Shown here: piece after piece, positions 1 through 33,203 of the stretch
How positions within the stretch are numbered: the stretch's first letter is position 1
Layout: each line of letters opens with the position of its first letter
DNA from: Phycicoccus jejuensis
Lineage (GTDB): Bacteria; Actinomycetota; Actinomycetes; Actinomycetales; Dermatophilaceae
DNA length: 33,203 bases
Assembly: GCF_000720925.1 (NCBI RefSeq)
Contig: NZ_JOEE01000015.1
Coordinates: 1-33,203 of the forward strand
Direction: 5' to 3'
Program-made: the position numbers and the translations under genes
Notes under the pieces: generated by a model
Databases searched by the model: none
What the model was told of the DNA's origin: nothing
Seen by the model: the letters and a program-made list of their open reading frames with translations, nothing else

Positions 1-96
1 AAGTTCCTGTGGGCGAAGCACAACGCGCTCGCAGCGGTGGCAAGATATAGAGAGAAGCCGACCAACGAGAGGGGACGGGCGGCGGCTCACGTCTAA
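1..96 (+). CDS. C-terminal fragment of an unidentified protein (partial)
   Basis: An open frame enters from the left edge and runs 31 codons to TAA at 94-96. The visible tail is Ala/Arg/Lys-rich and hydrophilic, ending in AAAHV. It lies on the same strand as the replication gene and stops just before the promoter-like sequence at 105-139. The fragment is too short to assign a family, and chance openness in GC-rich DNA cannot be excluded. Confidence 0.45.
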   Translation, partial: KFLWAKHNALAAVARYREKPTNERGRAAAHV

Positions 97-104
97 GCGG
101 GGCT

Positions 105-139
105 ATTTAATTGACAGGCTTGTAAGGCGCGTGAGATGA
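105..139 (+). promoter_or_regulatory. Putative sigma70-like promoter for the primase-helicase gene
   Basis: TTGACA at 111-116 is a perfect -35 box. It lies inside ATTTAATTGAC (105-115), an 11-mer that recurs exactly at 4684-4694 in front of another gene cluster. The -10 region around 134-140 is poor (GATGAC). The shared 11-mer, more than the -10, supports a promoter or activator site. Confidence 0.45.
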
Positions 140-167
140 CATGCACCTTACGACCCCCAATCTAACT

Positions 168-252
168 GATCGGCCGTATCTAGGAACCAACCCAGATACG
201 GCCGATCTGCCGAAAGGGACCGCTGCCAACGCCAATCAGCAATGCGGTCGGC
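168..252 (+). promoter_or_regulatory. Two successive hairpins in the leader of the primase-helicase gene
   Basis: A perfect 14-bp inverted repeat, GATCGGCCGTATCT (168-181) with AGATACGGCCGATC (194-207), has a 12-nt loop. It is followed by a GACCGC/GCGGTC pair at about 218-252. No U-run follows, so neither is a standard terminator. They lie between the putative promoter and the preferred start at 285, which suggests a structured untranslated leader (attenuator or operator). Confidence 0.5.
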
Positions 253-284
253 GACTCAATAACATCCGCGTCACGGGAAGGCTA

Positions 285-2600
285 ATGGTAAATCAGGACG
301 ATGCGCGCCGCGTACAGAACAAGCACAACGCGATGTTGCTCGCGCGCAACGGCATCCCCGTGTTCCCGTCCAGTGGAAAGGTGCCGCTGGTCAAGCTCTA
401 CAATCGCAGAGACACCGAGATAAAACCCGAGGATCGCGAAGCCGCTATCGAGCAGGCACGCGAGGAAGGGAACAAGCAGCTCACAGTCTTCGTCGGCGCG
501 ACGACCGATCCCGACATCGTCAAGCGCATGTGGCGTCACCCGAACCAAGATGCGGTTCCGTCCGTAGCGTGCGGGCCTGCGCGCCTGGTCGTGATCGACG
601 CCGACACCAAGTTCAACGGTCCCGAGCTGATCGGCAAGCTCTTCGACGAGCACGGCGGCGTGCCCGAAGGCACGCAGATCATCACGACACAATCGGGTGG
701 CCGCCACTACATCTTCAGCGATCCCGACAACGCCTTCACGAATAGCGCTGGCGCGCTCAAGAAGCAGTACGGCTGCGACGTGCGAGGGCGCGGCGGTCAG
801 TTCGTTGCGCCTGGCTCGCTCCGTGAGGACGGCAAGCGCTACGGAGACCAGGCCGCGCTCAAGGCGTTCATCGAAGCCTACACCAACGGCACGATCCCGC
901 CGCTCCCTGATTACATCGTCGAGCTGATCGGCACGTCCTCGGCGGAAGTGGGGGAAGATATCCCCATCTCCAAAGAGCGCGAGATCATCAAGCAGATCGA
1001 CGAGGCGGACATTCCCGAATGGGAAGAGCTGTGCGCGCCGCTCGGCGAGTATGACTTCGACAAGCTGCAAGCCGAGAACAGCGAGTTCAAGTCGCTCTAC
1101 AACGAGCCCGGCGACGACTGCTCCGACAACCGCTTCAAGGCTGCGCGCCACGTCATGCGCGAGTGGCCGCAGATGCCGCCCGAACACCTGGCGTCGTTCT
1201 TCCTGGCCTTCGAGGGTGCTGGCGAGTTCGTCGACAGCAAGCCGCGCTCCGGCGAATACGACAACCGGCAGACCGCTCGCGAGTGGCTGAAGAACCAGGG
1301 TCTCAGCAAGGCGTCGACCGGCGAGGCGTTCGGCGCTGTCGTCGACGATGACGAAGACTCCGAGTACGAGCGCGAGGTCGCCGCAGAGAAGGAAGCCGAG
1401 AAGGCCGCCAAGCCGAAGGGCACGCTGCGCCGCATGTCTGGTGTCGCGATCTACGCCGATCCGAACTGGATGGTCGAGAATATCTGCACGCGCGGTATGG
1501 TCGGCATGCTTCATGCTCCGTCGAATGCCGGTAAGACGTTCAGTGCATTCCACATGGGCGGCAAGCTCTCCGAAGGGTGGGAGTGGTTCGGCCGCAACGT
1601 CGAACAGTGCGGCGTTCTCTACTGCGTCGGCGAAGGCCACGGCGGCATCAATCGCCGCGCGCTCGCCTGGTCGAACCGCTACAAGCCCAAGCACGATGCG
1701 CTCATCTTCCGCGACGGCGTTCCGAACTTCGCGCTCGATCCGAAGGGCGCGCGTAGGGCGTTGCGCAAGGCCGTCAAGGAAGCGAACGCGATGCTTGAAG
1801 GCGAGGGGCTTTCAGTCGGTCTGTTGTTCCTCGACACGTTCGCGAAGGCCGTAGCGGGTGCCGAGGAAAGCTCGGCGCGCGAGATGCAGCCGATCCTCGA
1901 TATGCTCCGCGAGCTGGCCGTCGAGTTAGACATCTGCATCATCATCGTTCACCACTCCGGCAAGGACACGTCGCTCGGTGCGCGCGGCAGCTCGGCGATC
2001 TTCGCCGATGTCGACTTCAACCTTGAGATCGTCAACGCCGACCAGGCCAAGAAGAAGCACGGGCTCTCGCTCAAGCATAAGAGCCACTCGGCGATCATCA
2101 TGCCGAAGATGCGCGACTCGGGGAAGTCAGGCCGCTTCGAGTTCAAGCTTGAAGAGGTCGAGCTAGGCAAGAACAAGTGGGGCAACCCCGTTACATCAAT
2201 GGTCGTGGTCGAGGTCGAGGACAAGCCGTCCGAGGGCTCCGCGTTCGGCGTCGTCGACGAAGAGGCCCCCACAACCAAGGACGAGTTGACGCCCGAAGTG
2301 AATCGCTCCGACGACAACAGCCGCTTGAAGCTCTGCGCGAAGATCATCAAGGCCGTGCAGAAGATCGGCAAGCTCGTCGGCAAAGAGGTCCACGCCGACG
2401 CCGAGATGGTGCGCCTCGAAGTGAAGGCGATGCAGGACATCTACGACGAGGCCGGGCCGGACAACTACGCCAGGGCGTTCAAGCGCCGTGTGTTCGGCGG
2501 CGACGAGGTCAAGCGCTTCGTGCCCGAGGCGAACGGATCGCTGCATTACGTGACGCAACGAGGCAAGCCGAGCATGCTTGTGTTCAAACCCCGATCATAG
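285..2600 (+). CDS. Prim-Pol primase/polymerase fused to RepA-like hexameric helicase
   Basis: This 771-aa replication protein joins an N-terminal archaeo-eukaryotic prim-pol domain (about 15-200) to a RepA/AAA_25 helicase (about 380-590). Seen in the primase: acidic pair D105/D107 (VIDAD), SGGRH at 137-141 and the RGRGG...APGS motif near 168-178. Seen in the helicase: Walker A APSNAGKT (411-418), Walker B LLFLD (513-517) and the VHHSGKD and GARGSS motifs (555-571). It should prime and unwind phage DNA at its own origin; the repeat region at 4134-4424 is a candidate. The frame stays open back to an ATG at 141, but those 48 codons contain a perfect 14-bp hairpin. The ATG at 285 has GGGAAGG just upstream, although the spacing is short, so the start is not certain. 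Confidence 0.9.
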   Translation: MVNQDDARRVQNKHNAMLLARNGIPVFPSSGKVPLVKLYNRRDTEIKPEDREAAIEQAREEGNKQLTVFVGATTDPDIVKRMWRHPNQDAVPSVACGPARLVVIDADTKFNGPELIGKLFDEHGGVPEGTQIITTQSGGRHYIFSDPDNAFTNSAGALKKQYGCDVRGRGGQFVAPGSLREDGKRYGDQAALKAFIEAYTNGTIPPLPDYIVELIGTSSAEVGEDIPISKEREIIKQIDEADIPEWEELCAPLGEYDFDKLQAENSEFKSLYNEPGDDCSDNRFKAARHVMREWPQMPPEHLASFFLAFEGAGEFVDSKPRSGEYDNRQTAREWLKNQGLSKASTGEAFGAVVDDDEDSEYEREVAAEKEAEKAAKPKGTLRRMSGVAIYADPNWMVENICTRGMVGMLHAPSNAGKTFSAFHMGGKLSEGWEWFGRNVEQCGVLYCVGEGHGGINRRALAWSNRYKPKHDALIFRDGVPNFALDPKGARRALRKAVKEANAMLEGEGLSVGLLFLDTFAKAVAGAEESSAREMQPILDMLRELAVELDICIIIVHHSGKDTSLGARGSSAIFADVDFNLEIVNADQAKKKHGLSLKHKSHSAIIMPKMRDSGKSGRFEFKLEEVELGKNKWGNPVTSMVVVEVEDKPSEGSAFGVVDEEAPTTKDELTPEVNRSDDNSRLKLCAKIIKAVQKIGKLVGKEVHADAEMVRLEVKAMQDIYDEAGPDNYARAFKRRVFGGDEVKRFVPEANGSLHYVTQRGKPSMLVFKPRS

Positions 2601-2609
2601 GAGACCACC

Positions 2610-2879
2610 GTGAACGAATATCAACGTCGACTGAAGCAGGATATCGTCAGCCTGCCGCGCAACTCGCTCAACGCCGCGCTCAACGATCCGGTCCTCCGGG
2701 TGTTCTGGATATTCTACGCGGTGATCGCGGTCATCGTTCTGACTGCGGAGCCCTTGATAGCGTTCTGCACCAAGGACGACAAACGGCCGCCGCCTGAAGT
2801 GGTTTGTCCGCCGTATTGGAAGTGCAACGGGCCGCCTGGCACTCGCGCGGCGAACTGTGAGTGTTGGGACAAATACTAA
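2610..2879 (+). CDS. Small single-pass membrane protein with Cys-rich tail
   Basis: 89 aa, starting with GTG behind AGGAG eight bases upstream and nine bases after the primase-helicase stop, so probably co-transcribed with it. Residues about 28-50 form one hydrophobic helix (VFWIFYAVIAVIVLTAEPLI). The C-terminal third is rich in Cys, Pro and Trp (four Cys in the last 25 residues). A strong terminator follows immediately. I do not recognise a family; the position does not reveal a role. Confidence 0.7.
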   Translation: MNEYQRRLKQDIVSLPRNSLNAALNDPVLRVFWIFYAVIAVIVLTAEPLIAFCTKDDKRPPPEVVCPPYWKCNGPPGTRAANCECWDKY

Positions 2880-2886
2880 AACGATA

Positions 2887-2909
2887 GCCGCCCTTCGGGG
2901 CGGCTTTTT
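2887..2909 (+). terminator. Rho-independent terminator
   Basis: GCCGCCC (2887-2893), loop TTCG, GGGCGGC (2898-2904), then TTTTT. It ends the primase-helicase unit and insulates it from the promoter at 2976. Confidence 0.9.
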
Positions 2910-2957
2910 CGTATGCGTCTCGCGATGGTGATATTGAACCCGTGAGTTGCCCGACGT

Positions 2958-3004
2958 GTCAAGAGGCGTAACCCCTTGACGGGTGTGAGGCGGTAAGGTA
3001 TGTC
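2958..3004 (+). promoter_or_regulatory. Putative promoter with overlapping dyad
   Basis: TTGACG (2976-2981), a 17-nt spacer and TATGTC (2999-3004) resemble a sigma70 promoter with a weak -10. The -35 is one arm of an inverted repeat, GTCAAG (2958-2963) / CTTGAC (2975-2980), a plausible repressor site. Transcription would start near 3010, which favours the ATG at 3039 over the one at 3000 for the next gene. Confidence 0.5.
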
Positions 3005-3038
3005 ATCTGACATTGCCAACCCGAAAGGACAAACGCCA

Positions 3039-3299
3039 ATGACGACATGCCGCTTCTGCGAAAAGTGGAAAGGCCCGATGGTTAAATACGGGACGCGCCA
3101 CTACGCTCACCCCCGCTGCTATTTGGAGAACGGAAAGCGCCTCGCCGATCTTCACGCGTGGCAGATCGAAGAGTTTCCCGTAAAGGTGCTCTCCGACTTC
3201 GGTCATCTCGACATCAAAACCCTGAAGTTCACCGATCCGGACATTCAGGCCAAGATGGACGGCGTCGAAAGCCGCCCCTCCATGATAATCTTCGATTAA
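3039..3299 (+). CDS. Small zinc-ribbon-like phage protein
   Basis: 86 aa. The N-terminus carries C4-x2-C7 and a later H24-x2-C27 pair (CRFC ... HPRC), the layout of a small zinc-binding knuckle. The rest is charged and soluble. The in-frame ATG at 3000 would overlap the promoter. The ATG at 3039 has AAAGGA nine bases upstream and shares an exact 20-nt leader (3022-3041) with the minus-strand gene starting at 12350. It is the first gene of a short operon. Function is unknown; nucleic-acid or protein binding would fit the knuckle. Confidence 0.75.
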   Translation: MTTCRFCEKWKGPMVKYGTRHYAHPRCYLENGKRLADLHAWQIEEFPVKVLSDFGHLDIKTLKFTDPDIQAKMDGVESRPSMIIFD

Positions 3300-3310
3300 G
3301 GGAGACACCA

Positions 3311-3823
3311 ATGAACGCCACCGTCACCGCGCTCCCGAAGCCCGCCAGACGGCCGAAGGCCGACAAGCCTGCGCCTTCCACCCCTCCCGTCCGCAGCGCC
3401 GCCTGGAAGCGCAAGCTCACCCGCCAGCGCTACACGTCCTATGGCACCGCAGGCGTCGCCCTGGTGCTGATGGGACTCTCGCTCTCCCATCTTGCGGCCG
3501 GGATCGGCGCGCTCACCCACAGCGATCCTGCGCACGCCTGGGCTATGGCCGTCGGCATCGACCTCGGCTTCATCGCGCTCGAACTCGGCCAGCTCTGCAC
3601 GACGACCGAATCGCTCCGCAAGGCGATCATGACGTGGGCAGGCCCCACTATCATCGGCACCCTCATCGTGTCCGCCTGCATGAACGCCTACGCGTTCGCC
3701 AGCGTCGCGACCGGCTGGCCGGTGATCGCCTCGGCCTGCATCCTGGGGCTCTCGATCCCCATGCTCATCTACGTGCTCACGCGGGTCTCCGTGGCCCTGT
3801 GGGTCGACGCCACGCGCTCTTGA
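3311..3823 (+). CDS. Four-helix integral membrane protein
   Basis: 170 aa, starting at 3311 behind GGGAGA eleven bases after the previous stop; upstream in-frame codons overlap the previous gene and are rejected. The first 40 residues are basic and Pro/Ala-rich, probably cytoplasmic. Four hydrophobic segments follow, at roughly 45-66, 76-96, 107-130 and 134-158. The organisation vaguely recalls DUF2637-type spacer membrane proteins, but I cannot assign a family. It sits in an early operon of small proteins, which argues against a classical holin. Confidence 0.75.
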   Translation: MNATVTALPKPARRPKADKPAPSTPPVRSAAWKRKLTRQRYTSYGTAGVALVLMGLSLSHLAAGIGALTHSDPAHAWAMAVGIDLGFIALELGQLCTTTESLRKAIMTWAGPTIIGTLIVSACMNAYAFASVATGWPVIASACILGLSIPMLIYVLTRVSVALWVDATRS

Positions 3824-3834
3824 GGGAGGACAAC

Positions 3835-4041
3835 ATGGAGACCACTGTCTACCTGCGCCGGGAGCCTGGCAGCGAAGGCAACAACGTCGTCGCGTACCGC
3901 GATGAGGCCTGCACAGACCGGATCGGTCATTGGATGTGGTGGCAGGTCCACAAGCCCACCGCCCGAACCACCCACGTCACGCTGAGCGGCAAGCGCCACA
4001 AGGTGGCTTGGGCCGAGCGCCTGACCGCCGACAAGGCCTGA
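3835..4041 (+). CDS. Hypothetical 68-aa protein
   Basis: Starts at 3835 with a strong GAGGGAGGA ribosome site, eleven bases after the membrane-protein stop. The sequence is soluble and basic toward the C-terminus, with a tryptophan cluster (GHWMWWQVH). No family recognised. It is spaced as part of the 3039-4131 operon, and a 28-codon frame follows three bases after its stop. Confidence 0.7.
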   Translation: METTVYLRREPGSEGNNVVAYRDEACTDRIGHWMWWQVHKPTARTTHVTLSGKRHKVAWAERLTADKA

Positions 4042-4044
4042 CCG

Positions 4045-4131
4045 ATGGCGCTCCTGGCTCTCTTCGCCCTCGGCCTCGCCATCCCTGGCGCGCTCGCGAT
4101 CTGGTGCTTCATCCAGCTCGCCAAGGCCTGA
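4045..4131 (+). CDS. 28-aa single-helix membrane peptide
   Basis: A short frame begins three bases after the preceding stop. It encodes an almost wholly hydrophobic helix (MALLALFALGLAIPGALAIW) ending in a Lys. No separate ribosome site is evident, so translation would depend on coupling. It directly abuts the repeat region. Short hydrophobic phage peptides of this form are common but diverse; function is unknown. Confidence 0.45.
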   Translation: MALLALFALGLAIPGALAIWCFIQLAKA

Positions 4132-4133
4132 AC

Positions 4134-4424
4134 GACCTTCCGATGACCTTCCATTAGACCCTCCAATCCGGAAGGTTTAGTGGAAGGTCGGAAGGTCGTC
4201 ATTTCGTTTAACGTATTGATAAACAACAAAAAAAGCACTTTGACCTTCCGGCCTTCCGGTGGAAGGTTTGGAAGGTTACCGATATCGGAAGGTCAAAATC
4301 GGCGCGAGCGGAAGGTTTACAATCGCGGCAACGTATTGATCTGAAAGCATAATCGGTCGATGACCTTCCGACTTTAAACCTTCCGTACCTTCCGATCTGA
4401 AACCTTCAAACCTTCCGACCTTCC
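4134..4424. repeat. Dense ACCTTCC/GGAAGGT repeat region, candidate replication origin
   Basis: I count 15 exact copies of ACCTTCC or its complement in 290 bp, most within GACCTTCCG or CGGAAGGT(T/C). Forward starts are 4135, 4146, 4243, 4363, 4378, 4387, 4410 and 4418. Reverse starts are 4170, 4182, 4190, 4261, 4270, 4287 and 4310. Near-copies occur at 4251 and 4402. Two direct repeats of AACGTATTGAT lie at 4210 and 4330, the first abutting an A-rich tract (4219-4240). Iterons plus an AT-rich stretch beside a phage replication gene suggest an origin. A partition site or multi-operator are alternatives. No gene fits here. Confidence 0.65.
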
Positions 4425-4683
4425 GGCCCTTCCCCCTTTAGGGGGAGGGCGGAGGGTAGGTTTGATGGAGGGTCTGACCGTCTGAGCGGCGGAGGGTCTC
4501 CCCGATCTGATCGTGCTCTCCGTTGCTGTGGGGCCGTGGAGCCCTGATGCCGAGGCCAGGCGTTGAGCCGGGGCGGCTGGTGGTCCTGGGAGGCCGGTCA
4601 GGCGGTCAGGCTCTCAGCGGGTGGCTGTGAGGCGGTCAGGCGTTCGGCCTCTCAGTCGGTCAGTCGTTCAGCCAGGGAGGGAG
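4425..4683. repeat. G-skewed non-coding stretch with CGGTCAG repeats
   Basis: The top strand is strongly G-rich, with GAGGGT repeats near 4450-4500 and four CGGTCAG copies starting at 4595, 4603, 4633 and 4657. An open frame crosses part of it, but its Ser/Arg/Gly composition reflects the repeats and there is no ribosome site. It separates the iteron region from the promoter at 4684 and may be part of the origin or an enhancer-like array. Confidence 0.45.
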
Positions 4684-4719
4684 ATTTAATTGACGGTGTG
4701 AGGAATGGGAGGTTACAGA
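4684..4719 (+). promoter_or_regulatory. Putative promoter for the 4.75-6.57 kb operon
   Basis: ATTTAATTGAC (4684-4694) repeats exactly the element at 105-115. TTGACG (4690-4695) is the -35, and TACAGA (4714-4719) is a weak -10 after 18 nt. A start near 4727 fits the TTG-initiated gene at 4752. Confidence 0.45.
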
Positions 4720-4751
4720 CCTACCGTACCCCCAACATCGAGGCAATCCGT

Positions 4752-5087
4752 TTGTCCATCCAATTCACCACACCGAAAGGGAACCCGGTCGTGATCCGGC
4801 GACCCGAGCTGATCGTGTCTATGGTCGGCTACGAGCGGTCAGATCGCGAGACCGGCGAGATGCGGCAGAACACCGCCATCACCTTCGAGAACCGTGAGGT
4901 CGTCTTCGTGAGCGGCAGCGCGGACGTGATCGAAGCGGCGCTCGAAGAGCACGCACGCGTTGCGCGCCTCAACTCGGAATACTGCGACCGCTGCCCCGCC
5001 CTGGCGAACGCGTCCGAAGAGCTGAAGCAGTACGAGGCGGTCGTGGACGCCGCCGAGCCCCCGGCAGACACGGACAATCGCCTCTGA
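4752..5087 (+). CDS. Hypothetical 111-aa protein (TTG start)
   Basis: The frame is open from 4563, but the upstream part is translated repeat DNA. The only start with a ribosome site downstream of the promoter is TTG at 4752, with GAGG eight bases before it. The product is acidic and soluble, with a β-rich N-terminal half (TPKGNPVVIRRPELIVSMVG) and a CxxC pair (CDRC) in the C-terminal half. Its stop overlaps the next ATG (ATGA), implying translational coupling to the HTH protein. No family recognised. Confidence 0.7.
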   Translation: MSIQFTTPKGNPVVIRRPELIVSMVGYERSDRETGEMRQNTAITFENREVVFVSGSADVIEAALEEHARVARLNSEYCDRCPALANASEELKQYEAVVDAAEPPADTDNRL

Positions 5088-5731
5088 TGACCGATCCGAT
5101 GCGCGCCGTGCTCGACGGCACCGATCCCGACTCCGTGCTGGTCCGCGTCCGCACCGCCGAGGGCGTCGCCCTGGCGACCCGCAAGGACTACGGCCGTCCC
5201 ATCGACTATCTGCGCTATCGCGTGAAGGACAAGATCAGCGACGCGCAGTTCATGGCGGCCGAATACTACGCTGGCGACTACTTCGCGATCTCGCCGGTCG
5301 GCTCGAACACGATGGCGACGATCAATCACCTGATGATGGCCGTGCCTCTCTCGCCGGAGGATCGCCGCATGCTCGACCAAGAGGGCATCAACGGCGGACG
5401 CATGCACTCGAAGGGCGATTGCGGCGGAGCGCCGAAGGACCCGAGCGACCGCATGCTGAACGCGGCGTTCGCGCTGAAGCGTGTCGACGATCAACTCGAC
5501 CGCGTCCAACGCGAGCTGCTCCGCGATCTGCTCATCCGCGAACACACGGTCGGCACCATTGCGCAGCGATGGCGATGGTCGCCCGAGCAGGCTGGCATCA
5601 TGGTCCGCTACGCGCTGCATCGCCTGGTCGACGTGTACGAGAACATCAACCCCGACTTCGCGCTGTATCTGCGGCAAGAGCGCGAACGCAAGAACGAAGG
5701 CCGCGCCAACCGCAAGGGACGCCGACGCTGA
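5087..5731 (+). CDS. DUF6456-like putative transcriptional regulator with C-terminal HTH
   Basis: 214 aa. Residues about 48-65 (ISDAQFMAAEYYAGDYF) and 120-185 have the layout I associate with DUF6456/phage regulator proteins. That is a short amphipathic segment, a linker, then helices ending in a sigma-region-4-like helix-turn-helix (REHTVGTIAQRWRWSPEQAG, 151-170). The extreme C-terminus is very basic (RKGRRR), fitting nucleic-acid binding. It is coupled by ATGA overlaps to the genes on both sides. A role in activating or antiterminating middle or late transcription is an inference. The family match is from memory of its pattern and needs a profile search. Confidence 0.55.
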   Translation: MTDPMRAVLDGTDPDSVLVRVRTAEGVALATRKDYGRPIDYLRYRVKDKISDAQFMAAEYYAGDYFAISPVGSNTMATINHLMMAVPLSPEDRRMLDQEGINGGRMHSKGDCGGAPKDPSDRMLNAAFALKRVDDQLDRVQRELLRDLLIREHTVGTIAQRWRWSPEQAGIMVRYALHRLVDVYENINPDFALYLRQERERKNEGRANRKGRRR

Positions 5732-5862
5732 TGCGCTGGTCTGGATACGCCCGCGATCTCGACGACATGGTCGCCACGCAGCGCTTTGTCAAAACGGTCG
5801 CGTTCGCCGCAGGACTGATCGTTCTTCAAGTCCTGCTCTTCGCCCTCTGCTTCATCCACTAA
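5731..5862 (+). CDS. 43-aa single-pass membrane protein
   Basis: Starts in an ATGA overlap with the regulator gene. A soluble N-terminus (about 20 aa) is followed by one hydrophobic helix (VAFAAGLIVLQVLLFALCFI) and two residues. No family recognised. Coupled translation and the single clean helix support a real gene. Confidence 0.6.
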   Translation: MRWSGYARDLDDMVATQRFVKTVAFAAGLIVLQVLLFALCFIH

Positions 5863-5876
5863 CCCGGAGACCACCA

Positions 5877-6020
5877 TTGAAGACACTCGACGAGCTGTTC
5901 TGCACGATCATGTCGATCCCCTTTGTCGACACGAACATCAAGACTCGAGCAGGCTATCTGCGGACCCAGGTCTGCAAGCAGGGTCGCGGATACGACCTCT
6001 ACCGCATGTTCGGATTCTGA
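5877..6020 (+). CDS. Hypothetical 47-aa protein (TTG start)
   Basis: TTG at 5877 follows CGGAGA with seven-base spacing; no ATG in this frame has a ribosome site. The product is small and mixed in charge (KTLDELFCTI ... YDLYRMFGF). It lies between a membrane peptide and the dNMP kinase gene in one tight operon. No family recognised. Confidence 0.6.
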   Translation: MKTLDELFCTIMSIPFVDTNIKTRAGYLRTQVCKQGRGYDLYRMFGF

Positions 6021-6023
6021 TCC

Positions 6024-6572
6024 ATGCTTTTCCCGTACCGCATGATGGTGGTCGGTCATGGCCGACACGGCAAAGACACTGCCGCTGAAATTCTGCGCGA
6101 TCACTATGGCGCGACGTTCGTCTCGTCGAGCTGGTTCATGGCAGAGCGTGTCGTGTTTCCGTACTTCTGCGAGAAGTACCCCGGCAAGTATGCCTCGGCG
6201 CAAGAGTGCTACGATGACCGCGCGAACGAGCGCTCGACGTGGTTCAATCTGATCGCCGAGAGCAATGCGGCCGATCTCACGAAGTTGGGTCGCGCGATCT
6301 TCGCGAAGTACGATCTCTACGTCGGCAACAGGAACGCCCGCGAGTTTCACGCCCTGCGGAACGCCAGCGTGTTCGACATCTCGATTTGGATCGACGCGTG
6401 CGAGCGCCTCGAATACCGCGAGCCCCGCACGTCCCTCACAATCGAGCCCTGGATGTGCGATTACGTGGTCGACAACAACGGCACCCAGGCCGATCTCAAG
6501 CGGAACCTGGCCTCGCTGATGCACGGATTGCGGACCAAGTCCTTGATCCAAAAGGGATTGTCAGCAGCGTGA
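6024..6572 (+). CDS. Deoxynucleoside monophosphate kinase-like protein
   Basis: 182 aa with an N-terminal P-loop GHGRHGKDT (11-19) right after a β-strand (MMVVG), the signature of phage dNMP kinases of the T4 gp1 type. These phosphorylate dNMPs to dNDPs to feed phage DNA synthesis. The middle is helical and Tyr/Phe-rich, and the C-terminal part carries the variable lid region. It lies in the replication-side operon, three bases after the previous stop. The ribosome site is weak; ATG at 6042 or 6045 is an alternative start. Another P-loop nucleotide kinase is possible. Confidence 0.7.
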   Translation: MLFPYRMMVVGHGRHGKDTAAEILRDHYGATFVSSSWFMAERVVFPYFCEKYPGKYASAQECYDDRANERSTWFNLIAESNAADLTKLGRAIFAKYDLYVGNRNAREFHALRNASVFDISIWIDACERLEYREPRTSLTIEPWMCDYVVDNNGTQADLKRNLASLMHGLRTKSLIQKGLSAA

Positions 6573-6610
6573 CCTGACAAGCCGGCCGAGGGAAGTTTGT
6601 GAGGGGAAAA

Positions 6611-6641
6611 AGTTGACGTTGGGATGTCAACTGCCTATTTT
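6611..6641 (+). promoter_or_regulatory. Strong promoter-like site with 22-bp operator dyad
   Basis: TTGACG (6613-6618), a 17-nt spacer and TATTTT (6636-6641) form the best sigma70-type promoter in the window. A perfect 7-8-7 inverted repeat, AGTTGAC (6611-6617) / GTCAACT (6626-6632), covers the -35 and spacer, as expected for a dimeric repressor. Confidence 0.7.
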
Positions 6642-6730
6642 CCCCATACGGACAAATGGGCGAGGGGCCGGAACGAGAGTTACCCGGCATCGCCTAGTCT
6701 GAACCGACCCCGGCCTTGGCCGACATTCCG

Positions 6731-6758
6731 AACCCCGGCGCTTCAGTGCGTCGGGGTT
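6731..6758 (+). promoter_or_regulatory. Leader hairpin, possible attenuator
   Basis: AACCCCGGCG (6731-6740) pairs with CGTCGGGGTT (6749-6758), ten pairs including one G·U, around an 8-nt loop. It lies between the promoter at 6611 and the gene at 6783 and has only a short interrupted T tract after it. It may attenuate transcription, or be a weak terminator for upstream transcripts. Confidence 0.5.
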
Positions 6759-6782
6759 TCGCGTTTCCACTAGGAGCCCGTC

Positions 6783-6968
6783 ATGGGATGCAACTGCGGA
6801 AAGCGCCGCGATCTCACGGCGCAGGCGATCAAGAACGTTCGCACCGGCAACTTCGACGCCGCTCGTCAGAACGCGCAACGCTTCGTGAAGACGTTGCAGC
6901 TCGACGCGCGCAACATCGCGCGCAGCGTGGGGCGCTCGACGCTGATGAAGCGCCCGCCTTCAAGGTGA
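6783..6968 (+). CDS. Small basic phage protein with CNCGKR N-terminus
   Basis: 61 aa behind AGGAG at 6772-6776. It begins MGCNCGKRRDL, a small Cys-containing basic motif seen at the start of several short phage proteins, and the rest is basic and helical (RSTLMKRPPSR at the end). First gene after the operator-controlled promoter; the Z-like gene follows two bases later. Function unknown. Confidence 0.65.
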   Translation: MGCNCGKRRDLTAQAIKNVRTGNFDAARQNAQRFVKTLQLDARNIARSVGRSTLMKRPPSR

Positions 6969-6969
6969 G

Positions 6970-7647
6970 ATGATGGCCGGTACGCAAACGAACTACACCG
7001 GCCCCACGAAGATATACCGCGCGTCACAGGGGCCGATGCCCGCGTCGGCATACACGCAGTCACATGGCGGCGTGATCTATGTCGACTTGACCGACGCGAT
7101 GAAGCGCCTCACCGTGGCGTTCAACGTGTACGGCGACGAGGTCAAACACCGCGCGCTCTACAACGCGATCAACAAGCTCGGCGACAAGCTGCTCACGGCT
7201 GTTCGTCGCGACCTCGTCCAAACGACGGGTGCGAAGTACGGACGCGTGATGAAAGCGGTTCACGCAGATCGCGCGCATCCCAATCGCCTGTTCTATCGCA
7301 TCGTTGCGAGCGACAAGGCGATGAAGGTGAGCGACTTCGCGCGGTCGCTGACGCCAGGCAAGAAGAACCCGAGCGCCAAGCCTTGGAATCGCTCGCAGCG
7401 CTTCAAGGGTGCGTTCGTTATCCGCTTCAAGAACGGTGCCACCGAGATCGTCAAGCGTATCGGGAAGCACAACAAGAGCGGCAAGATCAGAACATTGTGG
7501 GGTCCGATCATCCCGAAGGAAATGATCCGGCCCGGCAACCCGAGCACGTACCACATTGCTTCGGCGATCCCGACGCAGTTGGGGCCGGTGCTCATGCACG
7601 AACTCGAACAAGCCGTGATCCGCGCGAAAGCGGCGAGCGGCACATAA
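6970..7647 (+). CDS. Lambda gpZ-like minor tail/tail completion protein
   Basis: 225 aa. Residues about 36-215 show the gpZ pattern. A helical AxxxAINK...TAVRRDL segment is followed by an R/K-rich loop containing NRLFYRIVAS, then GAFVIRFKNG, then a short strand ending in GPIIPKEM. gpZ-type proteins finish the tail end that joins the head. AAGGTGAG precedes tandem ATG codons at 6970 and 6973, and 6973 has the better spacing. Finding a tail-completion gene here, 5 kb and an opposing operon away from the structural cluster and next to ParA, is unusual. Family call is moderate. Confidence 0.6.
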   Translation: MMAGTQTNYTGPTKIYRASQGPMPASAYTQSHGGVIYVDLTDAMKRLTVAFNVYGDEVKHRALYNAINKLGDKLLTAVRRDLVQTTGAKYGRVMKAVHADRAHPNRLFYRIVASDKAMKVSDFARSLTPGKKNPSAKPWNRSQRFKGAFVIRFKNGATEIVKRIGKHNKSGKIRTLWGPIIPKEMIRPGNPSTYHIASAIPTQLGPVLMHELEQAVIRAKAASGT

Positions 7648-7659
7648 CCGGAGACCCCC

Positions 7660-8307
7660 ATGAACATCCCGCATCTGGTATTCGTCGGCGCTGACAAAGG
7701 TGGCGTCGGCAAGACCATGCTGAGCCGCGCACTGCTCGGCTACTACGGTGCCAACGGCATCGACTTCCGCGCGTTCGACACGCAATCCCCGAGCGGCGGC
7801 CTGCAACGTTTCTTTCCTGGCCGCGCGCAGATCGTGGACATCACCAAGTCGACCGATCAGGTCAAGGTGTTCGACGACCTGGCATCGACCCAGGTGACCG
7901 TCGTCGACGTGTGCGCCGGTCTGTTGTCGCCCACGCTGAAGACGCTCGACGTTGTCGGCTTCTTCGACGCGGCGAAGCAGAACAAGCTGCGCATCACTGT
8001 GCTGCATGTCGTCGGTCCTGCGACGCAATCGCTCGACGAGATCAAGCCCGTGATGGCAGCGCTCGCAGGATCGAAGCACGTTGTGCTCGCGAACCATATC
8101 GACGACACCGCGTACGATGTACCGGCTGGCGCGCTCAACATTCCCCGGCTGGATGGGGAAGCGGCGAAGGCCGTCGACGCGGTCGCGCAACCGTTCCACG
8201 ACTTCATCGGAAGCCAGGCGTCCTTCGTGCTGCGCGGCTACACGCGAAGCTGGTTGAAGGACGTGTTCGCGCAGTTCGACGCTGCGCAGCTCAACAACCT
8301 GGCCTGA
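7660..8307 (+). CDS. Orphan ParA-like deviant Walker A ATPase
   Basis: 215 aa. The N-terminus carries the deviant Walker A motif DKGGVGKTMLSR with signature lysine K13 and catalytic K18/T19. D40 (FRAFDTQ) is in the A' position and D83 (VTVVDVCAG) in Walker B. ParA ATPases segregate plasmids or position cargo on nucleoid DNA. GGAG lies seven bases before the ATG. No ParB-like gene follows; the next 850 bp are the structured RNA region, which also contains GAACGA repeats and dyads that could act as a centromere. Plasmid-prophage maintenance is possible. Some phages carry single ParA genes of unknown use. Confidence 0.85.
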   Translation: MNIPHLVFVGADKGGVGKTMLSRALLGYYGANGIDFRAFDTQSPSGGLQRFFPGRAQIVDITKSTDQVKVFDDLASTQVTVVDVCAGLLSPTLKTLDVVGFFDAAKQNKLRITVLHVVGPATQSLDEIKPVMAALAGSKHVVLANHIDDTAYDVPAGALNIPRLDGEAAKAVDAVAQPFHDFIGSQASFVLRGYTRSWLKDVFAQFDAAQLNNLA

Positions 8308-8340
8308 TACACAGACAAGAGCCCCTCATGCCTCTGACCA

Positions 8341-9165
8341 TAAAGGCGTTGCCGTAGACCACGGCCGCGTGCGTCACGTGTGTTCAGGGCCATCCACTAT
8401 GCGCTAGGTCAGCGCCGTGTCGCGGATGGGCGCTATTCGGGGAATAGCAGGCAAGGTGAGGGCACCCGCCATATGAAGGTCGGTGCGGCCTCGCCATCCC
8501 CGTGCAATTCGATACCCCCTCTGAACGACTTTTCTCAGAACGAGAAAACGAAAATTCGCAGAACGAAAAACCAAAAATTCACGTTCTGCGAAACGAGCTG
8601 AGTGGCATGGATCAAGGGCGAGAGAACTGCGCTCACAGGGATCATCAGCTCATACCCCAAACGAGCTGTGCATCACCGTTATGAACGATGCGCTTCACGA
8701 TCCATGCCGCTCACCCAAACAGCACGCGTTGAGGCGCGTGGAGCCAAGCGATTGGCTCGCCAGGATACGAGCAGACGGGGGTCATGCTCTCCTGGCTCTG
8801 TGCGACCCGCGACGATGAGTAGATACGGCGCTGGCGGGAGCGACGTGTCGAATACCCCGTCGCGGGTCGCAACCCGTCCGCTCGCGCGAGCACGCGCACG
8901 CACGCGCGGAAAAATTTTTTTTCGAGAGCATGTTGGTTTTGGAGATCGCCAAAATCGCAGTTGGGCGGATTGATGACAGTGCGATCTCGTCAGTGCTCAA
9001 AAGCCACAATCGCCGAGGTATGCGCGGCCACTCGGCCGAAAACGCGGTGTGGCATTTCGATAAAAGTGCAACATGCCTCTAGGATCGCATTAGGCGCGCG
9101 CCCATGCGCTCAATCCGTCGCCCGGTATTTCGTACCATTGGGGCGGGTTGAGCGAATGAGCGGCG
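8341..9165 (+). ncRNA. Candidate giant structured non-coding RNA (ornate, GOLLD/ROOL-sized)
   Basis: No frame here has a ribosome site or protein-like composition, yet long stems fill the interval. They include: 8401-8405/8411-8415; GCTATTC 8432-8438/8442-8448; 8450-8470 (GGC+GGTG); AGGTC 8477-8481/8487-8491; GGATGG 8424-8429 with CCATCC 8494-8499 closing those three; 11 bp 8555-8565/8582-8592; 15 pairs 8599-8613/8699-8713 enclosing two hairpins; CACGCG 8723-8728/8735-8740; GAGCCAA 8741-8747/8752-8758 with a GCGA tetraloop; GCCAGG 8759-8764/8791-8796; 14 bp 8801-8814/8858-8871; GCATGTTG 8928-8935/9069-9076; a long hairpin 9107-9154. Loop 8980-8986 pairs with 9083-9089 as a pseudoknot. U·G pairs at 8603/8709 and 8480/8488 favour the + strand. 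Ends are estimates. Confidence 0.6.
8523..8592. repeat. GAACGA repeats and 11-bp dyad after parA
   Basis: GAACGA occurs at 8523, 8538 and 8561. TTCGCAGAACG (8555-8565) and CGTTCTGCGAA (8582-8592) form a perfect inverted repeat around an A-rich 16-nt spacer. They could be one stem of the putative structured RNA or a cis-acting partition site for the ParA encoded 220 bp upstream. Confidence 0.5.
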
Positions 9166-9181
9166 CGGAATTGGACGAAAA

Positions 9182-9218
9182 AAAACGCCGCTAAGGATCA
9201 ACTCCCTAGCGGCGTTTT
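9182..9218. terminator. Bidirectional terminator between the ncRNA region and the minus operon
   Basis: AAAACGCCGCTA (9182-9193) and TAGCGGCGTTTT (9207-9218) form a perfect 12-bp stem. On the minus strand it is followed by eight U; on the plus strand by four. It would stop the leftward small-gene operon and, less strongly, the rightward ncRNA. Confidence 0.9.
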
Positions 9219-9227
9219 CGGCTTAAA

Positions 9228-9249
9228 CCCTAGCGTCGCAACGCTAGGG
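9228..9249 (-). terminator. Second hairpin upstream of the minus-strand terminator
   Basis: CCCTAGCG (9228-9235) and CGCTAGGG (9242-9249) are a perfect 8-bp stem with a 6-nt loop, just before the main terminator in the minus direction. No U-run; it may stabilise the 3' end. Confidence 0.5.
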
Positions 9250-9254
9250 CAAAG

Positions 9255-9350
9255 CTATGGCGGTTCGTCGCACGAATCGCCCGCGCCGTTATCGGCGCAT
9301 GGCAAGCAAGCGAGGGCAAAGCACGTCATAGCAAAATCGCGGTTTGTCAT
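9255..9350 (-). CDS. 31-aa Cys-rich hypothetical protein, last gene of the minus operon
   Basis: ATG at 9350 lies four bases after the preceding stop, with AAGG nine bases upstream, and the frame ends six bases before the first terminal hairpin. The product has four Cys and an acidic C-terminus (DSCDEPP). The operon spacing supports translation; the small size keeps confidence moderate. No family. Confidence 0.4.
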   Translation of the reverse strand: MTNRDFAMTCFALACLPCADNGAGDSCDEPP

Positions 9351-9354
9351 CTCG

Positions 9355-9537
9355 TTAGGCCTTCTTCGCTTCTACCGCGCCAGTAATGCGCTTGTCAGAG
9401 TGATATCGCGACTCGCCATGCGTCATAACGTCAACCGGCTGTAGCGCGAGCGTTGAAACACGATTGGCAATCTCGCGCAAACCGATTGCGCCGATATGGT
9501 CGGCCAATCGGCCATCAATGTAAACAGTGGGATTCAT
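9355..9537 (-). CDS. 60-aa hypothetical protein downstream of ribozyme 1
   Basis: Starts at 9537 with the leader CGAAAGGTACTAACGCC, in which AAAGG is the ribosome site. The leader begins right after hammerhead ribozyme 1, so cleavage would leave this gene (and the 31-aa frame after it) as a separate mRNA with a 5'-OH end. Mixed α/β composition (TVYIDGRLADHIGAIGLREI near the start). No family recognised. Confidence 0.7.
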   Translation of the reverse strand: MNPTVYIDGRLADHIGAIGLREIANRVSTLALQPVDVMTHGESRYHSDKRITGAVEAKKA

Positions 9538-9558
9538 GGCGTTAGTACCTTTCGACTT

Positions 9559-9616
9559 GGACTCATCAGTGGCCGCGTAACGGCCAGACCGCGCTACCTG
9601 GCGCGCGGTTTCGTCC
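9559..9616 (-). ncRNA. Type II hammerhead ribozyme, copy 1
   Basis: Read 5'-3' on the minus strand: GGAC, GAAA, stem III CCGCGC/GCGCGG with an 8-nt loop, UC, stem I UGGCCG-UUACG-CGGCCA, CUGAUGA, GUCC. The GUCC and GGAC ends close stem II, so this is the type II permutation, and every core nucleotide of the hammerhead is present. Predicted cleavage follows the GUC, between plus positions 9587 and 9586. The first ribozyme G (9616) is the last base of the UAG stop of the upstream gene. Confidence 0.92.
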
Positions 9617-9888
9617 TAGTAGTAGCAATGGCGGAAAACGTAATTCCCGTTGTCGTCGCCCGTGAGATAGCCTCTAACGCGACAACCCGCGACGCTACAG
9701 ACAGCCGGAATGGAAAAATACGTGTCGGGCTCCCCCGTGACGTAAACAGTGCGGCGCATGTCGCCCGCCATGTTATCGAGTCGGCAGTTCTCGACCTTCG
9801 CCAATGTGGGGCCACCCATCCACACCGCAAACCACGCGGTTGATCCATCGGGCATATGTTCCGATTTGTCGGCGCGATACTTTTGCAT
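9616..9888 (-). CDS. 90-aa hypothetical protein ending on ribozyme 1
   Basis: Starts at 9888 behind AGAGGG, with the TGA of the previous gene lying between ribosome site and start, so translation is coupled. Contains a Cys/Gly-rich second half (VCSVAGCRVRGYLTGDDNG) and ends in HCYY. Its UAG stop shares a base with ribozyme 1. No family recognised; the β-rich composition suggests a small globular protein. Confidence 0.7.
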   Translation of the reverse strand: MQKYRADKSEHMPDGSTAWFAVWMGGPTLAKVENCRLDNMAGDMRRTVYVTGEPDTYFSIPAVCSVAGCRVRGYLTGDDNGNYVFRHCYY

Positions 9889-9891
9889 TGG

Positions 9892-10134
9892 TCAATCCCT
9901 CTCGATTAGCGCGGTATAGGTTCGGCAATCGCTCGCGAGAACGCCGAACTGCGCCGCGTCATGCCAGCGCATGAATCCCGCGTCGTCGCAGCTAACGATT
10001 GAACCGCCTAACCACGCGGCGAACTTGTCCGCTTGTGCAATTTCGGAATCTTCCATTCCGGAAGCGTCGCCATTGATGAAATACGACGCCCAATAGCTAG
10101 GCGCGGTCCCCGTGACAGTGTCGAAGGTTGCCAT
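9892..10134 (-). CDS. 80-aa acidic phage protein (DUF6926-like pattern)
   Basis: ATG at 10134 is preferred over an upstream ATG because AAGGG and the previous stop lie directly before it (AAGGGTTGAGCCAATG). The acidic protein has aromatic PSYWASYFINGDASGMED near the N-terminus and SDCRTYTAL near the end. This recalls a widespread family of short phage/plasmid proteins (DUF6926-type), though I cannot confirm it. Middle gene of the block between ribozymes 2 and 1. Confidence 0.65.
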   Translation of the reverse strand: MATFDTVTGTAPSYWASYFINGDASGMEDSEIAQADKFAAWLGGSIVSCDDAGFMRWHDAAQFGVLASDCRTYTALIERD

Positions 10135-10138
10135 TGGC

Positions 10139-10531
10139 TCAACCCTTCGCTTTCTTGACGCGCGCATAGTCGCCCGCGCTCTTAAAGTATGTGCCGTGAT
10201 AGGTTGCGCCGTTGATCGCGCGAACGGTTACCGGGACACGCTTTCCGCCAAAGTTGTCGCGGTACTCTCGACCAAACGACGCGGAGCCAAGCCTTTCCCC
10301 GTTCCACGTTGTGGCGGTATTGGTCTTTGCGTTGATATAGAGGAAATACCGTTCCGGTATGTCCCGCATAAACTCGAATAGCTCGACCTGGCCGCGCTCG
10401 TCATTGGTCGGCGGGTTGATATGGGGCGGCAGTTCGGAGGGATGATAGCTATTCGTTTTGCGTGCTTTCATCCACGCGTGCAAAGCCTCATCCCTGGCGC
10501 GGATGTCGGCGGCTTGTTCTGGCGTTAGCAT
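10139..10531 (-). CDS. 130-aa hypothetical protein downstream of ribozyme 2
   Basis: Starts at 10531 with the ribozyme-associated leader CGAAAGGTACTAACGCCA. The N-terminal half is helical and polar, with a HxxxLPPHINPP stretch. The C-terminal half is basic and β-rich (GGKRVPVTVRAINGATYHGT) and ends in KKAKG. It is the first gene of the block that ribozymes 2 and 1 would excise. No family recognised. Confidence 0.7.
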   Translation of the reverse strand: MLTPEQAADIRARDEALHAWMKARKTNSYHPSELPPHINPPTNDERGQVELFEFMRDIPERYFLYINAKTNTATTWNGERLGSASFGREYRDNFGGKRVPVTVRAINGATYHGTYFKSAGDYARVKKAKG

Positions 10532-10551
10532 TGGCGTTAGTACCTTTCGTT

Positions 10552-10604
10552 GGACTCATCAGTGGCCGCGTAACGGCCAGACCGCGCTAGGCGCGGTTTC
10601 GTCC
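10552..10604 (-). ncRNA. Type II hammerhead ribozyme, copy 2
   Basis: Same core as copy 1: GGAC-GAAA, stem III CCGCGC-CUA-GCGCGG, UC, stem I UGGCCG-UUACG-CGGCCA, CUGAUGA-GUCC. It differs from copy 1 only in the stem III loop (3 nt instead of 8). Predicted cleavage is between plus positions 10580 and 10579. Its first G (10604) is the last base of the upstream UAG stop. Confidence 0.93.
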
Positions 10605-10864
10605 TAGCGTTGCGATTCCAAGAATTTCGCTATGGTGTACGGTTCAACCGTCACTTTGACGTGGAGGCTGTAATCGTCATCAGCCCAAACCGTTGCGCAG
10701 TATCCGTAGATTGAGAGATAGCCCGGAGCAGTCATGTTACTTTCAACGTGACGCTTGATTACCTCCACGCCTCTATCAACAGTGAAAGCGAAGCTAGGAT
10801 TGAGACGAGTCAAGAGGTCTGCGACCTCGCGCACATTGCTGTGATTCCAATTGAGTGCAGGCAT
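10604..10864 (-). CDS. 86-aa hypothetical protein ending on ribozyme 2
   Basis: Starts at 10864 with GAAAGG eleven bases upstream in a leader resembling the others of this operon (ending ACGCCA). The protein is mixed α/β, with a central aromatic segment (YLSIYGYCATVWADDDYS). Its UAG stop overlaps ribozyme 2. No family recognised. It closes the block between ribozymes 3 and 2. Confidence 0.7.
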   Translation of the reverse strand: MPALNWNHSNVREVADLLTRLNPSFAFTVDRGVEVIKRHVESNMTAPGYLSIYGYCATVWADDDYSLHVKVTVEPYTIAKFLESQR

Positions 10865-10886
10865 TGGCGTGTTTTCCTTTCTAGGG

Positions 10887-11324
10887 TTAGCGGTGGTAAA
10901 TCCAACCGCGATAGACTTCGCAGTAAGCTTCGCTGAACGTCTTAGCGGCCTTGTGGAGCGCGTCGCCCGCGTCGCCTAAACCACGGTCCCAATAGCCAAC
11001 GCCGTGGCCTTGACGCGAAAACCAAAAGTCATGGCCCGCCTGCTCTTCGGAGTAGCCATGCGACTCGGCCAAGCGGTCGAGCCATTGCCGGACGAAACAG
11101 CCATCCGGCATGATGAAACCGAGAAACGAGTCGCAATCGCTCGCAATGTCGCGGATTGCTTCGCGCGTGAGTCTCTCGACTCCCAAATCATTCAACCGCG
11201 ACTCGTTGTCGTCGCCCGTGTCGCCATTGGTGAAAAACACGGCTTCTACGTATGCCTTCGCGAACGTTGAAAGCTTGTCGTAAGCACGCGGCGCGGGGGT
11301 ATCGTTCAAGACAAATTCAGGCAT
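10887..11324 (-). CDS. 145-aa conserved phage protein with GHDFW...GHG motif
   Basis: ATG at 11324 has AAGG and the previous TGA directly upstream; upstream in-frame ATGs lack this. The N-terminus recalls a common phage family (FAKAYVEAVFFT), followed by an acidic central region. The motif EEQAGHDFWFSRQGHGVGYW (about 97-116) is one I recognise from many small phage proteins of unknown function. Strongly acidic overall. Conservation of the His/Asp/Trp motif suggests a shared activity, but none is established to my knowledge. Confidence 0.75.
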   Translation of the reverse strand: MPEFVLNDTPAPRAYDKLSTFAKAYVEAVFFTNGDTGDDNESRLNDLGVERLTREAIRDIASDCDSFLGFIMPDGCFVRQWLDRLAESHGYSEEQAGHDFWFSRQGHGVGYWDRGLGDAGDALHKAAKTFSEAYCEVYRGWIYHR

Positions 11325-11328
11325 TGGC

Positions 11329-11739
11329 TCAACCTTCCAACTTGGCGCGAAGGTCGGCCATTTCGTTTGCGTGGTTACGTTCTGCGCGCTCGATTGCCGC
11401 GCGAGTGATCGCCTTAGCATCAAGCGTGTTCAAGCAATCCCACATATCTTTAGTGGCTTGCTCTGATGTGCGGCGCGCGTGTTCTAGATCGCAACGCGAA
11501 ACCACAGTTCCGAACACGTCAAATATGACGTAGCGAAAGCCTCGCTTGCGATTCTCAAAGTCGAGTGCATCGCTTGTGACGATTGCGAAAAGCAAACCGT
11601 TGTCGACGACTCGCGCGGAGATGACGCGCGACTTGTGGAATCGCAAATTATCGTCATCCACGTAATGTGTGCGACCGCAAAGGTTGCGTTGCGCGTTGGT
11701 CTTTGGATCATGCGATTCAGTGCGGAAAAGCGTAGTCAT
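11329..11739 (-). CDS. 136-aa hypothetical protein downstream of ribozyme 3
   Basis: The frame is open further upstream, but those codons read through ribozyme 3. ATG at 11739 is preceded by CGAAAGGAAACAACGCC, the standard leader. The protein has a β-rich middle (RGFRYVIFDVFGTVVSRCDL) and a long charged C-terminal helix (AAIERAERNHANEMADLRAK) that may form a coiled coil. First gene of the block between ribozymes 3 and 2. No family recognised. Confidence 0.7.
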   Translation of the reverse strand: MTTLFRTESHDPKTNAQRNLCGRTHYVDDDNLRFHKSRVISARVVDNGLLFAIVTSDALDFENRKRGFRYVIFDVFGTVVSRCDLEHARRTSEQATKDMWDCLNTLDAKAITRAAIERAERNHANEMADLRAKLEG

Positions 11740-11760
11740 GGCGTTGTTTCCTTTCGACTT

Positions 11761-11813
11761 GGACTCATCAGTGGCCGCGTGACGGCCAGACCGCGCTAGG
11801 CGCGGTTTCGTCC
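11761..11813 (-). ncRNA. Type II hammerhead ribozyme, copy 3
   Basis: GGAC-GAAA, stem III CCGCGC-CUA-GCGCGG, UC, stem I UGGCCG-UCACG-CGGCCA, CUGAUGA-GUCC. The only change from copy 2 is one base in the stem I loop. Predicted cleavage is between plus positions 11789 and 11788. Its first G (11813) is again the last base of the upstream UAG stop. Confidence 0.93.
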
Positions 11814-11989
11814 TATTTGTCAGGTGACACATACGACACGCTAGGCGTGCGAAAGCCTTTCACGTTGTGCGAAGTGTAGGAGTCGCGTCGGTTCATTTCA
11901 CAACCGATAGCGGCAAAGGCGATAACGATACCGATTGAAACTGCGACGCAAACCGCGTCGCGCAGTGCTGCAAGGTATGCGCGGACCAT
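11813..11989 (-). CDS. 58-aa single-pass membrane protein ending on ribozyme 3
   Basis: ATG at 11989 has GAGGG eight bases upstream and overlaps the preceding stop as TAATG. One hydrophobic segment (about residues 8-28, AALRDAVCVAVSIGIVIAFA) precedes a polar tail. The stop UAG overlaps ribozyme 3. A longer frame to 12022 exists but lacks a ribosome site. No family recognised. Confidence 0.65.
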   Translation of the reverse strand: MVRAYLAALRDAVCVAVSIGIVIAFAAIGCEMNRRDSYTSHNVKGFRTPSVSYVSPDK

Positions 11990-12087
11990 TAGCGTGCCCT
12001 CGCGATGCAGAACGAAAAGCAAAACCGGCCAATGCGGATAAACCGCAAGCCGCCGACTCGTTTTGTGCTGAAATTGATTGCGTTCAT
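11989..12087 (-). CDS. 32-aa basic peptide
   Basis: A short frame, MNAINFSTKRVGG..., fills the gap between its neighbours exactly. It starts five bases after the upstream stop and its TAA overlaps the next ATG. The peptide is very basic (eight Arg/Lys) with a Phe/Cys-rich end. The ribosome site is weak (GGTAG), so it probably depends on coupling. No family. Confidence 0.45.
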   Translation of the reverse strand: MNAINFSTKRVGGLRFIRIGRFCFSFCIARAR

Positions 12088-12092
12088 GGTGT

Positions 12093-12350
12093 TCACGCTA
12101 CCGGACGGGATTGGTCGGCGGAAACATTGCACGAAACGACGCGGTAGAAGTCTCGGCTGTAGCGCGGGCGATCATTTCCGCGCACCGAAGAAAAGGCGAG
12201 GCGACGATACATTGCGTCGAAAGCTTCGCTAGGGTCGCGTAGCCAAAGGCGGGCGATCCAATCGCACCCATTGAGCGTGCAACGAAAGCGAATGTCATAG
12301 GCCTTGCGACGCGGTGGCGTTGGCATTGGGCGAAAATTCAATTCGGTCAT
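12093..12350 (-). CDS. 85-aa hypothetical protein, first securely placed gene of the minus operon
   Basis: ATG at 12350 carries the exact 20-nt leader CGAAAGGACAAACGCCAATG (12348-12367), also found before the gene at 3039. The protein is basic and aromatic, with PRRKAYDIRFRCTLNGC near the start and CDWIARLWLRDP after it. The operator/promoter at 12396-12430 lies 46 bp upstream. No family recognised. Confidence 0.65.
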   Translation of the reverse strand: MTELNFRPMPTPPRRKAYDIRFRCTLNGCDWIARLWLRDPSEAFDAMYRRLAFSSVRGNDRPRYSRDFYRVVSCNVSADQSRPVA

Positions 12351-12395
12351 TGGCGTTTGTCCTTTCGAGCGTGTCGCCCCCGCGTGTGCGGTGGC

Positions 12396-12430
12396 AGGTG
12401 TGTAAGGTAGCACACCTAACGCATACAGCA
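12396..12430 (-). promoter_or_regulatory. Putative promoter and 22-bp operator of the minus operon
   Basis: A perfect 7-8-7 inverted repeat, AGGTGTG (12396-12402) / CACACCT (12411-12417), has the same geometry as the operator at 6611-6632 but another sequence. On the minus strand it spans TGCTACCTT, an extended -10-like element, with TTGCTG 16 nt upstream as a weak -35. Confidence 0.5.
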
Positions 12431-12435
12431 AGCGT

Positions 12436-12621
12436 CTAGTTCGCCCCTAATGCCTGTATTCGTTGGCTTTCTTGCGTGTTGCGCGCTCGCTTAGCGCGCT
12501 CCGACATGCCACGCGCGCCAGCGTCGCGCCTTACGAGGCATGCAATGCGCGCATGCAAAGCAAGCCGCGTGCCACGCTCCGCGCTATCGCGCTGTAATAG
12601 AGCGTGATGAGCAAGAAACAC
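12436..12621 (-). CDS. Doubtful 61-aa basic protein upstream of the minus-operon promoter
   Basis: An open frame with ATG at 12621, no clear ribosome site, and an Arg/Ala/His-rich product. Its C-terminal 24 residues (GMSERAKRARNTQESQRIQA and on) look protein-like. It lies upstream of the operator at 12396, so it would need its own promoter. It may be spurious; otherwise 12436-12675 holds only GC-rich palindromic words. Confidence 0.25.
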   Translation of the reverse strand: MFLAHHALLQRDSAERGTRLALHARIACLVRRDAGARGMSERAKRARNTQESQRIQALGAN

Positions 12622-12675
12622 CGCGATATCAGAGACTTGCTCGCGTTTGTAACAAACCGTGATCTCGGCCGCGCC

Positions 12676-12743
12676 GACCCACCCCCTGGGGTGTGGGTCC
12701 CTGTCGCCACACCCCCTCCCACCGGGGGCAGTCGCCGCCCCCG
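12676..12743 (+). promoter_or_regulatory. Overlapping hairpins upstream of the packaging operon
   Basis: GACCCA...TGGGTC with CCCC/GGGG (12676-12699) competes with a perfect 9-bp pair GGGGTGTGG (12688-12696) / CCACACCCC (12707-12715). A further hairpin, CGGGGGC (12723-12729) / GCCCCCG (12737-12743), follows. Mutually exclusive stems in front of the late genes suggest an attenuator. Since lambda cos lies just upstream of Nu1, a cos site here is the alternative. Confidence 0.45.
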
Positions 12744-12859
12744 AAAGTCGGCAACGTTTTAGCGAATTTGCTCACTCTTGATCGCACGGGTCGCCCCCGC
12801 GAGCTATGCGCCTCACGCGTGAGAAACGTCACCTAACACCCCCTTTGGAGCCCCCGAAC

Positions 12860-13243
12860 ATGGCAAACACGTCGCATTCGCCTCGTCGCCGGGGCGGTGT
12901 TGACGCTTGCGTCAACGAACTACCGAAGACCATCAAGATCGGTGCCTACGATTGGACGATCTGCATCCGAGATGGAGCGGACGACAAGTACGGTCAAGCC
13001 GATTTCGAGTACAGCCAGATCAACATCTGGCCGAGAAACCTAACGAGCCCCGGTCACGGCGTCGGAATAGTGCTGCATGAATGCCTGCACGTCATATTCG
13101 ACAACCACGGGCTCGGCAGACTGAAGCGGGATAAAGAGGATCGTGAAGAGCAGATCGTTCTCGGCTTCGAGGCGGGCCTGGTCTCGCTGTTCCGCGACAA
13201 TCCGAAGCTGCTCGTCTGGATGAGGCGGTGGCTTCATGGCTGA
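12860..13243 (+). CDS. HExxH putative metallopeptidase-like phage protein
   Basis: 127 aa from ATG 12860 with GGAG nine bases upstream; codons before it lack a ribosome site. HECLH at 73-77 is a zincin HExxH motif inside a helix, followed by RDKEDREEQIV (90-100), where a glutamate could be the third zinc ligand. Phage proteins with this layout are common near terminase genes, and their substrates are generally unknown. Its stop overlaps the terminase small subunit start by eight bases, so it is the first gene of the late operon. Confidence 0.7.
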   Translation: MANTSHSPRRRGGVDACVNELPKTIKIGAYDWTICIRDGADDKYGQADFEYSQINIWPRNLTSPGHGVGIVLHECLHVIFDNHGLGRLKRDKEDREEQIVLGFEAGLVSLFRDNPKLLVWMRRWLHG

Positions 13244-13877
13244 ACAGTACCCGCGAAAGCTCCCCGCAAAGCAGCTCGCGATACTGTTTGGTGTGAGTGA
13301 ACAACGAATCTCGCAGCTCAAGCGCAAAGGGAAGCTAAACCCCGACAGCGCGAACCTCTACGACGTGCAAGAGGCCAAGCAGTTGCGCGGTTTCCAGATG
13401 AGCGAGCACGGCGTACGCGTCGTCGCACAAACATACGGCAACGGCACCGGCAAGATCGCGCCGCCGAAGGTGACGCCGATGAATGCCGACGTGGTTCTCT
13501 CCCCCGAGGATCGCGAGGCACTCGGTATCGAGCCCAATGAGCAGATCGCGCCGTCGCCAAACAGTCACTTCGTGGCGGCAAGCCGCATCACGGAGCTGCG
13601 CGAGCAGAAGATCAAGGCCGAGATCGAGCGTATCGAGACGCGGGCCAAGAGAGAACGGGGCGAGCTGGTCGAAAGAGCGAAGGTGCAATCGTCGTTCATT
13701 GAGGCCGGAGCGCGGATCGCGGCGATCCTTCAGAACTTGCCTGCCGAGATCGCTTCGATCTTTGCGGACCCCGACAAGAAAGCCGAGGTCCGGCTGAAGG
13801 TGCAAACGCGCGTCGATCAGGCGCAGCACACGCTCTACACGTCAATGCGCGACTACGGAGAAGATGATGCTGGCTGA
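13236..13877 (+). CDS. terS: Terminase small subunit, Nu1-like
   Basis: 213 aa. Residues about 7-35 (KLPAKQLAILFGVSEQRISQ) are a winged-HTH typical of Nu1-type DNA recognition subunits. A long charged helix (about 115-150) and a helical C-terminal region (about 155-205) probably mediate oligomerisation and contact with the large subunit. It should bind the cos/packaging region and load the motor. It overlaps the upstream HExxH gene and, by 14 bases, the large subunit gene. Confidence 0.8.
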   Translation: MAEQYPRKLPAKQLAILFGVSEQRISQLKRKGKLNPDSANLYDVQEAKQLRGFQMSEHGVRVVAQTYGNGTGKIAPPKVTPMNADVVLSPEDREALGIEPNEQIAPSPNSHFVAASRITELREQKIKAEIERIETRAKRERGELVERAKVQSSFIEAGARIAAILQNLPAEIASIFADPDKKAEVRLKVQTRVDQAQHTLYTSMRDYGEDDAG

Positions 13878-15726
13878 CCCATTATTCGCAGGGCTGGCCG
13901 AAGGATTGAAGCCGAAGCCTCGGCTGAAGCTGTCTGAGTGGGCGGAAGCGAACCTAGTGCTGCCGCCTGAACGATCCGCGAGCCCCGGCCCATATCGCAT
14001 CGGCGACGCGGTCTTCCAACGCGGCATGATGGACGCGATCACCGATCCCGACAATGAGGACATCGTCTTCATCACGTCGTCCCAGGTCGGCAAGACGACC
14101 ATCCTTGTCGCGGCGCAAGGCTACTACTGCGAGGCGGAGCCGTGCGCGCAGCTCTCGGCGTGGCCTACGCAAGACCTGGCCGACAAGTACCAAGAAGAGT
14201 CGTTCGATACCACGGTGAGAGATTCGCCGAAGTGGAGAGCGGCGATGACTGGCAGCACCGAATATAAGGGCGGCCAGATCAATTTCGTCGGCGCGAACAC
14301 GCCGAACAAGCTCGCGATGCGGCCCATCCGTGTCGTTACGGGCGACGAGATCGACCGATGGCCCCTCAGCTCGTCGAAGGAAGGTTCGCCGGTCGAACTC
14401 GCCAAGAAGCGACGCACGACATACCACAACCGCAAAGGCCTGTGGGTGTCGACGCCGGTTCACGAAGACACCAGCGTCATCGTCCAGCTCTTCAAAGAGA
14501 CGCGGCAACACTACTTCCTCGTTACCTGCCCCGATTGCTCCGCCAAGCAAGTGCTGAAGTGGGACAACATCGTCTACAAGAAGGGGCAGGAGGAAGACGC
14601 GCTCTATCACTGCGACGACTGCGGTGCGCTGTGGACCGAGATGACAAAGCGCCGTCTCGTTCGCGAGGGCGAATGGCATCAAGTCGGCACCGTGATCGGC
14701 ACGCAGAAGGATGGCACGCCGATCCGACTGGCGACCCCGTTCAAATGCTTCAAGGTAGACGCTGGCGTGACGCCTGCGCGCGAGAAGATCGGTTTCTGGA
14801 TCAACGAGCTGTATTCGCCGTGGGTCTCGATGCGAGAGATCGCGAAGGCCTGGTCAGACTCGGAGGGCAACCCCGAGAAAGAACAGACCTTCTACAACAC
14901 GCGTCTCGGTCTTCCGTATCGCGGCGACATTTCGAGCTTCGCGGACCCTGAGAACTTGAAGTCGAGGCGTGAGAAGTATGATCCTGAGATCGTGCCGAAG
15001 CGCGCGGCGCTGCTCACAGCGGCCGTCGACGTGCAGGACGACCGCCTCGAAGTGCTGGTCGTGGCCTGGGGCAAGGGCGATGAGTGCTGGCTTCTGAAGC
15101 ATCACGTCATCCAGCTCGGCCCGAACACGGACGAAGCGTGGGACGAACTCGCGAAGTTCCTCGAAAGCGGCTTCAAGCACGAAGGCGCGGCAGGGGAGAC
15201 GCTCGGCATCTTCTCCGCCACTATCGACTCGGGCTCGGGCGCGCACACGCAGAAGGTCTACGACTTCAGCAACAAATGGCTGTTGGTCGGACGACGCTGG
15301 TACGCGCACAAGGGCGTGCCCGGCGACAAGAAGCCAGTCTGGATTAAGTCGGAGCAGCGCTTCAAGGACAAGACGAAGCTGTTTCTCGTCGGCACCTACG
15401 ACGCGAAGGCGACCATCTACACGCGATACGCAAACGCGAAGGTGGGGCCTGGCTACGTGCATATCCATGAGGGCATCTCGGACGACAAGATCGACCAGAT
15501 GACCGCTGAGCGCGCGGAGACGGACTACAAAGATGGTTTCCCCGTTCGAACGTGGACGAAGCCTCGGCATCGTCGAAACGAGATGCTCGATCTCATGGTC
15601 TACAACTACGCGGTTCGGTGTTCGGTGAACATCGACATGGATCATTGGATCAAGCGGCTCAACACCCCCAAAGAACAACAGCCGAAGCAGCTCAACGCTG
15701 CCGACATCGGCAAGCTGTTCAAATAG
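13864..15726 (+). CDS. terL: Terminase large subunit, GpA family
   Basis: 620 aa, full length for the family. The ATPase domain has SSQVGKTT (72-79, Walker A) and VVTGDEID (157-164, Walker B). A CPDC (222-225) ... CDDC (250-253) zinc knuckle follows, as in other GpA-type terminases. The nuclease domain starts near residue 380 with AAVDVQDDRLEVLVVAWG. It powers DNA translocation into the prohead and cuts the concatemer; GpA-family enzymes classically cut at cos. GGAG sits just before the tandem ATGs, and 13867 is an alternative start. Confidence 0.95.
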   Translation: MMLADPLFAGLAEGLKPKPRLKLSEWAEANLVLPPERSASPGPYRIGDAVFQRGMMDAITDPDNEDIVFITSSQVGKTTILVAAQGYYCEAEPCAQLSAWPTQDLADKYQEESFDTTVRDSPKWRAAMTGSTEYKGGQINFVGANTPNKLAMRPIRVVTGDEIDRWPLSSSKEGSPVELAKKRRTTYHNRKGLWVSTPVHEDTSVIVQLFKETRQHYFLVTCPDCSAKQVLKWDNIVYKKGQEEDALYHCDDCGALWTEMTKRRLVREGEWHQVGTVIGTQKDGTPIRLATPFKCFKVDAGVTPAREKIGFWINELYSPWVSMREIAKAWSDSEGNPEKEQTFYNTRLGLPYRGDISSFADPENLKSRREKYDPEIVPKRAALLTAAVDVQDDRLEVLVVAWGKGDECWLLKHHVIQLGPNTDEAWDELAKFLESGFKHEGAAGETLGIFSATIDSGSGAHTQKVYDFSNKWLLVGRRWYAHKGVPGDKKPVWIKSEQRFKDKTKLFLVGTYDAKATIYTRYANAKVGPGYVHIHEGISDDKIDQMTAERAETDYKDGFPVRTWTKPRHRRNEMLDLMVYNYAVRCSVNIDMDHWIKRLNTPKEQQPKQLNAADIGKLFK

Positions 15727-15733
15727 CTCCCTC

Positions 15734-15782
15734 GGAGGGCAGACATGGCTAACACACCGGGTGCCTGCCCTCCGGGGCAGGC
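15734..15782 (+). promoter_or_regulatory. Alternative hairpins controlling gpW translation start
   Basis: The ribosome site GGAGGGCAG (15734-15742) is perfectly complementary over 9 bp to CTGCCCTCC (15765-15773) inside the gene, which would bury the SD and loop out the ATG. That same segment also forms an exclusive 8-bp hairpin, GCCTGCCC (15763-15770) / GGGCAGGC (15775-15782), which would free the SD. Confidence 0.5.
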
Positions 15783-16056
15783 GCAGAGCTTCAACGCGGA
15801 CCTACCCGACTGCGTGGCGCAGGTCTCCGCGATCTATCAGGCGTACGTCGCTGTCGTGGCCGGAAAGAGCCGCGTCGTCGTGCGCTTCAACGACCGATGG
15901 ACTGAGTACGCAAGGCCCGACGCGCCTGCGCTGCTCATGCTCTATCAGACACTCTACGCACAATGCCCTGGCGCGCAAGCAGCCGGGCTGCCGGACCTCA
16001 ACCCGAACCTTCGAGTTCAGCGCGGACGACCGGCGAGGGGACATATCCGATGGTAG
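15745..16056 (+). CDS. gpW-like head-tail joining protein
   Basis: 103 aa. The central part matches the gpW pattern: a helix containing QVSAIYQAYVAVVAG, then two β-strands (SRVVVRFNDRWTEYAR) and a second helix (APALLMLYQTLYAQ). Lambda gpW is a small protein that binds the portal to close the head. Gene order terminase - gpW - portal is exactly lambda-like. The C-terminus extends past the core by about 25 residues. Translation may be limited by the hairpins at its start. Its end overlaps the portal start. Confidence 0.8.
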   Translation: MANTPGACPPGQAQSFNADLPDCVAQVSAIYQAYVAVVAGKSRVVVRFNDRWTEYARPDAPALLMLYQTLYAQCPGAQAAGLPDLNPNLRVQRGRPARGHIRW

Positions 16057-17663
16057 AACTGGTGCTAGAAGACGGTGGTCGCCTAGACCACGAACATCTG
16101 CGCCCCGGCTTCGGCTTCAGCTACTCGCCGAGCCTCACTTCGGCCGACGTGGTCGCCTGGCGCAGCAAAGACCGAACGGCTGCCGCAGCGCGCGATGCGT
16201 CGCGTACTAACCCGTATGGCGCGAGCGCAAAGCGGGCGACCGTCGACAGCGTCGTCGGTCTGAATTTCAAGCTTCAGTACATGCCGAACGCCGAGCTGCT
16301 CGGCGTGAGCGAGGAAGAGGCCCTCGAATACGCCGACATGGTCGAGAACATGTGGGATGTAGCGGCCAACTCATCGCTGTTCCATCTCGACGCGCAGCGC
16401 ATGCAGACCTTCTCCGGCCTGATGCGGACGGCCTACGCTGGCTACTACATCGACGGCGAAGTGCTTGCCACCATAGAGTGGAAAGAGGCGTTCAACGGCG
16501 ACCGCACCTGTCTGCATCTGCTCGACCCGCAACGGCTGTCTGACCCGCGAGGCGCTATCGACTACACCGGCAAGCGCCGGATGGGCGTCGACCGCGACAA
16601 GCACGGTGCGCCGACAGCCTACAACATCCGCGAATGCACGATAAGCGACGTGGCGATCTGGGGGCCTGCGGGCTCACAGTTCGCCTGGCGCAAGGTGCCT
16701 CGCTACACGCCGTGGGGACGGCTGAACGTCATCCACTTCTTCGAGCACGACGCGCCGGACATGACGCGAGGCATGACCTCGTTCACGACCGCGTTGCTGC
16801 CGATGCGGCTGCTTCAGGACTACAACATCACCGAACTGGAAAGCGCGGCGATCCGCGCGACCTATGCGGCGGTGATTGAAAGCGATCTGAAGTACGAAGA
16901 CGCGATGAAGGTCATCGGTGCCGAGCACCGGAAGGCTATCGAGGAAAACCCCGTCCTCGACTTCACGCTCCGCATGATGGCGGACAAGGCCGACTTCTAC
17001 AAAGGCCAGGAGTTCAAGTTCGGCAAGAGCAAAGTCGCTCACCTGCTACCGAATGAGAAACTGCACATGGTGCAGGGTAATCAGTCGGTCTCGGCGCTGA
17101 AGGACTTCAACTCCGTCAACCTCTACACGCTCGCTTCGGCGCTCGGTGTCGACTACGCAACGCTGACGAAGGACTTCTCATCGACGAACTACAGCGGCGC
17201 TCGCGCGGCGTTGTTCGACGTGTGGCGGTCCTACGAAGTGCGGCGCTCGGCGTTCATCGACGCCGTCCCGGTGCCGTTCTTCGGGGCCTGGCTGGAAGAG
17301 CAGATCGCGCTTCGCGGCACGATCCCGATGCTCGGCAAGAAGTCGTTCTACGAAGTGCGTGACGCGATCTGCCGTTGCACGTTCGAGACGTGGTCGAAGC
17401 CGCGCCTTGACCCGCTGAAGGAAAACCAGGCGGATCAGGTGCTCTACGACATGGGCGCGCTCGATCTCAAGAGCATCTGCGCGGCCGATGGCCGTGACTA
17501 CCGCAAGGTGCTGGTGCAGCGCGCCGCAGAGAAGGCACTTCTGAACAAGCTCGGGCTGAAGCCCGAAGACATCAACCCCGAACTGAACGCCAACAAGATC
17601 AAAGCGAACGCCGCAAAGGGCGAAAACGCAGGTCAAGAAGGCGGAGGAACAGGAGAAGCATAG
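16050..17663 (+). CDS. Portal protein, lambda gpB-like
   Basis: 537 aa from ATG 16050, with GAGGGG nine bases upstream; earlier in-frame codons overlap gpW. Typical portal features are NPYGASAKRATVDSVVGLNF early, then the DLPRIHLV-like region replaced here by FAWRKVPRYTPWGRLNVIHF. Next comes RGMTSFTTALLPMRLLQDYN and a C-terminal clip-to-stem region with LASALGVDYATLTKDFSSTN. Portals form the dodecameric ring at the packaging vertex. Its last codon overlaps the GTG of the protease gene. Confidence 0.92.
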   Translation: MVELVLEDGGRLDHEHLRPGFGFSYSPSLTSADVVAWRSKDRTAAAARDASRTNPYGASAKRATVDSVVGLNFKLQYMPNAELLGVSEEEALEYADMVENMWDVAANSSLFHLDAQRMQTFSGLMRTAYAGYYIDGEVLATIEWKEAFNGDRTCLHLLDPQRLSDPRGAIDYTGKRRMGVDRDKHGAPTAYNIRECTISDVAIWGPAGSQFAWRKVPRYTPWGRLNVIHFFEHDAPDMTRGMTSFTTALLPMRLLQDYNITELESAAIRATYAAVIESDLKYEDAMKVIGAEHRKAIEENPVLDFTLRMMADKADFYKGQEFKFGKSKVAHLLPNEKLHMVQGNQSVSALKDFNSVNLYTLASALGVDYATLTKDFSSTNYSGARAALFDVWRSYEVRRSAFIDAVPVPFFGAWLEEQIALRGTIPMLGKKSFYEVRDAICRCTFETWSKPRLDPLKENQADQVLYDMGALDLKSICAADGRDYRKVLVQRAAEKALLNKLGLKPEDINPELNANKIKANAAKGENAGQEGGGTGEA

Positions 17664-19006
17664 TGACGCATCTCGCGCATATCGCGACGCGCCTGTTCAA
17701 CACGCCGCTACTGCTCACCCCTGAGTACGCCAGCGTCGTGACGAGCGTGCTGTCGGATCGCGTCGGCGTGGTGCCGTTCGCTGCCGACGAGGTCGTGCAG
17801 AGTTACGTGCGGCCCAAGAGCCGGGCGGTGATGAACCGACGCTCCGGCATCGTGACGTTCCCCGTGGTGGGTGGGCTCATCCATCGCGGCGACATGGAGG
17901 CATCGAGCAGCGGCGGCGACATGATGTCGTACACGCGCTTGCACAACCAGCTCGAAACGCTCTTCGAGGACGACAAGGTTCGCGGCATCCTGCTCGACAT
18001 CGACAGCGGCGGCGGTGAAGCGGCCGGTCTATCCGAGCTGGTGAGCTGGCTGCCGAAAGCCTCGAAGCAAGCTGGCAAGCCAGTGTGGGGCATCGCGAAC
18101 ACCACGGCGGGCAGCGCGGCATACTGGCTTGCCTCCGCTACGGATCGCCTCTTCGCTGCGCCGACCGCATCGCGGATCGGCTCAGTAGGCGTCTACGTGC
18201 AACACGTCGACGTGTCGAAGCAGGTGGAGAAGAAAGGCGTCGTCGTCTCGTTCATCTATGCAGGCGACCACAAGATTGACGGCAACCCGTTCGCGGCGTT
18301 GTCCGACGAGGTACGCGCTTCGATCCAAACGAGCGTGGACAGACTTTACGGCGAGTTCGTCAGCGCCGTGGCGAGCAATCGCGACCTAGACGAGAAAGCG
18401 GTTCGAGCGACGCAGGCGAGGGTCTACGGACCCGAGGAAGCCTACGAGCTTGGACTTGTCGACGGTGTTGGTGGCTTGGGCAGTGTTCTAGCTGCTTTCA
18501 CCGATCACCTTAACCGCCCCTCAGTGGGCTACACCCCTCATGGAGATTCCATGTCCAAAGAACTGATCTACGATCAGGCCGCGCTTGATCGCGCGCAGGC
18601 GGCAGGTGTTGCGACCGGCAAGGCCGAGAGCGCTTCCGCTATCGAGTCCCTTCAGAAGCAGCTCGCCGACGCCGCCAACGAACGCAAGGCGCTGCTCGCG
18701 GCATTCGCCGAGGTCGCTGGCGACAGCCCGAAGGTCGCGGTGTTCGTCGAAGCGCTGAACGACGGCGTCGCCCCGGCGACCGCCTCGAAGTTCGCCGCGA
18801 AGATCGAAGCGCCGAAGGCGGCTCCGGCTGCCGAGACGAAGACGGCCACGCAGGTCGACGCTGACCGGCTGATGCAGCGTCATGCGCCGAACGTGTCGGA
18901 CGACGGTGACAGCGAAGCGAACGCCGATCCGAAGGCCGCGCGCTTGGCCGAGATCAGCGGCTCGATGAAGGCGTTCAACGCCTCGCGCGGCTTCAAGGCC
19001 AAGTAA
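17663..19006 (+). CDS. Head maturation protease (S49/gpC-like) with C-terminal scaffold domain
   Basis: 447 aa, starting with GTG in a TAGTG overlap with the portal stop. Residues about 60-285 are an S49/SppA-type serine protease: DSGGG (114-118) forms the oxyanion loop, S151 in TTAGSAAYW is the nucleophile and K204 in GDHKIDG the general base. After about residue 295 the sequence turns into an Ala/Glu/Lys-rich helical scaffold, also made separately from an internal start. It processes scaffold and portal during prohead maturation. Confidence 0.92.
   Translation: MTHLAHIATRLFNTPLLLTPEYASVVTSVLSDRVGVVPFAADEVVQSYVRPKSRAVMNRRSGIVTFPVVGGLIHRGDMEASSSGGDMMSYTRLHNQLETLFEDDKVRGILLDIDSGGGEAAGLSELVSWLPKASKQAGKPVWGIANTTAGSAAYWLASATDRLFAAPTASRIGSVGVYVQHVDVSKQVEKKGVVVSFIYAGDHKIDGNPFAALSDEVRASIQTSVDRLYGEFVSAVASNRDLDEKAVRATQARVYGPEEAYELGLVDGVGGLGSVLAAFTDHLNRPSVGYTPHGDSMSKELIYDQAALDRAQAAGVATGKAESASAIESLQKQLADAANERKALLAAFAEVAGDSPKVAVFVEALNDGVAPATASKFAAKIEAPKAAPAAETKTATQVDADRLMQRHAPNVSDDGDSEANADPKAARLAEISGSMKAFNASRGFKAK
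18551..19006 (+). CDS. Nested scaffold protein, Nu3-like (internal in-frame start)
   Basis: An in-frame ATG at 18551 within the protease gene has a clean GGAG ribosome site five bases upstream. It would yield a 151-aa Ala-rich helical protein (MSKELIYDQAALDRAQAAGV at its start) with a predicted coiled region and a basic C-terminus (SRGFKAK). Lambda makes scaffold Nu3 from the 3' end of gene C in the same way, so I infer the same design. Position, spacing and composition agree. Confidence 0.75.
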   Translation: MSKELIYDQAALDRAQAAGVATGKAESASAIESLQKQLADAANERKALLAAFAEVAGDSPKVAVFVEALNDGVAPATASKFAAKIEAPKAAPAAETKTATQVDADRLMQRHAPNVSDDGDSEANADPKAARLAEISGSMKAFNASRGFKAK

Positions 19007-19034
19007 CCAACCCCTTCACCGATAGGAGGACAGC

Positions 19035-19442
19035 ATGGCTGTCGACAACTGGAATCTTCCGTATCCCGTGCGGACGGGCGACGCTGACAGCGTCGCGACG
19101 CACGTCAACCTTGAAATGCCGGGCTCGCGTCCGAAGTTTCAGAACTTCACCCTGACCGCTGGTCAGGTCTACGCCAAGGGCTCCGTGCTCGGCCAGGTGG
19201 CGGCGAACAGCAAGCTCAAGCTTGCGGCCGCTGCGGCTGGCGACGGATCGCAGAACCCCATCGCCGTCCTGAACACCGATGTCGACGCCACGGCGGGCGA
19301 TGTCACGTTCGACGTGATGGTGAGCGGAGCTGTCCTGAACCCGAACGCGCTCGTTCTCGGTGTGGGCACCACTCTCGCCGTCGCGCAAGCCGCGCTGAAC
19401 GGTCGCGGCTTCGCGTTCCGGACGCCGGGCTTCTCCGGCTAA
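19035..19442 (+). CDS. Head decoration protein, gpD family
   Basis: 135 aa, behind the strong AGGAGGA ribosome site at 19024-19030. Shows the gpD pattern: FQNFTLTAGQVYAKGSVLGQ followed by LKLAAAAAGDGSQNPIAVLN and a β-strand region FDVMVSGAVLNPNALVLG. Trimers of gpD cap the capsid lattice and stabilise it after expansion. It precedes the capsid gene as in lambda, separated here by a terminator that would lower read-through. Confidence 0.9.
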   Translation: MAVDNWNLPYPVRTGDADSVATHVNLEMPGSRPKFQNFTLTAGQVYAKGSVLGQVAANSKLKLAAAAAGDGSQNPIAVLNTDVDATAGDVTFDVMVSGAVLNPNALVLGVGTTLAVAQAALNGRGFAFRTPGFSG

Positions 19443-19473
19443 TCGCCTTTTCGTTCGTCATCCTAAGCAGACG

Positions 19474-19499
19474 CGGCCGTCCCTCGGGGCGGCCGTTTT
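19474..19499 (+). terminator. Terminator between decoration and capsid genes
   Basis: CGGCCGTCC (19474-19482), loop CTCG, GGGCGGCCG (19487-19495) with one U·G pair, then TTTT. Confidence 0.85.
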
Positions 19500-19527
19500 G
19501 CTTTCCAGCTCCCAAAGGGACTACCAC

Positions 19528-20583
19528 ATGACTATCCAACTCTCGCGCTACGAAACGTGGGAACTCGACGCAATGGTCGAGCAGTTGGAGCGCCCCAATC
19601 CGTGGCTGCTCCGCACGTTCTTCGGCCGTTCGAAGTTCTTCGACACCAAGCAGATCGAGTTCGACATCGTTGATCGCGGTCGCCGCATGGCTCCGTTCGT
19701 CGCGCCCACCGTTGCGGGCAAGCCGATGGTCCGCGAGGGCTACCGGACCCGCACGCTCACCCCGGCCTACATCAAGCCGACTGCGCTGGTTCGTCCCGGC
19801 GAAGCGTTCACCCGCCTGCCGGGCGAGGGCGCTTACGGCGGCGTGATGACGCCGAAGCAGCGTTTCGACAAGATCGTCGCGGAGTACCTCGCGCTGCATG
19901 AGGACATGATCGACAACCGCTTGGAGTGGATGGCCGCGCAGACTCTCGTCAACGGCGCGATCACCATCTCGGGCGAGTCGTATCCGACCGTCACCGTCGA
20001 TTTCGGCCGCGATCCGTCGCTGCACGTCACCCTCACGGGTGGGGCAACCTGGGACCAGTCGACCTCGGCCCCGCTCGAAGACATCGAGAACGCGTCGCTG
20101 AACGTTCGCCAGATCAGCAAGGGCGCAATCGTGACCGATCTGGTCATGAGCGGCTCCGCGTGGAATCTTCTGAAGCGCAATCAGGAGATCACCGACCTGA
20201 TCGACATCCGCTTCCGGCGCGACCTGAACGGCGCTACCTCCATCGACGGTGGCCCGCGCACGAACCTGAACGAGCCGGTTTACGTCGGCACGCTTCAGGG
20301 CCGGATCGACATGTGGGTGTACGACTCGTACTACCTCGACGACAACGGCGCTTCGCAGCCCTACATCCCGGCGAACACCGTGATCGGCATCGCGACCGGC
20401 GCGCTGGAAGGCACGCAGTATTACGGCGCGATCCTCGATCTCGACGCCGAGATTCAGGCGCGTCGGTCCTTCAGCAAGTCGAAGGTGCTGTTCAACCCGT
20501 CCGGTCTCGAACTGGTCACGCAGTCGGGTCCGCTGCTCGCGCCTCGGCGTCCCAACGCGATGTTCGTGCTGACCGTCAAGTAA
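19528..20583 (+). CDS. Major capsid protein, gpE family
   Basis: 351 aa from ATG 19528, with AAAGGGA upstream; ten earlier in-frame codons overlap the terminator and are rejected. The HK97-fold gpE pattern is clear: RPNPWLLRTFF near the N-terminus (NPWLLRTFFGRSKFFDTKQI), the GYRTRTLTPAYIKPTALVRP loop, the long spine helix with MIDNRLEWMAAQTL, and PFR/IDMWVYDSYYLDDNG in the P-domain. Forms the icosahedral shell. Terminators on both sides suggest that its mRNA level is set separately. Confidence 0.95.
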   Translation: MTIQLSRYETWELDAMVEQLERPNPWLLRTFFGRSKFFDTKQIEFDIVDRGRRMAPFVAPTVAGKPMVREGYRTRTLTPAYIKPTALVRPGEAFTRLPGEGAYGGVMTPKQRFDKIVAEYLALHEDMIDNRLEWMAAQTLVNGAITISGESYPTVTVDFGRDPSLHVTLTGGATWDQSTSAPLEDIENASLNVRQISKGAIVTDLVMSGSAWNLLKRNQEITDLIDIRFRRDLNGATSIDGGPRTNLNEPVYVGTLQGRIDMWVYDSYYLDDNGASQPYIPANTVIGIATGALEGTQYYGAILDLDAEIQARRSFSKSKVLFNPSGLELVTQSGPLLAPRRPNAMFVLTVK

Positions 20584-20605
20584 GGTCAGGCAGCTCACTC
20601 GCCTT

Positions 20606-20643
20606 ACGCCTCGCTCTCGTTTGAGGGCGAGGCGTTCCTTTTA
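20606..20643 (+). terminator. Terminator after the major capsid gene
   Basis: ACGCCTCGC (20606-20614) pairs with GCGAGGCGT (20627-20635), with an inner CTC/GAG extension, followed by TCCTTTTA. Confidence 0.8.
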
Positions 20644-20664
20644 TCCCCCGCTAGGAGAACTCCG

Positions 20665-20949
20665 ATGGTTAAGGTTGTCACCACCAAGAGCGTGACCTTC
20701 ACGACCCCTGTGCTTGACGCTAAGGGCAAGCCGCAGATGACCAAGCTCAAGTACAACAAGCGTGAGATCGAAGCTCCGCTTGTCGACCACCAACGTCACT
20801 TGGCTGGCACGGTGATCGAGGTCGACAAGGAATTTGCCGCCGATCTGATCGCGCGCAAACTGGCACGCGTGCCGGATGTCGCTCTCGATGACGTGGTCGA
20901 TCCGATCAAGCAGACCGAGACCCAGGCACAGGCCGACCCCCTCGCTTAA
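20665..20949 (+). CDS. Hypothetical head-completion region protein (94 aa)
   Basis: Begins behind TAGGAGAA seven bases upstream. The N-terminal half is β-rich and basic (VKVVTTKSVTFTTPVLDAKG), and the C-terminal tail is acidic and disordered (TETQAQADPLA). In lambda this slot after gene E holds FI, a packaging accessory factor, but I see no sequence reason to equate them. Structural-operon position is the main clue. Confidence 0.65.
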   Translation: MVKVVTTKSVTFTTPVLDAKGKPQMTKLKYNKREIEAPLVDHQRHLAGTVIEVDKEFAADLIARKLARVPDVALDDVVDPIKQTETQAQADPLA

Positions 20950-20989
20950 CGCGCGGGGCTTCGGTCCCCGTCTAGCTCGGTAGGACACC

Positions 20990-21253
20990 ATGTCTAACAC
21001 GATTGCATCAATGACGGTTGACGATCTCAAGACGACCCTTCGCGATGTCATTCGCGAAGAACTGAGCGCAGTCGGTATTCTGGCGACAACTGCCGAGCAA
21101 CGCGTGAAGACGCAGAGCGATTTCGACTTCCTGCGTCGGGTTCATTCCATGTGGGAAAGCTCGGTCAACAAAGTCGGAACGGCTGTTGTGCTCGCCGTCA
21201 TGGGGCTCGCGGCAACGCTGGTTGGCCTCGGGTCCATCAAGTTCGGGAAGTAA
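20990..21253 (+). CDS. Small tail-anchored membrane protein (DUF6127-like pattern)
   Basis: 87 aa, AGGAC before the ATG. An amphipathic N-terminal half (DLKTTLRDVIREELSAVG) is followed by RVHSMWESSVNKV and one C-terminal membrane helix (TAVVLAVMGLAATLVGLGS). The layout resembles small DUF6127-type phage membrane proteins found among head-tail genes; the family call is tentative. Why a membrane protein sits between head genes is unknown. Confidence 0.6.
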   Translation: MSNTIASMTVDDLKTTLRDVIREELSAVGILATTAEQRVKTQSDFDFLRRVHSMWESSVNKVGTAVVLAVMGLAATLVGLGSIKFGK

Positions 21254-21256
21254 GCC

Positions 21257-21694
21257 ATGCTCGTCTATTCTACACAGGTACAGCCGGATTGCCGGTCTGT
21301 GGTCGTTCCGGCCTGCGAGCCGGACGTAAATGCGGAGCAGGGTGCCGACATTCCGGCGCTCGCCTGTTTCCAGCTCCGGCTCCGCGACACCATCGACTAC
21401 AAGGTCGACTTCTCGCAGTGGCTTCAGGCCAACGGCAACGCGCAGCTCAACGCGGCGAACTTTGCAGCGGCGTCGAACAGCCCGTCGACGCCGAGCATCA
21501 CAGGCCAATCCTTCAGCCCGGCCGGTAAGACGGTCGTCGTTTTGAAGGCCGCCGACAATGCCAAGGTCGGCGACGCTTACTGGCTCGACGTGACCGCGAC
21601 CGTTGCGGCCGTCGTGGCTGCGAGCGCGGCCGATGTCGCCATCCCTGCACGCACCATCGTACGGCGCATCCATGTCGTCGTGGCCAGCGGTTAG
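21257..21694 (+). CDS. Hypothetical virion protein (fiber-tail adaptor-like pattern)
   Basis: 145 aa, four bases after the previous stop. The region DYKVDFSQWLQANGNAQLNA followed by β-strand-rich segments and GDAYWLDVTATVAA resembles the short immunoglobulin-like phage fiber-tail adaptor family, from remembered pattern only. It ends in RTIVRRIHVVV. The location between capsid and head-tail joining genes fits a virion component. The next gene starts inside its last codons. Confidence 0.55.
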   Translation: MLVYSTQVQPDCRSVVVPACEPDVNAEQGADIPALACFQLRLRDTIDYKVDFSQWLQANGNAQLNAANFAAASNSPSTPSITGQSFSPAGKTVVVLKAADNAKVGDAYWLDVTATVAAVVAASAADVAIPARTIVRRIHVVVASG

Positions 21695-22064
21695 TTTCTT
21701 CGACGACGAAGCGGAAAGCACCAGGGGCATCATCGAAGAGCACGGAGAGAAGTTCACGCTGCAACCGTACAAATCGGGCGGCGTGAACTTCCCGCGCGTG
21801 ATCGACCTCTCGCGCCAGGGTTACGACTTCATGGCGGTCTTTGAGCAGACCCCGCGAGAGGTCAGCCTCGGCATGGAGGAAGTGAAGGTCTCCACGCGCT
21901 CGCCGTGTCTTACGGCGCTTGTCTGCGACGTGCCGGGCCTCGTCCAAGGTGATCGAGTGCTCCGCGCTCTCAATGGTGAGCTGTTCGAGGTCACCGACGT
22001 AAAGCCGGATGGGCTGAGCGGCGTCGAGATTCACGTCGTCCAACTAGGGAGAGCAAAGCTATGA
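21672..22064 (+). CDS. Probable head-tail joining/stopper protein
   Basis: The frame is open from 21603, but ATG 21672 gives a sensible 130-aa start (MSSWPAVSFFDDEAES) overlapping the upstream stop; the ribosome site is weak either way. The C-terminal half, GDRVLRALNGELFEVTDVKP followed by LSGVEIHVVQL, has the β-barrel pattern of FII/stopper-type proteins. These seal the portal channel after packaging. It overlaps the next start by four bases. Confidence 0.6.
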   Translation: MSSWPAVSFFDDEAESTRGIIEEHGEKFTLQPYKSGGVNFPRVIDLSRQGYDFMAVFEQTPREVSLGMEEVKVSTRSPCLTALVCDVPGLVQGDRVLRALNGELFEVTDVKPDGLSGVEIHVVQLGRAKL

Positions 22065-22906
22065 GCCTGTCGCGCTTGATGCTGCGCGCCCTGGCGTGCG
22101 TCGCCTTGCAGAAGCAACCGAGCGACGCCGTCGCGCCGACGATGGCAGAAGACCGTGTGTTCGACAGCCGGATCGACCCGTTCGTCTTCAAGGACTACAG
22201 CAAGCCGATGCCCGGCATCATCGTCTACACGGACGACGACACGGGCGATCTCATCAATCGAGGCAGCGGCTCCGGACCCTACCGGCGATGGGTCGATCTG
22301 CGCGTCGAGATCGTGATCGGTAGCTTCGACACGGAGATCATCGACAACGTCCAGAACGTTGTCTTCGACACGCCGATGACCGATGCCGAACTCGAAGCGC
22401 AGTTGGACCTCTTCGAGGCGCAGGTGAAGTGGGCGCTGTGGCAACTGCCGGGGCGATCCTACTCGGATGCTCTGCGAGCCTTCGTGGTTCGCATCGAGAG
22501 CATCCAATCGCACGCAACGCGCGATGAGGCCAACAACAAGTTCGCGTCGCGCCGTATCCACTTCAAGTGCGAGATACCGGACGACTGCCCGCCAACAGCC
22601 TACGGGCTGATGCCGAACGAGAAAATCCCCGAGCTGATCCCGTTCTGTGACGATCTCTCGAAATTCCCGGCACCGTGGATCGTGCCGATGCTGCAAGCCA
22701 TGTGCAGCTCGCCGAGCATGCAGAACGTGCTCAACGTGCTCGGTGGCAACAAGAACCCGACTGTCTACCTCCCGCTGCTCCGCCAGATCGGGATCAAGGT
22801 CGACGCCATTGGCCCCGAAGCAGACCCGAATCTTCTGGCTGCGCAGGGCAAGAAGCATGGCCCCGATGGGCGCATCGAGGTCGACAACACATTGGAGCTT
22901 CCATGA
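22061..22906 (+). CDS. Probable tail terminator/neck protein (281 aa)
   Basis: Starts in an overlap with the stopper gene. Residues about 28-62 (TMAEDRVFDSRIDPFVFKDY ... PGIIVYTDDD) are the typical opening of tail-terminator/minor tail U-type proteins. The β-strand WVDLRVEIVIGSF and a later helical region also fit. Such proteins cap the tail end and bind the head connector. It is longer than the usual 130-180 aa because of an unassigned C-terminal extension (about 185-281). Confidence 0.6.
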   Translation: MSLSRLMLRALACVALQKQPSDAVAPTMAEDRVFDSRIDPFVFKDYSKPMPGIIVYTDDDTGDLINRGSGSGPYRRWVDLRVEIVIGSFDTEIIDNVQNVVFDTPMTDAELEAQLDLFEAQVKWALWQLPGRSYSDALRAFVVRIESIQSHATRDEANNKFASRRIHFKCEIPDDCPPTAYGLMPNEKIPELIPFCDDLSKFPAPWIVPMLQAMCSSPSMQNVLNVLGGNKNPTVYLPLLRQIGIKVDAIGPEADPNLLAAQGKKHGPDGRIEVDNTLELP

Positions 22907-23091
22907 CGCAAGCTGTGACTGTGCGCCCCGTTCAGGGGCGTTTGATCTTGATGCCCGAAAGGGATTTCCAGCCCGTGCCCGCTGAGGGCGTGCTGGTCGA
23001 GCGCAACGCGTTCTATGCGCGTGCAATCAAGCAGGGCGATCTCGAAGTCGTGCCGGATGCTCCGGCCGCGACGCCGGTCCCCGCCGTTTAA
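22903..23091 (+). CDS. DUF2635 protein (Mu gp38-like)
   Basis: 62 aa, with GGAG before ATG 22903 and a four-base overlap with the previous gene. The pattern VRPVQGRLILMP ... VPAEGVLVERNAFYARAIKQ followed by GDLEVV is that of the small DUF2635 proteins that precede the sheath gene in Mu-like tails. Function is not established; the conserved position suggests tail assembly. Ends in a Pro/Ala tail. Confidence 0.8.
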   Translation: MTQAVTVRPVQGRLILMPERDFQPVPAEGVLVERNAFYARAIKQGDLEVVPDAPAATPVPAV

Positions 23092-23113
23092 ACCGAACTA
23101 ATTGAGGGGCTAG

Positions 23114-24592
23114 ATGCCTATCCAGTTCAACCAAATCCCCGGCAACATCCGGGTCCCCTTCGTTCGCTTCGAAGTGAACGCGGGGCAGGCTCCGTACTCT
23201 TCGATCCAGCGCCTTGTGCTGATCGGTCAGAAGACCGCTGCGGGCTCCGCCGTCGCCGACGAACCGCTGCTCGTCACCCAGAACGAAGACGCGTTCTTCG
23301 GTACCGGCTCGATGCTGGCGGCGATGTATAAGATCGCCCGCGCGAATGCTCCGCTTCAGGAGATTTGGGCGATCCCGCTGGCAGACGCCACGGGCGGCGC
23401 GACCGCCGCGACTGGTAGCGTGACGGTCTCGACCGCCCCGACTTCTTCGGTCAGCATCGTGCTCTACATCGGCGGTTACCGCATCTCCGTGCCGGTCAAC
23501 GCGCTGATGACCTCGGCGAACTGTGCCACCGCAATCGCTGCGGCGATCAACGCGTGCCCCGGTATCGTCGTGTCCGCTGCGGTCGACGGCACCACCGCGT
23601 CGAAGGTGAACATCACCGCTCTGAACAAGGGCAGTCTCGGCAACGGCATTCGCATCGAGACCAATCTGAATGCTGGCGACGGCAACGCCGCTGACGTTCT
23701 GACCACGATTGTCCAGCTCACGGGCGGCAACGGCGATCCCGATATCACCAACGCTATCGCCAACATGGGCGACGAGCAGTGGGATTGGATCGTGATGCCC
23801 TACTGCATCGGCGCGACGCTGACGCAGATGGAGGCCTGGCTGGATGCGCGTTGGGGTCCGATGTCGCAGATGTACGGTCACCAGATCACGTCGATGTCCG
23901 GCACCGCTGGCACCGTGCAGACGTTCACGTCGGCGCGCAACTCCTGGCACACGTCGATCATGCCGGTCTACAATGCGCCGCAGCCGACCTATCTGTGGGC
24001 CGCCGCTGTGGGTGCGCAGACCGCGCAGCACTTCCAGGCTCCGCCCGAGCTGTCGCGTCCGCTTCAGACCGTCGAACTCATCGGCATCCTCCCGCCGAAG
24101 TCCATCGGCGATCAGTGGAGCACGTTGCAGCGCCAGAGCTTCTACTTCAGCGGCGCGTCGGGTTATCGCGTGCAGGACGGTGCGGTCCAGATCGACCGGC
24201 TCATCACCACCTACCAGCGCAACGCCTGGGGTTCGCCCGACCAGTCGTGGCTCAACGTCAACACCATCGCTCAGCTCACGTACGGCCTGCGCTACATCAT
24301 GGCCTACATGACGCAGACGTATCCGCGTGCGGCGCTGGTCGACAAGAACCCGAACAACCTTCAGGGCTTCGCCACGGCGGACGACCTGAAGAACGCGTTC
24401 ATCCATGCGTACAAGCTGCTCGAAGACGACGGTGTGTTCGAGAACTCGGACCTGTTCGCGCAGTTGCTCATCGTCGAGCGCAACGCCGACAATCCGGATC
24501 GCGTGGACACGTTCCTGCCGCTGGATCACGTCAACCAGTTGCGCGTCCTGGCGGTGAACGCCACGTCGTACCCGCAGTTCCCGACTGCCTAA
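23114..24592 (+). CDS. Tail sheath protein, Mu gpL-like
   Basis: 492 aa. The opening IQFNQIPGNIRVPFVRFEVN is characteristic of Mu L-type sheaths. A central repeat-like Thr/Ala-rich domain (about 95-210) is an inserted outer domain. The C-terminal core has YVRMITTY-like VQIDRLITTYQRNAWGSPDQ and ends with LDHVNQLRVLAV. The sheath contracts to drive the tube through the envelope, so the virion should be a myovirus. GAGGGG precedes the ATG. A terminator follows. Confidence 0.93.
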   Translation: MPIQFNQIPGNIRVPFVRFEVNAGQAPYSSIQRLVLIGQKTAAGSAVADEPLLVTQNEDAFFGTGSMLAAMYKIARANAPLQEIWAIPLADATGGATAATGSVTVSTAPTSSVSIVLYIGGYRISVPVNALMTSANCATAIAAAINACPGIVVSAAVDGTTASKVNITALNKGSLGNGIRIETNLNAGDGNAADVLTTIVQLTGGNGDPDITNAIANMGDEQWDWIVMPYCIGATLTQMEAWLDARWGPMSQMYGHQITSMSGTAGTVQTFTSARNSWHTSIMPVYNAPQPTYLWAAAVGAQTAQHFQAPPELSRPLQTVELIGILPPKSIGDQWSTLQRQSFYFSGASGYRVQDGAVQIDRLITTYQRNAWGSPDQSWLNVNTIAQLTYGLRYIMAYMTQTYPRAALVDKNPNNLQGFATADDLKNAFIHAYKLLEDDGVFENSDLFAQLLIVERNADNPDRVDTFLPLDHVNQLRVLAVNATSYPQFPTA

Positions 24593-24632
24593 GCGGTCAG
24601 GTCTGTAAGCTCACACTCATCGCAATCCGCGA

Positions 24633-24658
24633 AAACGCCGTCCTTCGGGGCGGCGTTT
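24633..24658 (+). terminator. Terminator between sheath and tube genes
   Basis: AAACGCCGTCC (24633-24643), loop TTCG, GGGCGGCGTTT (24648-24658), one U·G pair; only a short T tract, so probably partial. Confidence 0.75.
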
Positions 24659-24683
24659 CGCTTTGCGTCAAAGGAACCACACT

Positions 24684-25061
24684 ATGGTTGATTGCTGCTA
24701 CGCGGCGGGCGGTCTCGTCCGCATCACCGCCAACGGCGCGCAATGGTCGGCGCGGTCGTCGGTCACTGTCGAGCCGACCAACTTCGAGCGCACGGTCGCA
24801 TCCAATCAGGATGGCACCATCTATACGACCACGAAGCCCGTGCCCGCGAGCGCGGAGATCGTGCTGTCGGATAGCTGCGACATGGACCTCGACGCGGTCA
24901 TGTCGTGCCCGCTCGATGTCACCATCGAACTGACCCAGGTTCGACGCCGCTACATGTTCACCAAAGCCGTCGTTGTGGGGCGACCGAAGATCGACACCGA
25001 GACCGGCGCGATCTCCGGCCTGACCATCACGTCCGGCAACGTGACACAGACCAAGTTCTGA
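24684..25061 (+). CDS. Tail tube protein, Mu gpM-like
   Basis: 125 aa from ATG 24684, with AAAGGAA ten bases upstream; the seven earlier codons lie beside the terminator. Typical tube features are GGLVRITANGAQWSARSSVT, then EPTNFERTVASNQDGTIYTT, and SCDMDLDAVMSCPLDVTIEL. Hexamers stack to form the inner tube that carries DNA and the tape measure. It follows the sheath, as in Mu. Confidence 0.9.
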   Translation: MVDCCYAAGGLVRITANGAQWSARSSVTVEPTNFERTVASNQDGTIYTTTKPVPASAEIVLSDSCDMDLDAVMSCPLDVTIELTQVRRRYMFTKAVVVGRPKIDTETGAISGLTITSGNVTQTKF

Positions 25062-25071
25062 GGACTGACCG

Positions 25072-25368
25072 ATGGCCCGCAACATCAAGCTCAGCAAGCC
25101 GCTGAAGACCCACGACGGCGAAGTCATGGAGTTGAAGCTTCGTGATCTCACCGCTCGCGACATCGCAACGATGCGCGAGTCTCCATACAAGGTCATTCAG
25201 CGCAAAGACGACGGCACCGTCGAGCTGGAAATTCGCTACGACAAAATGATGGCGTATCTGTCGCTGCTTTCCGGCGTCGACGATCTCATCCTCGGTGATC
25301 TGTCCGGCACCGATTTCCAGAGCGCCTGCAACGTCGTCGGCGAGGTCTGGAACGGCCTGGGGGAATAG
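25072..25368 (+). CDS. Tail assembly chaperone, short form (Mu gp41-like)
   Basis: 98 aa. VMELKLRDLTARDIATMRES followed by KMMAYLSLLSGV and IGDL/DLSGTDFQSACNVVGEV is the gp41/TAC pattern. It coats the tape measure while the tail tube polymerises. The frame ends at 25368 just after a GGGGGA run that allows a -1 shift into a longer product. Confidence 0.88.
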   Translation: MARNIKLSKPLKTHDGEVMELKLRDLTARDIATMRESPYKVIQRKDDGTVELEIRYDKMMAYLSLLSGVDDLILGDLSGTDFQSACNVVGEVWNGLGE

Positions 25369-25502
25369 CCGGTCGTGCCAACTATCTGGTCGTGATGCGC
25401 GTCGATACTCCGACGAACATCATGACCATGACCCCCGCAGAACTCCGCTATTGGTACGACATAACGAAGCGGAACGAGAAGTTGATGGCTGAAACGAGGT
25501 AA
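25072..25502 (+). CDS. Tail assembly chaperone, -1 frameshift fusion (gp41-gp42-like)
   Basis: At 25359-25364 (GGGGGA, zero-frame codons CTG GGG GAA then TAG) a -1 slip continues translation to TAA at 25500-25502. The join is 25072-25362 + 25362-25502, about 143 aa. The added segment ends in MTPAELRYWYDITKRNEKLM, which is highly typical of the C-terminal extension of these chaperones. No separate start fits it well. Frameshifting here is a conserved rule in tailed phages; the exact slip codon is my inference. Confidence 0.75.
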
Positions 25503-25508
25503 GCCGAC

Positions 25509-27806
25509 ATGCAGACTTTCCAGACCGCCGCCGTGGTCGGCCTGATCGACAATATGTCGGGGCCTCTGAAGCAGTTATCCAACCAGGCGAAGCAGGCCGC
25601 GAAGCAAATAGAGCTGATGAAGCTCGACGCTTCCGGCCTGAACCAGTACAATCGCGGACTAGTCGACGCGAACTCCCAGGCGAGGCAGCACCTTTCGCAT
25701 CTCCACTCCATCAAGGCGGCGTGGCGTGAGGTCGGCGGCATCGTTGCGGGGGTCGCGTCGAGCTACGCGCTGCACAAGGCGGCGGACGCCGTCAAGAATT
25801 ACATCCCGCTCGAACGCGAGAATCGCTACATGCGAGCGGTCGGCGTCCAGCGCGACGAGAACGGGAAGATCAGCGGCTACGGGTATAGCCAGTCTGAGAT
25901 GGCTGGCCTGCTCGCGCAACAGCGGCGCGGCGCGTTCGATTACGGCGAAAGCCCGATTGACGTAGCTCACGCGCAGATGGCGTTCGCGCAGCGGCAAATC
26001 TCGGCGCGTACCTCGCAGATCATGACCGACCAAGCGCTCATCCTGTCGAAGGCGCTCGGCACGTCGGTCAAAGACGCGGCGGTGATCCTCGAAGGCTCGA
26101 TCTTCGCGAAGGGTCACTCGCACGAATTAGAGGGCGATCCGTCGAAGGCCAAAGCCATCGCCAAGCGGTATGCCGACATCGCCGCCGTCATGTCTAAGTC
26201 CGGCGCGATGACTGCCGAGGACATCACGCAGTTCGGCAAGTATGCCTACTCGGGCGCGAGCGCGGCAGGCATCTCGGACACCACGGTCGCCGCCATCGGT
26301 ATGGCGTTGAAACGCGCGAACATGCCGGGCCAAGAGTCCGGTACGATGGTTCGGCAGTTGGCGTCGCGTGTTCTGTCGCCGACGCGAGAAGGCCGCCAGT
26401 CGGCTATCGCGAACGGTATCGACATCGACTCGTTCAGCACGCACGGCCATCTCGACGCCGAGGGCCTGAGCGGCCTGGTGCGCGAACGGTTCGGCAAGAC
26501 CATCAAGGGTGCGACGCAGAAGGCGATCAACGATGAGCTGACCAACGAGGACAGCGACATCGCGGGCAACAAGGGCAAGTTCGTCGAGTTCATCACGAAC
26601 AAGCTCGAAAAAGAGATGGACATCACGAAGCCTCGCGACCGCGAACGTCTGGCGAAGGCTGCCGGTGACTACTGGCAGTACAAGCGCGAGGGCGTCAACG
26701 GCGACGCGTTGGTCGATGCGCTCATCAAGAAGAGTGGCTTGCTCGGTCTTCTGCAATATCTTGGCGTGAAGCAGGGCGCTCGCGGCATGGTGCTGACGGG
26801 CGACATCAACACGTACGAAGAGAACAAGAAGGCCGTCGAGCACGGCGTCGAAGTCGGCCGCGCCGAAGAAGTCGCCAAACAGCGTATGGAAGGCCTGGCC
26901 TTCGCCGTCGACAAGCTGAAAGCATCGTTCGAGCAGACCTCCAACAGTTTCGTCAAGGCGAACGAAGGATGGCTGGCAGCCGCAGCAAACGGCGGCTCGA
27001 AGATACTTCAGTTCCTCGATAGCCTTGAAGAGGGCAAGAAGCAGCGCCTCACGCTGGAAGCGGGCTTCATCACGCTCGTCGGCGCGACCGCTGGCGTCGT
27101 GAGGGCGTTCCAGTTGGCGCAATCGACGCTCAACGCCATAGCGGCCAAGAACGGCGTGCAGGGCTTGCCCGGCGCACCGGGAGCACCGGGCGCACCGGGC
27201 GACAAGGCGTCGAAGGCGTTCAAGTTCCTGACCTACGCGCCCATCGTCGGCGAGGCGGCCTACAGCTATCTCCAATGGTTGACCGAGAACAACCAGAAGA
27301 ACGTCGACGCGCAGACCAAGAACCCGTCGCCGAACATCGTGAATATGGGTCGGATCGGAAGTCGCCTCGGCGACCGAGGCCCGATCTCGATCACCGATGG
27401 ATTCGGGGCCAGCGCGTACGGCGGCAACGAATACCTCGACGACCTGGCGCTCTGGCGTCGCAAGGACGGCACAGAGGACTTCCTGCGCAGCGGCGGCAAC
27501 CAGCCGAACCAGTACGGCGGCCGAGGTCGCGGTGATGGGGCCGGGTGGACGGATTCGATCCACGCCGTGCCGAAGTCTGATGGCTTCAAGGATGTCAACG
27601 TCCAGGGCACCGTGACCGGCGCGGCCGAGCTGCACAACATGATGCAGATCGAAGTAAGGCCGTCGCAATACTTCGAGGGCCTCATCAAGCGAGCCGAGAG
27701 CGTAGCGACGATGTCGCTCAACGGATCGCTCGGTACCAGCATGCAAGGCCCCGGCGACAACGGCACCAAACCCGCAGCGGCAAACGCTCTTACCGGGACG
27801 AAGTAA
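25509..27806 (+). CDS. Tail tape measure protein
   Basis: 765 aa, positioned after the chaperones. The N-terminus (GLIDNMSGPLKQLSNQAKQA) and long helical body fit a Mu-like tape measure. Hydrophobic segments occur near 85-95 and 520-545. Length sets tail length; at 765 aa the tail should be of moderate size. Residues about 549-564 are a collagen-like run of five Gly-X-Y triplets followed by another Gly (27153-27200), an unusual insertion. GAGG lies ten bases before the ATG, and its stop overlaps the next gene start region. Confidence 0.9.
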   Translation: MQTFQTAAVVGLIDNMSGPLKQLSNQAKQAAKQIELMKLDASGLNQYNRGLVDANSQARQHLSHLHSIKAAWREVGGIVAGVASSYALHKAADAVKNYIPLERENRYMRAVGVQRDENGKISGYGYSQSEMAGLLAQQRRGAFDYGESPIDVAHAQMAFAQRQISARTSQIMTDQALILSKALGTSVKDAAVILEGSIFAKGHSHELEGDPSKAKAIAKRYADIAAVMSKSGAMTAEDITQFGKYAYSGASAAGISDTTVAAIGMALKRANMPGQESGTMVRQLASRVLSPTREGRQSAIANGIDIDSFSTHGHLDAEGLSGLVRERFGKTIKGATQKAINDELTNEDSDIAGNKGKFVEFITNKLEKEMDITKPRDRERLAKAAGDYWQYKREGVNGDALVDALIKKSGLLGLLQYLGVKQGARGMVLTGDINTYEENKKAVEHGVEVGRAEEVAKQRMEGLAFAVDKLKASFEQTSNSFVKANEGWLAAAANGGSKILQFLDSLEEGKKQRLTLEAGFITLVGATAGVVRAFQLAQSTLNAIAAKNGVQGLPGAPGAPGAPGDKASKAFKFLTYAPIVGEAAYSYLQWLTENNQKNVDAQTKNPSPNIVNMGRIGSRLGDRGPISITDGFGASAYGGNEYLDDLALWRRKDGTEDFLRSGGNQPNQYGGRGRGDGAGWTDSIHAVPKSDGFKDVNVQGTVTGAAELHNMMQIEVRPSQYFEGLIKRAESVATMSLNGSLGTSMQGPGDNGTKPAAANALTGTK

Positions 27807-29165
27807 ATGACCTGTCTCTGCATTGACGACCTGCGCCCCGCCTCGTTTCGGGGCGTAGGTTTCTTCGTGGCGTCCGACCAGGGCGAATACGGGCGGCGCG
27901 GCCCGGTCCATGAGTACCCGAACCGCGACAACCCGTACTTCGAAGACCTCGGGGAGAAGGCGCGCAAGTTCACCGTCAACGGCTACCTGTTCGGCGACGA
28001 TTGGGTGTCGAAGAAGGACGCAATCGTTGCCGCCTGCACTGCGCGCGGCCCGGCGATCCTACAGCTCCCGACCGAGGGAGCCACGATGGTTGCGTGCCAA
28101 AACCTGTCGGTCTCGCGCACGAAAGACGAGTGCGGCTACTACGCTCTGAAGTTCCAGTTCGTCGTCGCGAGCTTCTCCGCGCCTGGCGCTATAGCAGCCG
28201 AGTTCGAGAGCCTGATCGGCAGCATCTTCAGCGCTGCGATCCCGACGTTCACGACGTTCTTCGACAACACGTACGTTCCGCGCAACACGCTGAACTTCGT
28301 GTCCGAGAACATGACGGATCGCATCTCGCAGTACAGCTCCGACGTGGTCTCGGCTATCGAGGGCATGCCGACGAACAACCCGACGCTGGCTACCGACGTG
28401 GTCCAGGCGGGTGTCAGCATCTTCCAGAACGCCGCGACCTATGCGCAGCCCGGCACTGATAGTGGTGCTGTGCTCGCTCAACAGACGATACCTGCGCAGA
28501 CCATCGCGGCCATAGCGAACGATACGGGCGTTACGAAGATCGGCGACAGCGGCGTCACGATCCAGACCGGCGCGGCTGCCATCGTTCCAATGATCGCCTA
28601 CACGATCAACGGCATCGGGAACGCACTGACGAGCGACGTGGTCATTCCGACCTTGACGAGCTTCGCGACGTGGAGCGTCAACGAGGTCAGCCTGGCAGAC
28701 TTGCAGGCGCAGGTCGACGCGTTAGATACGCCGACCGCCGCGCCGATCAGCGCGTCTGACACGGCCGACGCCGTCAATAGCACCGTGTTCTGTGGTGTGG
28801 TCCGGTCGTTCGCCTTGATGAAGCTCGCGCAGGCGATCTGCGCCAAGACGTTCTTGACGCGGAAGGAAGCCATCCAGGCACGCGCCACCGTCGTCGAGCT
28901 GTTCAACGCGCAGATCGAGCAGTTCGCGGAAGACGAGATCGTCAACATCATGCTCACCGCTCGCGACTACGCCGTGCGGTCGATTACGCAGAAGATGGCG
29001 ACCATCGTGCCGGTCATCACGATCACGGCCCCGCAGTCCCGGCCGTCGCTCTATTGGGCGGCGCGTCTCTACGAAGATGTCTACCGAGCCGAAGAGCTGG
29101 CCGACCGTAACGAGGTCGCGTCACCAGCCTTCATGCCTGGCACATTCGAGGCGCTCGCGCGGTAA
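27807..29165 (+). CDS. Mu gpN-like DNA circularisation/tail protein
   Basis: 452 aa starting immediately after the tape measure stop. The N-terminal 130 residues match the DNA_circ_N pattern: PASFRGVGFFVASDQGEYGR, then HEYPNRDNPYFEDLGEKARK, FTVNGYLFGDDW and ARGPAILQLP. In Mu gpN is a baseplate-hub protein, although the family name recalls DNA circularisation. The C-terminal part is helical and mostly unassigned. Read with the neighbouring hub and spike genes, it is part of the baseplate. Confidence 0.9.
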   Translation: MTCLCIDDLRPASFRGVGFFVASDQGEYGRRGPVHEYPNRDNPYFEDLGEKARKFTVNGYLFGDDWVSKKDAIVAACTARGPAILQLPTEGATMVACQNLSVSRTKDECGYYALKFQFVVASFSAPGAIAAEFESLIGSIFSAAIPTFTTFFDNTYVPRNTLNFVSENMTDRISQYSSDVVSAIEGMPTNNPTLATDVVQAGVSIFQNAATYAQPGTDSGAVLAQQTIPAQTIAAIANDTGVTKIGDSGVTIQTGAAAIVPMIAYTINGIGNALTSDVVIPTLTSFATWSVNEVSLADLQAQVDALDTPTAAPISASDTADAVNSTVFCGVVRSFALMKLAQAICAKTFLTRKEAIQARATVVELFNAQIEQFAEDEIVNIMLTARDYAVRSITQKMATIVPVITITAPQSRPSLYWAARLYEDVYRAEELADRNEVASPAFMPGTFEALAR

Positions 29166-29168
29166 CCG

Positions 29169-29200
29169 TGCGGGCGTCCTCGCCAGAGGATCAGCCCGTA
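29169..29200 (+). promoter_or_regulatory. Hairpin sequestering the ribosome site of the hub gene
   Basis: TGCGGGC (29169-29175) pairs with GCCCGTA (29194-29200), and inside it TCCTC (29177-29181) pairs with GAGGA (29186-29190), which is the only ribosome site before ATG 29202. Expected to lower translation of a protein needed in few copies. Confidence 0.55.
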
Positions 29201-29201
29201 C

Positions 29202-30284
29202 ATGTCCGACGAAAAAACGACAGTCACGCTCATTGCGGGCGGGGCGCGCTACTCCGCGTTCACGCGGGCAGCCGTGTCCTACTCCGCCAACCAGGCCGTG
29301 CGCGCCTTCGCCTTCACGGTGACCGACGCCACGGACGCGATGGACGAGCAGTGGAATTTCATGCCGGGCACGCCCGTAACCGTGCTCGCCAACGGTCAGC
29401 TCCTAGTGACTGGCTACATCAACCGGATGGTGCCGAGCTTCGACGCGAACAACCACACCGTCGAGATTTCGGGCACGTCCAAGGGCCGCGACAGCGTCAA
29501 GAGCGCGGCCGAGCACGATAAAGGCGAGTGGCGCAACAAGACGCCGCTTCAGATCGCGCAAGAGCTGGATAAGCAGGGAGTGGGGTTCACTTCCGATATC
29601 CAACAGAAGCCCTTCGAGTATGCGCGCTTGCACCCGAACGAAACGGTCTTCGAGGCCGTAGAGCGCATGACGCGCCGCCAGCCGATGCTTCTTCAAGGCA
29701 TGCCGGACGGCTCGATCAAGATGACGAAGGGCGGCTCGGCCGGATCGAACTCTCCGCTGATGGAGGGCATCAACATCCTGGCTGGCAGCGCCGCATTCGA
29801 CGATGGCGACCAGCACAGCGAATACAAGGTCAAGGGGCAGCGCGTCTACGGGACCGACAAGAAGTCGCTTCAGATCGTTGCCACGGAGAAGGACCCGTCT
29901 GTCAAGCGCCATCTCCCCAAGCACATTCACCAAGAGTCTGACATCGACGAGCAGACCGCGAAGGATCGCGCCCGCCATCACAAGAACCGCCAGCAAGGCG
30001 AGAGCGTCACGGCGCAGATCAAGTCGCAGTCGTGGTTCGATCTCGGCGGTCAACTCTGGAAGGCAAACGGCCTTGTCTACGTTCAGTCACGCGTCCTGAA
30101 GCTCAGCCAACAGATGCTCATCAAGAGCGTCTCGCTCACGCAAGATGAGAGCGGATCGTTCGCGACCCTCTCGCTCGTTCTGCCGCAGGCGTTCGACGGC
30201 GAGGGCACCGGCATGGGCGGAGGCGGCGCAGGCTCCGGCGCGCAATCCCCGTGGAAAGACTTCGCGCAACCTACGGACCTCTGA
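29202..30284 (+). CDS. Baseplate hub protein, Mu gp44 (gpP)-like
   Basis: 360 aa. β-rich N-terminal hub domains (VTLIAGGARYSAFTRAAVSY; FAFTVTDATDAMDEQWNFMP) are followed by HPNETVFEAVERMTRRQPML and SEYKVKGQRVYGTDKKSLQI, and the C-terminus has the typical strand LIKSVSLTQDESGSFATLSL. It forms the trimeric hub connecting tube and spike. The last 25 residues are Gly-rich. Translation may be restrained by the hairpin that covers its SD. Confidence 0.9.
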   Translation: MSDEKTTVTLIAGGARYSAFTRAAVSYSANQAVRAFAFTVTDATDAMDEQWNFMPGTPVTVLANGQLLVTGYINRMVPSFDANNHTVEISGTSKGRDSVKSAAEHDKGEWRNKTPLQIAQELDKQGVGFTSDIQQKPFEYARLHPNETVFEAVERMTRRQPMLLQGMPDGSIKMTKGGSAGSNSPLMEGINILAGSAAFDDGDQHSEYKVKGQRVYGTDKKSLQIVATEKDPSVKRHLPKHIHQESDIDEQTAKDRARHHKNRQQGESVTAQIKSQSWFDLGGQLWKANGLVYVQSRVLKLSQQMLIKSVSLTQDESGSFATLSLVLPQAFDGEGTGMGGGGAGSGAQSPWKDFAQPTDL

Positions 30285-30285
30285 C

Positions 30286-30786
30286 ATGGAAGACTACTAC
30301 ACTCACCGCAACTCCGGTCATCGGTATCTGATCCGGAAGGTCGACGACGAGGGCGACATTCAGCTCATCGACGCGGATGGCCTGGCCGACGAACAGCACA
30401 CCAAGATCATGCGGGTGTATCCACATGGCTTCAGCTCGAACTCGCCTGAAGAATCTCACATGCTCGCTCTTGGCCTTGGTGGTCGGCGCGATCTTCTTGT
30501 TGCGTTGGGCGGCGAGCACCCGAAGTACCGGCCGCGCAAACTGCCGACAGGCAACGCGGTCCTCTACGACGACAAGGGCAACGTAGTCTGGTCGAAGGGC
30601 AAGGACGGTCTGTCCGTCAATGCGAAGACCGGCACGGTGGAGATTCGCTCCCAGGACAACAAGATCACGGTCAAGCCTGGTGACGGCCAGAAGGTCTTCC
30701 TCGGCGGCGACGGCTCGGATGGCTCGTACGCAAAGGTCATGACCGAGAGCGGCCCGTCGATCAACGTGTACGCCAAGATCGGATAG
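30286..30786 (+). CDS. Baseplate spike protein, Mu gp45-like
   Basis: 166 aa from ATG 30286, one base after the hub stop; the longer open frame before it overlaps the hub gene. IMRVYPHGFSSNSPEESHML then LALGLGGRRDLLVALGGEHP is the Mu gp45 OB-domain signature. The end has the β-helix repeat pattern (GTVEIRSQDNKITVKPGDGQ ... VFLGGDGSDG) of the membrane-piercing needle. I see no metal-binding HxH at the tip. Confidence 0.9.
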   Translation: MEDYYTHRNSGHRYLIRKVDDEGDIQLIDADGLADEQHTKIMRVYPHGFSSNSPEESHMLALGLGGRRDLLVALGGEHPKYRPRKLPTGNAVLYDDKGNVVWSKGKDGLSVNAKTGTVEIRSQDNKITVKPGDGQKVFLGGDGSDGSYAKVMTESGPSINVYAKIG

Positions 30787-30793
30787 GCCACAC

Positions 30794-31333
30794 ATGGACA
30801 TCCGCATGAGAGAAACAGAGGGCTACGGCGATCAGCCGTTCCTTCTGTGGGACACCTATTGGAACTCAGACGATCTCAGTACGTGGTACGCGGACTGGAA
30901 GCTGGCAGGGCCGAACGCCCCGCTCAATGCCTACGGGCTGGCTGCCGATCATGCGCTCAACACGGCGATCCTGATTTCCCTTTTCACCTGGCGTCGAGCC
31001 GAAGTCTACGACCAGCTCCCCTCGGGCACCGATCCGAAGGGCTGGTGGGGCGACAACATTGATCTCGACGAGAACGAAACGAAGCTCGGTTCGCGCCTCT
31101 GGTTGCTGTACCGCTCGCCGCTCAACACCGAAACGGCCAGGAAGGCAGAGGACTACGCTTACGAAGCGTTGCAACCGCTGATCGACCAAGGGGCTGTTGC
31201 GAAGTTCGTCTGTAGCGCGACTGTCGATGTCGTGCCCGGCCATCTCGTCTTGGACGTGAAAGCCTACAGCCAAAGCGGCCAGCTCATCTACGACCAGAAG
31301 TTCGACCGCATCTGGCGGCAGGAGTTTCCGTAA
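30794..31333 (+). CDS. Baseplate wedge protein, Mu gp46-like
   Basis: 179 aa. The motif LNTAILISLFTWRRAEVYDQ followed by GWWGDNIDLDENETKLGSRL is diagnostic for the GP46 family, which links spike and wedge in Mu-like baseplates (T4 gp25-like fold). It ends in an overlap (TAATG) with the J-like gene. Confidence 0.92.
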   Translation: MDIRMRETEGYGDQPFLLWDTYWNSDDLSTWYADWKLAGPNAPLNAYGLAADHALNTAILISLFTWRRAEVYDQLPSGTDPKGWWGDNIDLDENETKLGSRLWLLYRSPLNTETARKAEDYAYEALQPLIDQGAVAKFVCSATVDVVPGHLVLDVKAYSQSGQLIYDQKFDRIWRQEFP

Positions 31334-32427
31334 TGGCATTCTACATGCCCGACATCAAGGCGATGGTGGTGCGCGCTCGCAACGCGTTCAGGGCGGAGAC
31401 GCCCGGCACTGACGCCTTCATCTGGCCGAACAACATCTACGTCAGCGCCAAGGTAATCGGCGGCGCGGTGTGGGAAGTGTTCGGCCGCCTCAAATGGATG
31501 GACCGGCAACGGTTCGCCATGACCGCCACGGGCGACGAGCTGGAACGTCATGGTGCCGATTATGGCATCTCACGCAAGCCCGCATCGTACTCGCAGGGCA
31601 ATGTGGTCGTGGTGGCTGACACCTGGCCGCTGACAGTCGCACAGGGGACAGTCTTCACGCGCAGCGATGGCGTTCAGTTCACGTCGACGCTCGCGAAAGA
31701 CATCGGAAAATATTCGCTGAGCGCGACCATTCCAGTCGTGTGCAACGTGGCAGGTAAGTCAGGCAACACAACTTACGGCGCACCGCTCTCGACGAACATC
31801 GCGCATCTCACGGCCGTCAACGTTGACGATGTCGGTCTCGGCCAGGGCGCGGATCAGGAGACGGACGATCAGCTCCGCGAGCGCATCCTGGCGCGCAAGC
31901 GATACCCTCCGCATGGTGGGGCCGACTTCGATTACATCGCGTGGGCGAAGGAACTGCCAGGCGTTACGCGGGCGTTCGTGAAGGCCAATGCCTTCGGCCG
32001 TGGCACGGTCGGCATTTGGTTCTTGATGGACGACACGTACGTTGCTGGCATTCCGCAGGCGGCGGACGTTGCGGCCGTGCAGGCGCATATCGACGGGCTG
32101 AAGCCGACCACGGCGATCCCTATCGTTCAAGCGCCGGTCGCGGACTGCATCGACATCGTCATCCAAGACCTGAAGCCCGACACGCAGGCCGTTCGCGAAG
32201 CGGTGGCCGCCGAACTACAAACGATGTTCCGGCGCGAGACGGTGCCGAGCATCCCTGGCGATCTCTTCACGCTCTCGCGGTCGTGGATCGAACAGGCGGT
32301 CAGCAATGCGACCGGCGAGCGTAGCAACACGGTGTTCGCCCCGTCGACTGACATCACGTTCGGCCCCGGCATCATGCCGTGCCTGCGGAGCGTGACCTTC
32401 ACCAAGAGCAGCAACACTAGCAGCTAG
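31333..32427 (+). CDS. Baseplate wedge protein J, Mu gp47-like
   Basis: 364 aa. Baseplate_J features: ERHGADYGISRKPASYSQGN, LTAVNVDDVGLGQGADQETD, then LRERILARKRYPPHGGADFD and a TRAFVKANAFGRGTVGIWFL strand pair. It is the wedge subunit that bridges the baseplate ring and tail-fibre attachment. Coupled to gp46 through the TAATG overlap. Confidence 0.93.
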   Translation: MAFYMPDIKAMVVRARNAFRAETPGTDAFIWPNNIYVSAKVIGGAVWEVFGRLKWMDRQRFAMTATGDELERHGADYGISRKPASYSQGNVVVVADTWPLTVAQGTVFTRSDGVQFTSTLAKDIGKYSLSATIPVVCNVAGKSGNTTYGAPLSTNIAHLTAVNVDDVGLGQGADQETDDQLRERILARKRYPPHGGADFDYIAWAKELPGVTRAFVKANAFGRGTVGIWFLMDDTYVAGIPQAADVAAVQAHIDGLKPTTAIPIVQAPVADCIDIVIQDLKPDTQAVREAVAAELQTMFRRETVPSIPGDLFTLSRSWIEQAVSNATGERSNTVFAPSTDITFGPGIMPCLRSVTFTKSSNTSS

Positions 32428-32435
32428 GATACACC

Positions 32436-33203
32436 ATGCCTGTGCTTTCATGCCCGCAGGGGCCACAGGACCCGCATTGGTGTCCGCAGAACACCGACGA
32501 CGCCTTGCCCGCCGTGCTTGGTCTCATGCCGCCTGGTCCGGCCTGGGATGGCGCGGCGGTTGAGGGTACGGTCCAGAACTCCTATTGGAGAGCATACGCT
32601 AACGTGCTCTCCTACACCTACCAACGGCTCTGCAAGTACGTCGACGAGTTCTTCTGCAAGACGGTCAACGAGTCGCTCGATCAGTGGATCGCAGAGTACG
32701 GGTTAGACGACGAGTGCGATCCGTACGGCCATAACCTGTGCATCAAGGTCGCGGCGCAAGGCGGCGCTACGTGCGATTATTTCGTGCAGATGGCGCAGCT
32801 CTCGGGCTGGTCGATCACCTGCGAAGACACGACGGATATCCCCGAGCCCATCGCCGGATGCTTCGAGGTCGGATGCACGCCTCTCGGTCCCACGCCGACG
32901 TATGCCGGTTATGGCAGCATGATCGGATACGGTCAGCGGCAGCCCTGCGATTACGGCGAAGTCGTCCACCATCCCGATCCGGATAAGTGGGAGAACGGCT
33001 ACACCAACGGGGCGTCGTGCCTGGTGCCTGGTAGCAATCTCGGCCAGGGGCCGGACACTGACGAGTCGTGTTGCTTCATCTGCGGCTACTACGATTTCAA
33101 CCCGCCCGACAACGTCGCACCGTCCAGCACGTACTGCCAGGACGAGGCGCTGCGCTTCGACTTCGAGTGCCCGCGCACCGACGTTCCGTCCGATGGCGTC
33201 ATC
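32436..33203 (+). CDS. Mu gp48-like (DUF2313) tail protein, partial
   Basis: The frame starts at ATG 32436 behind AGGA, and runs 256 codons to the window edge without a stop. The N-terminus matches the gp48 pattern: VLGLMPPGPAWDGAAV, then YANVLSYTYQRLCKYVDEFF and WIAEYGLDDECDP. Mu gp48 is a baseplate protein that connects to tail fibres. The remaining visible sequence is Cys/Gly-rich (for example DESCCFICGYYDF) and longer than the usual ~200 aa, so it carries an extended C-terminal part. The fibre genes should follow outside the window. Confidence 0.85.
   Translation, partial: MPVLSCPQGPQDPHWCPQNTDDALPAVLGLMPPGPAWDGAAVEGTVQNSYWRAYANVLSYTYQRLCKYVDEFFCKTVNESLDQWIAEYGLDDECDPYGHNLCIKVAAQGGATCDYFVQMAQLSGWSITCEDTTDIPEPIAGCFEVGCTPLGPTPTYAGYGSMIGYGQRQPCDYGEVVHHPDPDKWENGYTNGASCLVPGSNLGQGPDTDESCCFICGYYDFNPPDNVAPSSTYCQDEALRFDFECPRTDVPSDGVI

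What the first reader, a model, noticed from the sequence alone, without database searches (positions are those of the whole stretch)
9559..11813. Three type II hammerhead ribozymes punctuate one small-gene operon
Copies at 9559-9616, 10552-10604 and 11761-11813 (minus) each contain the complete hammerhead core. It reads GGAC-GAAA, 6-bp stem III, GUC, 6-bp stem I, CUGAUGA, GUCC, permuted as type II. Stems are identical; every difference lies in a loop. They would cut one leftward transcript into blocks of three, three, three and two genes (counting two tiny frames). Type II hammerheads have been reported in bacterial and phage DNA, but serial use as intercistronic cutters in one operon would be a distinct RNA-processing system.
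Basis: partly seen in the sequence, partly recalled or inferred. Interest (0 to 1): 0.95.

Follow-up and report, generated by a model that had tools for sequence, protein, structure and literature searches.

The report
Self-cutting RNA punctuating a phage operon
A bacterial virus carries three copies of a predicted self-cutting RNA, each fitted between the stop codon of one small gene and the start of the next, which would likely cut one long message into four shorter ones; serial use of such RNAs in phages was already reported in 2011, but this compact form recurs in about 200 other sequences, often shares bases with the stop codon, and in the samples checked is mostly missed by the standard RNA-family catalogue.

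Summary
A covariance model built from 54 motifs of other contigs, window excluded, scores them 67.5-71.3 bits; Rfam's type II model scores them 27.5-30.1, below its cut-off of 37. The comparison adds: (1) in each window copy the A and G of the upstream UAG are ribozyme bases; in 196 of 571 motifs elsewhere the stop codon likewise reaches base -1; (2) the window belongs to a compact class (17-nt hairpin I; 325 motifs, 210 loci) with U at loop position 2, often UNANG, a nearly invariant A before stem II and no loop-tail pseudoknot; loop bases covary with the bases flanking stem II, suggesting a tertiary contact, on few exceptions; (3) one 7.5-kb locus holds 12 motifs, and cultured Streptomyces phages such as R4 carry arrays of the longer class. 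Likely role: autocatalytic mRNA punctuation leaving hairpin-capped ends. No cleavage was tested here.

The parts
11761..11813 (-). Hammerhead ribozyme R1, compact type II; predicted cut between 11789 and 11788
   Evidence: Rfam 27.5 bits; own model 70.7 bits
10552..10604 (-). Hammerhead ribozyme R2, compact type II; predicted cut between 10580 and 10579
   Evidence: Rfam 30.1 bits; 71.3 bits
9559..9616 (-). Hammerhead ribozyme R3, compact type II; predicted cut between 9587 and 9586
   Evidence: Rfam 28.8 bits; 67.5 bits
11813..11815 (-). UAG stop codon of g3; its A and G are base -1 and the first stem II base of R1
10604..10606 (-). UAG stop codon of g6, overlapping R2 in the same way
9616..9618 (-). 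UAG stop codon of g9, overlapping R3 in the same way
12093..12350 (-). g1, 85 aa, no family match
11989..12087 (-). g2, 32 aa, tiny frame, uncertain as a gene; not searched against families
11813..11989 (-). g3, 58 aa, no family match
11329..11739 (-). g4, 136 aa, no family match; ATG 21 nt after stem II of R1, with GAAAGG upstream
10887..11324 (-). g5, 145 aa, phrog_1915 (unknown function, E 9.4e-27)
10604..10864 (-). g6, 86 aa, no family match; own GAAAGG leader without a ribozyme
10139..10531 (-). g7, 130 aa, no confident family match (best PHROG E 0.05); ATG 20 nt after stem II of R2
9892..10134 (-). g8, 80 aa, DUF6926-like (26.9 bits, cut-off 27)
9616..9888 (-). g9, 90 aa, no family match
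9355..9537 (-). g10, 60 aa, no family match; ATG 21 nt after stem II of R3
9255..9350 (-). g11, 31 aa, tiny frame, uncertain as a gene; not searched against families
9176..9222 (-). Stretch holding a terminator-like hairpin of 17 pairs whose outer G-U and A-U pairs run into a U tract; end of the operon
   Evidence: fold -28.5 kcal/mol; the consensus scan did not list it

Best explanation
Three compact type II hammerhead motifs, each overlapping the UAG stop codon of one small phage gene and ending 20-21 bases before the next start codon, are predicted to cut one leftward transcript into four messages, each likely protected by a hairpin at every newly made end. Shown by sequence and models: the complete core, three perfect stems, the stop-to-start placement, the 3/3/3/2 gene blocks, and membership of a class of motifs found mainly in viral contigs. 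Inferred: that RNA polymerase makes one transcript through all blocks, that each copy cuts in the cell, and that cutting matters. In the type II permutation the cut lies between two closed hairpins, so the upstream piece would keep its stop codon and end in hairpin III with a 2',3'-cyclic phosphate, and the downstream piece would begin with hairpin I and a 5'-OH, then the ribosome site. From general knowledge of bacterial RNA decay (recalled, not tested here), such ends would resist 3' exonucleases and 5'-monophosphate-dependent decay, so the ribozymes would give each block its own stability and translation without a host processing enzyme, much as RNase III sites do in T7 early mRNA (recalled).
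For: Exact three-copy match, none expected by chance. Model R1, built from 54 motifs of other contigs, scores the copies 71.3, 70.7 and 67.5 bits (E 1.3e-19 to 1.9e-18, rough calibration); the next window hit has 14.3 bits. In those 54 motifs the stems covary: 99.8% of 848 cells paired, covariation score 0.850 against 0.159 in shuffles (inflated, since motifs were picked for paired stems). The descriptor finds 633 motifs in 369 loci and 1 in the same sequences read backwards. Placement in 571 motifs with flanks (317 loci): the stop of the longest nearby upstream ORF starts at -9 to -1 in 391 and at -3 or -2 in 196; a start codon with a Shine-Dalgarno-like site lies 10-35 nt downstream in 435. 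126 of 285 neighbouring pairs of motifs (not deduplicated) are spanned by a single ORF. By annotators' gene borders in Hank144 and Loofah, 19 of 21 motifs overlap genes by at most 10 nt. Hairpins are stable alone: -10.6 (I) and -11.3 or -13.5 (III) kcal/mol in the window; medians -8.5 and -11.0 in 325 relatives. Published precedent for cleavage in cells of another triple.
Against: No cleavage, transcript or RNA end was measured. All three copies fall below Rfam's gathering score. The scan found no sigma-70-like promoter upstream of g1; its one minus-strand site (10471-10442) lies inside g7, so the single transcript is inferred from gene order, gaps and the end hairpin. g5/g6 are separated by 22 nt with an own ribosome site but no ribozyme, so ribozymes do not mark every translation restart. 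Of the 571 motifs, 115 have the upstream stop further than 9 nt away, 23 have it inside the motif and 42 have no ORF found; 80 have no start with a Shine-Dalgarno-like site within 60 nt. In R4's annotation only 1 of 9 motifs is intergenic by the <=10-nt rule, although three of the overlapping genes are 84-102-bp frames lying on the motifs. The wild host is unknown. Near-identity of the three copies could reflect recent copying rather than selection at each site.
Confidence: 0.72

Rival explanations
1. The copies are a selfish or drifting intergenic repeat: a short hairpin element copied between genes and tolerated there, possibly self-cleaving but without benefit to the phage.
For: The copies align with each other over 77-85 nt at 88-92% identity, from stop codon to start codon, as recent copying would give; seven of the nine neighbouring proteins searched have no confident family match.
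Against: In other contigs stems differ in sequence yet stay paired, base -1 is A in 523 of 571, and most motifs lie just behind a stop codon and before a start.
Confidence: 0.12
2. The ribozymes make circular or spliced RNAs: the 3' half of one copy pairs with the 5' half of the next, and each gene block is re-ligated into a circle.
For: In the window all three stem II strands are identical, so cross-pairing is possible; complementary halves flank each inner block (sequence).
Against: In other contigs, of 176 neighbouring pairs in which both motifs have their own 4-bp stem II, cross-pairing over 4 bp fails in 65 and is possible in 111; the scans fixed stem II, which favours cross-pairing. Perreault et al. 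report that they could not detect spliced or circular products.
Confidence: 0.05
3. The stem-loops act as plain hairpins (RNase III sites, decay barriers or attenuators of translation) and catalysis is not used.
For: The stems are strong, and the three copies' complete core could be a relic.
Against: All three copies keep every core base. Conservation of GUC and CUGAUGA in relatives is no argument, because the scans fixed them; but base -1 and loop I were free, and A(-1) with loop U is nearly invariant in the compact class. Over the whole viral collection the GGAC pattern with C before it gave 2 stretches, while without that condition it passed the limit of 120. Plain hairpins would not need this.
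Confidence: 0.06

Closest known systems
Clustered hammerheads in prophages (Perreault et al. 2011, PMC3088659; passages, section 7)
   Same: Several hammerheads, including type II, flank single genes or short blocks; processing of long phage RNAs proposed; an A. tumefaciens triple cuts in E. coli.
   Different: Their type II consensus includes a putative loop I-tail pseudoknot; the window's class shows none. The words 'stop codon' do not occur in that main text. Figures and supplements were not seen.
Rfam RF02276 Hammerhead_II
   Same: All three copies align to it over positions 1-66.
   Different: 27.5-30.1 bits against a gathering score of 37. In eight array loci 1 of 41 descriptor motifs with a 17-nt hairpin I reaches it, and 3 of 11 others.
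Hammerhead arrays of R4-like Streptomyces phages (R4, Hank144, Loofah)
   Same: 9, 9 and 12 type II motifs (Rfam and own model together) along a leftward stretch of mostly small genes.
   Different: Hairpin I is 21-24 nt in the 15 motifs that also meet the strict descriptor, and 27 hits pass Rfam's cut-off: the longer class. Cultured hosts exist.
RNase III processing of T7 early mRNA (recalled, no call)
   Same: Cuts a polycistronic phage RNA between genes and leaves hairpin ends.
   Different: Needs a host protein; leaves 5'-phosphate and 3'-OH.

Membership tests
Type II hammerhead ribozyme | Conserved core CUGANGA, GAAA and NUH cleavage triplet | tested here: met
   CUGAUGA, GAAA, GUC in all three copies
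Type II hammerhead ribozyme | Three stems around the core with stems I and III closed by loops and stem II open | tested here: met
Type II hammerhead ribozyme | Self-cleavage to 2',3'-cyclic phosphate and 5'-OH | not testable with these tools
   No wet experiment; core and stems are intact
Type II hammerhead ribozyme | Loop I-tail pseudoknot (common, not defining: about 40% of hammerheads likely use one, PMC3088659) | tested here: not met
   Longest Watson-Crick run between loop I and tail in the window copies is 2, 3 and 2
Rfam RF02276 (annotation criterion only) | Score at or above the gathering cut-off of 37 bits | tested here: not met
   27.5-30.1 bits
Compact UNANG class proposed here | 17-nt hairpin I, loop UNANG, A before stem II | tested here: met
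   Loops UUACG and UCACG and A(-1) in all three, and A after stem II. Relatives with a 17-nt hairpin: UNANG in 192 of 325 against a mean of 13 in shuffled loops, A(-1) in 319 of 325
Serial intercistronic hammerhead arrays of phages | Two or more copies on one strand between genes of one operon | tested here: met
   relatives
Serial intercistronic hammerhead arrays of phages | Cleavage of the transcript in cells | not testable with these tools
   Published for another triple

The most novel reading that the evidence does not exclude
The stop codon is a working part of the ribozyme: the A of UAG docks with the U of loop I, so a ribosome sitting on the stop codon holds the ribozyme off and cutting follows translation termination. 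Phages would thus use a translation-gated, protein-free way of cutting operons, gene by gene, through a compact hammerhead class that the standard catalogue mostly misses.
Probability: 0.22. Interest if true: 0.85.

Novelty: new variant of a known kind. Interest (0 to 1): 0.56.

Why it matters
The role of phage hammerheads is an open question: a 2017 review (PMC6155905, passages) calls the roles of prokaryotic hammerheads open, and Perreault et al. left the tertiary contact of pseudoknot-free hammerheads unexplained (section 7). The comparison here proposes a specific contact, a specific overlap with the stop codon, and a simple reason why type II would suit operons: this permutation leaves an intact hairpin on both new ends. 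Arrays in cultured Streptomyces phages such as R4 make serial processing testable with ordinary 5'-OH end mapping.

Tried and rejected
Claim that serial use is new: rejected on PMC3088659. Rfam family search of the own genome gave no match at E<=0.001 and rang in none of 14 control genomes, so it could not serve as an absence test; a pattern search then found exactly the three copies, and model R1 found them in the own genome and nothing in the other 97 of 98 genomes, with stricter filters. Phage collection: no near match for 10.7 kb of structural genes, only short matches inside g5 for the operon, and terminase relatives all below 60% identity. Arrays of L099 (near mode), L077 and L203 (distant mode) have no match there.

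A fresh test of the rare contact state, fixed in the notebook before the scan (loop A expected where U precedes and follows stem II), was nearly empty: 0 stretches for the first pattern, one already counted (L176) for the second; a third pattern, with C before stem II, gave L081 (already counted) and L093. L093 has a 15-nt hairpin I, outside the class of the prediction; its first loop base is A with C before and U after stem II, which agrees but was not counted. So that covariation rests on few exceptions.

Loop I-tail pseudoknot in the compact class: rejected (17-nt hairpins 12.0% against 12.5% with shuffled partners; 18-nt 12.7% against 14.7%).

Rows dropped before counts: loci of the same phage (L001, L002, L123-L125, L129, L140); duplicates (633 to 594); motifs over 75 nt or with stem II under 3 bp (to 578); motifs without 70 nt on both sides (to 571). 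The three main viral scans stopped at the limit of 120 stretches and fixed stem II, GTC and CTGATGAG, so frequencies are not those of nature.
Full report
1. Observation. An exact pattern finds three in the window and none in 100 shuffles. Unconstrained folding returns the hammerhead for each. The implied cuts are 11789/11788, 10580/10579 and 9587/9586.

2. Operon. Eleven leftward frames run from 12350 to 9255. Junctions without a ribozyme have gaps of -1 to 5 nt, except g5-g6 (22 nt); the three ribozyme junctions have gaps of 72-78 nt. The order is g1-g3, R1, g4-g6, R2, g7-g9, R3, g10-g11, then a 17-pair hairpin running into U. g2 and g11 are tiny and may not be genes. The only minus-strand promoter-like site found (10471-10442) lies inside g7. 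Of nine proteins searched, g5 matches phrog_1915 (unknown function) and g8 a near-threshold DUF6926; the other seven have no confident match; PADLOC gives none.

3. The cassette. In every copy the upstream gene ends in UAG, whose A is the base before stem II and whose G is the first base of stem II; the next ATG starts 21, 20 and 21 nt after stem II, behind GAAAGG. The copies align over 77-85 nt, 88-92% identical, that is from stop codon to start codon: the repeated unit is the linker itself.

4. Known model. Rfam RF02276 gives 30.1, 28.8 and 27.5 bits in a search of 3.1 kb; its gathering score is 37. In eight array loci with 52 descriptor motifs, four reach that score: 1 of 41 with a 17-nt hairpin I and 3 of 11 others.

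5. Relatives. Three scans of viral contigs, each stopped at 120 stretches, and one of genome contigs (17 stretches) gave 369 loci after dropping the window's own phage. The descriptor finds 633 motifs there and 1 in the reversed control. A model of 54 of them, window excluded, scores the window copies 67.5-71.3 bits. Arrays: the 7.5-kb locus L099 carries 12 motifs by descriptor and by model; L203, L084 and L351 have runs of 9 on one strand; whole records of these four give 11, 9, 10 and 9 model hits under stricter filters. The 63-kb record of the window's own phage has the same three copies and no more (G099).

6. Placement. In 571 compact motifs with flanks, from 317 loci (11 of them genome contigs), the upstream stop starts at -3 or -2 in 196 and at -9 to -1 in 391, further upstream in 115, inside the motif in 23, and no ORF was found in 42; 435 have a start with a Shine-Dalgarno-like site 10-35 nt downstream, 80 none within 60 nt. 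The ORF chosen was the longest ending nearby, a crude rule. A precedes stem II in 191 of 196 motifs whose stop codon reaches that base, in 275 of 305 whose stop ends earlier, and in 523 of all 571. So the A belongs to the ribozyme, and the stop codon is fitted onto it.

7. Two classes. Motifs whose hairpin I is not 17 or 18 nt (167) show loop I-tail pairing of at least 4 bp in 61% against 30% with shuffled partners, as in the published consensus. The 325 motifs with a 17-nt hairpin (210 loci) do not (12.0% against 12.5%) but have U at loop position 2 in 318, UNANG in 192 (shuffles: mean 13, largest 24) and A(-1) in 319. Coupling: U with A(-1) 318, neither 6, A without U 1, U without A 0; after removal of hairpins at least 80% alike, 253 and 5 (Fisher p 1e-10). 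The exceptions lie in 7 contigs, two of them with the same hairpins; in 6 of 7 the base after stem II is U. In the 18-nt class U-A holds in 74 of 79, A with U(-1) in 3, and two motifs break the rule. Loop position 6 goes with the base after stem II, counted by contigs: U with A in 36 and with U in 1; A with U in 9, with A in 11, with C or G in 3; G with any base, mostly A (129) (p 1.5e-4 for U/A against A/U). A caution: in 15 of the 17 listed A-U motifs base -1 can also pair with that U and lengthen stem II. This suits a docking of loop I on the open end of stem II, but rests on few exceptions and related phages, and the planned fresh test was nearly empty. The window copies have the commonest state.

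8. Mechanism. The cut of a type II hammerhead lies between two closed hairpins. The upstream message would keep its stop codon and end in hairpin III; the downstream one would begin with hairpin I, then the ribosome site. I infer end protection and block-by-block stability. A ribosome on the stop codon would cover stem II's first strand and GAAA (recalled footprint), which suggests, but does not show, gating by translation termination.

9. Against circles. If halves of neighbouring copies paired, stem II would be kept complementary between neighbours; it is not in 65 of 176 pairs. In the window it is, because the copies are identical.

10. Cultured relatives. L277 is Streptomyces phage Hank144; 139 Streptomyces phage records match its array region at least in part. 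R4, Hank144 and Loofah carry 9, 9 and 12 motifs by Rfam or R1; 3, 8 and 4 of these also meet the strict descriptor, with hairpin I of 21-24 nt. By annotated genes 20 of 30 overlap coding sequence by at most 10 nt: Hank144 8 of 9, Loofah 11 of 12, R4 1 of 9. L081 is Xanthomonas phage Xp15, with one motif between its first two annotated genes.

11. Literature. Nine answered paper searches and passages of four papers (one section) showed serial phage hammerheads as known; in what I saw there was nothing on stop-codon overlap or on a UNANG class. Figures and supplements, among them the 2011 alignment figures, were not seen, so either may be in print. The phrase 'type II hammerhead' occurs in two held papers; most subscription papers are not held.

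12. Verdict. Real, correctly described, of a known kind; a compact variant with a testable contact and stop-codon overlap.

Noticed in passing
window 6498-16068; L129, L140, L001, L002: The same phage, 99.9-100% identical where compared, lies in a 63-kb contig of a Streptomyces iakyrus assembly, in an Eggerthellaceae MAG from roe deer jejunum, in an IMG/VR contig of 63 kb and in the window's own 4-Mb genome. It may be a phage that travels as a contaminant, so the host suggested by any of these assemblies is doubtful.
   Followed up: partly
L380 1763-1846, 4126-4218, 7074-7175 (phage R4): Tiny annotated genes gp60.1, gp67.1 and gp75.1 lie on top of predicted hammerheads, so they are probably annotation artefacts.
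   Followed up: partly
window 7660-8307: A 215-aa protein with a weak ParA/MinD-type nucleotide-binding match (19.9 bits, below the Pfam cut-off of 25.4) sits beside the operon; possibly a partition-like protein.
   Followed up: no
L008 4072-4128, L107 9341-9391: Rfam type III hammerhead hits of about 31 bits, below the cut-off of 48.5, lie in or next to type II arrays; they may be mixed or permuted copies.
   Followed up: no
L128 (Halorarius litoreus), L141, L136, L126: Type II motifs also occur in an archaeal genome and in contigs of Sciscionella, Lentzea and a Melainabacteria MAG; the last three share loop A with U before stem II.
   Followed up: partly
window 11788-11808, plus strand: The antisense of a ribozyme stem scores as a terminator-like hairpin on the opposite strand.
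   Followed up: no
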